A stretch of 64,000 bases of DNA from an uncultured Lachnospiraceae bacterium (lineage in GTDB: Bacteria > Bacillota > Clostridia > Lachnospirales > Lachnospiraceae). The stretch covers positions 1-64,000 of the forward strand of contig CACZBW010000013.1 of the NCBI GenBank assembly GCA_902779575.1, written 5' to 3'. Position 1 is the stretch's first letter, and every line of letters begins with the position of its first letter. The notes below the pieces were generated by a model that had not been told where the DNA came from, ran no database searches, and saw nothing but the letters and a program-made list of their open reading frames with translations. Shown piece by piece: positions 1 to 64,000 of the stretch. Made by a program: the position numbers and the translations under genes.

Positions 1-167
1 TCGTTAGGGTTTTGTGTGGTAACTAAATTCTACAAGGAACTTGGAACTATGTCATTTATTATTCAGTTTTAAATTTGCGCAACTTAGTATACGTCATCTT
101 CTCCCAAACCTACATAAAGAAGATTTCAAGATTCAATACAAATTTTCCTGAGTTGTACGAACACATC

Positions 168-197
168 TTGACATTAAGAAGTTGTTCAATCTACAAT
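168..197 (+). promoter_or_regulatory. promoter of the GntR-family regulator gene
   Basis: The -35 TTGACA (168-173) and -10 TACAAT (192-197) are separated by 18 bp. They lie about 85 bp upstream of the regulator start. The first 167 bases of the window are AT-rich and show no gene that can be supported. Confidence 0.6.
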
Positions 198-282
198 TGT
201 TCTGTCAGAGGGAGGAAAGAGAGGCTGTATTACCGAAATATTCCATTAATCTGGGACAGGAGCTTGCCTCTTTGCGAAAAAG

Positions 283-1380
283 ATGAACAGAATTCCGAAA
301 TATCAGCAGATCATGGACTGGATTCACAAGCGGATAGAGTCGGGCGAGCTGAGGGTCGGAGACCGGCTTGAGACAGAGGCGGAACTTTCGGACCAGTTTC
401 ATTTCAGCAGACAGACGGTCCGGCAGGCTCTGGCGAACCTTGAACAGGAAGGAATGATCAACCGGATTCAGGGCAGCGGAAGCTATGTGAAGAGCGCGGG
501 CGCCTGGGACGGGGGACTTCAGCTGTCAAGGTCTGTGACGATTATCAGTTCCTACACGGATTCCTATATTTTTCCCCGCATTCTCCAGTCAATGGCAAGG
601 GTTCTGCAGGAAGCGGGATATTCAACCAGGATCATATTTACCGGCAACCGCAGGGAGACGGAGAAGAATATTCTGTCCGACCTGATCCGGAGCGGCAGCA
701 GGGATCCGCTGATTGCGGAGCCTGTGACGAGCGGCCTTCCGAACCCGAACCTGATTTATTACCGCGAACTCAGGCAGAGGGGAATTCCTATCCTCTTCTT
801 CAATACTTATTATCCGGACTGTGATATTCCGCACGTCTCTCTGGATGACGAGGCGGCAGGCCGCATGGCGGCGGAACACCTGATTCATCTGGGACACCGG
901 AGGATCGGCTGTGTGTTCAAAAATGACGACGGACAGGGCCTGCGGCGCTATCAGGGCTATCAGGAGGCGCTGATCAGCGCGGGGATTCCGATTGAAGAAA
1001 AATATGTCTGCTGGATTGATACCGAAGCCATGAGGGAAATGCTGCGTTATGACGAATGGATTCTGAGAAGGCTGCGCAGCTGCACGGCCGTGGTCTGCTA
1101 TAATGACGAGGCGGCGAATATGCTGACCCAGCTCTGCCTGGACCAACAGATCCGGATTCCGCAGAAGCTTTCGATCGTGAGCATCGACAACTCGAGGCTG
1201 ACGCAGCTTAACCCTGTTCCGCTGACTTCCGTTTCCCATCCCATGGAAGAGCTGGGCGCCAAAGCGGCGGAGAATCTGCTGGGCATGATCCGGAACCCGA
1301 ATTTTGACGGCAGTTTTGAGTTTGCGCCGCATCTGACTGTGAGAGATTCCACCATGCGCATTCAGAATCCGCGGGCATAG
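283..1380 (+). CDS. GntR-family transcriptional regulator with LacI-type sugar-binding domain
   Basis: A 365-residue DNA-binding regulator. Residues 1-70 form a GntR winged helix-turn-helix (the stretch around FSRQTVRQAL is the recognition region, followed by the GSGSYV wing). Residues from about 85 to the end resemble the periplasmic-binding-protein-like effector domain of LacI/GalR proteins, including a C-terminal stretch with VSIDNSRLTQL and PMEELG. This is the AraR-type architecture, in which a GntR head is joined to a sugar-sensing LacI body, so the ligand is probably a sugar or sugar derivative. The ribosome site before ATG 283 is weak; a CAGGAG lies about 20 bp upstream. Its target operon is not obvious here and may lie to the left of the window. 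Family assignment is firm; the ligand is inferred. Confidence 0.9.
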   Translation: MNRIPKYQQIMDWIHKRIESGELRVGDRLETEAELSDQFHFSRQTVRQALANLEQEGMINRIQGSGSYVKSAGAWDGGLQLSRSVTIISSYTDSYIFPRILQSMARVLQEAGYSTRIIFTGNRRETEKNILSDLIRSGSRDPLIAEPVTSGLPNPNLIYYRELRQRGIPILFFNTYYPDCDIPHVSLDDEAAGRMAAEHLIHLGHRRIGCVFKNDDGQGLRRYQGYQEALISAGIPIEEKYVCWIDTEAMREMLRYDEWILRRLRSCTAVVCYNDEAANMLTQLCLDQQIRIPQKLSIVSIDNSRLTQLNPVPLTSVSHPMEELGAKAAENLLGMIRNPNFDGSFEFAPHLTVRDSTMRIQNPRA

Positions 1381-1435
1381 GGGGAGTCTTCTTCGGAAAT
1401 ACAGCGTCGTTTCTGCAAAAGAGAAGGGAACGGGT

Positions 1436-1464
1436 TTGACAGGCTCATACTTTTCAGGTATGAC
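1436..1464 (+). promoter_or_regulatory. promoter between the regulator and dapL
   Basis: TTGACA (1436-1441), 17-bp spacer, TATGAC (1459-1464). It is placed to give a transcript that meets the hairpin at 1527-1566 after about 95 nt. The hairpin could therefore be an attenuator for dapL or the end of a short RNA rather than only the terminator of the regulator gene. Confidence 0.5.
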
Positions 1465-1526
1465 AATCCTGTCAGAATGGGTATTCGACAGTTCTCTGAT
1501 GATTATGATAGAAATAAAGGCAGCAG

Positions 1527-1566
1527 AAGGGCCGGGAAGAGTATGTTCTTCCGGCCCTTTTTTCTT
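1527..1566 (+). terminator. intrinsic terminator or attenuator upstream of dapL
   Basis: AAGGGCCGGGAAGA pairs with TCTTCCGGCCCTTT across a 6-nt loop and is followed by a T-rich run. It is a strong intrinsic terminator. It lies 147 bp after the regulator stop and about 220 bp before dapL. Confidence 0.8.
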
Positions 1567-1594
1567 TCAGAGCCGGTGGGCGGCTCAGCCGCAG

Positions 1595-1691
1595 TTATAT
1601 GGCGCGTATGGTAGGGGCGAAGTATATGGCGCATATGGAACAGACGAGTCTGCAGCGGCAGTCTGGCTGCGGATGCATATGGCGCACGCGG
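1595..1691 (+). repeat. three degenerate copies of a short TATATGGCGC motif
   Basis: Near-identical 16-17 bp words built around ATATGGCGC occur at 1595-1610, 1623-1638 and 1675-1691. They lie in the 5' region of dapL. The rest of the 1381-1784 gap holds only the promoter and terminator listed separately. They could be binding sites or a decayed tandem repeat; nothing in the sequence decides. Confidence 0.4.
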
Positions 1692-1784
1692 TATCAACCC
1701 GGGAAGATAACTTTTCCGCGGCACGGAATCGTACAGAAAGCGGATGATCTGCTGCCGCGGACAGTATGAGTATGGGAGGACACT

Positions 1785-3005
1785 ATGTTTCAGATTAATC
1801 AGCATTATACGGAACTGCAGGGCAGCTATCTGTTTTCCAGGATCGCTTCGAAGGTCAGGGCATATGAGGCGGAGCATCCGGAGGAGGAGATTATCCGGCT
1901 GGGGATCGGGGATGTAACCCTGCCTCTGGCTCCGGCTGTAATCAAGGCGCTTCACGCGGCGGTCGATGAGATGGCGGTGAAGGAGACTTTCCGCGGCTAT
2001 GCGCCGGACCTGGGCTATGAATTTCTGAGGGCCGCGATCCGGGATCACGATTACAAAAGCAGGGGAGCGGACATCGAAATCGATGAGATCTTCATCAGCG
2101 ACGGGGCGAAGAGCGATACGGGAAATATAGGGGACATCTTCTCTGCAAGCTGCCGCGCGGCTATCTGCGATCCGGTCTATCCTGTGTACCTGGATTCGAA
2201 CGTGATGGACGGCAGAGCCGGAAGCTACCTGCCGGAGACAGGGAGATACTCCAATATTCTGTATATGCCCTGCACGGAGGAGAACGGCTTTATCCCTCAG
2301 ATTCCCTCTGAGAAAGCGGACATGATTTACCTTTGTTTCCCCAACAATCCGACCGGGATGACCATTTCAAAGGAAGAGCTGCAGAAATGGGTGGATTACG
2401 CGCTGGAAAACGGTTCGGTCATTCTCTACGACGCCGCCTATGAGGCTTATATCAGGGATGAAAATGCCGTTCACACGATCTATGAGTGCGAAGGGGCGGA
2501 CCGCTGCGCGATCGAGTTCAGAAGCTTTTCAAAAAATGCCGGCTTTACCGGAACCAGACTGGGCTTCACGGTCGTACCGAAGAAGCTGAAATGCGGGGAT
2601 ATATCGCTGAACGCTCTGTGGGCGAGAAGGCACGGAACGAAGTTCAACGGAACCGCCTATATCATTCAGAGGGCAGGGGAAGCCGTCTATTCCGAAGAGG
2701 GACAGCGGCAGACAAAGGAGCAGGTCGATTATTACATGAAGAACGCTTCCCTCATTCTGGAAGGCCTTAAAGAGGCGGGATATACGGCTTACGGCGGAGT
2801 CAATGCCCCTTATATCTGGCTGAAGACGCCGGATGAGATGACTTCCTGGGAATTCTTTGACAGCCTGCTCTGGAAGGCGCATGTAGTCGGAACGCCCGGG
2901 TCAGGCTTTGGACCCTGCGGCGAACATTTCTTCCGCCTGACCGCTTTCGGATCCCTCGAAGATACGCAGAGGGCCATGGAGCGGATCCGGAATTTCTCCT
3001 GCTGA
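1785..3005 (+). CDS. dapL: LL-diaminopimelate aminotransferase
   Basis: A 406-residue class I/II pyridoxal-phosphate aminotransferase that converts tetrahydrodipicolinate directly to LL-diaminopimelate for lysine and peptidoglycan synthesis. The N-terminus (FQINQHYTELQGSYLFSRI) and the IGDVTLPL and FISDGAKSDTGNI segments are typical of DapL. PNNPTG lies near residue 187, the YDAAYEAY segment near 215, and the PLP-binding lysine is K250 in SFSKNAGFTGTR. The length matches the family (about 400-410). A GGGAGG ribosome site precedes ATG 1785. It is a single-gene unit, with a promoter-terminator arrangement upstream that may attenuate expression. Identification is confident. Confidence 0.95.
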   Translation: MFQINQHYTELQGSYLFSRIASKVRAYEAEHPEEEIIRLGIGDVTLPLAPAVIKALHAAVDEMAVKETFRGYAPDLGYEFLRAAIRDHDYKSRGADIEIDEIFISDGAKSDTGNIGDIFSASCRAAICDPVYPVYLDSNVMDGRAGSYLPETGRYSNILYMPCTEENGFIPQIPSEKADMIYLCFPNNPTGMTISKEELQKWVDYALENGSVILYDAAYEAYIRDENAVHTIYECEGADRCAIEFRSFSKNAGFTGTRLGFTVVPKKLKCGDISLNALWARRHGTKFNGTAYIIQRAGEAVYSEEGQRQTKEQVDYYMKNASLILEGLKEAGYTAYGGVNAPYIWLKTPDEMTSWEFFDSLLWKAHVVGTPGSGFGPCGEHFFRLTAFGSLEDTQRAMERIRNFSC

Positions 3006-3014
3006 GAGGGGACT

Positions 3015-3134
3015 TGTGAGCCTGCCGGAGGGCAGTACATTTCTGCCATTATAAACCGGATTTAATCTGCGGTCTGTGAGCCTGCCGGAGGGCAGTGCAT
3101 TTCTGCCATCATAAGCCGGATCGGATTTGCGGCT
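3015..3134 (+). repeat. two tandem copies of a 60-bp unit with competing hairpins
   Basis: Two copies with an exact 60-bp period directly follow the dapL stop. Each contains CTGCC-GGAG-GGCAG-N7-CTGCC, so the central GGCAG can pair with either the upstream or the downstream CTGCC. The copies differ by several substitutions that leave these arms intact. The function is unknown: it may be a transcript-end structure or a local duplication. Confidence 0.75.
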
Positions 3135-3209
3135 CCTTGGATCTGCCGCACAGCAATGAATTAAGTATCACCGCACAGATGAATGCCCCGGCAGAACAGA
3201 AAGTCGTAT

Positions 3210-3238
3210 TTGACATTGCAATTAATTGCTGATACTAT
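3210..3238 (+). promoter_or_regulatory. promoter of the first MATE gene
   Basis: TTGACA (3210-3215), 17-bp spacer, TACTAT (3233-3238). It predicts a leader of about 120 nt before the MATE start at 3367. Confidence 0.75.
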
Positions 3239-3243
3239 GGGCA

Positions 3244-3366
3244 TGTTCATCGGAGGGTGAGCTATTCGTCTGAAATAGTGAGCTGGATAAGATGTCTGGT
3301 TGAGATACCGGATTTCTTGTCCGGCTTTTTCTTTTCGGCTTTTTTATTTCGCAGAGAGGTGGAAAG
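3244..3366 (+). promoter_or_regulatory. structured 5' leader of the MATE gene (possible riboswitch or attenuator)
   Basis: The leader from about 3244 contains a hairpin (CTATT / AATAG near 3263-3280), possible closing pairs CAT...ATG around it, and then an intrinsic terminator (3307-3335) inside the untranslated region. A terminator upstream of the coding region of an exporter is the arrangement of a ligand-responsive attenuator. I compared it by eye with guanidine-I, preQ1, THF, ZTP, purine, fluoride and c-di-GMP consensus cores and saw no match. Confidence 0.45.
3307..3335 (+). terminator. leader terminator in front of the MATE gene
   Basis: ACCGGA and TCCGG pair across a short loop, followed by CTTTTTCTTTT. 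It lies between the promoter at 3210-3238 and the start codon, so it must be read through for the exporter to be expressed. Confidence 0.6.
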
Positions 3367-4722
3367 ATGAAGAGAGGAATTGATTTCACAAGCGGGAAGA
3401 TTCTTTCGAAACTGCTGCTGTTCGCCGGGCCGGTTCTGCTGGCCCTGCTCCTTCAGTCCATGTATGGAGCGGTGGACCTGCTTATTGTAGGTAAATTCGC
3501 TTCGTCGGCGGATGTTTCGGCGGTATCGACCGGTTCCCAGATTATGATGACCATTACCGGCCTGATCAGCAGCCTGTGCATGGGCATGACCATTTATCTG
3601 GGACAGAAAATAGGGGAACGGAGAGCGGATGAAGGCGGGCAGATTGTTGGCAGCGGGCTTGTTTTATTTGCTGTAACAGGCGTGATTCTTACGATTCTCA
3701 TTCCGCTGCTGTCAAAGCAATTGACGGGCGTGATGCACGCGCCGGCGGAGGCTTTTGACCTGACGGCCGGTTATATTGCGATCTGCGGCGGAGGCATCAT
3801 TGTCATTATCGCCTATAACCTGATCGGAGGCATTTTCAGAGGCATAGGGGATTCCGGAACTCCGCTTTTTACTGTTCTGATTGCCTGCATCTGCAATGTG
3901 GCGGGGGACCTGTTTCTCGTCGCAGGCCTGCACATGGGCGCCAGGGGGGCAGCTGCGGCAACCGTCGCGGCGCAGCTTCTAAGCGTGGTTATTTCATTTT
4001 TGCTGATCCGGAAGAAATCGCTTCCATTTACCCTGGATAAGACCATGCTGCGCTTTGACAGGAGGATTATTGGGAAAATCCTGTTTCTCGGAACGCCGAT
4101 TGCGCTGCAGGATCTGCTGGTCGGCATCTCCTTTCTGGTAATCCTGTCGATCGTAAATTCGATCGGCTTAAATGAATCGGCGGGCGTTGGCGTTGCTGAA
4201 AAAGTTTGCGGATTTATTATGCTGGTGCCTGCCGCTTTTATGCAGTCCATGTCTGCTTTCGTGGCGCAGAACAAGGGTGCGGGTAAGATCGACAGGGCTG
4301 TGAAGGGACTGAGATCGGCGATCCTTATCTCTTTTGTGCTGGGTACAGTGATGTTTTATACAGCATTCTTCCACGGCGATATCCTGTCGGGCCTTTTCTC
4401 AAATGACCGGGCGGTTGTGCTGGCGGCAGCGGATTATCTGAAGGCGTATGGCATCGACTGCCTGCTGACCTGTTTTCTGTTCTGTTTTGTGGGATTTTAT
4501 AACGGGATGGGATATACGTCCTTTGTGATGGTGGAGGGAATTATCGGGGCTTTTGCAGTCCGGGTACCGGTCTCATTTCTCATGAGCAGAAGAGAGCCGG
4601 TGTCGCTGTTCCGGATCGGTCTGGCCATACCGTGTTCCACCGTACTGCAGATTGTTCTGTGCTTTGCTTTTCTTTTCTACATAAGCAGACGGCAGACACG
4701 TTCCCGCAGTCTGCCGCTGTGA
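3367..4722 (+). CDS. MATE-family multidrug efflux transporter
   Basis: A 451-residue integral membrane protein of the multidrug and toxic compound extrusion family, exporting drugs or metabolites by cation antiport. The sequence shows about twelve hydrophobic helices in two similar halves, beginning with SKLLLFAGPVLLALLLQSMYGAVDLLIVGKF, which is typical of the NorM/DinF group. The start is supported by GAGAGGTGG just upstream. The substrate cannot be told from sequence. Its leader carries a promoter and an internal terminator, suggesting induced expression. It converges on the LysR-led cluster. A second, different MATE gene lies at 12175-13569. Confidence 0.93.
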   Translation: MKRGIDFTSGKILSKLLLFAGPVLLALLLQSMYGAVDLLIVGKFASSADVSAVSTGSQIMMTITGLISSLCMGMTIYLGQKIGERRADEGGQIVGSGLVLFAVTGVILTILIPLLSKQLTGVMHAPAEAFDLTAGYIAICGGGIIVIIAYNLIGGIFRGIGDSGTPLFTVLIACICNVAGDLFLVAGLHMGARGAAAATVAAQLLSVVISFLLIRKKSLPFTLDKTMLRFDRRIIGKILFLGTPIALQDLLVGISFLVILSIVNSIGLNESAGVGVAEKVCGFIMLVPAAFMQSMSAFVAQNKGAGKIDRAVKGLRSAILISFVLGTVMFYTAFFHGDILSGLFSNDRAVVLAAADYLKAYGIDCLLTCFLFCFVGFYNGMGYTSFVMVEGIIGAFAVRVPVSFLMSRREPVSLFRIGLAIPCSTVLQIVLCFAFLFYISRRQTRSRSLPL

Positions 4723-4746
4723 GTGAGCAGATATTCTGTTATTTCA

Positions 4747-4797
4747 TGAAAACGCTTCTGCCCTCTTCACAAGGTGCTGCCGGCAGGAAAAGAAGCG
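4747..4797 (-). terminator. terminator of the leftward LysR cluster
   Basis: Read leftward, CGCTTCT pairs with AGAAGCG (7 bp, arms at 4791-4797 and 4753-4759) around a loop that itself contains a palindromic CTGCCGGCAG, and is followed by TTTTC. It is the only terminator-like element between the two convergent units. Confidence 0.45.
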
Positions 4798-4839
4798 CCC
4801 AGCAGCCGCGGGAGCGGGGTGAAGGGTTTTGGCGGATAT

Positions 4840-5739
4840 TTATGCAGGCATATGTATGCTCAGGGAATCGCAGACGGAGCGGAGAAAGAGTTCCGCCGCG
4901 TGGGTCAGGCGCCGGGCCCGGTCCCAGACCAGAATATAGGAAGCGTAGACCTCGGGGTCCACGATCCGCTTGATCGTCACGTCTGGATCATTGGAAAAAT
5001 GGTTGTCGGACGCCGGATAGATGGCGATCCCCACGCCCTGTTTTGTCAGCTCATAGGCGTTGAGCATATGGGCGACCCGGCAGCGGATCTTCAGGTCGAC
5101 ATTTTCCTCCGGGAACCAGTTGCGGATCTCCATCAGCCTGGATTCCCGGGAAGGGATGATCAGGTCGCGGTCTTTCAGAGCCGGGAGGGGGATGGTGTCT
5201 CCCGGAAGAAGCGCCAGAGGATCGGACGATGGGATCATGGCGGTCCAGGGTTCTTTATAAACCGGAATGGAAAAGAGACCCTCGTCATTATGGGGCTCTG
5301 TGATAATCCCGATTTCGGAGAGGCTGTTTGTGACGCGGTAGATCACGTCGTCCGTGCTGCCGTTCCAGACGGAATACTGAACATGGGGATAGCTGTCCTT
5401 GAAAGCAGAGATCCATCTGGAAAGAAGCCTAGGCGCATGGCCTTCGACGGAGGCGATATAGATAGTTCCCTGCAGGCCGTCCGCCATCTCAGCGATGTGT
5501 TCCTTTGAGCGGGCGGCAAGATCGGTGATCTGCCGGGCGTACTGCAGGAAGGTATTTCCTGCGGGCGTCAGCCGCAGGCCCTGGGGGGAGCGCTCAAAGA
5601 GCGGGGCGCCGAGCTCCGTCTCCAGATCCCGGATCTGCCGGCTCAGAGGAGGCTGGGCGATCTTCAGCTGCTGCGCGGCGCGGGTGATGTTCAGGTTTTC
5701 CGCTACGGCGATAAAATAATGAATGTGCCTGAGTTCCAA
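4840..5739 (-). CDS. LysR-family transcriptional regulator
   Basis: A 299-residue regulator. Residues 1-60 are a classical LysR winged helix-turn-helix (MELRHIHYFIAVAENLNITRAA start, then QPPLSRQIRDLE). Residues 90-290 form the substrate-binding-like effector domain. It ends the leftward cluster, only 17 bp after the DUF4037 gene, so the two are almost certainly cotranscribed. This is unusual, since LysR genes are generally divergent from their targets. The effector is unknown. Confidence 0.9.
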   Translation of the reverse strand: MELRHIHYFIAVAENLNITRAAQQLKIAQPPLSRQIRDLETELGAPLFERSPQGLRLTPAGNTFLQYARQITDLAARSKEHIAEMADGLQGTIYIASVEGHAPRLLSRWISAFKDSYPHVQYSVWNGSTDDVIYRVTNSLSEIGIITEPHNDEGLFSIPVYKEPWTAMIPSSDPLALLPGDTIPLPALKDRDLIIPSRESRLMEIRNWFPEENVDLKIRCRVAHMLNAYELTKQGVGIAIYPASDNHFSNDPDVTIKRIVDPEVYASYILVWDRARRLTHAAELFLRSVCDSLSIHMPA

Positions 5740-5756
5740 AATCTTTTTCCCTTCTT

Positions 5757-6698
5757 TTATACCGCGGCCAGGATATTCAGGTTGCGCAGCTGCCCGTCGG
5801 CGATACTGTCGTTGACGGAATTTGCGTGTTTTTCCAGGTCCGTGCAGATTGCCTGCGTGAGCTTCTGGTTCATCAGTTCATCGATCACATCCGAGGCGAT
5901 CTCCTCGATTACCTTCGTCTTTTCCTCTGTTGACGCCGGTTCATTGTCCGAGCACAGGAGATATTCCATGAGCTCGGCCTCAATGGAGAGCTTCGGGAGC
6001 ATGCGCAGGGCCCGGAAGGTCCATTTGTAGTAGGGCTGGTAAGCATCGTTCAGCAGGAAAATGGCGGCTGCTGCGTTCCTGACAAATTCGAATACGGAGA
6101 GCTGCGCGGCTGCATTTTCCCCGTGCTTCAGGCAGCGCCGGTAATTGTACTGACCGGACTGTGCCATGAGCAGCAGGTGTCCCGCCAGTTTTTTCTTCTT
6201 CACATCTTCGGGCCTCTGCATGAGCCTCTTGCGGATCTTTGTCATTTCCCCGTAATTGTCAAAATAGAGTTCTCCGTTTGTCGCCTCGGCGAGATACTGG
6301 TCCGGGAGGGTCAGCCAGGCTTCCGTACTCAGAATACCGTCCGGAGTACCGGTTTTTTCTTTAAAGAAATCTCCGGTGCGGATCACCCCGTGTCTGCTTC
6401 CGCCAACCGGCTGCAGCAGGGATCGTTTCAGAGAGCAGAATTCTTTTGGGAGTTTGGCGTATGCCCTTTCCAGAAGGAAAGCGGTCCGCCTGTCGACTAT
6501 ATCCTCACCCGGAAGAAAGAGGCAGAAGCCCGGCTCAAAATCATGGTCCTGTGAGATATTGTCGTCGAAACCGAAGCATTCCGATCCGCTTCCGGTAAGA
6601 CCGGCGGCAAGGAAGGGCAGAAGCTGGGGGAAGTCCCGCTCAAGCATCGGCCGGCCGTATTCTTCAAAATATGCTCTGGATAGTTCCAGTCCTTTCAT
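5757..6698 (-). CDS. DUF4037 domain protein (nucleotidyltransferase-like)
   Basis: A 313-residue protein resembling the DUF4037 family seen in clostridia. The segment GSGSECFGFDD followed by DHDF near residues 36-55 resembles a minimal nucleotidyltransferase GS...DxD signature, and the middle and C-terminal parts are helical. Activity and substrate are not known. It lies between a TPR gene (76 bp upstream) and a LysR gene (17 bp downstream), in the same direction. The pairing with a TPR protein suggests one functional unit. Confidence 0.7.
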   Translation of the reverse strand: MKGLELSRAYFEEYGRPMLERDFPQLLPFLAAGLTGSGSECFGFDDNISQDHDFEPGFCLFLPGEDIVDRRTAFLLERAYAKLPKEFCSLKRSLLQPVGGSRHGVIRTGDFFKEKTGTPDGILSTEAWLTLPDQYLAEATNGELYFDNYGEMTKIRKRLMQRPEDVKKKKLAGHLLLMAQSGQYNYRRCLKHGENAAAQLSVFEFVRNAAAAIFLLNDAYQPYYKWTFRALRMLPKLSIEAELMEYLLCSDNEPASTEEKTKVIEEIASDVIDELMNQKLTQAICTDLEKHANSVNDSIADGQLRNLNILAAV

Positions 6699-6774
6699 TT
6701 TGACACCTCACGAAACATTCCATGACGGAAGCTATGGTTTTATACACGGATTTCGCCGCAGTCTCCATGTTTTA

Positions 6775-7620
6775 TCAGCGGGCCTGGCCATAAATTCTTC
6801 TTGCTTTCTCCATCAGTTCCTCCGCCTCAAGAAAATATCCGTAATAGGAGAAGGACGGGGCGCATTTTTCGCATACAAAGGCGTAATATCCCGGATCCGG
6901 CCCTTCTTCCTCTTTCAGCAGTTCAGCGGCTTCGTCCAGCCAGGCATAGATCTGCGCTTCACTTTTCTCCATCCCGTCCCGATTTTCCAGAGTCTGCGCC
7001 ATATTCAGCAGAGTGATGGCTTTCTCCAGCCTTCCGTTTGGAACCTGGTCCATACATGAGAGCGCCTTTTCAAACAAGGGAAATGCTTCTCCATGGTGTC
7101 CCAGGGCGGAGCAGGTCAGAGCCATATTGTTGTAAAGACCCCCGAGCAGGACAGGGTCTGTACGGCTTCCGGATTCGTAGACTTTCCGCGCCTTTTCAAA
7201 AAGAGCCAGGGAGCGTTCATTTTCCCCGAAGGCGTTGCAGGCGGTGGCGGCGTTCACGTAGGTGGTGCCTGCGGTGAGTGTTTCCCCGAAATCCATATCT
7301 TCGACAAGCGCAAGCGCCTGATCGATATGCTGCATGGCTTTTTCACGGTTGTCGGTCTTGCGGTAATGTCCGATCAGCTCATTGTGAAGCATGAGCTGCC
7401 CGCGCAGATCCTGTCCGAGCTTTGCCTCTTCCATCCAGTAGAGAAGATGGCGCTCCGCTCCTGCGTAATCGCGTTTTGCCATATATTCATCCATCTTCTG
7501 AATGATTCTCTGCTGGGGAATGGACTTTACCTGCGGCGTCTGTCCGTAGGGATCCCCGCAGAGGACGCAGCGCGGTTCCACATAATCCTCCGGGCGAATG
7601 CCGTAATGATTATCGCTCAT
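6775..7620 (-). CDS. tetratricopeptide repeat protein
   Basis: A 281-residue soluble protein with at least four TPR-like helical pairs (around residues 50-240; for example the NEERSLALFEKA-like and YNNMALTCSALG segments). A CVLCG motif near residue 18 could bind a metal. There is no signal peptide. It probably acts as a protein-protein scaffold. It is flanked in the same orientation by the DUF4037 gene and the large secreted protein, with 76-77 bp spacings. Confidence 0.75.
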   Translation of the reverse strand: MSDNHYGIRPEDYVEPRCVLCGDPYGQTPQVKSIPQQRIIQKMDEYMAKRDYAGAERHLLYWMEEAKLGQDLRGQLMLHNELIGHYRKTDNREKAMQHIDQALALVEDMDFGETLTAGTTYVNAATACNAFGENERSLALFEKARKVYESGSRTDPVLLGGLYNNMALTCSALGHHGEAFPLFEKALSCMDQVPNGRLEKAITLLNMAQTLENRDGMEKSEAQIYAWLDEAAELLKEEEGPDPGYYAFVCEKCAPSFSYYGYFLEAEELMEKARRIYGQAR

Positions 7621-7697
7621 CTGTATTTCTCCCTCATCTGTGTTTATATGCGGCCTGAATCAGCGTTTGCATTCAGCCTGCATCTCTATTACGCATT

Positions 7698-9824
7698 TTA
7701 CCGGCTGCCTTCCCGGACCAGTTCCACATCGATCGGCGGCACATGAGAGGGCTCGTTTGTAGCCGGTTCTCCTTCGGAATAGAAATCAATTTTCGTAAAG
7801 GAGGGGTCGTGCGCAGGCAGCTTATCCTTCACGATAATGTGGAAAGTGCGCCGCTCATATCCTGCCTCCATAAAGATAGCCACATCTTCGCGGTAATATC
7901 TCTTTTCCGGAAGCTTTCCTGTGAAGACGCGTCCCTCGTATTCAAAGCTTACGCCTCCGTTGTCGGAAATGACAAGCTTTGCGTCTCCCTCTTCCTGGAT
8001 ATAAGTTCCGGCGTAGTTTTCCACGATCCACCAGAGGTCCCCGCCGAAATCGATCTCTTCTCCGGATTCTGTTTTGAGGGAAAGATCCTGGATGAGCGGA
8101 TAGGATTTTCCGCCGATTTTTACAAAATGGTCCGGCAGCTTTTCAAGGCCGGTCTCATACTGTGCCGCTCCGAGCGTTACAGGCTCTCCGATCCTGTCCA
8201 GATACATGCCGTCCACATAGAAGCTGTTTTCATAGCTGGTGGTGAGGCGCACCATCCTGCCGTCAGCCAGCGCGCAGTCATAGTGGTAGTCCCTTGCGCC
8301 TGATTGGTACATGCTGTACTGCGGAGACATGTAATAATACAGTTCGCCTTCCCCGTCAACCTGCAGGAATCTGAGGACCTCGCCCGCAGATAACGTGATC
8401 TCACTGCCTTCGTTCCCTTCTTCGTCCAGCTCAGTTACGCTGATTTCGTGAAGCAGCCTGCAGCCGACATTGCGGCTGTCCAGTATGAGTGCATCGTCAA
8501 TCAGTGAAAAATGCAGCCAGGTGCGCCCGCGCCCGGGTTCCGGCAGGAAAGTGTAGTGCCCGTTCGGCGTGAAAGTGGTGCTCAGGCCTGATTTTGCGTC
8601 CATGAATCTCCGGGTTCTTTCACGCATATGGACACATTCCGGGTTGGAAGGGACCGCCAGATACAGGCTGTGCAGGAAGGAATCAAAGCACTGGGCGTTC
8701 TGGTTTTCAAATCGGTCGAACCCGCCGTCGGGTCTTGCGAAATTGTATACATATGCACGGTCCTGCGTGTCGTCGAGACGGTAGAAATAATAACCGTCCG
8801 CAGCGCGGAACACAAAGTAATCCGAGTTGTCGTCGGCATATTCCAGCCACCAGCCCTTCTCCTCTTTTCCGTCGCTGATCACGATGCGGTATGCTTCATA
8901 CCCGGAATTCAGGGCTTTTTCGACGCGGATGCTTCTGCTGTCATGCGGAAGCCTGTAATCAGTGTTCTTTTCCAGCTGGGCGATAAAGCTTTCCGGCGTT
9001 GCGGCCGCGGCTTCTGACATGGGGCCGTCCAGCGCCGTATAGGGAATGGAGACGTGTACCGCCTTGCGGGAATCCATACCCTGCTGATTTTTCTTCTTTT
9101 CCGGGATCATCGTTGCGTCAAAATAAAAGCGCAGCCCCAGATAATCCGCTGTCCATGCGGGAGTCGTCTTTCCGCCGTCTGTATAAAGTCCCTCCAGAGC
9201 ATATTTGTTCTCAAGGGCTGCTTCCAGGCGCTCCGGAAGGCTGCCGGGATCCGTCAGGAAATCCGCCGGCGTCAGAGGCATGCCGCTCTGTGTATCGTAC
9301 ACAGAGGCGCGGAAGCGGCAGTTTTCTGCTTCGCTGAGCCAGTCCCCCTCCTTTTCGCCGATGCCGGATATCATCTCCGCTTCCAGAATACTGAAAAGGA
9401 CACTGTCCGCGCGTGTTACGTTCACGATACAGGAAACATTATGGTAGCGGAAATGGTCCTCCGCGCCGGAGCCTGCTTTTCTCTTCCGATACCTGTTTTC
9501 CGCAAGAAAACGCTCCGCTTCGGCTTCGACGGTTTCTTTCGCGCGCGCATTTACTTCGGCGATGATCCGGGAAAGTGCTTCCGGGACATCGTCCTCTGCC
9601 GTCAGCTCTGTATATCTGCCGTATACCCCGATCCTTTTTTCCGGATCCACGGAAAACAGCTCCCGGAGAACGGTTTTGACAGGATACACTTCAACTTTAT
9701 TGTCTGAGACCTTTTTTCTCTGCGGCGGTGCGGCGGCAGCGCTCAGCTCCCTGTCAAAACCTGCCAGAAAGACAGCCGCAAGAACTGCAGTACAGATCAG
9801 GATCATTTTATTCATTCTATTCAT
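7698..9824 (-). CDS. large secreted protein with DUF3298-like N-terminal region
   Basis: A 708-residue protein with an N-terminal hydrophobic segment (residues 7-29) that looks like a signal peptide or membrane anchor. Residues about 50-215 contain repeated patterns such as SVLFSILEAE, RFRASVYDTQSGMPLTPADF and LPERLEAALE. These resemble the DUF3298/RsiV-type region of the truncated protein at the right edge of this window (63450-64000). The remaining 490 residues are beta-rich, with many aromatic residues, and I do not recognise them. It would act at the cell surface or outside. It is the first gene of a leftward four-gene cluster. Confidence 0.65.
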   Translation of the reverse strand: MNRMNKMILICTAVLAAVFLAGFDRELSAAAAPPQRKKVSDNKVEVYPVKTVLRELFSVDPEKRIGVYGRYTELTAEDDVPEALSRIIAEVNARAKETVEAEAERFLAENRYRKRKAGSGAEDHFRYHNVSCIVNVTRADSVLFSILEAEMISGIGEKEGDWLSEAENCRFRASVYDTQSGMPLTPADFLTDPGSLPERLEAALENKYALEGLYTDGGKTTPAWTADYLGLRFYFDATMIPEKKKNQQGMDSRKAVHVSIPYTALDGPMSEAAAATPESFIAQLEKNTDYRLPHDSRSIRVEKALNSGYEAYRIVISDGKEEKGWWLEYADDNSDYFVFRAADGYYFYRLDDTQDRAYVYNFARPDGGFDRFENQNAQCFDSFLHSLYLAVPSNPECVHMRERTRRFMDAKSGLSTTFTPNGHYTFLPEPGRGRTWLHFSLIDDALILDSRNVGCRLLHEISVTELDEEGNEGSEITLSAGEVLRFLQVDGEGELYYYMSPQYSMYQSGARDYHYDCALADGRMVRLTTSYENSFYVDGMYLDRIGEPVTLGAAQYETGLEKLPDHFVKIGGKSYPLIQDLSLKTESGEEIDFGGDLWWIVENYAGTYIQEEGDAKLVISDNGGVSFEYEGRVFTGKLPEKRYYREDVAIFMEAGYERRTFHIIVKDKLPAHDPSFTKIDFYSEGEPATNEPSHVPPIDVELVREGSR

Positions 9825-10209
9825 ATCGTCCTCCCGGTTCTCTGAGGGTTTTTTTTGTTACGGAGCAATTTCCGGCCTGTCGGAAAGGCAGCGGGATCCA
9901 TTCCGGACCGGCGCCCGGAAACAGCGGCCGATTCCATGACTGCTGACACCCAGGTCCATTCCGGACGGCCAGCGTACAAACAGCAGGCTTTCTGAGATAA
10001 TTATATGAAAAGAGAGAGAAAAACGCCATGTCCTTTTTACCTGTTGATTTTTGGGAAAGGTTTGTATATATTGATGGGGTTGTTAATTGGATGGAATATT
10101 TTATGGGAGACCGGTCTGTTTCCGTGAGCGCCTGCCTGATGGCGCGGAGCGTTTCTGCTGCGCATTTTTCTTCCGGGCATGACAGGGACAGAGCCGGAGA
10201 GGAGGAAGA
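9825..10209. other. 385-bp intergenic region between divergent genes
   Basis: It separates the leftward secreted-protein gene from the rightward PAP2 gene. On the + strand it holds the promoter at 10044-10072. On the - strand there is a TATAAT at 10000-10005 without a convincing -35 box. No short gene could be supported. Confidence 0.5.
10044..10072 (+). promoter_or_regulatory. promoter of the PAP2 phosphatase gene
   Basis: TTGATT (10044-10049), 17-bp spacer, TATATT (10067-10072). It gives a leader of about 130 nt. Confidence 0.6.
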
Positions 10210-11184
10210 ATGGATATTCAATATTTGCTGTTTCTTCAGGAGTTTCGAAACAGGATCAATGATGCGTGGACGCCCTTTATGGAATGGGTTTCGATGTTTG
10301 CGGTGACCTATCTGATCCTGATTCCTGTTTTTGTGTACTGGTGTATTGATAAAAAGAAGGGTCTGTATACACTGGCAACCTACTACGTCTGCATCGCGGT
10401 AAACGCCGTGGTCAAGCTGACAGCCTGCATTTACCGTCCGTGGATCCGGGACAGCCGAGTGCTTCCCGCGGGTGATTCGATCAGAACAGCCACAGGGTAT
10501 TCCTTCCCCAGCGGACATACCACTACCGCCGCGCCTCTGTACGGAGGACTTGCGGTCAGTGCCTGGGAGAAGAAGAGCCTTCGCGGGATTTCCGTTCTGT
10601 GTGTCCTGTGCGCTCTGCTGACAGGATTTTCCCGCAACTATCTGGGCGTGCATACGCCGCAGGATGTATTTGTGGGAATTTCGGAGGCAATCTTCTGGCT
10701 GATTATTATGTCGAAGCTTTTCGGCTATCTGGAGGAGCATCCGGAGAAAGAGGACCGGTTCCTGCTGATCGCCTTTGCCGCCTGCCTGATCGGACTCATC
10801 TATATTACCTTCAAAGGATACCCGATGGATTACAATGCGGAAGGAAAGCTGATCGTCGATCCGCAGAAGATGATGAATGACGGCTACGGGGATATCGGCA
10901 AGCTGATGGGCTTTGTGATTGCAAGATTTATCGAGAAGCGCTGGGTCCGCTTCCGTTCTGCCGGTTTTACGGCAAGCGGGATTCTCCTCAGCGCGATTGG
11001 ACTGGTGCCGGCCTGGGTTCTGATCAAGTATGCAAAACCCGCGATTCAGAGTCTGCTTGGCGGACACTGGGGCAAGCTCTCCTATAATATTATTTTTGCC
11101 ATTTACCTTATTCTGGTTTATCCGCTGGTGATCAGGCTGGTGACAGGCAGAAAAGAAGAATCTGAGGTGGCCGGCAGAGCCTGA
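10210..11184 (+). CDS. PAP2-family membrane phosphatase
   Basis: A 324-residue membrane phosphatase. The three phosphatase signatures are present: KLTACIYRP (K69, R76-P77), PSGHTTT (residues 100-106) and SRNYLGVHTPQD (R142, H148, D152). About seven to eight hydrophobic helices surround them. Members dephosphorylate lipid phosphates such as undecaprenyl pyrophosphate or phosphatidic acid; which one applies here cannot be told. The C-terminal 150 residues extend beyond the core domain with further helices. A GGAGGAAGA ribosome site precedes ATG 10210. It converges on queT across a shared terminator. Confidence 0.9.
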   Translation: MDIQYLLFLQEFRNRINDAWTPFMEWVSMFAVTYLILIPVFVYWCIDKKKGLYTLATYYVCIAVNAVVKLTACIYRPWIRDSRVLPAGDSIRTATGYSFPSGHTTTAAPLYGGLAVSAWEKKSLRGISVLCVLCALLTGFSRNYLGVHTPQDVFVGISEAIFWLIIMSKLFGYLEEHPEKEDRFLLIAFAACLIGLIYITFKGYPMDYNAEGKLIVDPQKMMNDGYGDIGKLMGFVIARFIEKRWVRFRSAGFTASGILLSAIGLVPAWVLIKYAKPAIQSLLGGHWGKLSYNIIFAIYLILVYPLVIRLVTGRKEESEVAGRA

Positions 11185-11273
11185 GAGAGGCTTGCAGGAA
11201 TCCGCGCTGCGGCGGATAAAGTGTAAGGGAAATACCAGAAAGCCTGCGCAGCTGCCGGTAAAGCATAAAAATA

Positions 11274-11318
11274 TAAAAAAAGAGAGAGGCGCATATGACC
11301 GCACCTCTCTTTTTTATA
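11274..11318. terminator. bidirectional terminator between the PAP2 gene and queT
   Basis: AGAGAGG and CCTCTCT form a stem with A runs on one side and T runs on the other (TTTTTTATATT rightward, and a T run leftward), so it can serve both convergent genes. Confidence 0.8.
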
Positions 11319-11329
11319 TTCCGGGACTG

Positions 11330-11827
11330 TTATCCATGAAAATTATTGAATCCGGGAATTTTGTCCCTGTATTTCTCAAGCGCCAGCAGGAAAATCAGGC
11401 CGATCACTCCGCAGCTGAGGACTTCGCCGAGACCGACGGTCAGCATCTGTAGCGGGATCGGAATATTCACTCCGTAGCCGTAGAACAGGACGAACGGCAC
11501 GATGACGGTGTTGGCCAGGATCGGCGGAACCGGCACCGCAAATTTGTATTTCCTCAGCGCATAGCTTCCGAGGGCGCCGATCAGCGTCGCAAGGCTGCCG
11601 AACGCAATGTCCAGCGGAATGGCTCCGCCGAGGAAATTGCCGATCAGGCATCCGACAAAGAGTCCGGGGATGGCTGCGCTTGTGAAGTAAGGCAGGATGG
11701 TCAGTCCTTCCGCGATCCTTACCTGGACCTCGCGGAAGCTGATCGGGGCGAAGATCTGTACCAGTACGACATAGATCGCCGCGATGACTGCTGCCTGGGT
11801 CAGGAACAGTACGCTTTTGTTTCTCAT
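11330..11827 (-). CDS. queT: QueT-family queuosine precursor transporter
   Basis: A 165-residue membrane protein of the QueT family, an ECF-type S component importing preQ1/queuosine precursors. Features include five to six hydrophobic segments and the conserved FAPISFREVQVRIAEGLTILP segment near residues 26-46, plus GLFVGCLIGNF. The preQ1-I riboswitch directly upstream is independent support for substrate. No queuosine biosynthesis genes or energising ECF genes lie in the window, so it probably works with a shared ECF module elsewhere. The start ATG 11827 lies 9 nt from the riboswitch-embedded GGAGG. Confidence 0.93.
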   Translation of the reverse strand: MRNKSVLFLTQAAVIAAIYVVLVQIFAPISFREVQVRIAEGLTILPYFTSAAIPGLFVGCLIGNFLGGAIPLDIAFGSLATLIGALGSYALRKYKFAVPVPPILANTVIVPFVLFYGYGVNIPIPLQMLTVGLGEVLSCGVIGLIFLLALEKYRDKIPGFNNFHG

Positions 11828-11836
11828 TTTCAGTTT

Positions 11837-11880
11837 CCTCCGTAGTTTTTATTAACGTGGGGATGGTCACGAACCCACGA
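11837..11880 (-). promoter_or_regulatory. preQ1-I riboswitch controlling queT
   Basis: Read leftward from 11880: a CGTGG-type P1 stem (CGTGG...CCACG), a 14-nt loop containing GTTCGTGACCATCC, then an A-rich tail TTAATAAAAACTA, ending in the ribosome site CGGAGG. This is the preQ1-I architecture: hairpin plus A-rich tail folding into an H-type pseudoknot. Because the tail runs into the Shine-Dalgarno sequence, ligand binding should block translation initiation of queT. Confidence 0.88.
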
Positions 11881-11885
11881 GGGGC

Positions 11886-11915
11886 AGTGTACATCAAAGC
11901 GGATCAAGCCGTCAA
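11886..11915 (-). promoter_or_regulatory. promoter of queT
   Basis: Leftward TTGACG (11915-11910), 18-bp spacer, TACACT (11891-11886). Transcription would start around 11879, right at the first base of the riboswitch, so the leader is essentially the aptamer alone. Confidence 0.7.
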
Positions 11916-12055
11916 GCGGATTCTGCGGAGTATTTCAGATGGATTCCGTGAATTTCTATCGTCAGCTTCCGTGAAAATACCTTCAGGCGGAATCCATGGG
12001 ATTTTTCTCCCGGCGCCCCTTGTAAAGCGGAAAAAGAAGAGTACAATGTCAAGTA

Positions 12056-12084
12056 CGCCCGGGTTCTGCCCGGGGCGTTTCTTT
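12056..12084 (+). terminator. weak hairpin in the 5' region of the second MATE gene
   Basis: CGCCCGGG and CCCGGGGCG pair across TTCTG, followed by TTTCTTTC. A possible -10 TACAAT lies just upstream at about 12042-12047 (with TTGTAA 16 bp before it). It is either an early attenuator of the MATE gene or an incidental GC-rich hairpin. The remainder of 11916-12174 shows nothing else. Confidence 0.35.
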
Positions 12085-12174
12085 CAAAATGGGACAGGCG
12101 GCCATCGGCGGAGCGGCATTTTCCGGCTTGTGAAGGGGCCTGACGGTTTCTGGGTTTGTACAGGGTATGACGGC

Positions 12175-13569
12175 ATGAACGAGAGTGCAAAAACATCCAA
12201 TCAGATTACGGAAGGCGTGATCTGGAAACAGCTGCTGCTGTTTTTCTTTCCCCTTCTGTTCGGAACATTTTTCCAGATGCTCTATAACACGACAGATACC
12301 ATCATCGTGGGGCGTTTTATCGGGACGACAGCCCTGTCCGCCATCGGCGGAGCACCGGCAATGATTATCAACCTGCTGATCGGCGCGCTTACGGGTCTCA
12401 GCTCCGGCGCGACGGTTATCATCGCCCAGTTTTACGGGGCGGGGGAGAAAAAGCATGTCTCCGATACGGTGCATACGGCTGTGGGGATGGCTCTGATTCT
12501 GGGCGCCGCCGCCATGATCTTCGGAATGCTGATGGCAAGACGGCTGCTGGTGGTCATGAATACCCCGCAGGATGCTCTGGAGGAATCGGTCACTTATCTT
12601 ACGGTTTATTTCGCGGGGATGATCCCGAATATCTTTTACAATACCGGCGCCGGTATTCTCCGCGCCATCGGGGATTCGAGGCGGCCGCTGTTTTTCCTGG
12701 TGGTATCCTGCCTGACGAATATCGTCCTCGATATCCTTTTTGTCCCGGTTCTGGGGATGGGCGTCATGGGCGCCGCCCTGGCGACGATCCTCTGCCAGAC
12801 GCTCGCCGCTGCCCTGGTTTTGGCTGTCCTGATGAAGAGCAGGGAGAGCTACCGGCTGGAGCCCGCAAAGATCCGCATTTCCCGGGAATATCTCAGAAGA
12901 ATTCTGAAGATCGGGATTCCGGCCATGCTGCAGTCCATGACCTACTCCGTAACGAATGTAATTCTCCAGGTGGTTGTAAATGGATTCGGAACCGCCTATG
13001 TCGCGGGCTGGGCTGCCTGCGCCAAGGGCGACCAGCTTTTCTGGATGCTGACCCAGTCTTTCGGGATCGCGGTGACCACTTTTGTGGGACAGAATTACGG
13101 CGCCGGGCATTACCAGCGCGTACGCAAATGCATCCGGCAGGGTTTCCTGATCGAGACGATCCTGACCCTGACCTGCGTGGCCTTTCTGTGGACCGCTACG
13201 GGCCTGATCCTTTCCTTATTTACAACCGACAAAGAAGTATTTGATCTGGCCTTCGGGATGATGCATTTCTTTATTCCCTGCTATGTGACCTGGATCTGCA
13301 ACGAAATTATCTCCTCTACCCTGAGAGGGCTGGGCGATTCGATTTTCCCCATGATTATCTCCATATCCGGAGTATGTGTGTTCAGAATCGTGTGGGTCCT
13401 GACCGCGGTGCGGATCTGGCCCCAGTTCCGGACGATCATGCTGAGCTATCCCATCAGCTGGGTCCTCACGTCGATTCTCCTGGTTCTTTATTTTTCCCTC
13501 GTCTGGATGCGTTCCGGGAGACTCAAAGGGATCGAGCGGCCGGCCGGGCAGAAAGCCCCGGTCTGGTAA
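12175..13569 (+). CDS. MATE-family efflux transporter
   Basis: A 464-residue protein from ATG 12175, with about twelve transmembrane helices in two homologous halves. WKQLLLFFFPLLFGTFFQMLYNTTDTIIVGRFIG near the N-terminus and the repeated IRAIGDSRRPLFFLVVS-type motif are MATE hallmarks. The frame is open about 106 codons further upstream, but that part would overlap the queT promoter and riboswitch and is not MATE-like, so I start at MNESAKTSN. The ribosome site is poor (AGGG 9 bp upstream). The substrate is unknown. Confidence 0.9.
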   Translation: MNESAKTSNQITEGVIWKQLLLFFFPLLFGTFFQMLYNTTDTIIVGRFIGTTALSAIGGAPAMIINLLIGALTGLSSGATVIIAQFYGAGEKKHVSDTVHTAVGMALILGAAAMIFGMLMARRLLVVMNTPQDALEESVTYLTVYFAGMIPNIFYNTGAGILRAIGDSRRPLFFLVVSCLTNIVLDILFVPVLGMGVMGAALATILCQTLAAALVLAVLMKSRESYRLEPAKIRISREYLRRILKIGIPAMLQSMTYSVTNVILQVVVNGFGTAYVAGWAACAKGDQLFWMLTQSFGIAVTTFVGQNYGAGHYQRVRKCIRQGFLIETILTLTCVAFLWTATGLILSLFTTDKEVFDLAFGMMHFFIPCYVTWICNEIISSTLRGLGDSIFPMIISISGVCVFRIVWVLTAVRIWPQFRTIMLSYPISWVLTSILLVLYFSLVWMRSGRLKGIERPAGQKAPVW

Positions 13570-13692
13570 TTATGAATGGAAGAACCAGCCGGCGCATTCC
13601 CGTGAGTCAGTCATGGGGGCCGCGAAGCTGCTGACCAGGGCAAATCAGGGCTGTGAGGCGGGAACAGGCCGGGAGAAGCCGCAAATGCTGTA

Positions 13693-13721
13693 TTGAATTT
13701 CAGGGCTCAGCTGATTATAAT
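13693..13721 (+). promoter_or_regulatory. promoter of asnS
   Basis: TTGAAT (13693-13698), 17-bp spacer, TATAAT (13716-13721). The leader is only about 65 nt, too short for a T-box. Confidence 0.7.
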
Positions 13722-13794
13722 GTCATTTATGATATTTGGGAGCCTGAACAGAAGGTGGAAGGCGCACCTCACACATGGATAAGGAGTGGACAGT

Positions 13795-15183
13795 ATGGAA
13801 CTGGTAACGGTAAAAGAATTATATGGAAAGCGTGAGGAATATATCGGAAAGACGATTTCCGTGGGCGGCTGGGTGCGCAGCATCCGCGATTCGAAGACCT
13901 TCGGATTCCTTGTTCTGCATGACGGAACATTTTTTGATACGCTGCAGGTTGTATTCGGAGACAAGCTTGAGAATTTCGCGGAGATCTGCAAGTATAATGT
14001 CGGATCAGCCGTCATCGTGACCGGCGAACTGGTCGCGACGCCGGACGCCAGACAGCCTTTTGAGATCCAGGCCAGTGAAATAGTGCTGGAAGGTGCCTCC
14101 ACGCCGGATTATCCGATGCAGAAGAAGCGCCATACGGTTGAGTTCATGCGCACGATCCCGCATCTGCGCCCGAGGACGAACCTGTTCCAGGCGACTTTCC
14201 GCGTGCGTTCCCTGGCGGCGTACGCGATCCACAAGTTCTTCCAGGAGAGGAACTTTGTGTATATTCATACCCCGATCATCACTGCTTCGGATGCAGAGGG
14301 CGCCGGAGAGATGTTCCGCTGCACGACTCTGGATCTTGAGGACCTGCCGCGCGACGACAAGGGCGCTGTGGATTTCAGTAAGGATTTCTTCGGCCAGTCC
14401 ACCCACCTGACGGTTTCCGGACAGATCGATGTCGAGCCTTTCGCCCAGGCTTTCCGCAATGTTTATACCTTTGGCCCGACCTTCCGCGCGGAGAACTCGA
14501 ACACGACCAGGCACGCGGCGGAATTCTGGATGATCGAGCCGGAGATTTCATTTGCGGATCTTCAGGATGATATGAAGCTTGCAGAGGAGATGCTCAAGTA
14601 TATCTTCCGCTATGTTCTTGAAAATGCTCCGGAAGAGATGCAGTTCTTCAACCAGTTTATCGACAAGGGACTGCTGGAGAGACTGAACCATGTCATGAAC
14701 AGCGACTTCGGCCGCGTGACTTATACAGAGGCGATCAGACTTCTGGAGAAGAACAACGACAAGTTTGATTACAAGGTATACTGGGGCTGCGATCTGCAGA
14801 CAGAGCATGAGCGCTATCTGACCGAGCAGATCTTCAAGCGTCCGGTCTTTGTCACGGATTATCCGCGTGAGATCAAGGCATTCTATATGAAGCTGAACGA
14901 AGACGGCAAGACCGTTGCGGCTATGGACTGCCTCGTTCCGGGAATCGGCGAGATCATCGGCGGTTCTCAGCGTGAGGAGAACTTTGATATCCTGAAAGCC
15001 CGCATCGACGAGCTTGGCATGGATGAGAAGGAATATAAATATTACCTTGATATCCGCAGATACGGCACGACCAGACATGCGGGCTTCGGCCTTGGTTTCG
15101 AGCGCCTTGTCATGTACCTGACCGGCGTCGGCAACATCCGCGACGTGCTTCCGTATCCGAGAACAGTCGGAAACCTGCAGTAA
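13795..15183 (+). CDS. asnS: asparaginyl-tRNA synthetase
   Basis: A 462-residue class IIb aminoacyl-tRNA synthetase that charges tRNA-Asn. An OB-fold anticodon-binding domain ([22 protein letters not shown]) is followed by the catalytic core: motif 2 [21 protein letters not shown] and motif 3 [19 protein letters not shown] near the C-terminus. The length fits AsnS. I chose ATG 13795 because AAGGAG lies 8 nt upstream; a GTG three codons earlier overlaps that site. Transcribed alone from the promoter at 13693-13721. Confidence 0.97.
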
Positions 15184-15185
15184 AA

Positions 15186-15338
15186 GTTACTATTCACGGC
15201 CTCAGACAGGAGCATCTGAGATGCGCATACGCGCGAAGCACGGATGGTCTGCTCTGTACGCTATTCCATTAAGGCAGCAAGGCTGCCAGGCGAAATATGT
15301 GTGAGCTTGCAATATGGAGTTTCGTGAATAGTCGTAAC
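15186..15338. repeat. 153-bp element bounded by 10-bp inverted repeats
   Basis: It begins GTTACTATTCACG and ends CGTGAATAGTCGTAAC, an imperfect inverted repeat with a 10-bp perfect core. Inside lie smaller hairpins (GCATC-TGA-GATGC and GGCAGC-AAG-GCTGCC). This looks like a mobile or dispersed structured intergenic repeat; elements ending in GTGAATAGTAAC-like termini are familiar from Lachnospiraceae genomes (from memory, not searched). Only one copy is visible here. Confidence 0.5.
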
Positions 15339-15374
15339 CTGAATAAATGACAGTACCAGAAGAGAGGTGATCGC

Positions 15375-16442
15375 TTGGCAGGAAGAAGAGACGAAGAAGA
15401 CCGCTGGGAGGAGCCCGGCGGCCGGCAGAAAAAAGGCTCTGCAGTCGGTAATTTTTTCATAACAGTCGTTCTTGTGGTGGCGATCGGCGTCTTTGCATAC
15501 TCCGGCTATAAGCTTCTGGGTTATTACATGGCCTACAAAGCGGGCTCGGACGAGTACAGCGGGCTCAACGATGAATTCGTGCAGATGGATCAGGGAGACC
15601 CCGGATCTGTCAGCCCGGCAGCTTCCGGCGGCCAGGCAGGAGCTTCTGCCGGTCCTGAGGGAACGGATGAATCCGCAGCGGGAACAGAAGGGGCTGCCGG
15701 CACAGCTGAATCGGAAGGGGAATCTTCCTCCGGGACGCACAAAACCTATAAGTTTGCCTTCTTAAGCAGTATTGAAGATCTGGAGAAGCCGGAGAAGCTC
15801 GAGAAACTCCTGGAGGAGGCCGAGAAGGAAGAAACGGTTGAAAGCGGCGTTCCGGTCAGTCTTCCGAGGCTGAAGAACCCGATTAATTTCGTGAATCTTC
15901 ATGAGGTGAATCCGGAAGTGGTGGGATGGATCCGGATCGGAGCCATCGACGTGTCCTATCCGGTCGCCCAGGCTGCGGACAATGATTTCTACCTGCACCG
16001 CACCTTCCGCAAGGAAGACAACTTTGCAGGCTGCATTTTCCTGAACTGTGACAATAAGAAGGATTTCTCCGACCAGAATTCCATCATCTACGGGCACAAC
16101 ATGAAGAATCTGTCCATGTTCGGAAGACTGAAGGAATTCGCGAATCAGGAGACCTACGAAAAGGACCATTATTTCTGGGTCTTCACCCCGAAATTCATCT
16201 ATCAGTATGAGATTTTCTCCTGCTCCCTGGTCAACAAGGCGGGGAATCCCTACGTGGTCCATTTCGAAATTCCTGACTACGAGAAGTTTATTGAGCAGTG
16301 CATCGCGGCCAGCGAGATCGACTGCGGAGACGTGAAGATAACGCCGAAGGACCGCATTATGACCCTGTCGACCTGCACCGGCGACAGCGAGACGAGGAGG
16401 ATCCTGCAGGGCGTACTGAAACAGGTATACATTTCCGTGTGA
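15375..16442 (+). CDS. srtB: class B sortase
   Basis: A 355-residue membrane-anchored transpeptidase. One transmembrane segment lies at residues 25-52, followed by a Gly/Ala/Ser/Glu-rich linker to about residue 120, then the sortase domain. The catalytic triad is visible: His in YGHNM (about H241), Cys in TLSTCTGD (C334) and Arg in ETRR (341-342). Spacing and the STCTGD motif match class B. It would attach surface proteins to the cell wall. The start is TTG 15375, preceded by GAGAGGTGA. No substrate with a sorting signal is seen nearby. Confidence 0.92.
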   Translation: MAGRRDEEDRWEEPGGRQKKGSAVGNFFITVVLVVAIGVFAYSGYKLLGYYMAYKAGSDEYSGLNDEFVQMDQGDPGSVSPAASGGQAGASAGPEGTDESAAGTEGAAGTAESEGESSSGTHKTYKFAFLSSIEDLEKPEKLEKLLEEAEKEETVESGVPVSLPRLKNPINFVNLHEVNPEVVGWIRIGAIDVSYPVAQAADNDFYLHRTFRKEDNFAGCIFLNCDNKKDFSDQNSIIYGHNMKNLSMFGRLKEFANQETYEKDHYFWVFTPKFIYQYEIFSCSLVNKAGNPYVVHFEIPDYEKFIEQCIAASEIDCGDVKITPKDRIMTLSTCTGDSETRRILQGVLKQVYISV

Positions 16443-16498
16443 CGGGGTGCTGCAGCTGTCACAAAAAACTGACGTAACAGAAAAAGAGAAAGTTATCA

Positions 16499-16530
16499 GC
16501 CCGCAGGCGCTCTCATGTGCCTGCGGGCTG
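16499..16530 (+). terminator. perfect 11-bp hairpin after the sortase gene
   Basis: AGCCCGCAGGC and GCCTGCGGGCT flank a 10-nt loop. There is no T run; instead the extended -10 of the next promoter follows at once. It may slow transcription from the sortase gene or act on the adjoining promoter as an operator. Confidence 0.5.
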
Positions 16531-16539
16531 TGCTATAAT
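16531..16539 (+). promoter_or_regulatory. extended -10 promoter for the sirtuin gene
   Basis: TGC-TATAAT (TATAAT at 16534-16539) is an extended -10 element. The -35 region is not recognisable and is occupied by the hairpin 16499-16530. Confidence 0.5.
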
Positions 16540-16589
16540 GGCTGAAAAGGATAGTGCGCACTGCATCCGCCGGGCGCTCGCAATCAGGA

Positions 16590-16703
16590 GCTGTGGATAC
16601 CTGTAAACAGAAGAAGGGAAACCGGATGTACAGGCGGAATTCAGAGGCTGCGGATACCTGAAACCGGCAGAGGAGCAATCGGATTCACAGGCGGAGATAT
16701 GTG
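16590..16703 (+). repeat. imperfect 57-bp tandem duplication in the sirtuin leader
   Basis: Unit 1 (16590-16646) and unit 2 (16647-16703) share GCTG-GGATACCTG-AAAC at their starts and ACAGGCGGA near their ends, with many substitutions between. The 16443-16746 gap otherwise holds only the hairpin and promoter listed above. Confidence 0.6.
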
Positions 16704-16746
16704 CGGAGTACGGCAATATCAGAAAAGTTTCAGAAGGGGGATCGGT

Positions 16747-17475
16747 ATGGATACTGCAAAGATTCAGAAACTGCAGGAGATTATTGACGGAAGCAATAAT
16801 ATCGTCTTTTTCGGCGGCGCGGGCGTCTCGACGGAGAGCGGGATTCCGGATTTCCGAAGCCAGGACGGTCTGTATCATATGAAGTATGACTATCCGCCGG
16901 AGACGATCATCAGCCATACATTTTTTGTGCGGAAACCGGAAGAGTTCTACCGTTTTTACAAGGATAAGATGCTGGCCCTGGACGCGGAGCCGAACGCAGC
17001 CCACAGGAAACTGGCCGAGCTGGAGCAGGCGGGGAAGCTGAAGGCGGTCGTCACGCAGAATATCGACGGTCTGCACCAGAAAGCCGGCAGCAAAAAGGTT
17101 CTGGAACTGCACGGCTCGGTTCTCCGCAATTACTGCACCCGCTGCGGGGAATTTTACGATGCTTTTTATGTGAAGGAAGCGGACGGAATTCCGAAATGCA
17201 GCAAGTGCGGCGGAACCATCAAGCCGGACGTCGTTCTCTACGAGGAAGGTCTGGATTCGGATGTTATGAATGAATCCCTGCGCTGCATAGCCGGCGCGGA
17301 CGTGCTGATCATCGGCGGAACCAGTCTGGTCGTATACCCGGCGGCGGGCCTGATCGATTATTTCCAGGGATCCCATCTGGTCCTGATCAATAAATCGGCG
17401 ACGGCAAGGGATACAAGAGCCGACTTGGTTATCACGGATCCGATCGGAGAAGTCTTCTCACAGATCCGTGTCTGA
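16747..17475 (+). CDS. cobB: NAD-dependent protein deacylase (sirtuin)
   Basis: A 242-residue Sir2-family enzyme that removes acyl groups from lysines using NAD. Motifs in order: GAGVSTESGIPDFRS (NAD site, about residues 20-34), TQNIDGLH, the catalytic His in LELHGS, and a four-Cys zinc site (CTRC and CSKC). It is the class U/M-type bacterial length. ATG 16747 has AGAAGGGGG just upstream; an in-frame ATG 48 bp earlier would add a non-conserved tail. The stop codon lies within the first unit of a 31-bp tandem repeat. Confidence 0.94.
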   Translation: MDTAKIQKLQEIIDGSNNIVFFGGAGVSTESGIPDFRSQDGLYHMKYDYPPETIISHTFFVRKPEEFYRFYKDKMLALDAEPNAAHRKLAELEQAGKLKAVVTQNIDGLHQKAGSKKVLELHGSVLRNYCTRCGEFYDAFYVKEADGIPKCSKCGGTIKPDVVLYEEGLDSDVMNESLRCIAGADVLIIGGTSLVVYPAAGLIDYFQGSHLVLINKSATARDTRADLVITDPIGEVFSQIRV

Positions 17476-17582
17476 GCACAGAGGCCTTTCACAGATCCGG
17501 GTCTGAGCACGGAGGCCTTTCACAGATCCGGGTCTGAGCACGGAGGCCTTTCACCGGTCCGGGTGTGGGTACGGGCCTTTTA
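17461..17582 (+). repeat. 31-bp tandem repeat, about four units, overlapping the end of the sirtuin gene
   Basis: Units start at 17461, 17492, 17523 and 17554 with exactly 31-bp period. The first unit includes the last four codons and the stop of the sirtuin gene; the second and third are nearly identical and the fourth is degenerate. Each ends in GAGGCCTTT or a variant. Confidence 0.85.
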
Positions 17583-17651
17583 CCGACCCGTTCTGAGAGC
17601 TTTCTGCAGACCGTGAGGTCTTCTCACATTTCCTTATGTGACGATCAGGAG

Positions 17652-17684
17652 TGCTGAAAACAGTGCTGTTTTCGGCAGTTTTTT
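17652..17684 (+). terminator. terminator of the sirtuin transcript
   Basis: TGCTGAAAACAG pairs with CTGTTTTCGGCA over a tight loop and is followed by six T residues (17679-17684). Confidence 0.88.
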
Positions 17685-17687
17685 CCC

Positions 17688-17716
17688 TTGCTTTTCCGCC
17701 GGCCTTAAGGTATAAT
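17688..17716 (+). promoter_or_regulatory. promoter of the rpsF-ssb-rpsR operon
   Basis: TTGCTT (17688-17693), 17-bp spacer, TATAAT (17711-17716). It begins 4 bp after the previous terminator. The roughly 75-nt leader holds a hairpin (GCTCATCCG-CTTG-CGGGTGGGC, near 17748-17769) that could be an S6/S18 autoregulatory site, though I could not confirm the known motif. Confidence 0.8.
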
Positions 17717-17795
17717 CGCTCATTGTGATGTATCATTTTCATCCTTGCTCATCCGCTTGCGGGTGGGCCAGAGACCATAAGGAGGTGCAAGTAGC

Positions 17796-18083
17796 ATGAA
17801 TAAGTATGAACTGTGCGTTGTTGTCAGCGCAAAACTCGAAGACGACGACAGGGCTGCTGTGCTCGGCAGAGTAAAAGAACAGATCGAGCGTTTCGGCGGC
17901 CAGATTGTCGATGTCGAAGAATGGGGCAAGAAGAAACTTGCTTACGAGATCGAGAAGCAGCATGAAGGCTTCTATTATTTCATTCACTTCGAGGCTGAGC
18001 CGACATGCCCGGCAGAAGTTGAGGGACGTGTCCGTATTATGGATCATGTGCTCAGATATTTATGCGTTAGACAGGATGCATGA
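17796..18083 (+). CDS. rpsF: 30S ribosomal protein S6
   Basis: A 95-residue ribosomal protein that pairs with S18 on the platform of the small subunit. The start (MNKYELCVVVSAKLEDDDRA) and the FGGQIVDVEEWGKKKLAYEI segment are typical. An ideal ribosome site AAGGAGGTG precedes ATG 17796. First gene of the widely conserved rpsF-ssb-rpsR operon. Confidence 0.97.
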   Translation: MNKYELCVVVSAKLEDDDRAAVLGRVKEQIERFGGQIVDVEEWGKKKLAYEIEKQHEGFYYFIHFEAEPTCPAEVEGRVRIMDHVLRYLCVRQDA

Positions 18084-18105
18084 ATAAAGAGTGAGGTAAG
18101 ATTTT

Positions 18106-18603
18106 ATGAATAAAGTCATCTTGATGGGTCGTCTGACAAAAGATCCCGATGTAAGATATTCCGCAGGAGACCAGACGCAGGCTTTCGCAAGATATACGCT
18201 TGCGGTAGACCGCAGAATGCGCCGCGATAACAATGATCCGAACGCACAGACAGCGGATTTCATCAGCTGTGTTGCTTTCGGAAGAAGCGCTCAGTTTGCC
18301 GAGCAGTACCTTCGCAAGGGAGTGAAGATCGCTGTGACCGGCAGGATCCAGACCGGAAGATATACCAACAAGGACGGTCAGACCGTGTTCACGACAGATG
18401 TCGTGGTCGAGGACCAGGAGTTTGCGGAGAGCAAGGCAGTCTCAGACAGGACTGCGGGACAGGCCAGTTATTCTGGCGCTTCCTACGGGACAGGCTACAG
18501 CAGCCCGGCTCCCATGCCGCAGGGCGCTCCGGCACCGGCCGCAGCAGATGACGGATTCATCAACATTCCGGACGGAATCGATGAGGAGCTGCCCTTTAAA
18601 TGA
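18106..18603 (+). CDS. ssb: single-stranded DNA-binding protein
   Basis: A 165-residue SSB that coats single-stranded DNA in replication and repair. Residues 1-110 are the OB fold (MNKVILMGRLTKDPDVRY start, FISCVAFGRSAQFAEQYL). A flexible Gly/Ala/Pro-rich linker leads to the acidic tip DEELPFK that docks partner enzymes. It lies between rpsF and rpsR, as in most Firmicutes. Confidence 0.97.
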   Translation: MNKVILMGRLTKDPDVRYSAGDQTQAFARYTLAVDRRMRRDNNDPNAQTADFISCVAFGRSAQFAEQYLRKGVKIAVTGRIQTGRYTNKDGQTVFTTDVVVEDQEFAESKAVSDRTAGQASYSGASYGTGYSSPAPMPQGAPAPAAADDGFINIPDGIDEELPFK

Positions 18604-18654
18604 TACTGAGGCCGGGCAGCCTGAGATTCCTTTCTTTCGTAAGGAGGTTTTATT

Positions 18655-18909
18655 ATGCCGTTTGCAAATAAGAGCGATGCTCCCAGACGCAGACCTGTAC
18701 ACAGAAGGAAAAAAGTCTGCGTGTTCTGTGGAAAAGAGAACAACGAGATCGATTACAAGGATGTAGCGAAGCTGAAGAAGTATGTTTCTGAGAGAGGCAA
18801 GATCCTTCCCAGAAGAATTACCGGCAACTGCGCAAAGCATCAGAGAGCTCTGACAGTCGCAGTCAAGAGAGCACGCCAGGTCGCGCTTATGCCCTACGTG
18901 CAGGACTGA
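18655..18909 (+). CDS. rpsR: 30S ribosomal protein S18
   Basis: An 84-residue ribosomal protein. It keeps the cysteine form of S18 (CVFC, then C and H in NCAKHQ), which can bind zinc. [29 protein letters not shown] is the standard core. AAGGAGG precedes the start. Last gene of the operon. Confidence 0.97.
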
Positions 18910-18931
18910 TCTGAATTCTGTATGGTAATCA

Positions 18932-18970
18932 GGAAGCTGTTGTACCGAGAGGTATGGCAGCTTCTTTTTT
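18932..18970 (+). terminator. terminator of the rpsF operon
   Basis: GAAGCTG (18933-18939) pairs with CAGCTTC (18958-18964), with further pairing inside the loop, followed by a run of seven T residues. Confidence 0.9.
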
Positions 18971-19059
18971 TGCGCTCTGTGTCCGGAAGTCCGCGGACCA
19001 TTCCGTTTCACAGCCCCGATCCCCTTCAGCCCGCAGGCTAAATTTCACAGCGGTCTTTA

Positions 19060-19088
19060 TTGCGCAGGGCAGGAAAAGCGAGTATAAT
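19060..19088 (+). promoter_or_regulatory. promoter of the aldolase gene
   Basis: TTGCGC (19060-19065), 17-bp spacer, TATAAT (19083-19088). It gives a leader of about 70 nt. Confidence 0.7.
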
Positions 19089-19164
19089 GCCTTTAGCGAC
19101 GGACAGAGGCTTCAGGTCCGTCAGACGTTTAGTCATCCATAAAAAGAAAGGAAGGAACAAAGAT

Positions 19165-20121
19165 ATGTCATTAGTTACCACTACCGAGATGTTCAAAAAG
19201 GCATACGATGGCGGCTATGCAATCGGCGCGTTCAACATTAATAATATGGAGATCGTTCAGGGAATTACCGAGGCAGCTCATGAGCTGAATTCCCCCATTG
19301 TCCTTCAGGCTTCTCAGGGCGCAAGAAAGTATGCCAATTCCATTTATCTGGTAAAACTTGTTGAGGCTGCTCTTGACCTTTATCCGGATCTTCCGATCGC
19401 TCTTCATCTGGATCACGGCGCTGACTTCGAAGTCTGCAAGGATTGCGTAGACAACGGATTCACCTCTGTCATGATCGACTGCTCCAGCAAGCCGTTCGAA
19501 GAGAACATCGCCATCACCAGCAAGGTTGTTGAGTATGCGCATGCGCACGGCGTAGTTGTTGAGGCTGAGCTCGGAACTCTGGCCGGCATCGAGGATGCTG
19601 TCAACGTATCTGCCGAGGATTCTTCCTACACGAATCCGGACGACGTTGAAGAGTTCGTCTCCAAGACCGGCGTTGACTCCCTCGCGATCGCGATCGGAAC
19701 CAGCCATGGCGCTTTCAAGTTCAAACCGGGCACAAAGCCGCAGCTTCGCTTTGACATTCTTGATGAAGTAGTCAGAAGACTGCCGGGCTTCCCGATCGTT
19801 CTTCACGGATCCTCCTCTGTTCCGCAGGAATATGTCAGGATCATCAACGAGAACGGCGGCGCTCTGAAGGATGCGATCGGCATTCCGGAAGATCAGCTTC
19901 GTGAAGCGGCCCGCAGCGCAGTCTGCAAGATCAACATCGACTCCGACCTGCGTCTTGGCATGACCGCCGGCGTCCGTCAGGTATTCGAACAGCAGAAGGA
20001 TGTATTCGATCCCCGTTCCTACCTGAAAGTCGGCCGTCAGTATGTAAAGGATATCGTTGCTCATAAGATCAAAGACGTTCTTGGATCCGATGGAAAGGCA
20101 GCAGATCTGACAGTCAGATAA
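19165..20121 (+). CDS. fba: class II fructose-bisphosphate aldolase
   Basis: A 318-residue zinc-dependent aldolase splitting fructose 1,6-bisphosphate into the two triose phosphates in glycolysis. Zinc and substrate motifs are present: LHLDHGAD, the active-site GTSHGAFKFKPG region, and LHGSSSVP. I start at ATG 19165 (MSLVTTTEMFKKAYDGGYAIGAFN), preceded by AAAGGAAGG; the frame is open 35 codons further but that stretch contains the promoter. Codon use is strongly biased, as expected for a highly expressed gene. Monocistronic. Confidence 0.97.
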   Translation: MSLVTTTEMFKKAYDGGYAIGAFNINNMEIVQGITEAAHELNSPIVLQASQGARKYANSIYLVKLVEAALDLYPDLPIALHLDHGADFEVCKDCVDNGFTSVMIDCSSKPFEENIAITSKVVEYAHAHGVVVEAELGTLAGIEDAVNVSAEDSSYTNPDDVEEFVSKTGVDSLAIAIGTSHGAFKFKPGTKPQLRFDILDEVVRRLPGFPIVLHGSSSVPQEYVRIINENGGALKDAIGIPEDQLREAARSAVCKINIDSDLRLGMTAGVRQVFEQQKDVFDPRSYLKVGRQYVKDIVAHKIKDVLGSDGKAADLTVR

Positions 20122-20153
20122 TTACGCTGACAGGACAGAATTGTTTTTAGGAA

Positions 20154-20190
20154 CACAGCGGCCATGGGCAGTTTGCCCATGGCTGTTTTT
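20154..20190 (+). terminator. terminator of the aldolase gene
   Basis: GCCATGGGC and GCCCATGGC form a perfect stem over AGTTT, extended by CAG/CTG, then TTTTT. Confidence 0.9.
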
Positions 20191-20367
20191 GACAGTCTGC
20201 AGCCTGCTGTGCGGAGAGCCGTGAACAGTGTCAGCAGTAAGGGCCGGCTTCCGGCGCGGACTGCTGCCTGACCCTGCATGTTCAGCCGGGGCCGGCTTCA
20301 GACAGAATTCGGCTGTGTACAGTCTGCCGGGGAGGCAGCGCAGCGTGTACGGAATGGAGTAGAGATT

Positions 20368-22698
20368 ATGAAATTATATGACGGCGGCGTATATCTGGTA
20401 AATGGAAACCGGATCATTCCGGACGGACCGGACGCATCTGCGATTGCAGAGCGGGAAACAGGTCTTTCGCTTTCCAGGCAGGAGGCCAGGAAGCAGACGA
20501 TGGCCTGGGAGATCCTTCATGCCCACAATCGTTCGGCGGACGAGGAAAAACTGCAGATTTGCTTTGACAAGCTGACCAGCCACGATATCACTTATGTGGG
20601 TATTATCCAGACAGCGCGCGCTTCCGGTCTTGAGAAATTTCCCATTCCCTATGTGCTGACCAACTGCCATAATTCCCTGTGCGCGGTCGGAGGTACGATC
20701 AATGAGGATGACCACATGTTCGGCCTTTCCGCCGCGAAGAAGTACGGCGGAATCTACGTGCCGCCCCACCAGGCTGTCATCCACCAGTTTGCCCGCGAGA
20801 TGCTGGCAGAATGCGGCGGCATGATCCTGGGATCCGACTCGCATACCCGCTACGGCGCCCTCGGCACCATGGCTGTGGGAGAAGGCGGCGGCGAGCTGGT
20901 CAAGCAGCTCCTCAGACAGACCTATGATATCGATATGCCAGGCGTGATCGGCATTTTCCTGACCGGGGAGCCGGTGAAGGGCGTCGGCCCGCAGGACGTT
21001 GCCCTGGCGATTATCGGGGAAGTGTTCAGCAGGGGCTTTGTCAAAAACAAGGTTATGGAATTCGTGGGTCCCGGCATCTCGGCCCTGAGCGCGGACTTCC
21101 GCATCGGCGTGGACGTGATGACGACAGAGACGACCTGCCTGAGCTCCATCTGGAGAACGGATGAGAAGATCCGGGAATTCTATGAGATCCACGGAAGAGA
21201 AGAGGCCTACAGGGAGCTGAATCCCGGAAGGACCGCCTATTATGACGGTATGATCGAGATCGATCTTGGCTCAATCCGGCCTATGATCGCCATGCCTTTC
21301 CACCCGAGCAATGTCTATGCCATCGAAGATGTGCAGAAGAACCTTGCGGACGTGCTCAGTGAAGTGGAGAAGCGGGCGAAGGTATCCTTTGGCGACCGGA
21401 TTGCATACAGTCTGCAGAGCAGGATCCGTGACGGGAAGCTCTATGTGGATCAGGGCATTATCGCGGGCTGCGCGGGCGGCGGATTTGAAAATATCTGCGA
21501 CGCCGCCGATATCCTGAAGGGTCATTATATCGGAGCCGACGCGTTTACCCTGAGCGTATATCCGGCCTCCATGCCGGTTTACATGGAACTGGTGAAAAAC
21601 GGGAAATTTGCGGACCTGGTTGAGTCCGGCGCAGTGATTAAGACCGCCTTCTGCGGTCCCTGCTTCGGCGCGGGCGACACGCCGGCCAACAACGCATTTT
21701 CGATCCGCCACTCGACCCGGAACTTCCCCAACCGTGAGGGCTCCAAGGTCCAGAACGGACAGATTGCTTCCGTCGCCCTGATGGATGCCCGTTCGATCGC
21801 CGCCACGGCCGCCAATAAAGGCTTCCTTACTGCTGCTGACCAGCTGGAGTTCAGCCTTACGTCGCCGCGCTATTTCTTCGACAGCAAAATCTACGAAAAC
21901 AGGGTATTTGATTCGAAGGGGCAGGCGGATCCCGCCGCGGAGCTGGTATTTGGCCCGAACATCAAGGACTGGCCGGCCATGGACGCTCTTCCCGAGAACC
22001 TTCTGCTGAAGGTTGTGTCGGAGATTCACGACCCCGTGACGACAACGGATGAGCTGATTCCTTCCGGAGAGACGAGCTCCTTCCGCTCCAATCCGCTCGG
22101 CCTCGCCGAATTTACCCTCTCACGCAGGGATCCGGCTTATGTCAGCCGCGCGAAAGAGGTGCAGAAGGCGCAGACAGCGATCCGGGCAGGCGAAGACCCG
22201 GTCGGCGCCCTGGCGGAGCTCGGCCCGGTCCTTGCGCTTCTGGACGAGAAGCTCCCGGGCTACCTGGAGAAGAAAAATGATCCGGCTCTTTTCGGCGTGG
22301 GGTCCACGATTTTCGCGGTAAAGCCGGGCGACGGATCCGCCCGGGAACAGGCGGCTTCCTGCCAGAAGGTGCTTGGCGGCTGGACCAACATCGCTTTCCA
22401 GTATGCGACCAAGCGCTACCGCTCCAACCTGATCAACTGGGGCATGCTGCCGCTTCTGATTGAAGAAGGCGAGCTTCCCTTCGCGAACGGCGACTGGATC
22501 CTGCTTCCCGATATCCGGGCCGCGGTCCGGGAGAAGAGGGATAAGATCATGGGATTCGTGGTCAGGGAGAAGGAGCTTAAGCAGATCTGGATGACCCTGG
22601 GCGAGCTGACCGGTCACGAGCGCCAGATTATTCTGGACGGATGCCTGATTAACTTCAACCGGGAGATGAGCAGGAAGGCGGAAGAAGGCAAAGACTGA
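20368..22698 (+). CDS. aconitase-family hydratase
   Basis: A 776-residue Fe-S hydro-lyase of the aconitase superfamily, of the kind usually annotated only as hydratase (YbhJ-like). The N-terminus ([19 protein letters not shown]) differs from housekeeping aconitases. Conserved parts include [36 protein letters not shown] and the cluster-binding pair in [15 protein letters not shown], plus a C-terminal swivelling domain. The true substrate is unknown; a citrate/aconitate role is possible but not shown. I use ATG 20368; the frame is open 30 codons upstream without aconitase similarity. No operon partner. Confidence 0.85.
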
Positions 22699-22793
22699 AT
22701 TTGTCAATTTGTATATATTGAATGAAATGTTCACACAATTTGCCGACATTTACCGGAGGTATAAGAAAAAATAAAAAAATCAGAAAAATAGTG

Positions 22794-22822
22794 TTGACAA
22801 ATAGCTTTGCCACTGCTAATAT
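22794..22822 (+). promoter_or_regulatory. consensus promoter of a non-coding transcription unit
   Basis: TTGACA (22794-22799), exactly 17-bp spacer, TAATAT (22817-22822). No coding region follows in this direction before the terminator at 23878-23912. Confidence 0.8.
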
Positions 22823-22828
22823 ACAAGC

Positions 22829-23912
22829 ATCAGAAAACACAAGCGTTTCAAAACAGACTTTCAGAAGTTTTTCCGTATCGGAGTTGAAAGAATTGTTTTG
22901 AAAGTGTTTTCAAAAAATAACGGCGACAGACATCAGGATATTCGCAGTTTCAAAGCAGCCGGCCATCTGTTTCGTGTCCTGCGCAGACTGGCCAAGTACA
23001 TTCAGATCCATAAGATTTTCAGATGATGAAAATCAGTTAATGAAAATTCTTTCAGATTTGAAAAAGTACTCAGAGAGAAAGGCGTCCAGGAGAGTGCAGA
23101 TAGACTTATGACAGATCTGCAGCTCTGAACCACGAAAATACCGCAGAAGCCGGTGAACTGAATTCTCCGTTTATCGTCTGAAGCTGAGAGAAAGGAGTCT
23201 TGGTCCAATGGACAGGTTAGAAACACCATTCGAAGTCGTTCAATATAACAGTGGCAAGGTGGAAGGTCCCTGCGGAAGAGACTTCTATCATCGCTCATTC
23301 TGAAAGAATTCGACAGATTAGTTCGAGAATCGGAGAGAAGAGGCAGAAAAGCGAAAGAAGCGCCTATCACCTGGTTATATTGAACCGGATCATTGCCACA
23401 CAGAATAGAATATGAATTCATTTGTAACAGTTATAGACATGTTCATTGATGACAAACAGTTGTTCATTGAAGAATTTCGTTGATGACGAATACATTTGTT
23501 CATAAAGAATGAGGATTTCAGAATCCGTATCTGACGAGAAAGGATACGAAGAGCGATCTCCAATTCATATAAGTTTAGTTATCTGAAATACTTAAAATTA
23601 TAATAAAGTTTGACATAGAAGGGTCCCGGCAAGACCCGCAGCGTAAAGAAGAAGAACCGGTATTGAAGAAGTATTTGTTCGAAGGATGAAGAAAACCAGA
23701 AAGAACGCTGAGTATGTTCCGTCATTTAGAAACATGATATATGAACGGTATGACGGAAGCCGATAATTTTAAGAATGATGTTTTATAATAGAAAACATCT
23801 TAAGATACAGACGCAGGGCAAAAGATCTCCGATTGTTTGATTATATAAAATTAAAACTGAATAAAAACTAAATACTACAGGCCGGTGAAGCAAAATCACC
23901 GGCCTGTTTTTA
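22829..23912 (+). ncRNA. candidate large structured non-coding RNA (about 1.08 kb)
   Basis: The 1.3-kb gap between the hydratase and pdxK is AT-rich, purine-rich on the top strand and has no believable gene; the only open frame over 100 codons runs antisense (23002-23421) and is unlike any protein I know. It is framed by a consensus promoter and a strong terminator. Inside are many perfect hairpin arms: 22846-22855/22894-22903 (10 bp) with an inner stem 22858-22863/22885-22890; 22961-22969/22984-22993; 23014-23021/23027-23034 (8 bp); 23096-23101/23115-23120; 23513-23517/23522-23526; 23526-23531/23543-23548; 23621-23625/23633-23637; 23719-23725/23750-23756 (7 bp); 23777-23784/23792-23799 (8 bp). 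TGTTCATTGA-type direct repeats occur at 23440-23505. I do not recognise it as RNase P, tmRNA, 6S, OLE, GOLLD or ROOL RNA. A weak internal promoter (TTAGTT...TATAAT, near 23577-23606) could yield a shorter form. Confidence 0.55.
23878..23912. terminator. strong terminator, probably bidirectional, between the ncRNA candidate and pdxK
   Basis: CAGGCCGGTGA (23878-23888) and TCACCGGCCTG (23896-23906) pair perfectly over 11 bp and are followed by TTTTTATTT. The leftward side is less T-rich but may also serve the convergent kinase gene. Confidence 0.9.
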
Positions 23913-23992
23913 TTTCTGTTTATTCGTATTATATGTTTCCGTATGTCCGGTATCTTCCGCATCCCGGAAGCGGCGCATGCAGGCGGATCGCC

Positions 23993-24832
23993 TTACAGAT
24001 TCCGCACCTTGTCCACCAGCATGGGAAGGGTATGCTCAAAGTCTACGCCGTAGCGGTCTTCGTGTCCGAAGATACCGTAAGTGTAGGCGACGGTCTCTTT
24101 TGTATAGTCGCAGGCGATGCGGAAAGCGTCCGCAACAGGAAGTCCCCGTGTGATCGCTCCGACGACGGTGGAGGCAAAGATGTCGCCGGTACCGTGGTAG
24201 CTGGTCGGGACATGGTCTGTATAATACTCAAAAGTCTCGCCGGTTCTGCTGTCCAGACCCATGACCCCGACCTTTCCCGGCGTGAAGGAAACGCCTGTCA
24301 GGACGGCATATTTCGGACCGAGAGCGGCGAGCGCGCGGAGCATCTCCATGATGTAGGCACGGTCGTATTCCGTCTTGTAGGGAAGGCCGGTCATGAAACT
24401 TGCTTCCGTCAGGTTAGGCAGTATGATGTCAGCCTTGCTGCAGAGTTTGGTGTTCTCTTTGGCGTAGGCTTCATCGAAAGCCGGATACAGTTTCCCATTG
24501 TCCGCCATGACCGGGTCGACCACGACAACCGTATCTTCCGAGCGGAAGCGGTCGAAGAAGCCGGATACGAGGCTGATCTGCTCGAAGGAGCCGAGGTAGC
24601 CTGTATAGATGGCGTCAAAATGGAAATTCTCCTTTGCCCAGTGTTCCTCGATCGGCAGAAACTGGTCCGTCAGATCCTTGCAGGTAAAGTTCCTGAACAT
24701 GGTATGGGTGGACAGTACCGCCGTCGGAAGAATCGCGGTTTCCACACCCATGGCGGAAATGATGGGCAGCGCCACGGTCAGAGAGCATTTGCCGATGCAG
24801 GAGATATCCTGGATAGTTACAATTCGTTTCAT
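23993..24832 (-). CDS. pdxY: pyridoxamine/pyridoxal kinase
   Basis: A 279-residue ribokinase-superfamily enzyme that phosphorylates pyridoxal or pyridoxamine in vitamin B6 salvage. The N-terminus (MKRIVTIQDISCIGKCSLTVALPIISAMG) and the STHT segment are typical of this kinase; VVDPVMADNG and the C-terminal HGTGDIFAS anion-hole motif (catalytic Asp) complete the site. I start at ATG 24832, behind GGGGG; the frame is open 15 codons upstream but not conserved. It is divergent from a MocR-type regulator, which supports the B6 assignment. PdxK versus PdxY subtype is uncertain. Confidence 0.88.
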   Translation of the reverse strand: MKRIVTIQDISCIGKCSLTVALPIISAMGVETAILPTAVLSTHTMFRNFTCKDLTDQFLPIEEHWAKENFHFDAIYTGYLGSFEQISLVSGFFDRFRSEDTVVVVDPVMADNGKLYPAFDEAYAKENTKLCSKADIILPNLTEASFMTGLPYKTEYDRAYIMEMLRALAALGPKYAVLTGVSFTPGKVGVMGLDSRTGETFEYYTDHVPTSYHGTGDIFASTVVGAITRGLPVADAFRIACDYTKETVAYTYGIFGHEDRYGVDFEHTLPMLVDKVRNL

Positions 24833-25094
24833 GATGAACCCCCAAAAAAGCTTCTTCCGCAGCCGCATTTCCTGCAACGCCTCCGCTGTCCGGAGGACTG
24901 CTCTGCAGAGAGATCCGATCCTCCCTCATTCTGCGCTGCTGATTATTCCGCCGCGCATGGAGGCCGGCTGCTTCCGAATTATTATTGCTTCTCCAAGTAT
25001 ATAGAAATGTGATATTATAAAAAGTATCAGAAACAGAAAATTTGACAAGGTCAGTTTGACGGGACTTATCCCGGCGAAGCGATGAGGAAATACA

Positions 25095-26618
25095 ATGATT
25101 ACTTATGACATGCGTGATCTTGCAGATGAGTCTTTATATGAATATTTATACCGTAAGATCAGGGAGGATATCCTGGCCGGGCGGCTGAAAAAGGGAGAGC
25201 GGATGCCCTCCAAGCGGAGTTTTGCCAAAAATCAGGGGGTAGCCGTCATAACGGTGGAGAATGCTTATTCGCAGCTGGTCGCGGAAGGCTATCTGTATTC
25301 CGAGCCGCGCCGGGGCTTTTTTGTCTCTCAGATCGATGAGTCTCTGAGGCTGCCGCAGACTGCGCCCCTGAAGATAGAGAGTGAGGAGGTGAAAAGCGCC
25401 GGAGACAGCATCGGGGAGGAGGCAGGCCTGCCGGGCATTTCCGGGTCGGAAGCCGTACCGGCCGCCGCGGCAGGGAGAGAGAAGGGAACAGAGCCCGGTC
25501 CGCCGGGCGGACTGCCGGAGATTGACCTGGCGCAGAGCAGGGTTTCACCGGATACATTTCCCTTCAATACCTGGGCAAAGCTGCTGCGCGAAATTCTTCA
25601 GACGAAGCGGCATGAGCTTCTGGAACCTGCCCCCGGAGCGGGAATTATGCCCCTGCGCGCCGCAATCGCGGCTTACCTTCTGCAGTATCTGAATCTGCGT
25701 GTGTCCCCGGATCAGATCATCATAGGAGCCGGGACGGAATATCTGTATGCCCTGCTGATCCGCCTTCTGGGGACCGAGCTTGTCTACGCGGTAGAACTTC
25801 CCGGATATCCGAAGACCGGGCGAATCTATGAGAGCAATCAGGTTTCCGTAAAATATATACCGATGGATGCGTCCGGCATCTGTGTGGATGCCCTGCTGGA
25901 AAGCGGAGCGGACGTCGCGCACATTTCTCCTTCCCACCAGTTTCCGACCGGCGTCACCATGCCGATCGGACGCCGGAGCGAGCTTCTGTCCTGGTGCAGG
26001 GAATCGGAGACCCATTTTCTGATAGAGGATGACTACGACTCGGAGTTCCGCCTTTCGGGGAGGCTGATCCCGCCGATCATGAGCATCGAGGACCGGGGGA
26101 GAGTGATCTACCTGAATACTTTTACCAAAAGCCTGGCGTCCACGATCCGGATCTCCTATATGGTTCTTCCGCCCGCGCTGCTTCAGCGCTACAGGGAGAA
26201 ACTCGGCTTTTATTCCTGCACGGTCCCGAGCTTCGAACAGTATGTTCTCGCGGAGTTTATCCGGAGGGGCTATTATGAAAAGCATATCAACCGTATGCGG
26301 AATTATTACCGCCAGAAGCGGAACCGCCTTCTGCACGCGATCAGCACAAGCCGCCTCAGGACCCGGACTTCCGTGAGCGGGGCGGAAGCGGGCCTCCATT
26401 TTCTGCTGTATGTAAAAAGTGAAAAAACGGAAGCGGCCCTTACAACCCTGGCCGCGGCGCAAGGCGTCAGGGTTTACGGCCTGTCCAGCTACATGGCCGG
26501 CGGGGACCGGGAGCTGAGGGAACGGTGGCCGGAGCCCTGTATGGTCGTGAACTATCAGGGGCTTTCCAATGAGGCGGTAGACGCGCTCCCGGAGCTTCTG
26601 GGGAAAGCGTGGTTCTGA
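25095..26618 (+). CDS. pdxR: MocR/PdxR-type transcriptional regulator (GntR + aminotransferase domain)
   Basis: A 507-residue chimeric regulator. Residues 10-75 are a GntR winged helix-turn-helix; a long Ala/Gly/Glu-rich linker (about 85-150) follows, then a class I aminotransferase-like domain with the PLP-binding lysine K345 in NTFTKSLASTIRIS and IEDDYDSEFR. MocR proteins sense PLP through this domain. Divergence from the B6 kinase (262 bp apart) strongly suggests the PdxR job: controlling vitamin B6 salvage. The linker is longer than usual. Alternative: another MocR subgroup regulating amino-acid genes. The MFS gene downstream might also be in its circuit. Confidence 0.85.
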   Translation: MITYDMRDLADESLYEYLYRKIREDILAGRLKKGERMPSKRSFAKNQGVAVITVENAYSQLVAEGYLYSEPRRGFFVSQIDESLRLPQTAPLKIESEEVKSAGDSIGEEAGLPGISGSEAVPAAAAGREKGTEPGPPGGLPEIDLAQSRVSPDTFPFNTWAKLLREILQTKRHELLEPAPGAGIMPLRAAIAAYLLQYLNLRVSPDQIIIGAGTEYLYALLIRLLGTELVYAVELPGYPKTGRIYESNQVSVKYIPMDASGICVDALLESGADVAHISPSHQFPTGVTMPIGRRSELLSWCRESETHFLIEDDYDSEFRLSGRLIPPIMSIEDRGRVIYLNTFTKSLASTIRISYMVLPPALLQRYREKLGFYSCTVPSFEQYVLAEFIRRGYYEKHINRMRNYYRQKRNRLLHAISTSRLRTRTSVSGAEAGLHFLLYVKSEKTEAALTTLAAAQGVRVYGLSSYMAGGDRELRERWPEPCMVVNYQGLSNEAVDALPELLGKAWF

Positions 26619-26630
26619 GTGTTAAGGCGC

Positions 26631-26669
26631 TCATCTTTTTTCAGCTTTAAAACGGAAAAAGATGATTTT
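26631..26669 (+). terminator. probable terminator after the MocR gene
   Basis: TCATCTTTTT (26631-26640) pairs with AAAAAGATGA (26656-26665), followed by TTTT. The stem is AT-rich but perfect over 10 bp. Confidence 0.45.
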
Positions 26670-26695
26670 GCCCGCACCGGTGCGGATGCTATAGT
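26668..26695 (+). promoter_or_regulatory. MFS gene promoter with a perfect palindrome in its spacer
   Basis: TTGCCC (26668-26673), 16-bp spacer, TATAGT (26690-26695). The spacer region contains CCGCACCGGTGCGG (26672-26685), a perfect 14-bp palindrome, exactly where a repressor of TetR or MerR type would bind. A second possible promoter (TTAACA 26714-26719 / TATACT 26738-26743) is too close to the start to leave room for the ribosome site. Confidence 0.6.
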
Positions 26696-26759
26696 AAATC
26701 ATGGAAACGGCTGTTAACAGGAAAATGTGAGAGACAATATACTACGAGGTTAGATATTT

Positions 26760-27914
26760 ATGCAGAAATACGGTAAAGGCAGACTTTATATTTCCATTGC
26801 GGCGATCTCTTTTATCCAGGGACTGCAGTTCTGCGTTTCTCCCGTGCTGGGGGATATCCAGGCGCATTATCCGGATGTCAGCGTCAGCCTGGTACAGATG
26901 CTGATCACGGCGCCGGGGCTTTTGTCCATGCTGGTGTCTCTTGCCTCAGGCTGGCTTGTCCTGCGGATAACAAAGAAGCAGCTTCTGATTTTCGGAGCTC
27001 TTGTTGCGGGCGTCACAGGATTTATGCCTTTCCTCAGCGACAGCTTTACTTTGCTCTTTGTCTCCAGGACCCTGTTCGGCGTCGGGCTGGGAATCGCGAC
27101 GACCATGAATGTGGCGGTGGTAGCGGAGTTTTTCGAAGGCCAGGAAAGGGTCAAAGCCATGGGCTTCCAGGCGGCCAGCGTCGGAGCCGGAATGGTTGTC
27201 GCCACCACCTTTGCGGGGCTTCTGGGAAGCAGGGGCTTCAGGAACGCCTACTATGTCAATGTGATCGGCTTTATCTGCATGATCCTTCTGCTGGTTTTCC
27301 TTCCGGAAACGGGAGTGGCGAAGGAGACGAATACGGAAAAGGTCCGGCTGAACCGGAAGGTTTTGATCATGGATCTGTTCGCGCTGCTGGAATTCCTGTT
27401 CCTGATCACCTTTACCACGAATATTGCCATGCATCTGGCCGGCAGCATCGCGGGTAATACTTCCGTATCCGGAATCCTGACAGGCCTGTTTTCCGGTTCC
27501 CAGATTGTGGTCGGGCTCATTCTCGGGGCGATCACGAAGATCACGAAGAAATATACGCTTCCTGCGGCCATGCTCAGCTTTTCCGTCGGGGCGGTGCTGC
27601 TGGTGCTTTTCCCGTCCAATGCGGTCATGCTTGGGATCGGCGCGGTGTTCTGCGGATTTTCACAGGGAACTTTCATCCCGACCGCGGCGACCTTTCTCTC
27701 CAATCATGTGGCGCCCGTCGCCACGGCGCTGGCTTCCGCAACCCTGACCGTGGCCATGAATACCGGTCAGCTGCTTTCGCCGTTCGCCCTGAACAGCCTG
27801 TCGAAAGCCTGCTTCGGGGATGTTACCACCAGAGGCGTCTATATCCTCGCAGCCTGCGGCATGACTCTGTCGGCTGCTGCCATGTTCTGCTGGAGAAAAG
27901 CTTCTGAGGACTGA
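26760..27914 (+). CDS. MFS transporter
   Basis: A 384-residue major facilitator superfamily protein with about twelve hydrophobic helices. SRTLFGVGLGIATTMNVAVVAEFF corresponds to the helix 4-5 region of drug/proton antiporters, and a short central loop separates two halves. Likely an exporter of a small molecule; the substrate is unknown. GAGGT lies 9 bp before ATG 26760. It is transcribed alone from a promoter carrying a palindromic operator candidate, 3' of the MocR regulator. Confidence 0.9.
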   Translation: MQKYGKGRLYISIAAISFIQGLQFCVSPVLGDIQAHYPDVSVSLVQMLITAPGLLSMLVSLASGWLVLRITKKQLLIFGALVAGVTGFMPFLSDSFTLLFVSRTLFGVGLGIATTMNVAVVAEFFEGQERVKAMGFQAASVGAGMVVATTFAGLLGSRGFRNAYYVNVIGFICMILLLVFLPETGVAKETNTEKVRLNRKVLIMDLFALLEFLFLITFTTNIAMHLAGSIAGNTSVSGILTGLFSGSQIVVGLILGAITKITKKYTLPAAMLSFSVGAVLLVLFPSNAVMLGIGAVFCGFSQGTFIPTAATFLSNHVAPVATALASATLTVAMNTGQLLSPFALNSLSKACFGDVTTRGVYILAACGMTLSAAAMFCWRKASED

Positions 27915-27961
27915 GCCGGGCTGAATTATAAGTTGTCTGAATTGTATATGGTATATGATCC

Positions 27962-27998
27962 GGGTCGGAAAGGGGCGCGCTCTTTTCCGGCCCTTTTT
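27962..27998 (+). terminator. terminator of the MFS gene
   Basis: GGTCGGAAA and TTTTCCGGCC form an imperfect GC-capped stem over a GCGCGC-containing loop, followed by CTTTTT. Confidence 0.75.
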
Positions 27999-28038
27999 GC
28001 ATACACCTGCCTGTACCGCCCCACAGTGGGCAAAAGCA

Positions 28039-28067
28039 TTGCGCGGAAATAGTAGAAGTGGTATAGT
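28039..28067 (+). promoter_or_regulatory. promoter of the trkA-trkH-AAA operon
   Basis: TTGCGC (28039-28044), 17-bp spacer, TATAGT (28062-28067). The leader is about 60 nt, too short for a c-di-AMP riboswitch. Confidence 0.65.
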
Positions 28068-28135
28068 AGGGTTGATTTTTTATGACCAAATGGACCCTGA
28101 TACAGGTATGCGGCAGGGGCAGGAGGGAGGGAAAG

Positions 28136-29494
28136 GTGAAGATTATTATCGTAGGCGCAGGCAAGGTCGGTGAAACCCTTGCGGCAGATCTCAGCCGGGA
28201 AGGCAATGACATTACGGTGATCGATAAGGTGGACTCCGTAGTGGATCATGTGTGCGACCGGTATGACATTATGGGATTTGCCGGGAACGGCGCCAGTTAT
28301 TCCGTGCTGATGGATGCGGATATAGAGAATGCGGATCTGATGATTGCGGTGACCGGGGAAGATGAACTGAATCTCCTCTGCTGTCTGATCGCCCGGAAGG
28401 CAGGTCACTGCCAGACGATCGCCCGCGTCCGGAACCCCGAGTACAACCGCGAGGTCAGCTTCATTAAGGAAGAACTGGGACTTGCCCTTATTATCAACCA
28501 GGAGTTTACATCCGCGCAGGAAATCGCGAGACTTTTAAGGTTCCCGACCGCGATCGAGATTGATACCTTCGCCAAGGGACGGGTTGAGCTTCTCCATTTC
28601 CGGATACCGAAAAATTCAATCCTGGAAGGCCTGAGGCTGATGGAAATGCACGACAGGCTGGACTGCAATGTCCTGGTCTGCACGCTTGAGCGTGAGAACA
28701 TGATGATTATCCCGCAGGGCGATACGATCCTCAGAGGAGGAGACGTCATCTCCATCGTCGCGCCTGTGGAGGAGCAGGTCAAGTTTTTCGGCGCGATTGG
28801 TCTCAAGACCAATGCTGTAAGGAACGTCATGATTATCGGAGGCGGCGAGATTGCCTACTATCTGGCGAAGCTCCTTCTGCATTCCGGGATCCAGGTTAAA
28901 ATCGTTGAAAAAGAACTGGGAAGATGCGAGGAACTTGCCGAGCTGCTTCCCCACGCGACCATTATCCACGGGGACGGCAGCGACAGGTCGATCCTTGAGG
29001 AGGAAGGCATCCGCACGGTTGAGGGCTTTGTCTCCCTGACGGGCATCGACGAGGAGAATATCGTTCTTTCCCTGTACGCGAAGGCGCTCGGCGTGCGCAA
29101 GATCGTGACAAAGGTGGACCGGATCGCTTTTGAGGAAGTCTTTGACCGCCTGAACCTGGATACCATGGTATCCCCCAAGCATATCACCGCGGAGCATATC
29201 CTTCAGTATGTGCGCGCCATGAAGAATTCCTACGGCAGCAACGTGGAGACGCTTCACCGCATGCTGGATGACCAGGCCGAGGCGCTGGAATTCCTGATCC
29301 GTGACAATTTCGCCCATGCGGAGATTCCGCTGAAAGACCTGGCCCTGAAGCAGGGCGTCCTGGTTGCCTGCATCAACCGGAAAGGAAAGATCATTCTTCC
29401 GCGAGGCAACGATGTGATCCGGCCCGGCGATACCGTAGTGATTATTACCTCTCTTAAGGGACTGAATGACATCAGTGACATCTTTCAGAAGTAA
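28136..29494 (+). CDS. trkA: Trk potassium uptake regulator TrkA
   Basis: A 452-residue peripheral membrane protein that gates TrkH in response to nucleotides. It is a tandem duplication: two RCK Rossmann domains (KIIIVGAGKVGETLAADLS at the start, VMIIGGGEIAYYLAKLL near residue 230), each followed by a TrkA-C domain. I start at GTG 28136 because GGAGGGAGGG lies just upstream; an ATG 18 codons earlier lacks such a site. Followed by trkH after 28 bp. In other Firmicutes Trk/Ktr uptake is inhibited by c-di-AMP, which GdpP (encoded at 43.6 kb) degrades. Confidence 0.95.
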   Translation: MKIIIVGAGKVGETLAADLSREGNDITVIDKVDSVVDHVCDRYDIMGFAGNGASYSVLMDADIENADLMIAVTGEDELNLLCCLIARKAGHCQTIARVRNPEYNREVSFIKEELGLALIINQEFTSAQEIARLLRFPTAIEIDTFAKGRVELLHFRIPKNSILEGLRLMEMHDRLDCNVLVCTLERENMMIIPQGDTILRGGDVISIVAPVEEQVKFFGAIGLKTNAVRNVMIIGGGEIAYYLAKLLLHSGIQVKIVEKELGRCEELAELLPHATIIHGDGSDRSILEEEGIRTVEGFVSLTGIDEENIVLSLYAKALGVRKIVTKVDRIAFEEVFDRLNLDTMVSPKHITAEHILQYVRAMKNSYGSNVETLHRMLDDQAEALEFLIRDNFAHAEIPLKDLALKQGVLVACINRKGKIILPRGNDVIRPGDTVVIITSLKGLNDISDIFQK

Positions 29495-29522
29495 AGGGCC
29501 GTGAAAAAATAAAGGAGAAGTC

Positions 29523-31046
29523 ATGAATTTTGCAATGATCTTCCGTATCCTGGGCTGGATGCTGCTGTTTGAGGCGCTCTTCATGTCGCCGTCCGTCCTG
29601 GTCGGAGCCGTTTACCGGGAAGGCGATGTGATCTGGCTTCTGTTCTCCATGCTGGTCTGTGCAGTGGCAGGGATCCTGTTCGTGGTGATCAGCCGCCCGA
29701 AGGTGCGCCGCATCTACGCGCGGGAGGGAGTCGTCATCTGCGCCCTGGTCTGGTTCCTGTACAGTATCTTCGGAGCTCTGCCCTTCCGTCTGTCGGGATG
29801 TATCCCGGACATGTTTGACGCAGTATTCGAGACGGCGTCCGGTTTTACAACTTCGGGAGCTTCCATCCTCAGCGATGTTGAAGCGCTGCCCCACTGCATG
29901 CTGTTCTGGCGTTCCTTCACCCACTGGGTCGGAGGTATGGGAATTCTGGTTTTCGTTATGGCGATCGTGCCGCTCGCGGCCGGAGGAAGCGCCATGTTCC
30001 TGATGAAAGCGGAAAGCCCGGGCCCGAGCGTCAAGAAGATGGTGCCCAAAGCCAGCCAGACTGCGAGTATTCTTTACAAGATGTACCTGGTGATTACGGT
30101 GATCGAGCTTGGGCTGCTCCTGATCGGCAGGATGCCCTGGTTTGACGCCTGCTGTCTGACATTCGGTACGGCCGGCACCGGAGGCTTCGGCGTCCTGAAT
30201 TCCAGCGTGGGGAGCTATACGATTTACCAGCAGGTGGTCATCACGATCTTCATGATCCTGTTCGGAACCAACTTCAGCGCCTACTACCTGATCATGCTGA
30301 AGAAGCCGAAGGATATCTTCAAGATCTCTGAGGTCAGGACTTACTACGGAATTATTTTTGCCGCGATCGCCCTGATCACCGTCAATATTCTTCCGATGTA
30401 CGCGAATCTCGGGCTGGCGGTTAAGGACGCCGCTTTCCAGGTCGGATCCATCATCACGACCACCGGGTATTCCACAACGGACTTTGACCTGTGGCCGTCC
30501 TTCTCCAAATGGATTCTGGTTCTTCTTATGTTCTGCGGAGCCTGCGCGGGTTCCACAGGCGGCGGCATAAAGGTTTCGAGAATCCAGGTCGCGATCAAAA
30601 CCATCGCGAAGGAACTGGACAACGCAATCCATCCGAACAATGTCCGCAAGATCAAATATGACGGAAAGACGCTGGAACACAGTGTCCTGCGCGGCATCAA
30701 TGTCTTCCTTGTATCGTATTTCCTGGTGATGGGAGCTTCGATCCTCCTGATCTCCATCGACAATTTCGACCTGGAGACCAATTTCACCGCCGTGGTTGCG
30801 ACGCTGAACAATATCGGCCCCGGCCTTGCCGGAGTCGGACCGGTCAGGAATTACAGCGGTTACAGTGCGTTTTCAACCTGTGTTCTGATTTTTGACATGA
30901 TCGCGGGACGTCTGGAAATCCTTCCGGTACTCGTCCTGTTCTCCGCCCACACCTGGAGAGACGGGGACATGTTCACATACCAGAAGCGGGCATCGAAGTC
31001 CCGGATGGAGACGGAGAGCCGGATTCTGGATGATTTCGATATATAA
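29523..31046 (+). CDS. trkH: Trk potassium uptake channel TrkH
   Basis: A 507-residue membrane channel importing potassium. It carries the four-repeat TrkH fold, with filter-like segments such as ASGFTTSGAS, GTGGFGVLN, TTTGYSTTDF and NNIGPGLAGVG, each with the conserved glycine. SFTHWVGGMGILVF is a family hallmark. AAAGGAG precedes ATG 29523. It is the second gene of the operon; the large TPR-AAA gene starts 15 bp after its stop. Confidence 0.95.
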   Translation: MNFAMIFRILGWMLLFEALFMSPSVLVGAVYREGDVIWLLFSMLVCAVAGILFVVISRPKVRRIYAREGVVICALVWFLYSIFGALPFRLSGCIPDMFDAVFETASGFTTSGASILSDVEALPHCMLFWRSFTHWVGGMGILVFVMAIVPLAAGGSAMFLMKAESPGPSVKKMVPKASQTASILYKMYLVITVIELGLLLIGRMPWFDACCLTFGTAGTGGFGVLNSSVGSYTIYQQVVITIFMILFGTNFSAYYLIMLKKPKDIFKISEVRTYYGIIFAAIALITVNILPMYANLGLAVKDAAFQVGSIITTTGYSTTDFDLWPSFSKWILVLLMFCGACAGSTGGGIKVSRIQVAIKTIAKELDNAIHPNNVRKIKYDGKTLEHSVLRGINVFLVSYFLVMGASILLISIDNFDLETNFTAVVATLNNIGPGLAGVGPVRNYSGYSAFSTCVLIFDMIAGRLEILPVLVLFSAHTWRDGDMFTYQKRASKSRMETESRILDDFDI

Positions 31047-31061
31047 AAGAGGTGAACGTAA

Positions 31062-34000
31062 GTGGATAAAAAAGAATACAACGAAAAACTGGAAGAGATT
31101 AAGGGGCTGATCGCGGCTGAGGATTACAGCAGCGCGGCTCAGATCGCAGATTCCATCGACTGGAAGCGGGTCCGCAACGTTCAGACTCTGGTGATGATCA
31201 GCGAGGTCTATGAAGCGGTTGAGCGCTATGAGGACAGCAAGACCCTGCTTCTTCGGGCTTACCGCAGAAGTCCCGTCGGGAGGACGGTGCTCTACCGTCT
31301 GGTAGAGGTGACGATCAAGCTGAATCAGTTTGATGAAGCGATCGAATATTATTCAGAGTATGTGCAGGCAGCTCCGCGCGATAACAGCAGATATATTCTG
31401 AAGTATAAGATTTACCGGGCGAGGGGTTCCTCTGTTGATGAACAGATCAGCATCCTGAAGGAATACCTGAAGCAGGAGTATAATGAAAAATGGGCTTATG
31501 AGCTTGCGAAACTCCAGATTTCCGCCGGCCGTACCCAGGATGCGCTCAGCACCTGCGATGATCTGGTACTGTGGTTCCACAGCGGGAAATATGTCATCAA
31601 AGCCCTGGAGCTGAAGCGCAGATACGCCCCGCTTACGCCCAAGCAGCAGGAGATCTACGACAGCCGCTTCGATGATGAGGATGCCGCGGAGATCGCGGAG
31701 GAAGGCGACGATACTTCCTATCTGAAGCAGGCGGAAGCCTTCAAGCGCGCAGACCGGGCCGACCAGCAGCAGGAAAAGATCAAGAGCGAGCTCGCAAGGG
31801 ATATCTCCAGAGTGACCAGAAACCGGGAACTGATGGAGAACAATGCGGCCGCTCAGAATCTGCAGCCTGATAAGATGCCTGAGGAAAACGCGGCGCCGGA
31901 AGCGGCTCCTGCCGGGAAATCCTTAACCGGAGCGGCATCTGCGGAACAGGCCATAACGGAACCGGCATTTACAGAAGCGGCATCTGCGGAACAGGCGATA
32001 GCGGAAACGGTATTTACAGAAACGGCTCCTGCGGAACAGGCGATAACGGAAACGGCATTTACCGAAGCGGCGCCTGCGGAACAGGCGATAGCGGAAACGG
32101 CATTTGCCGGAGCGGTTTCTGCCGGAACAGAAGATACGGGAGAGACATTTACCGGAGCGGCTCTGAACGAGGCTGTGCAGGAAGCCGGAGAGAAGGCGGA
32201 AGAAGGTCCCGGCGAAGCAGCTTCCGCCGGGTCAGAAGATGCGGAATCAGCCTTTGGTGAAGCAGTGCCGGGAGCTGCCGGGAATAAGGAATCAGTCCCT
32301 GCCGAAGCGGCAGCTGAAGCTGCCGGGGCCGCAGAATCAGATGCGGCCGGGTTCGTGCAGGATACCGTTTATGCGGAAAACGCAGAGCCGGAAGCAGGGG
32401 AGCAGGCCCTGACAGCTGCGGATCTTTATGCAGAGGAAGCAGAGCCGGAAACAGCTCCGGATCCCTATGCGGGAATCCGTTCGGATTATGACCCGCAGCA
32501 GATGCAGGAAGACCTGATCCAGAGCATGCGGGAGATTGTCTCCGGAGTCGGGGCGCGTCAGGAGGAAGATTCCGAGGAAGCCCGCCTGGATGAGATGATC
32601 GAACAGTCCAAGGAGGACCAGGAAAATGCGGTGGCCGCGCGCGGAGCGGATATGACCTTCCGCGTACCGGCTTCCAGAGCTTCCGCCGAGAGAGCGGAAG
32701 CCTCTAAACTGACGATTGACGATATCCTGCTTGCCATGGGGGAAAAGGGAGACCATGTACGGAAGATCACTTCGCAGGGAAGTGTTCTGCCGGCGGATGA
32801 AGAAGCGCAGATGAACGCCCAGGCTTCCGCCTTCGCAGGCAGCCAGTACGGCATGCGTTCCGGCAATATGGACGGAATGACAGATACCGGAATTGCAGCA
32901 GGAGCTGCGGATGAAAATGTGACCGGCGCTGTAAGTACCGGGGAATTCGTGACTGACGCCGCAGGCGCCGGGGAAAACATGACCGGCGGAGCCGGTATGG
33001 AAGAGGCAGAAGCCGGGGAAGGGGCCGCGATCAGCAAAGCCGCCGCGGAAGAAGCAGCCGCGGAAGCGGCTTTCGGATTCGGCGAAGAGGCCGAGGGAGA
33101 ACCCGCCATTGGGGAAGCCCCCGAAACCGGTGCAGCCGCCGGTCAGGGAGCCTTCGGAATCGGTGCGGCCGACGCGGAAAAAGCTTCTGACCTGGAATCT
33201 TCCACGATTGCTGCAGGCGCAGAAGAGGACGATGCGGCAGGCGCGGCGGAAGCCGCCATAAAAGAAGCTTCCGTGATCGCGGCATCTGTTGTCAGCGGAG
33301 CAGCTGCGGGTGAGGATGCTGTAAAAGAGGCAGCTCTGGCCGCGGCCGCGGAGACAGCAGGCGGAGCGGAGAACAAAGACGGCGCGCAGGGCGCATCCGC
33401 AGGGGCCGGCGTACTGGAATCCCTCTACGGTCTGCCGCCGGTTACAAAAGTTGCTTATACAAAAGAAATCGCGGAGGCGAAGACAAAACAGCTTCCGGTG
33501 GATGAGATCCGGAGGCTTCATGAAGCCTTCCTGATGGATACGCCGGTCAATGAGGCCAGACTTCAGCCGACGGATCCGGTCGGCGGTCCTCTCCCGGAGA
33601 GCGGTCTGACTCCGGACAATGTACAGGAAGCCGGCGCTGCGGCAGATCTTTCCCAGCCTGCGGCGCAGGCAGGCGCCGGTGTACAGGCAGATCTGTACAG
33701 GGCAGCGGGGACTGCGCAGGCAGCAGATCCCGGGACAGCCGGAGCTGCAGAGGTTCAGTCTGATCCGGCGGGCGCACAGATGGCCGGAGCCCCGGCAGAA
33801 GGACAGCCGGCGGCGGAGGCCGCAGCTGCTGCAGCCGGGCAGGACGCGGCGGCGCCTTTCTCCGGGCAGCCGGAAGGAGCTGTTCCCGGAGTGGGAACGG
33901 TGGAAGTGGAGGCTGATCCGTCAGCCGCCGGCCCCCAGATCTACGGCGCGCGCCCGATCCTTAAGGAATACCAGAAGGATCTGTTCCGGGGCTTCCTCGG

Positions 34001-34703
34001 AGTAGGCAGCCTGGAGGAGCAGATCGCGAACGCGATCATGCAGGCCGAGAGCAAGAACGGGGACCGTACTTCGCGTACCGGCAATATTCTGATTCTTGGC
34101 GGCCACGGCTGTGGCAAGACGACGATCGCAACCGGAATCGCAAAGGCGGTTGCGGAGGATATGGGAACCCATTCCGTGAAGATGGCCCGCATCTATGCGG
34201 CGGACCTGAACCGGAAGGATATCGCGGCGACGATCGCCAAGATCGCCGGCGGAATTCTGATCATAGAAGAGGCCGGAGACCTGGAAGACGCTGTGGTCGA
34301 CCAGCTGACAACCGCCATGGAATTCCGCACGGACGGCCTGATTGTGATCCTGGAGGATGAGCAGCGCTATATCCATGACATGCTGATGCGCCATCCGCGC
34401 TTCACCATGAAATTTACGGCGCAGATCTATATTCCTGTATTTACCAATGACAACCTGGTGGATTTCGGCGCCATCTACGCGGACAGCCAGGATTATGTCC
34501 TGGATGAGCGGGCGGAGCAGGTGCTTTACGACCGCATCGACGCCGTCGCCCAGAACGGGGGCGCGGTTTCGATTACAAATGTGGTGGAACTGGTGGACCG
34601 CGCGATTCACAACGCGAACAAGTTCTTCCGCAAGCTCGGCTCCCAGAAGAAACGCTATGATTCACTGGACCGCATCATTCTCAGGGAAAAGGATTTCCGC
34701 TGA
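31062..34703 (+). CDS. TPR and AAA+ ATPase protein with a long Ala/Glu-rich middle
   Basis: A 1213-residue protein of unusual layout. Residues 1-210 are TPR-like helical repeats; about 230-970 are low-complexity, rich in Ala, Glu, Gly and Thr, including five 15-residue repeats; about 970-1190 form an AAA+ domain with Walker A GGHGCGKT (1013-1020), Walker B ILIIEEAGD, and a possible sensor region FTAQIYIPVFTND. It starts at GTG 31062 behind GAGGTGA, 15 bp after trkH, so it is very likely cotranscribed with trkAH. The TPR-AAA order recalls CbxX/EccA-type chaperones, but no secretion genes are near. No signal peptide or membrane helix. Function unknown. Confidence 0.75.
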   Translation: MDKKEYNEKLEEIKGLIAAEDYSSAAQIADSIDWKRVRNVQTLVMISEVYEAVERYEDSKTLLLRAYRRSPVGRTVLYRLVEVTIKLNQFDEAIEYYSEYVQAAPRDNSRYILKYKIYRARGSSVDEQISILKEYLKQEYNEKWAYELAKLQISAGRTQDALSTCDDLVLWFHSGKYVIKALELKRRYAPLTPKQQEIYDSRFDDEDAAEIAEEGDDTSYLKQAEAFKRADRADQQQEKIKSELARDISRVTRNRELMENNAAAQNLQPDKMPEENAAPEAAPAGKSLTGAASAEQAITEPAFTEAASAEQAIAETVFTETAPAEQAITETAFTEAAPAEQAIAETAFAGAVSAGTEDTGETFTGAALNEAVQEAGEKAEEGPGEAASAGSEDAESAFGEAVPGAAGNKESVPAEAAAEAAGAAESDAAGFVQDTVYAENAEPEAGEQALTAADLYAEEAEPETAPDPYAGIRSDYDPQQMQEDLIQSMREIVSGVGARQEEDSEEARLDEMIEQSKEDQENAVAARGADMTFRVPASRASAERAEASKLTIDDILLAMGEKGDHVRKITSQGSVLPADEEAQMNAQASAFAGSQYGMRSGNMDGMTDTGIAAGAADENVTGAVSTGEFVTDAAGAGENMTGGAGMEEAEAGEGAAISKAAAEEAAAEAAFGFGEEAEGEPAIGEAPETGAAAGQGAFGIGAADAEKASDLESSTIAAGAEEDDAAGAAEAAIKEASVIAASVVSGAAAGEDAVKEAALAAAAETAGGAENKDGAQGASAGAGVLESLYGLPPVTKVAYTKEIAEAKTKQLPVDEIRRLHEAFLMDTPVNEARLQPTDPVGGPLPESGLTPDNVQEAGAAADLSQPAAQAGAGVQADLYRAAGTAQAADPGTAGAAEVQSDPAGAQMAGAPAEGQPAAEAAAAAAGQDAAAPFSGQPEGAVPGVGTVEVEADPSAAGPQIYGARPILKEYQKDLFRGFLGVGSLEEQIANAIMQAESKNGDRTSRTGNILILGGHGCGKTTIATGIAKAVAEDMGTHSVKMARIYAADLNRKDIAATIAKIAGGILIIEEAGDLEDAVVDQLTTAMEFRTDGLIVILEDEQRYIHDMLMRHPRFTMKFTAQIYIPVFTNDNLVDFGAIYADSQDYVLDERAEQVLYDRIDAVAQNGGAVSITNVVELVDRAIHNANKFFRKLGSQKKRYDSLDRIILREKDFR
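31935..32159 (+). repeat. five in-frame 45-bp repeats inside the TPR-AAA gene
   Basis: Five units of exactly 45 bp encode 15-residue repeats of the pattern A-[SP]-AEQAI-x-E-x-x-FTE-[AT]. The first four are close copies; the fifth is diverged. Copy-number variation between strains is likely. Confidence 0.85.
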
Positions 34704-34720
34704 CCGGAACTTTCGTCTGA

Positions 34721-34750
34721 TTGACAAGACAGTTGGTTCATTGTTATACT
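34721..34750 (+). promoter_or_regulatory. promoter of the BMP-type ABC transporter operon
   Basis: TTGACA (34721-34726), 18-bp spacer, TATACT (34745-34750). The leader of about 125 nt contains GC-rich hairpins (CCCGCGGG..., GGGGC-CTCAT-GCCC, GCGC-GAA-GGCGC) but no purine-riboswitch core that I can see. Confidence 0.75.
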
Positions 34751-34882
34751 CAAGTGTAAACTTTTGTATATAAACGCTTTTTGTCGACGCCTTGTCCCGC
34801 GGGATCTGCGGGGCGGGGGGAAACCAGGGGCCTCATGCCCGTACTATTTCATTTGCGCGAAGGCGCAGGGAGGGACGAGAAG

Positions 34883-36097
34883 ATGAAGAGATTTTTGGCA
34901 TTGGCTATGGGTGTTATGATGGCTGCAGCCGTATCGGTACCGGCATTCGCCGAGGAAGCGGCTGTTGAGATTCCCGCAGATATGAAGGTTGGATTTATTT
35001 TCCTTCATGACGAGAACTCTACCTATGACCTGAACTTTATCAACGCGGCGAAGGAAGCAGCGGCGAATCTCGGTATGTCTGAGGATCAGATCATTCTGAA
35101 GACCAATGTTCCGGAAGGACAGGAGTGCTATGATGAGGCAGCTGACATGGCGGACGCGGGCTGCAGCGTCGTATTCGCGGACAGCTTCGGCCACGAGGAT
35201 TTCATGATCCAGGCCGCTCAGGAGTTCCCGGAAGTACAGTTCTGCCATGCAACCGGAACCAAGGCGCATACCGAAGGACTTGACAATTATCATAACGCAT
35301 TCGCATCCATCTACGAAGGCCGCTACCTTGCAGGCGTCGCAGCAGGCATGAAGCTGAACGAGATGATCGCGGACGGCCAGTTCACAGAAGACGAAGCCAA
35401 GATCGGCTATGTCGGCGCGTTCACCTATGCGGAAGTTATTTCCGGCTACACCTCCTTCTTCCTGGGCGCCCGTTCCGTGTGCCCGACCGCTACCATGGAA
35501 GTTACCTTCACAGGTTCCTGGTATGACGAGACCGCCGAGAAGGAAGGCGCGACCACTCTGATCAACAACGGCTGCAAGCTGATCTCCCAGCACGCCGATT
35601 CTATGGGCGCTCCGACTGCCTGCGAAGCAGCCGGCGTTCCGGACGTATCCTACAACGGAAGCACCAAGTCTGTAGGCCCGAACACCTACATCATCTCCTC
35701 CCGCATCAACTGGGTGCCGTACATGGAGCACATCATCAAGTGCGCGGCTGCAGGCGAGCCGATCGAAGCTGATTGGACCGGAACGATCCAGACCGGTTCC
35801 GTAGAGCTGACCGAGCTGAACGAGGATGTCGCCGCCGAGGGTACCGCAGAGAAGCTTGCGGAAGTTCAGGCAGAGATTGAAGCCGGCACACTCCATGTAT
35901 TTGATACGGCAGCTTTCACCGTTAACGGCGAGAACCTGGAGTCTTACATGGCAGACGTCGACACGGATGAGAACTATGAGAAGGATACAGAAGTAATCGC
36001 TGACGGTTACTTCCATGAGTCTGAGTACAGGTCCGCTCCGTACTTCGATATCACGGACGGATTCGACGGCATCACGCTTCTCGATACTTCCTTCTGA
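34883..36097 (+). CDS. BMP-family ABC transporter substrate-binding protein
   Basis: A 404-residue extracytoplasmic binding protein of the BMP (basic membrane protein, PnrA-like) family, typically binding nucleosides. A signal peptide spans residues 1-24 (cut after AFA). The mature part has the family pattern: KVGFIFLHDENSTYDLNF, VVFADSFGHEDFMIQAA, YEGRYLAGVAAGM and KIGYVGAF. Oddly, there is no lipobox cysteine, so it would not be lipid-anchored as is usual in Gram-positives. I start at ATG 34883 behind GGGAGGGACGAG. First gene of a four-gene importer operon. Confidence 0.93.
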   Translation: MKRFLALAMGVMMAAAVSVPAFAEEAAVEIPADMKVGFIFLHDENSTYDLNFINAAKEAAANLGMSEDQIILKTNVPEGQECYDEAADMADAGCSVVFADSFGHEDFMIQAAQEFPEVQFCHATGTKAHTEGLDNYHNAFASIYEGRYLAGVAAGMKLNEMIADGQFTEDEAKIGYVGAFTYAEVISGYTSFFLGARSVCPTATMEVTFTGSWYDETAEKEGATTLINNGCKLISQHADSMGAPTACEAAGVPDVSYNGSTKSVGPNTYIISSRINWVPYMEHIIKCAAAGEPIEADWTGTIQTGSVELTELNEDVAAEGTAEKLAEVQAEIEAGTLHVFDTAAFTVNGENLESYMADVDTDENYEKDTEVIADGYFHESEYRSAPYFDITDGFDGITLLDTSF

Positions 36098-36162
36098 TCA
36101 GGACAGAAAGAGACGATAAACAGAAAGGGACCGCCCTGAGCGGGCTCTGACTGGCTGTAAAG

Positions 36163-36195
36163 TGGCAGCGCAGCGGCGTAGATCCTGCGCTGCCA
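36163..36195 (+). terminator. intercistronic hairpin after the binding-protein gene
   Basis: TGGCAGCGCAG and CTGCGCTGCCA pair perfectly over 11 bp and are followed only by TTCTTC. A leaky terminator or RNA-stabilising stem here would let the binding protein be made in excess over the ATPase and permeases. Confidence 0.6.
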
Positions 36196-36219
36196 TTCTT
36201 CAACTGAAGGAGGAGCGAT

Positions 36220-37758
36220 TTGAATAATAAAGAACCTGCTGTAAAACTGCGCGGCATTACGAAGACATTTGGCCCTGTGGTTGCCAACCATAATGTGTCA
36301 CTGGACATCTGCAGGGGAGAGATCATAGCGCTGCTTGGGGAGAACGGCAGCGGAAAGACTACGCTCATGAACATGCTCTCCGGTATTTATTTCCCGGATG
36401 AGGGGCAGATCTTCATTGACGGCAGAGAAGTGGTCATTCGCTCCCCGAAGGATGCAAACGCGCTGGGAATCGGTATGATTCACCAGCATTTCAAGCTCGT
36501 GGACGTGCTTACGGCGACGGAGAATATCATTCTCGGCCTGAAGGGGCATGGAAGACTTGATCTGAAGGCCGCCTCCGCCCGCATCCGCGAAATCTGCTCC
36601 ATGTACGGATTCGATCTGGATCCGGACCAGAAGATCTACGATATGTCCGTGTCCCAGAAGCAGACCGTGGAGATCATCAAGGTTCTCTACCGCAACGCGG
36701 ATATCCTGATCCTGGATGAGCCGACCGCGGTTCTGACCCCGCAGGAGACAGACAAGCTTTTCGCGGTTCTGCGAAATATGCGCGATGACGGGAAAGCCAT
36801 CATCATCATAACCCATAAGCTGAACGAGGTTCTGGAGATCTCCGACCGGGTGGACGTTCTCAGGCACGGTGAGTTCATCGGAAGCCTTATAACCAGCGAG
36901 ACCAATACCCAGGAGATGACCGATATGATGGTCGGCCATTCGGTTTCCCTGAACATCGACCGGCCGGATCCGGTGAATCCTCAGCCGAAGGTTGAGGTGA
37001 GAGGGCTCAGCGTCCGCAGCGAGGACGGCCTTCAGAAGCTGAAGGACGTTTCCTTCGATATCCGCTCAGGTGAGATCCTCGGAATCGCGGGAATCTCGGG
37101 CTGCGGACAGAAGGAGCTGCTGGAGGCGATCGCGGGCCTGCAGCCCATTGAGGAAGGAAGCATCAGCTATATAACGTCCGATGGAAAGAAGGTTTCTCTT
37201 GTGGGACTGGATCCTCAGGAAATCCTGAAGCTGGGCGTAGCGCTTTCCTTCGTTCCGGAGGACCGTCTGGGCATGGGCCTGGTCGCGAACATGGACCTTA
37301 CGGACAATATGATGCTGCGTTCTTTCCGCCGCGGAAAATCAATCTTTACAGACCGGGTCTTCCCGAAAAAACTCGCCGGGGACGTAGTGAAAGAGCTGTC
37401 TGTCAATACGCCGGGCCTTTCCACTCCCGTACGGCGGCTGTCGGGCGGAAATGTACAGAAGGTACTGGTCGGCCGGGAGATCGCCAACGCCCCGAGCGTG
37501 CTGCTGACTGCCTACGCGGTCAGAGGCCTGGATATCAATTCCTCTTATACCATCTATGATCTGCTCAATGAGCAGAAAAAGAAGGGCGTGGGAGTGGTTT
37601 ATGTCGGTGAGGATCTGGATGTGCTTCTGGAGCTGGCGGACCGGATTCTGGTCCTTTGCGGGGGCAGAGTCAGCGGAATCGTGAACGGACGCTCCGTCAC
37701 CAAGCAGGAAGTGGGGCTTTTGATGACTTCACTGGGAGGGGAGGATAACAATGGATAA
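36220..37758 (+). CDS. ABC transporter ATP-binding protein (BMP-associated nucleoside type)
   Basis: A 512-residue duplicated ATPase of the NupO/YufO and RbsA-like group. The first half is canonical: Walker A GENGSGKT, Walker B ILILDEPTAVLT, with a VSQKQTVEI signature. The second half has a degenerate P-loop (GISGCGQKE) but a good signature LSGGNVQKVLVGRE, as is normal for this class. The start is TTG 36220, with AAGGAGG 7 bp upstream. It overlaps the next permease gene by 8 bp. Confidence 0.93.
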   Translation: MNNKEPAVKLRGITKTFGPVVANHNVSLDICRGEIIALLGENGSGKTTLMNMLSGIYFPDEGQIFIDGREVVIRSPKDANALGIGMIHQHFKLVDVLTATENIILGLKGHGRLDLKAASARIREICSMYGFDLDPDQKIYDMSVSQKQTVEIIKVLYRNADILILDEPTAVLTPQETDKLFAVLRNMRDDGKAIIIITHKLNEVLEISDRVDVLRHGEFIGSLITSETNTQEMTDMMVGHSVSLNIDRPDPVNPQPKVEVRGLSVRSEDGLQKLKDVSFDIRSGEILGIAGISGCGQKELLEAIAGLQPIEEGSISYITSDGKKVSLVGLDPQEILKLGVALSFVPEDRLGMGLVANMDLTDNMMLRSFRRGKSIFTDRVFPKKLAGDVVKELSVNTPGLSTPVRRLSGGNVQKVLVGREIANAPSVLLTAYAVRGLDINSSYTIYDLLNEQKKKGVGVVYVGEDLDVLLELADRILVLCGGRVSGIVNGRSVTKQEVGLLMTSLGGEDNNG

Positions 37759-38842
37759 AAAGAATCGCGGCCCTCTGTGCCATATCGTAAAAAGACCCGC
37801 GATTCCCTGGTACCAGGCCTGGGGGATCCGCCTGGCGGCACTGATCCTTGCGCTTCTCTTCTGTGCCGTCGTGACTATGGTCCTGACCGGGGACAATCCC
37901 ATCAGCATCTACCTGACGATCTATGAGGGCAGCTTTGCCACGCCGAGAAGGTTCTGGGTTCTGATGCAGAACCTGGCGATTCTCCTCTGTATCTCGCTTG
38001 CCATGGCGCCTGCATTCCGCATGCGCTTCTGGAATATCGGAGGCGAGGGACAGGTCATGATCGGATGTCTGGTCTGCGCGGCCGAGATGATCTATCTGGG
38101 CGGAGATATTCCGAACGCTGTCCTGATCATCCTGATGATCGTGTCTTCTCTGGCTGCCGGCGCTGTATGGGGCATGATCCCCGCCTTTTTCAAGGCGAAA
38201 TGGAATACGAATGAAACCCTGTTCACACTGATGATGAACTACGTGGCCACACAGCTGGTTGCCTTCTTTATCATCATCTGGGAATCCCCGAAAGGCTCCG
38301 GAAAGGTCGGTATCATCAACCAGAAGAGCATGGCGGGCTGGCTTCCCACGATCGCGGACAACAAGTATCTTCTGAATGTCCTGATCGTCTCGGTCCTGAC
38401 GGTTGTGATTTTCATCTACATGAAATACAGCAAGCACGGCTATGAGCTTGCCGTGGTCGGCGAAAGTGAGCGCACCGCGCGCTACGTCGGCATCAAGGTC
38501 GGAAATGTTATCGTCCGCACGATGGCTCTCTCGGGCGCGATCTGCGGTCTGGCAGGATTCCTTCTTGTAGCCGGTACGGACCACACCATCACCACGACGC
38601 TCTCCGGCGGGAGAGGCTTCACCGCGGTTATGGTGGCCTGGATGGCCAAATTCAATCCGCTCGGCATGATCTTCACCAGCTTCCTCCTGGTTTTCCTGGG
38701 CAAGGGCGCGGGCGAGATCTCGACGAATTTCGGACTGAACCAGTCCTTCTCGGATATCCTGAGCGGAATTATCATCTTTTTCCTGATCGGCTGCGAGTTC
38801 TTTATTTCATACAGGCTTGTCTTCAGAAAGGGGGAGAAATAA
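37751..38842 (+). CDS. ABC transporter permease (BMP-associated, first)
   Basis: A 363-residue inner-membrane permease of the branched-chain amino acid/ribose-type superfamily, with about ten hydrophobic helices. IGGEGQVMIG and the conserved GYELAVVGESERTARYVGIKVG cytoplasmic loop that contacts the ATPase are clear. ATG 37751 lies inside the end of the ATPase gene (8-bp overlap), implying translational coupling. Confidence 0.92.
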   Translation: MDKKNRGPLCHIVKRPAIPWYQAWGIRLAALILALLFCAVVTMVLTGDNPISIYLTIYEGSFATPRRFWVLMQNLAILLCISLAMAPAFRMRFWNIGGEGQVMIGCLVCAAEMIYLGGDIPNAVLIILMIVSSLAAGAVWGMIPAFFKAKWNTNETLFTLMMNYVATQLVAFFIIIWESPKGSGKVGIINQKSMAGWLPTIADNKYLLNVLIVSVLTVVIFIYMKYSKHGYELAVVGESERTARYVGIKVGNVIVRTMALSGAICGLAGFLLVAGTDHTITTTLSGGRGFTAVMVAWMAKFNPLGMIFTSFLLVFLGKGAGEISTNFGLNQSFSDILSGIIIFFLIGCEFFISYRLVFRKGEK

Positions 38843-38845
38843 GAT

Positions 38846-39841
38846 ATGTTTAATTTTGCAGCATTTATTCCCCGCGCGGTCATGCAGAGCATCCCGCTTC
38901 TTCTGGGCAGCACCGGCGAGACGATCACGGAGAAGTCGGGCAACCTGAACCTCGGTATCCCGGGCGTGATGTACGTAGGTGCCATCAGCGGCGTCATCGG
39001 CTCCTTCTTTTATGAGATGTCCCTGGAGGATCCGGCGCAGATCAACTCCTTCCTCGCGGTTCTGATTCCGATGGCCTGCTGCCTGCTGGGTTCCTTCCTG
39101 ATGGGACTCCTGTACTGCTTCCTGACGGTAACACTCAGGGCAAACCAGAATGTAACAGGTCTCGCCCTGACGACGTTCGGTATCGGCTTCGGCAATTTCT
39201 TCGGCGGCTCCCTGATCAAGCTTACCGGGAGCAGCGTACCTTCCATCGCCCTGTCGGCGACCAACAAGGCCTTTGCCGCGAAGCTCCCGCTGGCGGAGAA
39301 AACCGGCGTGTTCGGCAGGATTTTCCTGTCCTACGGATTCCTGGCTTATCTCGCCATCGTCATCGCGCTGGTGACATCCCACATCCTGACCCGTACCAGG
39401 GTCGGCCTGCAGCTGCGGGCAGTGGGTGAAAACCCGGCGACCGCCGACGCGGCCGGCATCAATGTCGGACGCTATAAATATCTGGCGACCTGTATCGGAA
39501 GCATGATCGCGGGCCTGGGCGGCCTCTACTACGTAATGGACTACGCTTCCGGCGTCTGGTCCAACGACGCGTTCGGCGACCGCGGCTGGCTGGCGATTGC
39601 CCTGGTAATCTTTACCATCTGGCGTCCGAACGTCGGCATCCTCGCTTCGATGCTGTTCGGCGGCCTTTACATTCTGTATCTGTTTATCCCGACCGGCACC
39701 AATCTGGCCATCAAGGAAATCTACAAGATGCTGCCTTATCTGGTAACGATCGCTGTCCTGGTTCTCATCAGCCTGCGCAAACGGCGCGAGGACCAGCCTC
39801 CGGCAGGACTCGGACTGCCGTATTTCCGCGAGGAACGATAA
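38846..39841 (+). CDS. ABC transporter permease (BMP-associated, second)
   Basis: A 331-residue permease, partner of the preceding one. It has about nine helices, the TEKSGNLNLGIPGVMYVGA start region and the GLQLRAVGENPATADAAGINVGRYK coupling loop. It starts 3 bp after the first permease stop. Last gene of the operon; a long-stem terminator follows. Together the four proteins form an importer, most likely for nucleosides. Confidence 0.93.
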   Translation: MFNFAAFIPRAVMQSIPLLLGSTGETITEKSGNLNLGIPGVMYVGAISGVIGSFFYEMSLEDPAQINSFLAVLIPMACCLLGSFLMGLLYCFLTVTLRANQNVTGLALTTFGIGFGNFFGGSLIKLTGSSVPSIALSATNKAFAAKLPLAEKTGVFGRIFLSYGFLAYLAIVIALVTSHILTRTRVGLQLRAVGENPATADAAGINVGRYKYLATCIGSMIAGLGGLYYVMDYASGVWSNDAFGDRGWLAIALVIFTIWRPNVGILASMLFGGLYILYLFIPTGTNLAIKEIYKMLPYLVTIAVLVLISLRKRREDQPPAGLGLPYFREER

Positions 39842-39842
39842 G

Positions 39843-39908
39843 ACGCACACCCTCTCTGAAAGCGATTCGGCATAGCTTTTCCGCTTAAGAGAGGGTGTAC
39901 GCGTTTTC
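39843..39908 (+). terminator. terminator of the BMP-ABC operon
   Basis: ACACCCTCTCT (39847-39857) pairs with AGAGAGGGTGT (39888-39898); the enclosed GAAAGC/GCTTTTC forms an inner stem. GCGTTTTC follows. Confidence 0.75.
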
Positions 39909-40027
39909 TGAGCGTTTCCGGATCGTCCTTCAGCCACTGAGCGGTTCTGCCGGTCCGCATGCAGGAGCAGAGAAAGAGTCTTTCCCGATTTCCGGGCAGT
40001 CCCGGCAGCGCCGCTTTACTTGTTTAG

Positions 40028-40056
40028 TTGACTTTGAAAAATGCCGATTGTATAAT
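40028..40056 (+). promoter_or_regulatory. promoter of the amylase-glgB region
   Basis: TTGACT (40028-40033), 17-bp spacer, TATAAT (40051-40056), a near-consensus promoter about 70 bp before the amylase gene. Confidence 0.85.
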
Positions 40057-40126
40057 GAATAGATACATGGGGTTCCGCTTGCGGCGTCCTGTGATTCTTA
40101 CAGAAAAGAGACTATAGAATCTGACA

Positions 40127-41476
40127 ATGAGCAATTGGTATGATAATGTAATTTTCTATCACATCTATCCCCTTGGCCTGCTGGGCGCTCCGGCAGTGAA
40201 TGAAGGCGGGGATGTGGTTCACAGACTTCCGGAACTTGAGAACTGGATCGGGCATCTGAAAGCGCTCCGGGTCGGGGCGGTCTATATCGGCCCGCTGTTT
40301 GAGTCTTCCACCCACGGCTATGACACGACGGACTACCGGACCGTGGACCGCAGGCTGGGAGACAATGAAGACTTCCGCCGCCTTGTGCGCGCTCTGCACG
40401 ACGCCGGTATCAGGGTTGTGGTGGACGGCGTGTTCAACCACACCGGGAGGGAGTTCTTCGCTTTCCGTGATATAAAGGAAAAGAGGGAGTATTCCCCCTA
40501 CAAAGACTGGTACAAAGGAATTAATTTCGGCTGGAACAGCACCTTTAACGACGGTTTTTCCTATGAAAGCTGGAGAAACTGCGGCGATCTGGTCAATCTG
40601 AATCTCTATAACCGGGCGGTGAAGGATTATCTGTTTGACGTGATCCGTTTCTGGATCCGCGAATTTGATATCGACGGCATCCGCCTGGACTGCGCGGACT
40701 GCCTGGATTTTGATTTCCTGAAGGAGATGCGCTGGATAACCGGACAGGAGAAAGAAGCCTTCTGGCTGATGGGCGAGGTGATCCACGGCGATTATGCCCG
40801 CTGGGCGAACGGCGAGATGTGCCATTCGGTCACAAACTATGAGCTCAACAAGGGCCTCTGGTCCGGCCACAACGACCACAACTATTTTGAGATCGCCCAT
40901 ACGATCCGCAGGCAGTTCGATGAGAACGGGGGAATCTACAGGGGCAGGGTGCTCTATTCCTTCGCGGACAATCACGATGTGGCGAGAGTGGTGAATAAAT
41001 TAAATGACAGAGGTCATTTAAAGCCCCTTTACACGCTTGTGTATACGCTTCCCGGCGATCCTTCCATTTACTATGGCTCCGAGTGGGGCATCGAAGGACG
41101 CAAGGAAGATGGAGACCGGGCGCTCCGGCCGCAGATTGATCTGGAGCAGATCAGCCGCCGCCCGCCGGTTCCGGGACTGGAAGAGTATCTGGAGCAGCTG
41201 GGACAGATCCGCTCGGAACATCCCGAGATCGGGCTGGGACGGTACCGGGAGTTGCTGCTCACCAACCGGCAGTACGCGTTTGCAAGAATTCTCGGGGACC
41301 GGGCGGTGATTACCGCGGTGAACAACGACCCGGCTGCGGCATCCGTCAGGATCCGCCTGCCTTTCGCCTGCGCGAAGGTCACGGACCTTCTGACCGGAGA
41401 AAAGGTGAAGCAGGAAAACGGGCAGCTGGAGGTTACGCTGGAAGCAGACGGGAGCGGCATTTATCTCGTCGAATGA
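40127..41476 (+). CDS. GH13 alpha-amylase family glycosidase
   Basis: A 449-residue intracellular alpha-glucan hydrolase or transferase; there is no signal peptide. The (beta/alpha)8 barrel motifs are complete: VVVDGVFNHTG, DGIRLDCAD with the nucleophile Asp (about D188), LMGEV with the acid/base Glu (about E217), and FADNHDVAR with the transition-state Asp (about D282). A small C-terminal beta domain follows. It is shorter than neopullulanases and lacks their N-terminal domain. It lies upstream of glgB in the same direction (111 bp), suggesting glycogen or maltodextrin metabolism. Confidence 0.92.
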   Translation: MSNWYDNVIFYHIYPLGLLGAPAVNEGGDVVHRLPELENWIGHLKALRVGAVYIGPLFESSTHGYDTTDYRTVDRRLGDNEDFRRLVRALHDAGIRVVVDGVFNHTGREFFAFRDIKEKREYSPYKDWYKGINFGWNSTFNDGFSYESWRNCGDLVNLNLYNRAVKDYLFDVIRFWIREFDIDGIRLDCADCLDFDFLKEMRWITGQEKEAFWLMGEVIHGDYARWANGEMCHSVTNYELNKGLWSGHNDHNYFEIAHTIRRQFDENGGIYRGRVLYSFADNHDVARVVNKLNDRGHLKPLYTLVYTLPGDPSIYYGSEWGIEGRKEDGDRALRPQIDLEQISRRPPVPGLEEYLEQLGQIRSEHPEIGLGRYRELLLTNRQYAFARILGDRAVITAVNNDPAAASVRIRLPFACAKVTDLLTGEKVKQENGQLEVTLEADGSGIYLVE

Positions 41477-41587
41477 TGAATCCTCCCGCGCAGCGCGGGA
41501 GATAAAGGGAATACGGAATCTGCAGACCGGTCTGCCATATCCGCAGGGAGGGCAGGTCATTCAGGAAAAGAGGGGGAAAGTCCAATC

Positions 41588-43555
41588 GTGAACAAGAAAG
41601 AGACAAAAAAGACAGTTGAGAGTGAAGCGCCAGTAGTGAAGGAAAGACCGGGAGTGGGGTTTGAATTTCTTCATGAACTGGATCAGTATCTTTTCGGAAA
41701 AGGTGTGCACTATGACATTTTCCGGAAACTTGGCGCGCATCCTTCCACAATGGACGGGAAGAAGGGAATTCATTTTGCTGTCTGGGCGCCCCATGCCGTG
41801 GGAGTCAACCTGATCGGTGAATTCAACGGCTGGGATGAGGAGAGCATTCCGATGGAACGTCTGGATCCCGTAGGTTTCTGGGAAGCATTTCTTCCGGAAG
41901 CGAAGGAAGGTCAGATGTACAAGTATCTGATCCATGCGGCGGACGGGCGGAAGCTCTATAAGGCAGACCCCTATGCAAACCAGGCGGAGAAGCGTCCGGG
42001 AACTGCGTCTGTAATTGCGGATATCAGTAAAATCCGCTGGACAGACAGCGCCTGGATGAAGAAGCAGGAGACCTTTGTACAGGACAGCGCCCCGATTTCC
42101 ATCTATGAGTGCCATATCGGCAGCTGGATGCGCCATCCCCACGGCAACAATGAGGACGGTTTCTACAATTACCGCTATTTCGCCCATTCTGTTACGGACT
42201 ATCTGAAAAAGATGGGCTATACCCATATCGAACTGATGGGAATCGCGGAGCATCCCTTTGACGGCTCCTGGGGCTACCAGGTGACCGGTTACTTTGCTCC
42301 GACCAGCCGTTACGGTACGCCGGAAGATTTTGCCTATATGGTCAACTACCTGCACCGCCACAACATCGGCGTGATTCTGGACTGGGTGCCGGCTCATTTC
42401 CCGCGCGACGCCCACGGACTGGCCGAGTTCGACGGAACGCCCTGCTATGAATACGCGGATCCGCGCAAGGGAGAGCATCCGGACTGGGGTACCAAGGTAT
42501 TTGATTTCGGCAAGAGCGAAGTGAAAAACTTCCTGATCGGCAACGCCCTGTTCTGGATCGAACAGTTCCACGTCGACGGTCTGAGAGTCGACGCCGTAGC
42601 CTCCATCCTGTATCTGGATTACGGCAGGAGAGACGGCGAGTGGGTGGCGAACGAGTACGGCGGAAACAAGAACCTCGAGGCCATCGAGTTCTTCAAGCAT
42701 CTGAATTCCGTGGTCCGCGGCAAGCATCACGGCGTCATGATGATCGCGGAAGAGTCCACCGCATGGCCGAAGGTTACCGATATTCCCGAGAATGACGGAC
42801 TTGGCTTCTCCATGAAGTGGAACATGGGCTGGATGCACGACTTCCTGGAATATATGAAGCTGGATCCCTATTTCCGCAAATTCAACCACAACAAGATGAC
42901 CTTCGCCATGACCTACGCGTACTCCGAGAAGTACTGCCTGGTTCTGTCGCATGATGAGGTCGTCCATCTGAAATGCTCGATGCTGAACAAGATGCCGGGC
43001 TACTACAGCGATAAATTTGCCAACCTCAAGGCAGCCTATGCCTTCATGTTCGGCCATCCGGGCAAGAAGCTGCTCTTTATGGGACAGGAGTTCGCGCAGG
43101 AGAGAGAGTGGTCGGAGGACCGCGAGCTTGACTGGTTCCTGCTGGATCAGCCGGAACACAGGCAGATGCAGGACTTCACGGCAGAGCTGCTCCAGCTGTA
43201 TAAGAGCACGCCGGCCCTGTATGACGCCGACTGCGTCCCGGCAGGCTTTGAATGGATCAACGCGGACGACGCGGACCGGAGCATCTACAGCTTCCTGCGC
43301 CACAGCGCGGACGGCAAGAGCAATCTGCTCTTTGTGATCAACTTTACCCCGATGGCCAGACCGGATTACCGGGTAGGCTGCGTGAAGAAGGGAACCTACC
43401 GCCTGGTTCTGGACGGCGACGAGGAGCGCTTCGGAGGCGCCGGAACCGCGCATCCGGAATCCTACAAGGCAGTAGAGTCCGAGTGCGACGGCAAGCCCTA
43501 TTCCTTCGCTTATGATCTGCCGCCCTACGGCGTGGCAGTATTCCGCTACAGATAA
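41588..43555 (+). CDS. glgB: 1,4-alpha-glucan branching enzyme
   Basis: A 655-residue enzyme that makes alpha-1,6 branches in glycogen. Architecture: N-terminal CBM48 (GIHFAVWAPHAVGVNLIGEFNGWD), a GH13 barrel with DWVPAHFP, GLRVDAVAS (Asp about 334), IAEEST (Glu about 388) and LSHDE (Asp about 456), and a C-terminal amylase domain. The length is typical for a GlgB lacking the extra N-terminal CBM. It starts at GTG 41588 behind GAGGGGG. gdpP starts 50 bp downstream. No glgC/glgA in the window. Confidence 0.96.
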   Translation: MNKKETKKTVESEAPVVKERPGVGFEFLHELDQYLFGKGVHYDIFRKLGAHPSTMDGKKGIHFAVWAPHAVGVNLIGEFNGWDEESIPMERLDPVGFWEAFLPEAKEGQMYKYLIHAADGRKLYKADPYANQAEKRPGTASVIADISKIRWTDSAWMKKQETFVQDSAPISIYECHIGSWMRHPHGNNEDGFYNYRYFAHSVTDYLKKMGYTHIELMGIAEHPFDGSWGYQVTGYFAPTSRYGTPEDFAYMVNYLHRHNIGVILDWVPAHFPRDAHGLAEFDGTPCYEYADPRKGEHPDWGTKVFDFGKSEVKNFLIGNALFWIEQFHVDGLRVDAVASILYLDYGRRDGEWVANEYGGNKNLEAIEFFKHLNSVVRGKHHGVMMIAEESTAWPKVTDIPENDGLGFSMKWNMGWMHDFLEYMKLDPYFRKFNHNKMTFAMTYAYSEKYCLVLSHDEVVHLKCSMLNKMPGYYSDKFANLKAAYAFMFGHPGKKLLFMGQEFAQEREWSEDRELDWFLLDQPEHRQMQDFTAELLQLYKSTPALYDADCVPAGFEWINADDADRSIYSFLRHSADGKSNLLFVINFTPMARPDYRVGCVKKGTYRLVLDGDEERFGGAGTAHPESYKAVESECDGKPYSFAYDLPPYGVAVFRYR

Positions 43556-43605
43556 GGTGCGGCAGCTGTTTCCGATTGCAGGCATAGAAAGGGGCCTCGG
43601 GGATC

Positions 43606-45660
43606 ATGAAGTCCAAACCAGGGGTTAAGTACAGCGGAAATCTGAAAAAGCACTGGAGCTGGTCGCTGGGCCTGTCTTTTACACTGTTCCTTCTGGCTGC
43701 CGCGGTGTTCTGGATCGATCATAAAGCCGGTTTTGTGGTACTTGCGTTTACGGTCGTTTATCTTGGCATTGTCCTTGTGCTCTATCTGCGTTTCAGATCC
43801 CGGATTTTAAACTCTCTTCTGGAGTTTGCAAGCAGCTATGAGCAGACGGAGGGAGAGATGCTGAGGCAGATCGAGATCCCGGTTACCATGGTGGACATGG
43901 AGGGCCGGGTAATCTGGATGAACGAAGCTTTCAGCACACTGACGGAGCGGCCGGAGAAGTTCAGCAGGAATATCAATGTCATTTTCCCGGAGCTGGCAGC
44001 CGAGCTGCTGCCTGTGTCCGGGCCGGATAAAGACATCCAGCTGCTTTATAAAGAGCGCGACTATGTGGCGCGGATCCAGCGCGTGAGCCTGACGAATCTG
44101 ATTCAGGAGACGGAACTTCTGGAGGAAGTGGTATCCGACGCCGGCAGCTTTTTCTATATGATCTATCTGATCGACGAGACGGAGCTGAATCAGCTGCGGC
44201 AGGAGAACCACGACCAGAAAAACGCCGTCGCCCTGGCCTATATCGACAACTACGAGGAGGCCCTGGACGGAATTGACGAGGTACATTCCTCGCTGATGAA
44301 TGTGCTTGTGGACAGAGAGATCAACAAGTATTTTTCCACTTTCGACTGTCTTGCCAGAAAACTGGAAAAGGATAAATACCTGATCGTTATGAATCAGAAG
44401 AGCCTGGACAGGCTGACTGATGACCACTTCTCGATTCTGGAAGAGGTAAAAACGGTCAATATCGGCAATGACGTCGGCATGACCATCAGCATCGGCGTGG
44501 GCATGGGCGGAAGCTATCAGCAGAATCACGATTTCGCCCGCTCCGCGATTGAAATGGCGCTCGGGCGCGGCGGGGACCAGGCGGTTGTCAACCGTGAGTC
44601 CCAGATGACCTTCTACGGAGGGAAATCCCAGAGAAATGAGAAAAATACGCGGGTCAAAGCCCGGGTAAAAGCGCAGGCCATGCGCGAGATCATGGAGTCC
44701 AAGGAGCGCGTGCTGACCATGGGACACCAGATCACGGACATGGATTCCCTGGGCGCGGCGGTCGGAATCTTCCGGGCGGCGAAGACCCTTGGAAAACCGG
44801 CCTATATCGTCATCGGAGAGAATACCGGCTCTGTTGACTGGTGGATCGACGCCCTCCGGTCCAGCAAGGAGTACGAAGAGGATATCTTCATCAGCCATGA
44901 GCAGGCGATTGAGATGACCAACATGAATACGGCGGTTGTCGTGGTCGATACAGCCCGCACCACGATGGTGGAATGCGGGGAGATCCTCTCCATGACGAAT
45001 ACCGTCGTTGTCCTGGACCATCACCGCCAGACGACGGAGCAGATTACGGGAGCAGCCCTCAGCTATATCGAGCCGTCGGCGTCCTCCGCCTGCGAGATGG
45101 TAGCGGAAGTCCTCCAGTATTTCGAGGAGGACGTGCGGCTCAGGGGACTGGAAGCGGACTGCATGTACGCAGGCATTATCATTGACACTAATAATTTCGT
45201 AGCCAAGACCGGAGCCAGGACCTTTGAGGCCGCTGCCTACCTGAGGCGCGCCGGGGCGGACGCAACGCGGGTGCGCAAAGCGCTCAGGGATGATATGGAC
45301 AGCTATAAGGCCCGGGCGGAGGCTGTCCGGCACGCGGAAGCCTTCATGGGCTGCTATATGATTTCCATCCTGCCGGCAGGCAATCTGGCGACGCCCAATG
45401 TAACCGCGGCCCAGGCCGCTAATGAGCTCCTGAATATCAACGGCGTCAAAGCGTCCTTTGTCGTGACGGAGTATGACAGCAGGGTCTTCATCAGCGCGCG
45501 TGCAATCGATGAAGTGAATGTGCAGCTGGTCATGGAACACCTTGGAGGCGGCGGCCATATGACGATCGCAGGCGCGCAGCTGACGGGCGTGAGCTGTGAG
45601 GAGGCGGTGGAGGAGATCCGCCGGACCCTGACGCAGATGACGGAGGCAGGGGAGATCTGA
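43606..45660 (+). CDS. gdpP: cyclic-di-AMP phosphodiesterase GdpP
   Basis: A 684-residue membrane enzyme that hydrolyses c-di-AMP to pApA, controlling osmolyte and potassium balance. Two N-terminal helices (about residues 19-60), a PAS-like domain (85-165), a degenerate GGDEF domain (175-340), then DHH (MGHQITDMDSLGA near 372-384; DHH at 471-473) and DHHA1 with GGGGHMTIAGA near 648. All metal-binding motifs are kept. It lies upstream of rplI and dnaB, a common Firmicute order. Confidence 0.95.
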   Translation: MKSKPGVKYSGNLKKHWSWSLGLSFTLFLLAAAVFWIDHKAGFVVLAFTVVYLGIVLVLYLRFRSRILNSLLEFASSYEQTEGEMLRQIEIPVTMVDMEGRVIWMNEAFSTLTERPEKFSRNINVIFPELAAELLPVSGPDKDIQLLYKERDYVARIQRVSLTNLIQETELLEEVVSDAGSFFYMIYLIDETELNQLRQENHDQKNAVALAYIDNYEEALDGIDEVHSSLMNVLVDREINKYFSTFDCLARKLEKDKYLIVMNQKSLDRLTDDHFSILEEVKTVNIGNDVGMTISIGVGMGGSYQQNHDFARSAIEMALGRGGDQAVVNRESQMTFYGGKSQRNEKNTRVKARVKAQAMREIMESKERVLTMGHQITDMDSLGAAVGIFRAAKTLGKPAYIVIGENTGSVDWWIDALRSSKEYEEDIFISHEQAIEMTNMNTAVVVVDTARTTMVECGEILSMTNTVVVLDHHRQTTEQITGAALSYIEPSASSACEMVAEVLQYFEEDVRLRGLEADCMYAGIIIDTNNFVAKTGARTFEAAAYLRRAGADATRVRKALRDDMDSYKARAEAVRHAEAFMGCYMISILPAGNLATPNVTAAQAANELLNINGVKASFVVTEYDSRVFISARAIDEVNVQLVMEHLGGGGHMTIAGAQLTGVSCEEAVEEIRRTLTQMTEAGEI

Positions 45661-45736
45661 TTTAACATGTAACTGTTCAAAGCGTCGCCCCGCGGGCTGC
45701 CGAAATTTGCTGTGGAACGGGGATATGGTTCTGTGT

Positions 45737-45771
45737 TATGATGAACATGCCGGTCGCGGGACCGGCATGTT
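45737..45771 (+). promoter_or_regulatory. extended -10 promoter with a 12-bp hairpin at the transcript start, before rplI
   Basis: TG-T-TATGAT (TATGAT at 45737-45742) is an extended -10. Immediately after it, AACATGCCGGTC (45744-45755) and GACCGGCATGTT (45760-45771) form a perfect 12-bp hairpin over GCGG. No T run follows, so it is either a 5' stabilising stem, an operator, or a regulatory leader element for rplI-dnaB. The 45661-45942 leader shows nothing else. Confidence 0.55.
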
Positions 45772-45942
45772 ATGCTGTATGGGAAAAACAGTTCAGCCGG
45801 ACACGCACCGTTTTTGCGGCTGCCGGCGTATGACGGACAGGGCAGCTCTGCTGCAGGGGGCGTGTGGTTCATGCGTGCCGGGCAGAGGGAGTACAGTTCC
45901 CTGTATCCGGTCAGAGATATAAAAGAGAGGCAGGAGAGAGTC

Positions 45943-46389
45943 ATGAAAGTAATTCTTCTGGAAGATGTAAAGAAAGTCGGGAAAAAAGGCGAGATCGTCG
46001 AGGCTTCCGACGCTTATGCCCGCAATGTACTGCTGCGCCAGAAACTGGCGGTGGAAGCGACCGGAAAGGCCCGCAATGACCTGAAGCTTCAGAAGGCCAA
46101 TGACGAGAAGGTCGCCGCGGAGAATCTGGCAGAGGCGGAAGCGCTTAAAAAGAAGATCGAGGCTTCCTCTGTCACCTTAAAGGTAAAGACGGGCGAAGGC
46201 GGCAGACTGTTCGGTTCGGTTTCCTCCAAGGAGATTTCTGAGGCGATCCAGCAGCAGATCGGCGTGGAAGTAGACCGCAAGAAGATTGTGGTTGAGAATC
46301 CGATCAAGAACGTCGGACAGATGGAAGTGCTGATCAAGCTGCATACGAAAGTGCGCGCGAACCTGAAGGTGAAGGTTGAGAGCCTGTAA
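45943..46389 (+). CDS. rplI: 50S ribosomal protein L9
   Basis: A 148-residue large-subunit protein: N-terminal RNA-binding domain ([28 protein letters not shown]), a long connecting helix, and a C-terminal domain ([12 protein letters not shown]). ATG 45943 follows GGCAGGAGAGAG; the frame is open further upstream but that is not L9. dnaB follows after 39 bp. Confidence 0.97.
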
Positions 46390-46428
46390 GAAGGAACTTC
46401 CCGAGAACTCCCGGACTGAGGGTTGGAT

Positions 46429-47778
46429 ATGGATGAAAATTTAATCAAGCGGATCCTGCCGCACAGTCAGGAGGCGGAGAAGTCCGTGATCGGATCGATG
46501 ATAATCGATCCGGAGGCGATCGCGGTCGCGGCACAGAAACTGACAGCGGAAGATTTTTACCAGAAGGCCTATGGCCTTCTTTTCAGTGCGATCGTTGACC
46601 TGGACGCCTCCGGCAAACCGATTGACACGGTGACGCTCCAGAACCGGCTCCGTGAGATGGACGCGCCGGAAGAACTGGCCAGCGTGGAGACGCTCTCGGG
46701 GCTGATCGACGCGGTTCCGGTCTCAACGAATATCGGCGCCTATGCGGGGATTGTAGCGGATAAGGCGCAGCTGCGGAGAATGATCCGCACCATGGAGGAG
46801 CTGACCAATTCCTGCTATGCGGACAAACAGCAGGCGGAGGAGCTCATGGCCGAGACGGAAAAGCAGGTCTTCCGGATTCTGCAGCGGTCGCAGGATCGTT
46901 CCTTTACGCCGATCGCCGATATCGTCATGAGCGCCCTGAACCGGATTTCGTCGGCCAGCCTTGCCGGAAGCACCGTGACAGGCCTGGCGAGCGGCTTTCC
47001 GGATCTGGATTTTAAGACCAGCGGCTTTCAGAATTCCGACCTGATCCTGATCGCGGCAAGACCCTCCATGGGGAAAACGGCTTTTGTGCTGAACATAGCG
47101 GATCATATGGCGTTTCACGACGGAAAGACCGTAGCGATCTTTTCCCTCGAGATGTCCAAGGAGCAGCTGGTCAACCGTCTGCTCTCCCAGGAGTCCAATG
47201 TCGACGCCATGAAGCTGCGGAACGGAAACCTGTCGGACTCCGAGTGGGACAGCCTGGTCGCGGGAGCGGACGTCATCGGCAAGTCAAACCTGATCATAGA
47301 CGACACGCCCGGCATTTCTCCCGCGGAGCTGCGCAGCAAATGCAGGCGCTACAAGCTGGAGTACAATCTGGATATCATTCTCATTGACTACCTGCAGCTG
47401 ATGTCCGGGAGCGGCAGCCGCCGGTCAGATTCCAGGCAGCAGGAGATTTCGGAGATTTCCAGATCCCTCAAGGAAATCGCCAGGGAACTGCAGATTCCGG
47501 TGATCGCGCTCAGCCAGCTCTCCCGCGCGGTGGAGCAGCGGCCCGACCACCGGCCGATCCTTTCGGACCTGCGTGAATCCGGCGCGATCGAGCAGGACGC
47601 GGACGTCGTCATGTTCCTGTACCGGGAAGACTATTACAATAAAGACACCGAGCGCAAGGGGATCGCGGACGTGATCATCGCCAAGCAGAGGAATGGCCCG
47701 CTCGGGGATATCGAGCTTGCCTGGCTGCCGGAGTATACCAAATTCGCGAGCCTGGAGCGGAATTACCAGCAGAGGTAA
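46429..47778 (+). CDS. dnaB: replicative DNA helicase DnaB
   Basis: A 449-residue hexameric helicase that unwinds DNA at the fork (DnaC in Bacillus nomenclature). An N-terminal helical domain (PHSQEAEKSVIGSMIIDPEAI) is followed by a RecA-like ATPase with Walker A ARPSMGKTAF and Walker B LIDYLQLM. I choose ATG 46429, since the GAGGG site is 6 nt away; a TTG two codons earlier abuts it. No intein. Confidence 0.97.
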   Translation: MDENLIKRILPHSQEAEKSVIGSMIIDPEAIAVAAQKLTAEDFYQKAYGLLFSAIVDLDASGKPIDTVTLQNRLREMDAPEELASVETLSGLIDAVPVSTNIGAYAGIVADKAQLRRMIRTMEELTNSCYADKQQAEELMAETEKQVFRILQRSQDRSFTPIADIVMSALNRISSASLAGSTVTGLASGFPDLDFKTSGFQNSDLILIAARPSMGKTAFVLNIADHMAFHDGKTVAIFSLEMSKEQLVNRLLSQESNVDAMKLRNGNLSDSEWDSLVAGADVIGKSNLIIDDTPGISPAELRSKCRRYKLEYNLDIILIDYLQLMSGSGSRRSDSRQQEISEISRSLKEIARELQIPVIALSQLSRAVEQRPDHRPILSDLRESGAIEQDADVVMFLYREDYYNKDTERKGIADVIIAKQRNGPLGDIELAWLPEYTKFASLERNYQQR

Positions 47779-47829
47779 GGAGCAGTAAGGAAAAGCAGGA
47801 GCGGAAGGCTGTTTCTGCGGGGAGACAGA

Positions 47830-49194
47830 TTGGCAGACAGAAACTTTATCTATATAGCAGAGTGCAGCGACGGCAGCTGGTATACAGGCTGGACGACGGA
47901 TCTGCAGCGGCGGATCAGGGTACACAACAGCGGCCGCGGCGCCAGATATACGAAGTCCCGCAGGCCGGTTAAGCTGATCTACTGGGAGGAGTATCCGACA
48001 GAAAAGCAGGCAAGGAGCCGGGAATATGAGATTAAGCAGCTGAGCAGGCAGGAGAAGGAAAAACTGGTGCGGGCTGCGGCAGGAAAGGGTAAAGAAATGA
48101 GTGTGGAACAGTTTTTTGACAAGGTCCTTTCAGTCCGACTGACAGAAGACCGCAGGGCGCTGGATATCATCGATCAGACCCTTCTCCCCGGAACGATCCG
48201 GAGGATCCGTCTGGAGACGAAGGAGGAGATCTGGGAAGCGATTAAAAAGCTCAGAGTCCGCGGGGCGCCGGCGATCGGCGTGACGGCGGCGTATGGAATG
48301 GCTGTGCTGAGCGAGCAGTTTGAAGAGACGTCTTTTGACACATTTTATGAACGCTTCAAAGCCCTGAAGGAATATCTCGCTTCTTCCAGGCCGACGGCAG
48401 TCAATCTTTTCTGGGCGCTGAACAGAATGGATGAGACCGCCCTTTCGAACCGTGAGAAAGGGGTGGCGAAGGTTAAGGAACTTCTGTATGCGGAGGCGGA
48501 AGCGATCCGGGAAGAAGATGTCGCGATCAGCCGGAATATCGGAGAGATCGGCTTCGGCCTTTTGAAGAAACTGAAGAAAGACGGGAAGCCGGTGGGCATC
48601 ATGACCCACTGCAACGCGGGAACCCTGGCGACCGCAAAGTACGGGACCGCTACGGCGCCCATGTACACCGCTCTGGAACAGGGCTGGGCCGGAACGGACA
48701 TGCATGTTTACTGCGATGAGACAAGACCCCTGCTGCAGGGCGCGAGGCTGACGAGCTTTGAGCTGCATTCCGCGGGCATCACGACGACCCTGCAGTGTGA
48801 CAATATGGCGTCCCAGCTGATGAAATCGGGAAAGATCGATATCATTTTCGTAGGCTGCGACCGCGTTGCCGCGAACGGGGACGCCGCCAACAAGATCGGA
48901 ACAAGCGGCCTTGCGATCCTTGCCAGACATTACGGGATTCCTTTCTACGTGTGCGCGCCGAGTTCGACGATCGACCTTAAGACAGCGACGGGGGAGCAGA
49001 TTCCCATCGAGATGAGGGAGCCGGATGAAGTAACGCAGATGTGGTATAAGGAGCGGATGGCGCCGGAGGGCATCGAAGTGTTCAACCCGGCCTTCGACGT
49101 GACCGACCACTCCCTGATCACCGGCATGATCACGGAAAAAGGCCTGTGCACGGATCCTTACGGAGAAAGCTTCCGGGAAATCGGGCTTTGCTGA
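47830..49194 (+). CDS. mtnA: GIY-YIG nuclease domain fused to methylthioribose-1-phosphate isomerase
   Basis: One uninterrupted 454-codon frame. Residues 1-85 form a UPF0213-type GIY-YIG domain (FIYIAECSDGSWYTGWT, with R27 and the YEI-KQLSR-EK end typical). Residues 90-454 are MtnA, which converts methylthioribose-1-phosphate to methylthioribulose-1-phosphate in methionine salvage; THCNAGTLAT holds the catalytic Cys and VGCDRVAANGDAANKIGT the catalytic Asp. The first start is TTG 47830 behind GGGGAG. An internal ATG (48097), with AGGAAAGGG upstream, starts MtnA at its usual point, so the region may yield a fusion, MtnA alone, or both. Confidence 0.88.
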   Translation: MADRNFIYIAECSDGSWYTGWTTDLQRRIRVHNSGRGARYTKSRRPVKLIYWEEYPTEKQARSREYEIKQLSRQEKEKLVRAAAGKGKEMSVEQFFDKVLSVRLTEDRRALDIIDQTLLPGTIRRIRLETKEEIWEAIKKLRVRGAPAIGVTAAYGMAVLSEQFEETSFDTFYERFKALKEYLASSRPTAVNLFWALNRMDETALSNREKGVAKVKELLYAEAEAIREEDVAISRNIGEIGFGLLKKLKKDGKPVGIMTHCNAGTLATAKYGTATAPMYTALEQGWAGTDMHVYCDETRPLLQGARLTSFELHSAGITTTLQCDNMASQLMKSGKIDIIFVGCDRVAANGDAANKIGTSGLAILARHYGIPFYVCAPSSTIDLKTATGEQIPIEMREPDEVTQMWYKERMAPEGIEVFNPAFDVTDHSLITGMITEKGLCTDPYGESFREIGLC

Positions 49195-49595
49195 CAGAAG
49201 AAAGTCCGCATTTGATGCGTCCGCTTTATTGACGCAATGAAAATGAGATGAAAAAATGCCTCTGTCCTCGCAGGAGGACAGAGGCACTGCTATTTGTGAT
49301 CAGGAAATCGTTCTGTAAGATATACCGCTTATCGCAGTGCCTGTACGTTATGGGCCAAAAAGGATGCTGGTGTTTTTCAGATTGATAACGGAACAGGACT
49401 CTCTTTGGAAAAATCATCTTTGCAGCAGGTGGTTCTCTGAACGGTGTTTACGTGGAGACAGCAATAATGTTTCTTCTGCATGGATTCTCCTTACACAGGC
49501 CGTATATGATTACAACAGGAAGCAACGACCAAACAGACGCTGTAATCAATTCAAGAAATTACGAAAAGATCAGATAAACTAAGGGAGAAAATAAA
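49195..49595. other. 401-bp gap at the left edge of an AT-rich accessory patch
   Basis: It holds a leftward-facing terminator hairpin (49257-49286) and, beyond it, sequence with no recognisable gene. An 81-codon frame at 49337-49582 has no ribosome site or similarity that I recognise. No clear promoter for the peptide gene was found. Confidence 0.4.
49257..49286 (-). terminator. perfect hairpin with a leftward T run
   Basis: TGCCTCTGTCCT and AGGACAGAGGCA pair over 12 bp. The T run (complement of AAAAAA at 49251-49256) is on the left, so it terminates leftward transcription, yet no leftward gene lies directly to its right. It could also help end the mtnA transcript. Confidence 0.65.
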
Positions 49596-49823
49596 ATGTC
49601 AGTAAAAAAGAAACAGCTGAGTGTTGATGAGATGGAAAAGGTTACGGGCGGTGCGCGTACATTTGAATCGGTGCCTAATCCCGACGGCAGCGGCTGGCTC
49701 AAAGTATACGTGAATGGCGTTCTTGAGGCAACATACGAATATGAAAATGAAATGTACCTGGAAGCGCTCATGTGTTCATTATTAAACATGGATGGGTATT
49801 CTAAAGGATACAAAGCAGGATGA
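49596..49823 (+). CDS. small peptide with a double-glycine leader (bacteriocin-like)
   Basis: A 75-residue peptide. Residues 1-20 contain LSVDEMEKVTGG, a textbook double-glycine leader of the type cut by C39-peptidase ABC exporters. The predicted mature part (about 55 residues) is acidic-aromatic, with one Cys, several Tyr and a C-terminal GYSKGYKAG. GGGAG lies 8 nt before the ATG. No exporter, modification enzyme or immunity gene is identifiable next to it, unless the CPCC protein is one. It is either an orphan bacteriocin, a signalling peptide or a RiPP substrate processed in trans. Confidence 0.7.
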   Translation: MSVKKKQLSVDEMEKVTGGARTFESVPNPDGSGWLKVYVNGVLEATYEYENEMYLEALMCSLLNMDGYSKGYKAG

Positions 49824-49903
49824 GTTGGCTGAGGATCTCCGGTAACAGCCAGCAAGAGGGTTCCGAACAGTTCGGAAGCCAGAACACGAAAATAGATAAT
49901 ACG

Positions 49904-49940
49904 AGAGGGTTTCTATCTATTAGAAACCCTCTTTATTATT
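49904..49940 (+). terminator. terminator of the double-glycine peptide gene
   Basis: AGAGGGTTTCTA and TAGAAACCCTCT pair perfectly over 12 bp, then TTATTATT. A second short hairpin (TTCCGAA-CAG-TTCGGAA, 49861-49877) lies just upstream. Confidence 0.88.
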
Positions 49941-50034
49941 AGGGAGAACAGACAGAGGAATTTTCAAGTGGTGAAATTTACGCCTTATCCGTCACAGGAA
50001 GAAATCTCTGGAGATAAACTGTCCTGTCTATTAT

Positions 50035-50059
50035 GGTCGTCTTCTGAGCGACCTTTTTT
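50035..50059 (+). terminator. second terminator just before the CPCC gene
   Basis: GGTCG and CGACC with further loop, then six T residues. Only about 95 nt separate it from the previous terminator, and 42 bp from the next start codon. The interval contains ACAGGA...TCCTGT enclosing ATCTC...GAGAT, so a short RNA or an attenuated leader is possible. Confidence 0.65.
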
Positions 50060-50101
50060 GCATATATTACTGGTACACTGCATATATGGAGGTGATCAGC
50101 A

Positions 50102-51109
50102 ATGAGGAACGAAGATAAGATTAATGAACTGAAAGCATTGGGTAAGACTCCGGATATGGAAGATGTTTTCGATACTCTTGAGAAAATCGGCGACCTCAAG
50201 GTGAATTACGACGAGATCCTGAGGGATGCGACGGATAAGTGGAAGGTTGGAGGACCATCTATTTTCGACATCGCCATTTCTGAATATCTGGAAACCGGAA
50301 ATTATAATGAAGTGGCAGCTGTTCTAACATTCTTAACGAGGGAAGACAAGGTGGCCTGTGGAGCTTTCGAAAGACGGTCGAAGAATGGTGAGATCAGGAA
50401 AGTGATTGACCGCATGATCCAGCTTCTTCAGAGTGACGAAAGCGCAGCTGCCCAGGAGTGGATAACGGTTAAAGGTCAGATTTGCCCCGTGTGCGGAAAA
50501 TATACTTTCATTGAAGACGACAACTTTGAAATCTGCCCTGTATGCGGCTGGGAAGATGATGGCATCCAGAGGGATGATCCGGATTATGCAGGCGGAGCAA
50601 ATCACCTGAGCCTGAACCAATACCGTGAAGAGTATAAGCGCAGAATGGAAAATCATTGTGGAAATAGAGAAGGGGCCATGATTCAGCTCAAGAAGATGGT
50701 CAAAGATCCACCGACCGATGTTCGCGCGTATTATGACATTGCTGAAACATCAGGTGCTTTCGAAGAAAGCTATAAATACTTTAAGGACAAGGAATTTTCA
50801 GATTTTGTCATGGAAACACTCAGAGAAGATTTCAAGGATCCTGAAATCGTGGACATTATAAAGGGAGAGCTTAAGAGATCAGAAGAGGAACTGAAACACA
50901 GCAAGCAGATGCGAGACTTGCTGAAGGATTACGAGGCACACGAAGAAGAGATTGGTTTTGACCTTAATGCGGTAAAGAAAACACTGGACCCTGCAGTCAT
51001 CCACACGGCGGTATTGCGGGTTATGACAGAGCAGGGCGTTCCCGGATGGGCGAAGCGATTTTATATAAAAGGAAAACTGATGGAACTGGTAAAAATGTAC
51101 TGCAGATGA
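50102..51109 (+). CDS. CPCC-type cysteine-rich domain protein
   Basis: A 335-residue cytoplasmic protein. A central zinc-ribbon-like CPCC domain lies at about 125-185 (C128-x2-C131 and C145-x2-C148, then DDPDYAGGANHLSLNQYREEY). The flanking parts are helical and highly charged, with no recognised domain. GGAGGTGATC precedes ATG 50102. CPCC-domain genes often occur near polymorphic toxins, suggesting an immunity-like or accessory role; that is inference. It is 3' of the double-glycine peptide gene but separated by two terminators. Confidence 0.65.
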   Translation: MRNEDKINELKALGKTPDMEDVFDTLEKIGDLKVNYDEILRDATDKWKVGGPSIFDIAISEYLETGNYNEVAAVLTFLTREDKVACGAFERRSKNGEIRKVIDRMIQLLQSDESAAAQEWITVKGQICPVCGKYTFIEDDNFEICPVCGWEDDGIQRDDPDYAGGANHLSLNQYREEYKRRMENHCGNREGAMIQLKKMVKDPPTDVRAYYDIAETSGAFEESYKYFKDKEFSDFVMETLREDFKDPEIVDIIKGELKRSEEELKHSKQMRDLLKDYEAHEEEIGFDLNAVKKTLDPAVIHTAVLRVMTEQGVPGWAKRFYIKGKLMELVKMYCR

Positions 51110-51464
51110 ATGGTGTCCAGGCTGCTTATGTTCGGGTCCATTCCCCCGATTTCGGCGTTACCGGTTATGCGAATGCAGCTTACATTGGGCAATTGGAACA
51201 GAAATTTCGATCGCCAGGCGGCAATGGTGCTGCCTGGTTTTTCTGTCACGGAAAATCCCGAAAGTAATGGTCGCTTCCTAAAGGCGGCGAATAAGCTATG
51301 GAGAAATATCTACAGGATCACTCTGGACATTACCTGTTTTTTCATTCATTATTAGTAGAGTCACATAGACTGCTAACTGCTGATCAACTGGATGGATACA
51401 GATAAAGTAAGCTAAAACAACTCCCGGCCACCGGTGTAAATGAACCGATGATCGGGAGCTCATT
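51110..51464. other. gene-poor stretch with two hairpins
   Basis: After the CPCC gene there is a short open stretch (to about 51267) that I cannot assign, a terminator (51214-51243), and a nested inverted repeat CTCCCG...CGGT...ACCG...CGGGAG at 51421-51458 that ends the recombinase remnant when read leftward. The pattern suggests decayed mobile DNA. Confidence 0.4.
51214..51243 (+). terminator. terminator downstream of the CPCC gene
   Basis: CCAGGCGGCA (51214-51223) pairs with TGCTGCCTGG (51228-51237), followed by TTTTTC. Confidence 0.8.
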
Positions 51465-51611
51465 TTATATACGAGTCTCAGGCTTTGGCTTCCTGACCAT
51501 TTTGAGAGTAAAGCAAATGCCGTCTTCAGCGCAGACCGTGACGTAATCTGCCAGCGCATACCAGTATTCTGTCGGGAATTCTGTCAGCTGATCCGCATTG
51601 TCGACAGAATT
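51465..51611 (-). pseudogene. C-terminal remnant of a serine recombinase
   Basis: A 48-codon open stretch with no start, directly in frame after the stop of the gene at 51612-52499. Its sequence (LTEFPTEYWYALADYVTV, then DGICFTLK) resembles the last residues of large serine recombinases, where an F-x-x-x-x-W-x-A-L-V-D-x-V-T-V pattern leads to a final strand. The rest of the recombinase is absent. It marks past insertion and excision here. Confidence 0.5.
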
Positions 51612-52499
51612 TCACTTTGCTGCCTTATAAGTATAGATCCATTCGTAAAACATATGGCCGCCATAATCATTCTCATATTCGGAGCCATATGAGTCATACC
51701 CTGTAGCCACATCGAATACGATCGCTATCTGATCCCCGTCCTGCGGACTATTCGGGAAATTTCCGAATAATTCGGTGGAAGCGTTCCATTTGTGAGTCCA
51801 GTCTTCGCCGTCTTTGTCGGCAAAGTATCCGTCGCTCCATCCAAAGAACCGGTCACCTGTGTCATTGCCATTGCCTTTACTGAAATAAACACGTGCAGTA
51901 TCGTGTCTCTCCCCAAATTCGTTGCCGGTTTCACAGCGCAGCGTTACCTTTGCTGTTTCACCGGGTGCATAGGATTGCTCCGGGCATGAACATTCAAGTT
52001 CAAATGATGCGAAAGAGATTTCATGATTCTCATAATGAGGCCCTTTATAACCTCCATCCAGGCAGAAGCTGACATATCCGTCATCCGTGATACCCTCAAA
52101 ATACTCATTATAAATATAATACTCGTTCTGCTTGCTTACATATGCTCCTTCATAAGAATAATATGTTTCGTCAGTCAGATTCCAGGCGTTCTCCTTTAAT
52201 TCTTTCGATAGTTTTGCTGTATCGGAAATTCTGTCCAGTGATAAAGTATTTGTAATTTCATCCCAGTTTACATTGTATCCTATATCTTCTGATATAAAAG
52301 CAACAGGAATGTAAACAACACCATCCAGGATGAGTGCTCCAACAGGATTACCATTGTTGTCCTTTAAAGAAATTTCTTCTCCATCCACAATAACTTTTAT
52401 ATCCTGTTGGGCAGGTATATCGTCTGTATCTCCCAAAACTGTTGAACAACAAAGAAACAGAAGCATTAAAGTTAATAATAAAGCAATTGATTTTTTCAT
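51612..52499 (-). CDS. secreted protein with a copper-amine-oxidase-N-like stalk domain
   Basis: A 295-residue exported protein. Signal peptide about 1-23 (hydrophobic, with CC near the end; a lipoprotein is possible but the lipobox is poor). Residues about 34-92 (KVIVDGEEISL to VNWDEITNTLSLD) match the beta-alpha-beta stalk repeat seen in Cu-amine oxidase N-terminal domains and many clostridial surface proteins. The remainder is a beta-rich domain with two cysteines close together (ECSCPE). It is AT-richer than its neighbours, consistent with transfer. Function unknown. Confidence 0.7.
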   Translation of the reverse strand: MKKSIALLLTLMLLFLCCSTVLGDTDDIPAQQDIKVIVDGEEISLKDNNGNPVGALILDGVVYIPVAFISEDIGYNVNWDEITNTLSLDRISDTAKLSKELKENAWNLTDETYYSYEGAYVSKQNEYYIYNEYFEGITDDGYVSFCLDGGYKGPHYENHEISFASFELECSCPEQSYAPGETAKVTLRCETGNEFGERHDTARVYFSKGNGNDTGDRFFGWSDGYFADKDGEDWTHKWNASTELFGNFPNSPQDGDQIAIVFDVATGYDSYGSEYENDYGGHMFYEWIYTYKAAK

Positions 52500-52667
52500 A
52501 CTTTACACCCGCTCCTTTCAAAACAACAATACAATTATGCATAATAATACAATTATATTATTCAATTTCAATAATAGCAAAGTATAGTCTTCCTTTTCAA
52601 GGATGCGCTTGCAGCAGTATATATTGCTTTGCCTTGAAAATATGGCATTTAATTGAGTTTAGTTTGA

Positions 52668-52967
52668 CAGCCATGGTTCTCCTCTGATGTAGAAAGATCC
52701 TTTCAAAGATGTTCCAGAGCTATACTGAACCAGCAGGATGGTACTATTTTCGAACATACCATTTCAGAAGTCTTTTCAAACACAGAAAAGCAGACACTTT
52801 TCAAGAAAAGAATAGATATGACAGATGAACACTCAGGTACACCACGAATGAAAGATAGAACAAATAAAAAGAAGGAGCAGCCGTTCCTTGCCACTCCCTC
52901 TTATAATCCCTTATTCTGTTGGAATTATGCCGCTTTGAGGCGCGTCAGCGCATCCGCAGCTTACTAA
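52668..52967 (+). pseudogene. possible 5'-truncated gene remnant
   Basis: A 99-codon open stretch without a proper start. The middle (TIFEHTISEVFSNTEKQTLF, then IDMTDEHSGTPRMKDRTNKKKEQPFLA) reads like real AT-rich coding sequence, but I recognise no family. The last third runs into a repeat-like GC-rich segment. Confidence 0.25.
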
Positions 52968-53060
52968 GCTCAAACTGCGGCTGTGCCTTGTTTTCACTAA
53001 GTGCGCTGCAGGGCTCGCACGTAAGCTTCGAACATCGCCATTGGCTCGTTCTCAGCAAAT
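52925..53060. repeat. hairpin-rich segment resembling a dispersed intergenic repeat
   Basis: It contains CCGCAG...CTGCGG enclosing AGCTTACTAAGCT, plus GCGC-rich arms; composition and codon content differ from both neighbours. From memory similar strings (AGCTTAGTAAGCTGCGG) recur in Lachnospiraceae intergenic regions. Not verified. Confidence 0.35.
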
Positions 53061-53069
53061 GCTCATGCC

Positions 53070-53612
53070 TCAGCCAAAGTATCTGTCAAGCAGGCCCTTG
53101 AACGCCTTGCCGTGCCTTGCCTCGTCGCGGGCCATCTCATGGACTGTGTCATGGATCGCGTCGAGGTTGAGGGCTTTTGCTCTCTTTGCAAGATCGGTCT
53201 TGCCCATGGTTGCGCCGTTCTCGGCTTCTACACGAACCTGAAGGTTCTTCTTCGTATCCGCATATACTACTTCACCGAGAAGTTCGGCAAACTTGGCGGC
53301 ATGCTCTGCTTCTTCAAAAGCCGCGGTCTTGTAATATTCTCCTACTTCCGGATAGCCTTCTCTGTAAGCCTGGCGGGACATAGCCAGATACATGCCTACT
53401 TCGGAGCACTCCCCTTCAAAATTCGCTCTCAGGTCTGCCTTAATATCTTCCGGAGCATCGGAAGCGACTCCGACTACGTGCTCCGCAGCCCATACAAGCT
53501 CGTCAGCCTGCTTTGTGAACTTGGAAGCGGGAGCCTTACATACAGGACATTTCTCCGGCGGATTCTCGCCCTCAAAGACATAACCGCAAACGTTGCATAC
53601 CCATTTTGCCAT
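53070..53612 (-). CDS. reverse-type rubrerythrin
   Basis: A 180-residue peroxide-detoxifying diiron protein. Residues 1-40 are a rubredoxin domain (CNVCGY...CPVC); residues 45-180 are the ferritin-like four-helix bundle with Glu and E-x-x-H ligands ([33 protein letters not shown]). Rubredoxin at the N-terminus instead of the C-terminus defines the clostridial reverse rubrerythrins. I start at ATG 53612 behind AGGAGA; the frame is open 37 codons further but includes the leader. It has its own consensus promoter. Confidence 0.95.
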
Positions 53613-53713
53613 ATCAATTCTCCTTTCATAAAGCAGCTCAGGTTCGCTTATGTGAACTCTTTGCATACATTGTAAAAATGTGACTGCCATATGGAACCTG
53701 CAGTCACAGTCTG

Positions 53714-53751
53714 ATTGTATCAAATCCCTTGTTCTATGTCAATTGAACAAG
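53714..53751 (-). promoter_or_regulatory. rubrerythrin promoter with overlapping inverted repeat
   Basis: Leftward TTGACA (53742-53737), 17-bp spacer, TACAAT (53719-53714). The inverted repeat CTTGTTC-N10-GAACAAG (53728-53751) covers the -35 box and is a good operator candidate. It does not match the PerR box consensus. Confidence 0.75.
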
Positions 53752-53827
53752 TTTGACTTATCTACATTATTATATCAATTATGTTAATAAGTTTTTAATT
53801 ATTTGCTTCATATAATCTTTCAAAGGC

Positions 53828-53856
53828 TTGACATAAATGTTTCGGTTTGTTATCAT
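53828..53856 (+). promoter_or_regulatory. promoter of the C40 peptidase gene
   Basis: TTGACA (53828-53833), 17-bp spacer, TATCAT (53851-53856). The roughly 150-nt leader ends with the hairpin GAAAGCCG-CCGGA-CGGCTTTC (53978-53998) that directly abuts the CGGAGGAG ribosome site, which suggests control of translation or mRNA stability. Confidence 0.75.
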
Positions 53857-54013
53857 GAACCCAGTTGGTATGTAACAATTCTGTAATATAATTATCAGAA
53901 ATGAAATCTTTCATGCCGTTCTGATTTTGGTTCAGACAGCATCCGGTGTCTTAAAAGAACCGGGATGTAAGAATGAGAAAGCCGCCGGACGGCTTTCCGG
54001 AGGAGAATACAAG

Positions 54014-55360
54014 ATGAGAAAAAATCTGGCAAAATACACTGTTTTCAGCCTGACATTCGGACTTCTGGCAGCAGCTGTGAGTACGGCGGCGTATGCGGTC
54101 CCGGCAGGATCTATGGGTTATGCGAACTGCTCAGACGCGGTTAATATCCGCTCTGCGGCGGGTCCGGACAGCCAGGTCGTCGGAACCCTCTATAACAATG
54201 ACGAAGTTTACGTCGAGTCCGTCGACGAATACGGATGGGCCCTGATCTACGCAAATGGCGTGGAAGGCTATGTTGCGGGACAGTATCTTTCTTCCAGCCC
54301 GAACTCCAATGCGGCGGGAAGCGGAGCCGCTGCTTCCTATACAGATACCGGAGCGACGTCCTCCTCTAGCGTAGACGCGCTTTACCAGGCTTACCTGGAT
54401 GCCCAGGAAGCAGCCATGCATCCGACCAGTGAAGCGGAGGCGCAGGCAACTGCAGACGCGGCGGTCGCGGCTTACAATGCTTATGTGGCAGCTGCGAACG
54501 GCACTCCGGTCTCCTCTTCTACCGGCAGCAGTTCTTCAACATCCTCCGCGGCGTCTTCCGCCAGCGTGGATGAACTGTATCAGGCATATGTTGCCGCTCA
54601 GGACGCGGCCATGCATCCGACCAGCGAAGAAGAAGCGCAGTCGACGGCAGCTGCGGCGGTTGCAGCATACAATGCCTATCTTAATGCAATCAACGCGGCG
54701 GACGCCGCAGCTGCGGCAGGAACCGGTACAGGTACCTCTTCCGGCTCAGCTGTATCCGAATCCCAGGTGGACGCTCTGTACCAGGCTTATCTGGCGGCAG
54801 AAGACGCGGCCATGCATCCTGCAAACGAAGAAGAGGCGCAGACTACAGCTGCAGCCGCAGTGGAAGCATACAATGCATACCTGAAAGCTGTCAACGCCTA
54901 TGATGAGGCAGTGGCAAACGGAACCGCGGTTTCCGGAGAAAGCGCTGCGGTTGTGGATGACAGTGGCACGCAGAGCACTGAGACAGCGACCCAGTCTTCC
55001 GGAGCGACAGGAAGCCAGATCGCACAGTACGCCACACAGTTTGTCGGCAATCCTTATGTTTACGGCGGATCCAGCCTTACAGGCGGCGCGGACTGCTCCG
55101 GATTTGTCATGGCAGTCTTCGCGCACTTCGGAATCAACCTTCCGCATAACGCCGCTTCCCAGAGCGGATATGGCACGCCGGTTTCCATGAGCGAGCTCCA
55201 GCCGGGCGACCTGCTCTTCTATTCAAACGGCGGAGGTATCGGACATGTCACGATCTATATCGGCAACGATCAGGTCTGCCATGCGAGCAACTCCAGAGTC
55301 GGCATCGTCATCTCCAACATGAGTTACCGCACACCCTGCGCGGCAAGGAGACTGGTCTGA
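54014..55360 (+). CDS. secreted NlpC/P60 (C40) peptidase with SH3 domain and three Ala-rich repeats
   Basis: A 448-residue cell-wall hydrolase. Signal peptide 1-28 (cut after AYA); bacterial SH3 domain about 33-93; three copies of a 41-residue Ala-rich helical repeat (120-160, 185-225, 252-292) separated by Ser/Thr/Gly linkers; and a C-terminal NlpC/P60 domain with catalytic C361 (ADCSGFV), H411 (GHVTIYIG) and a third polar residue at H423. It cleaves peptidoglycan stem peptides. The repeats (VDxLYQAYxxAxxAAMHPxxExEAQ...AYNAY) match no family I know. ATG 54014 follows GGAGGAG. Confidence 0.9.
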   Translation: MRKNLAKYTVFSLTFGLLAAAVSTAAYAVPAGSMGYANCSDAVNIRSAAGPDSQVVGTLYNNDEVYVESVDEYGWALIYANGVEGYVAGQYLSSSPNSNAAGSGAAASYTDTGATSSSSVDALYQAYLDAQEAAMHPTSEAEAQATADAAVAAYNAYVAAANGTPVSSSTGSSSSTSSAASSASVDELYQAYVAAQDAAMHPTSEEEAQSTAAAAVAAYNAYLNAINAADAAAAAGTGTGTSSGSAVSESQVDALYQAYLAAEDAAMHPANEEEAQTTAAAAVEAYNAYLKAVNAYDEAVANGTAVSGESAAVVDDSGTQSTETATQSSGATGSQIAQYATQFVGNPYVYGGSSLTGGADCSGFVMAVFAHFGINLPHNAASQSGYGTPVSMSELQPGDLLFYSNGGGIGHVTIYIGNDQVCHASNSRVGIVISNMSYRTPCAARRLV

Positions 55361-55429
55361 TCCGTCAGGATACAGAATGGCTCTTTGTAAAGCGGGAAAA
55401 CTGAGAAAACGGAACATCAGCAATGATCC

Positions 55430-55466
55430 AGGCCGTACCGGCAGAACCGGTACGGCCTTTCTTTTG
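55430..55466 (+). terminator. terminator of the C40 peptidase gene
   Basis: AGGCCGTACCGG (55430-55441) and CCGGTACGGCCT (55447-55458) pair perfectly, then TTTCTTTT. Confidence 0.92.
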
Positions 55467-55628
55467 ATCTGCCAGGCAGCTGATCGGCGCAAAAGTCTGA
55501 CAATAGAAAAAATTGTGTGAACCGGAAAATCAAATTTCGTACGAACAGACGGTCGAAAAGGGTAATTTGCACAAAGAAAGCATTTTCAGGGGCCTGTAAA
55601 GGATCCGGGTGTGGAAAGCGGCTGACTT

Positions 55629-55813
55629 TTATCCACTCTTTTTTTCCACATATTTCATTTTCCGAAAGAGCCATTTTGTTGACTTATACACGAATTTATC
55701 CACATTATCCACAATTTCAGGATGGAAAAAGATAAATCCGGGCTGTTCAAAGAGCGGAACAGCTGTTTTGTGAATATTGCAAAATCCGTCAGGAATCCTT
55801 TTTTTTATCCAAA
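55629..55813 (+). other. cluster of DnaA boxes in a gene-free AT-rich stretch
   Basis: Two perfect, directly abutting TTATCCACA boxes (55696-55704 and 55705-55713) are accompanied by TTATCCACT (55629-55637), TTTTCCACA (55642-55650), TTATACACG (55684-55692) and TTATCCAAA (55805-55813), all on the same strand. The 55467-55900 region is AT-rich and has no gene. It could titrate DnaA, control nearby transcription, or be part of an origin; absence of dnaA/dnaN and no change of gene orientation speak against the chromosomal oriC. Confidence 0.65.
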
Positions 55814-55887
55814 AGAAGGTTGACAACTGAACTTTGAATCAATTGGAGAATCTTTCAGACAGTTTCGACTTTTGTTTTTTGCGGCGC

Positions 55888-55916
55888 TTCTTAAGGGAAT
55901 GGTTGTGTGGTATACT
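55888..55916 (+). promoter_or_regulatory. promoter of the SpoU-type methyltransferase gene
   Basis: TTCTTA (55888-55893), 17-bp spacer, TATACT (55911-55916). The leader is about 40 nt. Confidence 0.5.
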
Positions 55917-55957
55917 TGCAGGGAAAGAGAAATGATTTTCCGGAGGAGAAACAGAGG

Positions 55958-56809
55958 ATGAAGCTGCAGACCGAGCGCATTACAGACCTGACTTTGCCGA
56001 AGCTGGACTGCTACGCGCGCCTTCGGGAGCCGCAGCTTTCTCATCTGTTCGAACCGGAACCGGGAATCTTTATCGCGGAGAGCCCGGTGGTGATCGGAAG
56101 AGCGCTGGAAGCAGGCTACAGACCGCTGTCCTTCCTGCTGGAGGAGAGCCAGCTCCCGCTTCTTGATGAACTGTCCGGACAGATGCGGCAGCCCGGGGCG
56201 GCCCCGGATGAACTGCTTCCGGTCTATGTATCGGATATGGAGGTTCTTTCCGGAATCACGGGTTACCGCCTGACCAGGGGCATGCTCTGCGCCATGCGGC
56301 GCCGGCCCCTGCCGGATGCGGGAGTAATCTGCGCGGACGCGGAACGGATCCTGGTACTGGAGGAAGTCGTGAATCCAACGAATGTCGGGGCCATCTTCCG
56401 GAGCGCGGCGGCTCTGGGCATGGACGCGGTTCTTCTCACGGAAGGCTGCAGCGATCCGCTCTACAGAAGGTGTATCCGGGTCAGCATGGGAACGGTGTTT
56501 CAGATTCCGTGGACTTTTTTCGGAATAGACTGCGGATGGCCCGAAAAGGGGATGGACCTGCTGCACAGCCATGGCTTTAAGACAGTCGCCATGGCGCTCA
56601 GGGAGGATGCGGCGGCGCTGGATGACCCGGCGCTGAACGCGGAACGGAAACTTGCGGTTATCATGGGAACGGAAGGGGACGGACTCAGGGAACGGACGAT
56701 TGCCGGGTGTGATTATACGGTCCGCATTGCCATGGCGCACGGGGTGGATTCTCTCAATGTGGCCGCGGCAAGTGCCGTTGCCTGCTATCAGCTCGGGAAA
56801 CGGAGCTGA
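55958..56809 (+). CDS. TrmH/SpoU-family RNA methyltransferase
   Basis: A 283-residue 2'-O-methyltransferase acting on rRNA or tRNA with SAM. An N-terminal substrate-binding domain (to about 115) precedes the knotted SPOUT domain with the three motifs NPTNVGAIFRSAAALG, IMGTEGDGL and MAHGVDSLNVAAA. The target nucleotide is unknown. I start at ATG 55958 behind GGAGGAG; the frame is open 17 codons upstream but includes the promoter region. Monocistronic, or read into the SDR gene 138 bp later. Confidence 0.93.
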   Translation: MKLQTERITDLTLPKLDCYARLREPQLSHLFEPEPGIFIAESPVVIGRALEAGYRPLSFLLEESQLPLLDELSGQMRQPGAAPDELLPVYVSDMEVLSGITGYRLTRGMLCAMRRRPLPDAGVICADAERILVLEEVVNPTNVGAIFRSAAALGMDAVLLTEGCSDPLYRRCIRVSMGTVFQIPWTFFGIDCGWPEKGMDLLHSHGFKTVAMALREDAAALDDPALNAERKLAVIMGTEGDGLRERTIAGCDYTVRIAMAHGVDSLNVAAASAVACYQLGKRS

Positions 56810-56947
56810 AGCTGTGACGGGGACATCTGCCGCTTTCAGGGCTTACAGTCCGGCAGATACCGGCCGCTCTTACGGGCTGCTTGCCGCCGAAGACAGGAGC
56901 CTGAACAGAAACAAGGCATTTTTCAGCAGAATATGGAGGGTAGTTTT

Positions 56948-57940
56948 ATGAAGGTTATGCTGATAGGCGGTACGGGAACGATCAGTTCCGCCGTTGTGGA
57001 ATCTCTGCTTGCCCGCGGGGATGAGGTGGTTCTGCTGAACCGGGGGAACAAACCCGCTCCGGATGGGGTGCGGCTCCTGAAGGCCGACATTCACAGGGAG
57101 GACGAGGTGAAAGCCCTCCTGGAGGGGGAACAGTTTGACTGCGTCTGCGAGTTTACCGGATTTGTGGCGGAGGATGCCCTGCGGGACATCCGTCTGTTCA
57201 GCGGAAAGACGGAACAGTTTATCTATATCAGCAGCGCTTCCGCCTATGAAAAACCGGTCCGCTCTTATCCGATTACCGAGGAGACACCGCTTGTCAATCC
57301 TTACTGGCAGTATTCCAGAAATAAGGCCGTTTCGGAGGAAATCTATTTCAGGGCATACAAAGAAGAAGGTTTCCCGGTGACCGTCGTGCGGCCGAGCCAT
57401 ACCTTTAACGAGAAGCGCCTTCCGACGGCCTTCCACGGGAAAAATGGTCCCTGGCAGGTCGTGAAGAGAATTCTGGACGGGAAACCGGTGATTCTTCCAG
57501 GTGACGGCACGTCCCTCTGGACGACGACGTTTTCTTCTGATTTTGCCGTGGGCTTTACCGGCCTGATCGGGAATAAGGACGCGATCGGGGAAGCGTTCCA
57601 CATCACGACCGATGAAGTGATGAGCTGGAATCAGATCTACGAGACAATCGCGAAAGCCATGGGCCGGGAAGTCCGGATCGTCCATATTCCTTCGGAAATT
57701 CTGGCTGCGGATGATCCGGGCTGGGATCTCGGGGGACAGCTTTTGGGAGACAAGGCAAATTCCGTTATCTTTGACAATACAAAGATCAAGTCCTTTGTCC
57801 CGGGGTTTCACTGCGTAATTTCTATGTCGAAGGGGCTGAGCCGGGCGGCGCGCTATATGGCGGAGCATCCGGAGGACCAGGTGGAGGATCCGGAATTTGA
57901 CCGGTGGTGCGATCAGGAAATCGCCAGATACGGCCGGTAA
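56948..57940 (+). CDS. NAD-dependent epimerase/dehydratase family protein (SDR)
   Basis: A 330-residue extended short-chain dehydrogenase. The N-terminal Rossmann site reads MLIGGTGTIS (a GxxGxxS/G variant), with the catalytic YxxxK in YSRNKAVSE (about residue 130) and a Ser nearby (SSASAY). The C-terminal part resembles plant CSP41-like or bacterial isoflavone-reductase-like members. The substrate is unknown. ATG 56948 follows GGAGGG by 8 nt. Confidence 0.85.
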   Translation: MKVMLIGGTGTISSAVVESLLARGDEVVLLNRGNKPAPDGVRLLKADIHREDEVKALLEGEQFDCVCEFTGFVAEDALRDIRLFSGKTEQFIYISSASAYEKPVRSYPITEETPLVNPYWQYSRNKAVSEEIYFRAYKEEGFPVTVVRPSHTFNEKRLPTAFHGKNGPWQVVKRILDGKPVILPGDGTSLWTTTFSSDFAVGFTGLIGNKDAIGEAFHITTDEVMSWNQIYETIAKAMGREVRIVHIPSEILAADDPGWDLGGQLLGDKANSVIFDNTKIKSFVPGFHCVISMSKGLSRAARYMAEHPEDQVEDPEFDRWCDQEIARYGR

Positions 57941-57990
57941 AGGCTGTGATGCATCATCAGGCAGAGTTTTCGGAAAAGGAGGTACGGAAC

Positions 57991-58086
57991 ATGAGTTTTT
58001 TCCGCTCCGGCTTCCATATCCCGGCAGGGATGCGATATAATAAAAGAGATTTTATTTTTTGCTATGGCAACCATTTCACAATATGA
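57991..58086 (+). CDS. possible 31-residue small protein or leader ORF upstream of pgi
   Basis: ATG 57991 is preceded by an ideal AAAAGGAGGT site 8 nt away and opens a 31-codon frame ending 15 bp before pgi. The peptide is basic-aromatic, with no family that I recognise. The pgi promoter -10 lies inside it. It could be a real small protein, a translational leader for pgi, or a chance frame behind a decayed gene start. Confidence 0.35.
   Translation: MSFFRSGFHIPAGMRYNKRDFIFCYGNHFTI
58012..58041 (+). promoter_or_regulatory. promoter of pgi
   Basis: TTCCAT (58012-58017), 18-bp spacer, TATAAT (58036-58041), about 60 bp before the pgi start. Confidence 0.55.
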
Positions 58087-58100
58087 ATAAGGAGATAGCG

Positions 58101-59684
58101 ATGGTAGCATGGGTTGATTTTGATAAGCTGGAGTCTTATAAAAAACTTTCTTCCATGACAAAGAAAGTGGACCTGACAGAGGTGATGGCAGGGGAAGAGG
58201 GTGCCGCGCGGGTGGCGGAATACTGCATGCCGATGTCCAGCGGCCTCGTCTACAATTACGCGGCCAAGCAGGTGGACGGCGAGGTGCTCGCGGCCCTCGG
58301 AGAGCTCGCGGAGGAAGCACAGCTTTCAGAGAAATTTGCCGCCCTGTACAACGGCGAAGTGATCAACACGGGAGAAAAGAGACTGGTTCTGCACCAGCTG
58401 TGCCGCGGCCAGCTCGGGGATGCGGTCGTCGCCGACGGCGTTGACAAGAGAGCCTTTTATGCGGAGCAGCAGAAGCGGATCGCGGAGTTTGCAGCGAAAG
58501 TGCACGCGGGTGAGATCGTTAATGAAGCCGGCGAGAAATTCACCACTGTCGTTCAGATCGGGATCGGCGGAAGCGACCTGGGGCCCCGCGCCATCTACAT
58601 TGCCCTGGAGAACTGGGCGAGAAAGAACGGCAGCCTGAAGATGGAAGCGAAATTCATCAGCAACGTCGATCCGGATGACGCGGCGGCGGTTCTGAATTCC
58701 GTGGACGTAGCCCATTCCGTCTTCGTTCTGGTTTCGAAGTCCGGCACCACGCTGGAAACGCTGACCAATGAATCCTTCGTGAAGAACGCCCTCGAGGCGG
58801 CAGGTCTTGACGCGTCCAGACATATGATCGCGGTCACCAGCGAGACTTCCCCGCTTGCGAAGAACAGCGGATATCTGGCAGCTTTCTTCATGGACGACTA
58901 TATCGGCGGGCGTTATTCCTCCTCGTCGGCAGTCGGCGGCGCGGTTCTCTCCCTGGCCTTCGGACCGGATGTATTCGCACGCTTCCTGGAAGGCGCGGCA
59001 GCGGAAGACCGCAATGCCGCAAATAAGGATCTTATGAAGAATCCTGCCATGCTGGATGCCCTGATCGGCGTATACGAGCGCAATTTCCTGGGCTACCAGA
59101 GCACGGCGGTTCTCCCCTATTCACAGGCGCTGAGCCGCTTCCCGGCACATCTCCAGCAGCTGGATATGGAATCGAACGGAAAGAGCGTAAACCGCTTCGC
59201 GGAACCGATCTCCTATAAGACCGGACCGGTGATCTTCGGCGAGCCGGGAACCAACGGCCAGCATTCCTTCTATCAGCTCCTGCATCAGGGCACGGACATT
59301 GTCCCGATCCAGTTTATCGGCTTCCGCAAGAGCCAGCTTGAGACGGACGTGGTGATCCAGGACAGCACCAGCCAGCAGAAACTCTGTGCAAATGTGGCTG
59401 CCCAGATCATGGCTTTCGCCTGCGGAAAGAAGGATGAGAATCCGAACAAGAATTTCGAGGGCGGAAGACCCTCCAGCATTATCGCCGGTGACCAGCTCAC
59501 GCCGGAAGCAGTCGGCGCCCTGCTTGCCCATTTCGAAAACAAGGTCATGTTCCAGGGCTTCGTATGGAACATCAACAGCTTCGACCAGGAAGGCGTCCAG
59601 CTCGGGAAAGTGCTTGCGAAGAAAGTCCTTGCCCATCAGACGGACGGCGCCCTCAAGGCTTACAGTGACCTGCTTCATATCTGA
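58101..59684 (+). CDS. pgi: glucose-6-phosphate isomerase
   Basis: A 527-residue enzyme interconverting glucose-6-phosphate and fructose-6-phosphate. Motifs: IGIGGSDLGPRA, VSKSGTTLET for phosphate binding, and the GEPGTNGQHSFYQLLHQG region containing the active-site Glu and His. The length fits the longer bacterial form. AAGGAG precedes ATG 58101. Codon use is biased as for abundant enzymes. With the aldolase at 19 kb and glgB at 42 kb it belongs to central carbon flow. Confidence 0.97.
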   Translation: MVAWVDFDKLESYKKLSSMTKKVDLTEVMAGEEGAARVAEYCMPMSSGLVYNYAAKQVDGEVLAALGELAEEAQLSEKFAALYNGEVINTGEKRLVLHQLCRGQLGDAVVADGVDKRAFYAEQQKRIAEFAAKVHAGEIVNEAGEKFTTVVQIGIGGSDLGPRAIYIALENWARKNGSLKMEAKFISNVDPDDAAAVLNSVDVAHSVFVLVSKSGTTLETLTNESFVKNALEAAGLDASRHMIAVTSETSPLAKNSGYLAAFFMDDYIGGRYSSSSAVGGAVLSLAFGPDVFARFLEGAAAEDRNAANKDLMKNPAMLDALIGVYERNFLGYQSTAVLPYSQALSRFPAHLQQLDMESNGKSVNRFAEPISYKTGPVIFGEPGTNGQHSFYQLLHQGTDIVPIQFIGFRKSQLETDVVIQDSTSQQKLCANVAAQIMAFACGKKDENPNKNFEGGRPSSIIAGDQLTPEAVGALLAHFENKVMFQGFVWNINSFDQEGVQLGKVLAKKVLAHQTDGALKAYSDLLHI

Positions 59685-59819
59685 TCCGTTTTTGCTCTGC
59701 GGCAGGCCGGGAGCTTTATCCCGGCTGTCCGGCGCCGTTTCGGACGGCGGAACAGAGCTTTTTTACAGCTGCCCGGGCGACTGGGCAGCTGCCATTTCTG
59801 AAAGTGAGGAAATATAATT

Positions 59820-60551
59820 ATGATGAAAGAATCACCGTCTTCCTGCATCCAGCTCAAGGAAGGTACCCATGTCGCGAAAGTCGTCCTGATGCCGGGAGAT
59901 CCGCTGCGCGCGAAGTATATCGCGGAGCATTATCTGGAGAATCCGGTCCTCTTCAACGATGTACGGAATATGTACGGCTATACCGGCACATATAAGGGAA
60001 AAGAAGTCTCTGTCATGGGTTCCGGTATGGGAATGCCCTCCTTCACCCTGTATGCCTATGAGCTTTACACCTTCTTCGGGGTGGAGGCGATCATCCGCGT
60101 CGGATCCGCCGGAGCCCTTCAGGAAAGCGTACATATCAGGGACGTCGTGATCGCCATGTCCGCGTCGACCAACTCTTCCATGCCCGCTGTTTATCCGCTT
60201 CAGGGCATGATGGCGCCAACGGCAAGCTTTGATCTGCTCGAGCTTGCGGTTAATGCCGCAAGGAAGCTGGGCGTGCGCGCGGACCTCGGCCAGGTATTCT
60301 CTTCTGATTTCTTCTACAATCCGGACAAAGAGATCAATGAGAAGGCCCGCAGGAGCGGTCATCTGTGCGTGGAGATGGAGACGGCGGCCGCCTACCTGAC
60401 CGCCATGAACTGCGGAAAGAAGGCGCTCTCGATTCTTACCATCTCGGATTCTATCGTGACAGGTGAAGGGCTGAACGCCCAGGAGAGACAGGACAGCTTC
60501 CATGAGATGATGGAGATCGCGCTGGAGACAGCCGCGAACGCGGAGGTCTGA
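59820..60551 (+). CDS. deoD: purine-nucleoside phosphorylase, DeoD type
   Basis: A 243-residue hexameric-type phosphorylase that splits purine nucleosides to base plus (deoxy)ribose-1-phosphate. Motifs: MPGDPLRAKYIA (phosphate site), GSGMGMPS, RVGSAGA, VEMETAA and SDSIVTGE with the catalytic Asp. The ATG at 59820 or the next one at 59823 could be used; GAGGAAA precedes. A PfkB kinase gene follows 141 bp downstream; both would suit salvage of nucleosides brought in by the BMP importer. Confidence 0.95.
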   Translation: MMKESPSSCIQLKEGTHVAKVVLMPGDPLRAKYIAEHYLENPVLFNDVRNMYGYTGTYKGKEVSVMGSGMGMPSFTLYAYELYTFFGVEAIIRVGSAGALQESVHIRDVVIAMSASTNSSMPAVYPLQGMMAPTASFDLLELAVNAARKLGVRADLGQVFSSDFFYNPDKEINEKARRSGHLCVEMETAAAYLTAMNCGKKALSILTISDSIVTGEGLNAQERQDSFHEMMEIALETAANAEV

Positions 60552-60692
60552 CCCTGATAATTTCTGAAACGGCTGTGACTGCAATCCATTCTGCCCCGGC
60601 AAAACTGCGCCCGGGCGCACGGCAGCTTCGGCCGTCGGACTTCAGCCTGGAAAAACCACATTTGCGTGTAAACATCGGAAGGGGCTTACGAA

Positions 60693-61625
60693 ATGGGAAT
60701 TGTGGTAGTTGGAGCTGCATTTGTTGACATCAAGGGTTACCCGCTCGCGCAGTATATTCCCGGCGGGAGGAATGTCGGAAGGGTCCTTCAGGTTCACGGC
60801 GGAGTGAGCCGGAATGTGGCGGAGGACATCGCGAATATCCAGCTGAAGCCGACCTATGTCAGCGTCCTGGATCACAGCGGAATCTCCGCCGATGTGCTGA
60901 GCCGCCTGCAGGCGCATCATGTGAACACGGATTATATCCGCAAAACGGAGGACGGGCTGGGCACCTGGCTGGCTATTTTTGACAACCACGGGGATGTGAC
61001 GGCTTCTATTTCCAAGAGGCCGGATCTGAAGGAGATCGTGAATATCTTCCGGGAACAGGGCGATGAGATTGTGAGAAACGCGGACAGTATCGCCGTTGAG
61101 ATCGATATGGAGATGGAGGTGCTGGAACCGATCTTCGACCTTGCTGAGAAGTATGGAAAACAGGTCTACGCGGTGGTCTCGAATATGTCGATCGCCATGG
61201 AACGCCGGGGACTGCTGAGCCGGACCGGCTGCATCGTCTGCAATAAGCAGGAGGCCGGCCTGCTGTTTTCGGAAAATTATGAAGGGATTGCACCGGACAA
61301 ACTTGCAGCTATTATAAGGGAGAAGATCGAGAGCGCCGATATTCCGCGCATGGTCGTAACCATGGGACAGGACGGGGCGGTCTTCGCCGGCCTGGACGGA
61401 GAGCACGGTTACTGCCCGGGACTGAAGGTCGACGTCATCGATACGACAGGGGCGGGGGACGCGTTTTTCGCCGGCTGCGCGATCGGTCTTACCTATGGCA
61501 AGAACCTGGAGGAGGCAAGCCAGATCGGGACGAGACTGGCCGCTTCCGTGATCGCGATCAAGGAGAATGTCTGTCCGGAATTCTATCCGGAGGAATTCGG
61601 TCTTTCCGGCGCTGTCAGGAACTGA
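60693..61625 (+). CDS. PfkB-family carbohydrate/nucleoside kinase
   Basis: A 310-residue ribokinase-fold enzyme. An N-terminal GGVSRNVAEDIA segment resembles the sugar-binding part of PfkB signature 1; signature 2 is intact (DTTGAGDAFFAG, catalytic Asp near residue 255). Similar lengths and motifs occur in pseudouridine kinases and inosine/ribose kinases. Location after deoD favours a nucleoside or ribose substrate, by inference. GGAAGGGG precedes ATG 60693. Confidence 0.88.
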   Translation: MGIVVVGAAFVDIKGYPLAQYIPGGRNVGRVLQVHGGVSRNVAEDIANIQLKPTYVSVLDHSGISADVLSRLQAHHVNTDYIRKTEDGLGTWLAIFDNHGDVTASISKRPDLKEIVNIFREQGDEIVRNADSIAVEIDMEMEVLEPIFDLAEKYGKQVYAVVSNMSIAMERRGLLSRTGCIVCNKQEAGLLFSENYEGIAPDKLAAIIREKIESADIPRMVVTMGQDGAVFAGLDGEHGYCPGLKVDVIDTTGAGDAFFAGCAIGLTYGKNLEEASQIGTRLAASVIAIKENVCPEFYPEEFGLSGAVRN

Positions 61626-61702
61626 AACGGAGCCTCCGGGCGACGGTCAGAACCGAGATTCATTTTTCGGGTGCCGACCGGGACTGAAATTCAATATGCT
61701 GT

Positions 61703-61754
61703 AAAAAAGAGTGGGGATGCCGCGTCCTGCGATGCGGTTTCCCCACTCTTTTTG
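61703..61754. terminator. strong bidirectional terminator after the PfkB kinase
   Basis: AAAAAAGAGTGGGGA pairs with TCCCCACTCTTTTT, with an inner stem of its own (CCGC.../GCGG). T runs are present for both directions, so it can serve the convergent kdgK gene too. Confidence 0.9.
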
Positions 61755-61942
61755 TCTGAACACAGCCCTTCCTGAATTTTCGGAAAATCCTTAAGAAAGC
61801 TTAAGAAATCAAAATCGGATCTATGGTATCATGATTGCAGCTTAAGCTTATGTAACGTTAAAAAGAGAAAACGGCTCGGTACAGGAGCCGGCCCGGCGTC
61901 GGAAAAAGTTCAGCGCAGAAAGCGGCCTGACTCAGAAAACGC
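61755..61942. other. gap between convergent kinases
   Basis: It contains repeated CTTAAG words (around 61790-61850, including AGCTTAAGCT) and a possible TATCAT, but no gene or convincing promoter. Confidence 0.35.
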
Positions 61943-63031
61943 TCAGCGCCGGATGTCATAGCTCATATCCATGAGATCTATGATGGACTGCGCGTCATCC
62001 GTTATGTTGGCGTCTCCGTGGATCGTATGCTTGATCGCGCTGGAGGCCACGGCAAAATTGATCATATCCATCGGTTTGAATTCGTTCATCATCGCGTAGA
62101 TCAGTCCGGAGGCGAAAGCGTCGCCGCCGCCGACCCGGTCGAGGATGTTGAAGGTGAAAAGCCTGCTTTCGAAGGTATGATCCCTGTACCACATGAAAGC
62201 CTTGAGGGAGTTTTCACTGCCCGAATAAGCGTAGCGCACATGGCGCGCGATGCATTTCAGATTGGGATAGCGTTCCGCGAAATGCTGGAAGACTTCATCC
62301 TGCTGTTCGTAATCCGGCTGCATGGGAAGGCCGTCTTTCCAGTCGCCGGCGGATGGATCCGTCTCATCTTTATACAGGTGATATGGCTCGATCCCGAACA
62401 GGACGTCCACGTAGGGAAGACACTGTGTACAATAGTCGCGGGCCTGTTCCCAGGTCCAGAGTCTGGAACGGAAATTCCCGTCAAAACTGACAGTGAGTCC
62501 CAGTTCTTTGGCGGTTTTCAGCATATCCAGGATCAGCTGCGCGCAGCCCGGACCGAGGGCGGGCGTGATTCCGGACAGGTGGAGCCAGTCAAAGCCGGAG
62601 AGCAGGGCTCTCAGATCATAGCCGGAGAAGTCATACTCCGTGATCGCGCTGTGCTTCCGGTCATAGGTAACTTTGGAGGCGCGGATTCCGTAACCGGTTT
62701 CAAGGTAGTAGGTTCCCAGTCTGTGCGTCGGGGTTTCCTCCGGACTGGACAGGATGACCGGCGTGCAGTGAACGTCGTTGGACCTGAGCCAGCGGATGGC
62801 GCTTTTCCCGAGGGAGTTGTTGGGGACCACACTGAAAAAGGTACTGTCGATCCCCAGATTTGCCAGCGACAGGGCGATATTTGCTTCGCTTCCGCCGTAA
62901 CTGGCGTCGAACTCGGAAGCCATGCGGATCTTTTCATAATTTGGCGGAGTCAGGCGCAGCATGATCTCACCGGCAGTGATGAAAGTCTTTGTGCAGCGTT
63001 TTTGCTTGAGAAGCGGATTACGGTGTTCCAT
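61943..63031 (-). CDS. kdgK: 2-keto-3-deoxygluconate kinase (PfkB family)
   Basis: A 362-residue sugar kinase. The N-terminal stretch TAGEIMLRLTPP and SYGGSEANIALSLANLG, HRLGTYYLETGYGIRASKVTYDR and the PfkB signature DRVGGGDAFASGLIYAM are typical of 2-keto-3-deoxygluconate kinases, which phosphorylate KDG from hexuronate breakdown. The length is slightly above the usual 310-340 through an insert (about residues 235-255). It is transcribed leftward from its own promoter. No other hexuronate genes are in the window, so the substrate is by family only. Confidence 0.85.
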   Translation of the reverse strand: MEHRNPLLKQKRCTKTFITAGEIMLRLTPPNYEKIRMASEFDASYGGSEANIALSLANLGIDSTFFSVVPNNSLGKSAIRWLRSNDVHCTPVILSSPEETPTHRLGTYYLETGYGIRASKVTYDRKHSAITEYDFSGYDLRALLSGFDWLHLSGITPALGPGCAQLILDMLKTAKELGLTVSFDGNFRSRLWTWEQARDYCTQCLPYVDVLFGIEPYHLYKDETDPSAGDWKDGLPMQPDYEQQDEVFQHFAERYPNLKCIARHVRYAYSGSENSLKAFMWYRDHTFESRLFTFNILDRVGGGDAFASGLIYAMMNEFKPMDMINFAVASSAIKHTIHGDANITDDAQSIIDLMDMSYDIRR

Positions 63032-63142
63032 TTTGCAGTCCTCCCTGTTCTGTGGTTTCTGATTGAGATCATCGCGGAACGGGTTATTACGGTATTGTTT
63101 CCATACTGTGATATTCCGCCTGGACAGGATCCTTCTGAAAAA

Positions 63143-63181
63143 ATGATAATTGGAAAAGAAGGACGGGTCAAGGAAACCTTG
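63143..63181 (-). promoter_or_regulatory. kdgK promoter with overlapping palindrome
   Basis: Leftward TTGACC (63171-63166), 17-bp spacer, TATCAT (63148-63143). CAAGG-AAA-CCTTG (63169-63181), a perfect palindrome, overlaps the edge of the -35 box and is a likely repressor site. The rest of 63032-63449 is AT-rich, with A-rich repeated GGAAGAATAA words, and holds no gene. Confidence 0.7.
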
Positions 63182-63449
63182 TTAAAAAGTGAAACATCTG
63201 CCCGGGAGAATCCGATGTGCGGGGGAAGGGATTATGCGCTTCGGCCGCTCTTTGGAATCCGGCGGGTGAAAAATATATGAGGATGACGGAGCATTGCAAA
63301 TGAAATAAGAATGATGCAGCTTTTTCCAGAATAATTTGGCGGAAATAAGAAAGCAGAGTAAATAAAAGAATTCGGAAGAATAAGAAACCGGAAGAATAAA
63401 AAACGAAAAAGCCAGAAGCGCAAATGAAAGACAAAGGAGGAGAAGAGGT

Positions 63450-64000
63450 ATGAAAAAGAGACTTGGATCGGGAATCAGGACCGTACTGCTTGCAGGGGCG
63501 GCCGCGTTTATTTTGGGAGGCGCAGCCTTCGGAGCGGAGGGCGATGTCCTGCCGCAGGTTCTGCTGGATAGCCAGTGGGACTGGTACAGTACCAGCGACC
63601 CGGAGTATAAGGACCTGTTCCATAATCAATACGAACTGGCCCGCCTGAATCAGGAGAGCGCCGCGGTTTATCCGGAGCTTGACAGCGCGCTGAAGGCATG
63701 GTCCGGGGAGAAACAGGCGCGTCAGGAGGAATACAACAGCCATATGCATGAACTGGCGGACGATGTATATGAGAATGAGGCGCAGGTGCTGCCCCTGACG
63801 GCACAGAGCGACCTGTATGTCCGCAGGGCGGATGAGAAGGTGCTGAGCCTTCTTGAGTTCACTGCCTCCTATGAGGGAGGAGTGCACGGGATGTACGGCT
63901 ACTTCGGCTACAATTTTGACTCCCGGACCGGAGAAAAGCTTACTCTGGACAGAGTGTTCCGGAACACGGATGACCTTCCGGGGCTGATTGCGGAAACGCT
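63450..64000 (+). CDS. DUF3298/RsiV-like secreted protein, 3' end cut by the window
   Basis: At least 183 codons, running off the right edge. A signal peptide covers about residues 1-29 (cut after AFG). The following part (QVLLDSQWDWYSTSDPEYKD, LSLLEFTASYEGGVHGMYGYFGYNFDSRTGEKLTL and FRNTDDLPGLIAETL) matches the DUF3298/RsiV-type domain, which includes lysozyme-binding anti-sigma factors and surface proteins. AAAGGAGG lies 9 nt before ATG 63450. It is distantly similar to the N-terminal part of the protein at 7698-9824. Confidence 0.8.
   Translation, partial: MKKRLGSGIRTVLLAGAAAFILGGAAFGAEGDVLPQVLLDSQWDWYSTSDPEYKDLFHNQYELARLNQESAAVYPELDSALKAWSGEKQARQEEYNSHMHELADDVYENEAQVLPLTAQSDLYVRRADEKVLSLLEFTASYEGGVHGMYGYFGYNFDSRTGEKLTLDRVFRNTDDLPGLIAET

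Follow-up and report, generated by a model that had tools for sequence, protein, structure and literature searches.

Why should a bacterial family keep a short reading frame open within a folded RNA, though the encoded peptide does not seem to matter? This question is raised by a candidate transcription unit of about 1.08 kb, located in the genome of an uncultured Lachnospiraceae bacterium. It lies between two metabolic genes in the window, which denotes the whole stretch of 64,000 nucleotides that was analysed. A preliminary description had regarded the unit as a candidate large non-coding RNA of unrecognised class. Comparison with the sequences of relatives identifies it as one copy of a conserved RNA class with a pseudoknotted fold backed by covariation, a conserved promoter and an ORF that is kept open. 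Few classes of large structured RNA are known in bacteria, and for most of them no function has been assigned. The present class is found in many bacteria of gut and rumen, in about one in five of the Lachnospiraceae genomes sampled, and as cultured gut commensals are among its carriers it is accessible to testing. Annotation of small ORFs and annotation of RNAs can each overlook such a mixed object.

The unit begins with a promoter-like sequence and ends at an intrinsic terminator, both of which had been described beforehand and are present: TTGACA-17-TAATAT agrees with the consensus at 10/12 positions, and a perfect 11-bp stem (23878-23888/23896-23906) is followed by TTTTTA. Taken alone the promoter-like site is not significant, as shuffles of the region contain 3.7 such sites on average; its weight comes from the members of the class discussed below. 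The reported contrast in base composition was found too, with a GC content of 0.38-0.40 inside the unit compared to about 0.55-0.62 in the flanking genes. The unit is devoid of long ORFs. The claim that no frame holds a credible protein did not last: an ORF of 31 codons (23208-23303) lies behind the Shine-Dalgarno sequence AGAAAGGAG, and its frame is conserved throughout the family. The unit and its neighbours comprise the following features:

20278-22698, + strand: aconitase-family gene, upstream neighbour (context, outside the RNA); also adjoins the RNA in 8/74 members
22794-22822, + strand: promoter TTGACA-17-TAATAT; 10/12 consensus matches, counterpart in 74/74 members
22826-23188, + strand: 5' extension of about 0.36 kb; from the six-sequence alignment
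23189-23197, + strand: Shine-Dalgarno sequence AGAAAGGAG; conserved in A3
23208-23303, + strand: small ORF of 31 codons plus stop, MDRLETPFEVVQYNSGKVEGPCGRDFYHRSF; frame conserved, amino acids apparently unconstrained
23238-23249, + strand: 5' strand of helix P1, GTTCAATATAAC, within the ORF; compensatory changes
23251-23256, + strand: 5' strand of pseudoknot helix PK, GTGGCA, within the ORF; pairing across members
23268-23274, + strand: 5' strand of long-range helix D, CCCTGCG, within the ORF; permutation test
23328-23336, + strand: 5' strand of long-range helix E, AATCGGAGA; permutation test
23374-23385, + strand: 3' strand of helix P1, GTTATATTGAAC; compensatory changes
23394-23399, + strand: 3' strand of pseudoknot helix PK, TGCCAC; pairing across members
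23526-23548, + strand: hairpin CGTATC-TGACGAGAAAG-GATACG with the conserved loop TGACGAGAAA; from the alignment, loop kept and stem varying in the genus
23777-23799, + strand: hairpin GATGTTTT/AAAACATC close to the 3' end; from the alignment
23812-23818, + strand: 3' strand of long-range helix D, CGCAGGG; permutation test
23826-23834, + strand: 3' strand of long-range helix E, TCTCCGATT; permutation test
23877-23907, + strand: intrinsic terminator stem-loop; perfect 11-bp stem
23993-24877, - strand: phosphomethylpyrimidine/pyridoxal-kinase-like gene, convergent downstream neighbour (context)

All fold elements of the class (P1, PK, D and E) are carried by the copy in the window. The segment 23186-23912 folds 3.5 standard deviations better than its shuffles (z -3.5, 20 shuffles), as does the shorter relative L006 (z -3.9, 100 shuffles). 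Energy folding alone misses the covarying core, and the structure was not taken from it. Direct repeats had been noted as well and exist at 23440-23473; in the six-sequence alignment the sister species shares this block, and the remaining four sequences show no evident counterpart. Among the same six sequences the 5' extension could be aligned with the sister species (L002) only, and further genus loci that were inspected have short 5' parts, unlike the extension of about 0.36 kb found here. Lying between the promoter and the Shine-Dalgarno site, the extension (22826-23188) may be an inserted domain.

We determined the distribution of the unit by DNA and covariance searches. Among 61 genomes, the DNA search recovered nearly the whole unit in the sister species (86% over query positions 11-1212 of 1231) and pieces of the core in four further members of the genus. 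Short promoter-only matches in the DNA search (G019, G021, G023, G025) were set aside. A covariance model of the 5' module built from 6 sequences (R1) matched 50/397 family genomes at E ≤ 0.01. A second model built from 42 members (R2) matched 92/397 sampled Lachnospiraceae genomes at E ≤ 0.001 and 80/397 at E < 1e-6, 12 of the 92 being weaker than the latter value. In the genus of the window 15/19 genomes were matched by R2 at E ≤ 0.01. The conservation in relatives by which the preliminary description had wanted its proposal to be judged is thus seen at the level of both genus and family. Faecalicatena, Dorea, Schaedlerella, Extibacter, Muricomes, Sporofaciens, Merdimonas, Mediterraneibacter and Blautia are member genera among the matches listed, and the cultured strains Schaedlerella arabinosiphila DSM 106076, Extibacter muris DSM 28560 and Muricomes intestini DSM 29489 are carriers.

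In the order sample 12/325 genomes were matched, every one within Lachnospiraceae, and outside the family weak matches occurred in 3/196 genomes of the class sample and 2/199 of the phylum sample. Inspection of the order, class and phylum samples, with L198, L200 and L202 left out, revealed no credible member outside Lachnospiraceae. Two loci from outside the family were rejected, one as the start of an XRE-like gene (L199) and one as the start of a GIY-YIG-like gene (L201; gene types assigned by eye). Seven viral pattern hits were rejected as well, the best having an R2 E value of 0.13. A search of the 397 family genomes for a 33-base pattern with 3 mismatches was discarded, yielding mainly chance hits, and control patterns matched many genomes too.

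Usually one copy is present per genome. G154 showed two matches, one of them at a contig end, and G123 contains two divergent copies (G123:C7:23812-24008 and G123:C12:353108-353290), of which the C12 copy is L070. The locus L143 (rumen MAG RUG11089) is the same RNA copy as that of the genus member G018. The member set was drawn from 80 of 101 stretches found by pattern search. Of these 80 loci, 24 were dropped for lack of the other anchors (R2 gave none of the 24 an E value better than 0.011), 13 near-identical loci were dropped as duplicates, and L062 and L110 were left out. Among the resulting 74 distinct members is L082, where P1 was anchored wrongly and entered the count as unpaired. A larger set of 82 consists of the 74 and eight genus loci, L222 being left out.

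The core of the predicted fold is a pseudoknot. Helix P1 consists of nine pairs formed by CAATATnnn inside the ORF with nnnATATTG. Over the 74 members it pairs in 97.9% of cells, and its variable positions 7-9 are 95.9% paired compared to a shuffled mean of 67% and a maximum of 73% (1000 shuffles), values that like the permutation statistics for D and E carry no correction for relatedness. When P1 was considered together with an inner helix in 42 sequences, 10/14 pairs change on both sides. Out of five measures, four were reached by 0/500 shuffles and the fifth by 6/500, and slid partners pair at 26-36% against 93.8% for the true ones. PK begins 1 nt past the 5' strand of P1 and mostly 5-11 nt past its 3' strand, crossing P1 in the manner of an H-type pseudoknot. 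It occurs as GTGGTA/TACCAC, GTGGCA/TGCCAC or AAGGCA/TGCCTT, and as GCGGCA/TGCCGC in L214 and L215. The PK search took the best of 54 positions without a control of its own; seven of the 74 members lack the six standard pairs (L004, L058, L079, L082, L083, L087, L104), the pairs were found only at an implausible place in L073, and in L218, L219, L220 and L223 only the inner part of PK pairs cleanly. A hairpin like GATGTGTAAAGAAACATC follows the 3' strand of PK in L066, L067, L077, L100 and many others, with a conserved loop GTRAAGAA on a varying stem.

Two further helices, D and E, cross one another and connect the 5' module with the 3' end of the RNA. The 5' strand of D is a GTTCCYG-like stretch of the ORF, and its partner is usually located 22-28 nt before the partner of E, or 13-15 nt in the genus of the window. 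Examples of D are TGTTCCTGTG/CACAGGAACA, GTTTCCTGC/GCAGGAAAC, ATTCTTGCG/CGCAAGAAT, AAGTTCCC/GGGAACTT and CCCTGCG/CGCAGGG. The core of E is TCGGAG/CTCCGA, replaced by TCGAAG/CTTCGA in L082 and L090 and by CCGGAG/CTCCGG in L150, and its flanks covary. In a test with 2000 permutations, covering the 58/82 members with both anchors, the mean helix score of D with its true partner was 7.64 (permutation mean 5.64, maximum 6.18). For E, which was located by its core motif so that the test rests on the flanking pairs, the score was 7.89 (mean 7.21, maximum 7.57). In the other 24 members E or its partner is not recognisable; these include the Blautia-type subgroup, in which neither E nor its partner was found. 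The preliminary description had also looked to covarying stems for support, and compensatory changes are present in P1, the inner helix, D and E.

The hairpin at 23526-23548 varies in stem sequence between members of the genus and keeps its loop TGACGAGAAA. A hairpin with this loop is positioned 3' of the core in the genus of the window and before the ORF in L060 and L075, as if it were a movable module. In place of the hairpin near the 3' end (23777-23799) relatives use other stems, e.g. GGTGCTGT/ACAGCATC in L004; the stem in L006 has one mismatch.

A Shine-Dalgarno-like site and a start codon precede P1 across the members, the start being ATG in 31, TTG in 35 and GTG in 8 of the 74. The ORF covers the 5' strands of P1 and PK in 73/74 members and has a length of 15 to 34 codons, except for two codons in L070 and L194. 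Translation through the core is therefore dispensable in some members. In a Blautia-type subgroup the stop codon follows directly on PK, before D is reached. The distance from start codon to P1 is 24, 27, 30, 33 or 36 nt in 73/74 members of the smaller and 81/82 of the larger set, the class of L070 (23 nt) being the single departure from a multiple of three. At least 16 changes of this distance occur on the best tree built from the sequence downstream; many branches of that tree are weakly supported, and the well-supported ones force fewer changes, e.g. 6 for the 24-nt class. All three remainders occur in the spacing of 24 chance pattern hits. Stop codons before P1 amount to 1/518 codons in the ORF frame compared to 57/444 and 17/444 in the two others, and over P1/PK to 0/518 compared to 1 and 63 of 444, the counts being uncorrected for relatedness.

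Changes at codon positions 1, 2 and 3 numbered 51, 60 and 58 in 35 non-overlapping pairs. In these pairs the synonymous fraction was 0.33, with a blind expectation of 0.26 and a wrong-frame control of 0.31. An earlier set of 27 pairs gave 46, 46 and 41 changes and 13 synonymous versus 78 other codons. No excess of synonymous change was found, outside the helices either, so that constraint on the amino acids is not seen. Since spacing is kept in frame and stops are depleted, yet codon position and synonymous change show no bias, selection acts on the open frame across the core's 5' strands and does not appear to act on the peptide itself.

We propose that a strong sigma-70-type promoter drives the RNA as an independent transcript. 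In its fold P1 is crossed by PK, and the crossing helices D and E join the 5' module with the 3' end. A ribosome would start on the small ORF, whose codons double as the 5' strands of P1 and PK and, in the majority of members, of D. Because the ORF holds these strands, a translating ribosome and the folded core would exclude each other. The purpose of the ORF would be to have the RNA gated by ribosome engagement: when initiation on the ORF slows, in starvation, in stationary phase or under translation inhibition, the knotted, presumably active form would accumulate and then act in trans on a partner. The unit is presumably transcribed and its ORF presumably loaded with ribosomes; gating, which we infer from this geometry, trans action and the signal are proposals. 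An RNA class gated by ribosome engagement and acting in trans is in our view the likeliest reason for the constraint on the frame, with about even chances of being right. The complete picture, in which a multiply pseudoknotted RNA with a core made from codons of an ORF translated for the act itself serves as a read-out of ribosome engagement and has its effect in trans, is a serious possibility that we hold somewhat more tentatively. The two-codon ORFs in L070 and L194 count against gating, as does the Blautia-type ORF that stops before D. If gating proves true, it would provide cells with a new way of sensing translation by RNA, and the RNA may be one that ribosomes switch.

The same RNA class might carry its ORF merely as an aid, the function of the RNA being unrelated to the state of translation. 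Ribosomes could shield the 5' part from nucleases, sustain transcription, or hold the 5' strands until their 3' partners have been made. An open frame without peptide constraint is accounted for equally well in this manner, and the 5' strands covered by the ORF must wait hundreds of nucleotides for the partners of D and E. Such an aid, which we consider possible rather than probable, leaves unexplained by itself why the ORF extends past P1 and PK instead of stopping earlier.

It is rather improbable that a micropeptide encoded by the ORF does all or half of the work, as in the dual-function RNAs RNAIII, with hld, and SgrS, with sgrT. The strong Shine-Dalgarno site and the conserved frame would suit a peptide, and QYxSG-like residues recur in it. 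However, these residues are located in the P1/PK strands, and the third residue of QYx changes together with its pairing partner and can be V, I, N, E, D, G or another. The residues at the C terminus vary between clades (ISLN or ETFT), since the frame in which one RNA element is read is not the same. The spread of ORF lengths (15 to 34 codons, 2 in L070) and the missing synonymous excess also argue against a working peptide, and a search of Pfam and NCBIfam with three of the peptides gave no family match.

A cis-acting element of a neighbouring gene, being either the 3' part of the aconitase-family mRNA or the leader of the gene behind, is very improbable. An aconitase-family gene is indeed found directly upstream in 8/74 members and on both deep branches. 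However, 74/74 members have a promoter with 10 or more of 12 matches and a 17-nt spacer in the 520 nt preceding P1, compared to 1/59 control windows from the same loci; TTGACA is exact in 72/74, and a terminator of its own follows where one was called. The neighbour in the window is convergent. Elsewhere the neighbours vary by clade and include secreted beta-propeller-like, MetG-like, BioY-like, TPR-like and other genes (names by eye). Since all 74 members have the promoter and the neighbours differ between clades, the RNA probably is a unit of its own. In all 74 units A exceeds T and G exceeds C. The preliminary description had considered the RNA longer than OLE, GOLLD and ROOL, which holds for this copy of about 1.08 kb and not for the family: in the 34/74 members in which both ends were called, the terminator rule calling these only, the median length is 596.5 nt (range 362-1095), and three genus relatives with both ends called measure 533-594 nt.

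The loci with an aconitase-family neighbour, L058, L081, L104 and L139 among them, span the branch of the window and the Blautia-type branch. As this neighbour occurs on both deep branches, the site behind the aconitase-family gene suggests itself as the ancestral place of the RNA. Some aconitases bind RNA.

Chance retention of promoter and terminator in a decayed gene region, previously named as the main alternative, would fit the low GC and the missing long ORF and is practically excluded by family-wide conservation with compensatory changes, that is, by covariation.

No match to Rfam 15, which includes OLE, GOLLD, ROOL and raiA, was obtained over the window at gathering score. Permissive thresholds, applied to the unit together with 5 loci of the genus and 12 of the family, gave only weak, chance-like snoRNA-, sRNA- and miRNA-like hits. 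A search with RF03072 (raiA) yielded none in the unit's own genome, the model being silent in all 14 control genomes also. With compensatory changes in P1, the inner helix, D and E the class is of the kind of large structured bacterial RNAs; of the initial designation the large structured RNA stands, and purely non-coding does not, given the frame-conserved ORF in the folded core. No RNA described so far is known to us in which the codons of an ORF, translated for the sake of translation, make up the core. Staphylococcal RNAIII, of about 0.5 kb, has a promoter and a terminator of its own as well as a short ORF, and the present RNA resembles it in this layout only: here the peptide is unconserved, and the ORF itself provides the pseudoknotted core. 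The short in-frame ORF and the ribosome-binding site of RNAIII/SgrS-type dual-function RNAs are found, whereas the constraint on amino acids is not.

One survey reportedly comprises 224 candidate structured RNAs. Another lists 3161 candidates from human microbiomes (PMC8040213); no paper describing the present RNA was found in the literature searched, and pieces of it may be contained in the supplementary tables of that survey. OLE RNA, of about 600 nt, is likewise a large RNA of Bacillota with extensive structure that acts as a unit of its own, and its P6 is described as holding an SD/anti-SD-like duplex that binds bS21 (PMC12054373). Helix E often holds GGAG/CUCC, which recalls the P6 duplex. 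E departs from GGAG/CUCC in L082 and L090, and the likeness is therefore a lead only and not a feature shared with OLE. The layout with an ORF in the core is found here and is not described for OLE in the accessible part of PMC12054373. GOLLD and ROOL are also large, with several pseudoknots, long-range pairing and unknown function, and they are described as encoded by prophages or phages, often near tRNA islands (PMC12286853). In contrast, no tRNA was found within the 64-kb window, the seven pattern hits contained no credible match on a viral contig, and the flanking genes are metabolic. The raiA motif RNA, or ModT, is a conserved structured RNA of Bacillota that acts in trans and can serve as a model for the possible role of an abundant RNA like the present one; an ORF is absent from its description in the accessible part of PMC11706538 and present here. 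As far as we know the RNA class is undescribed, and in kind it is closest to OLE, GOLLD, ROOL and ModT/raiA.
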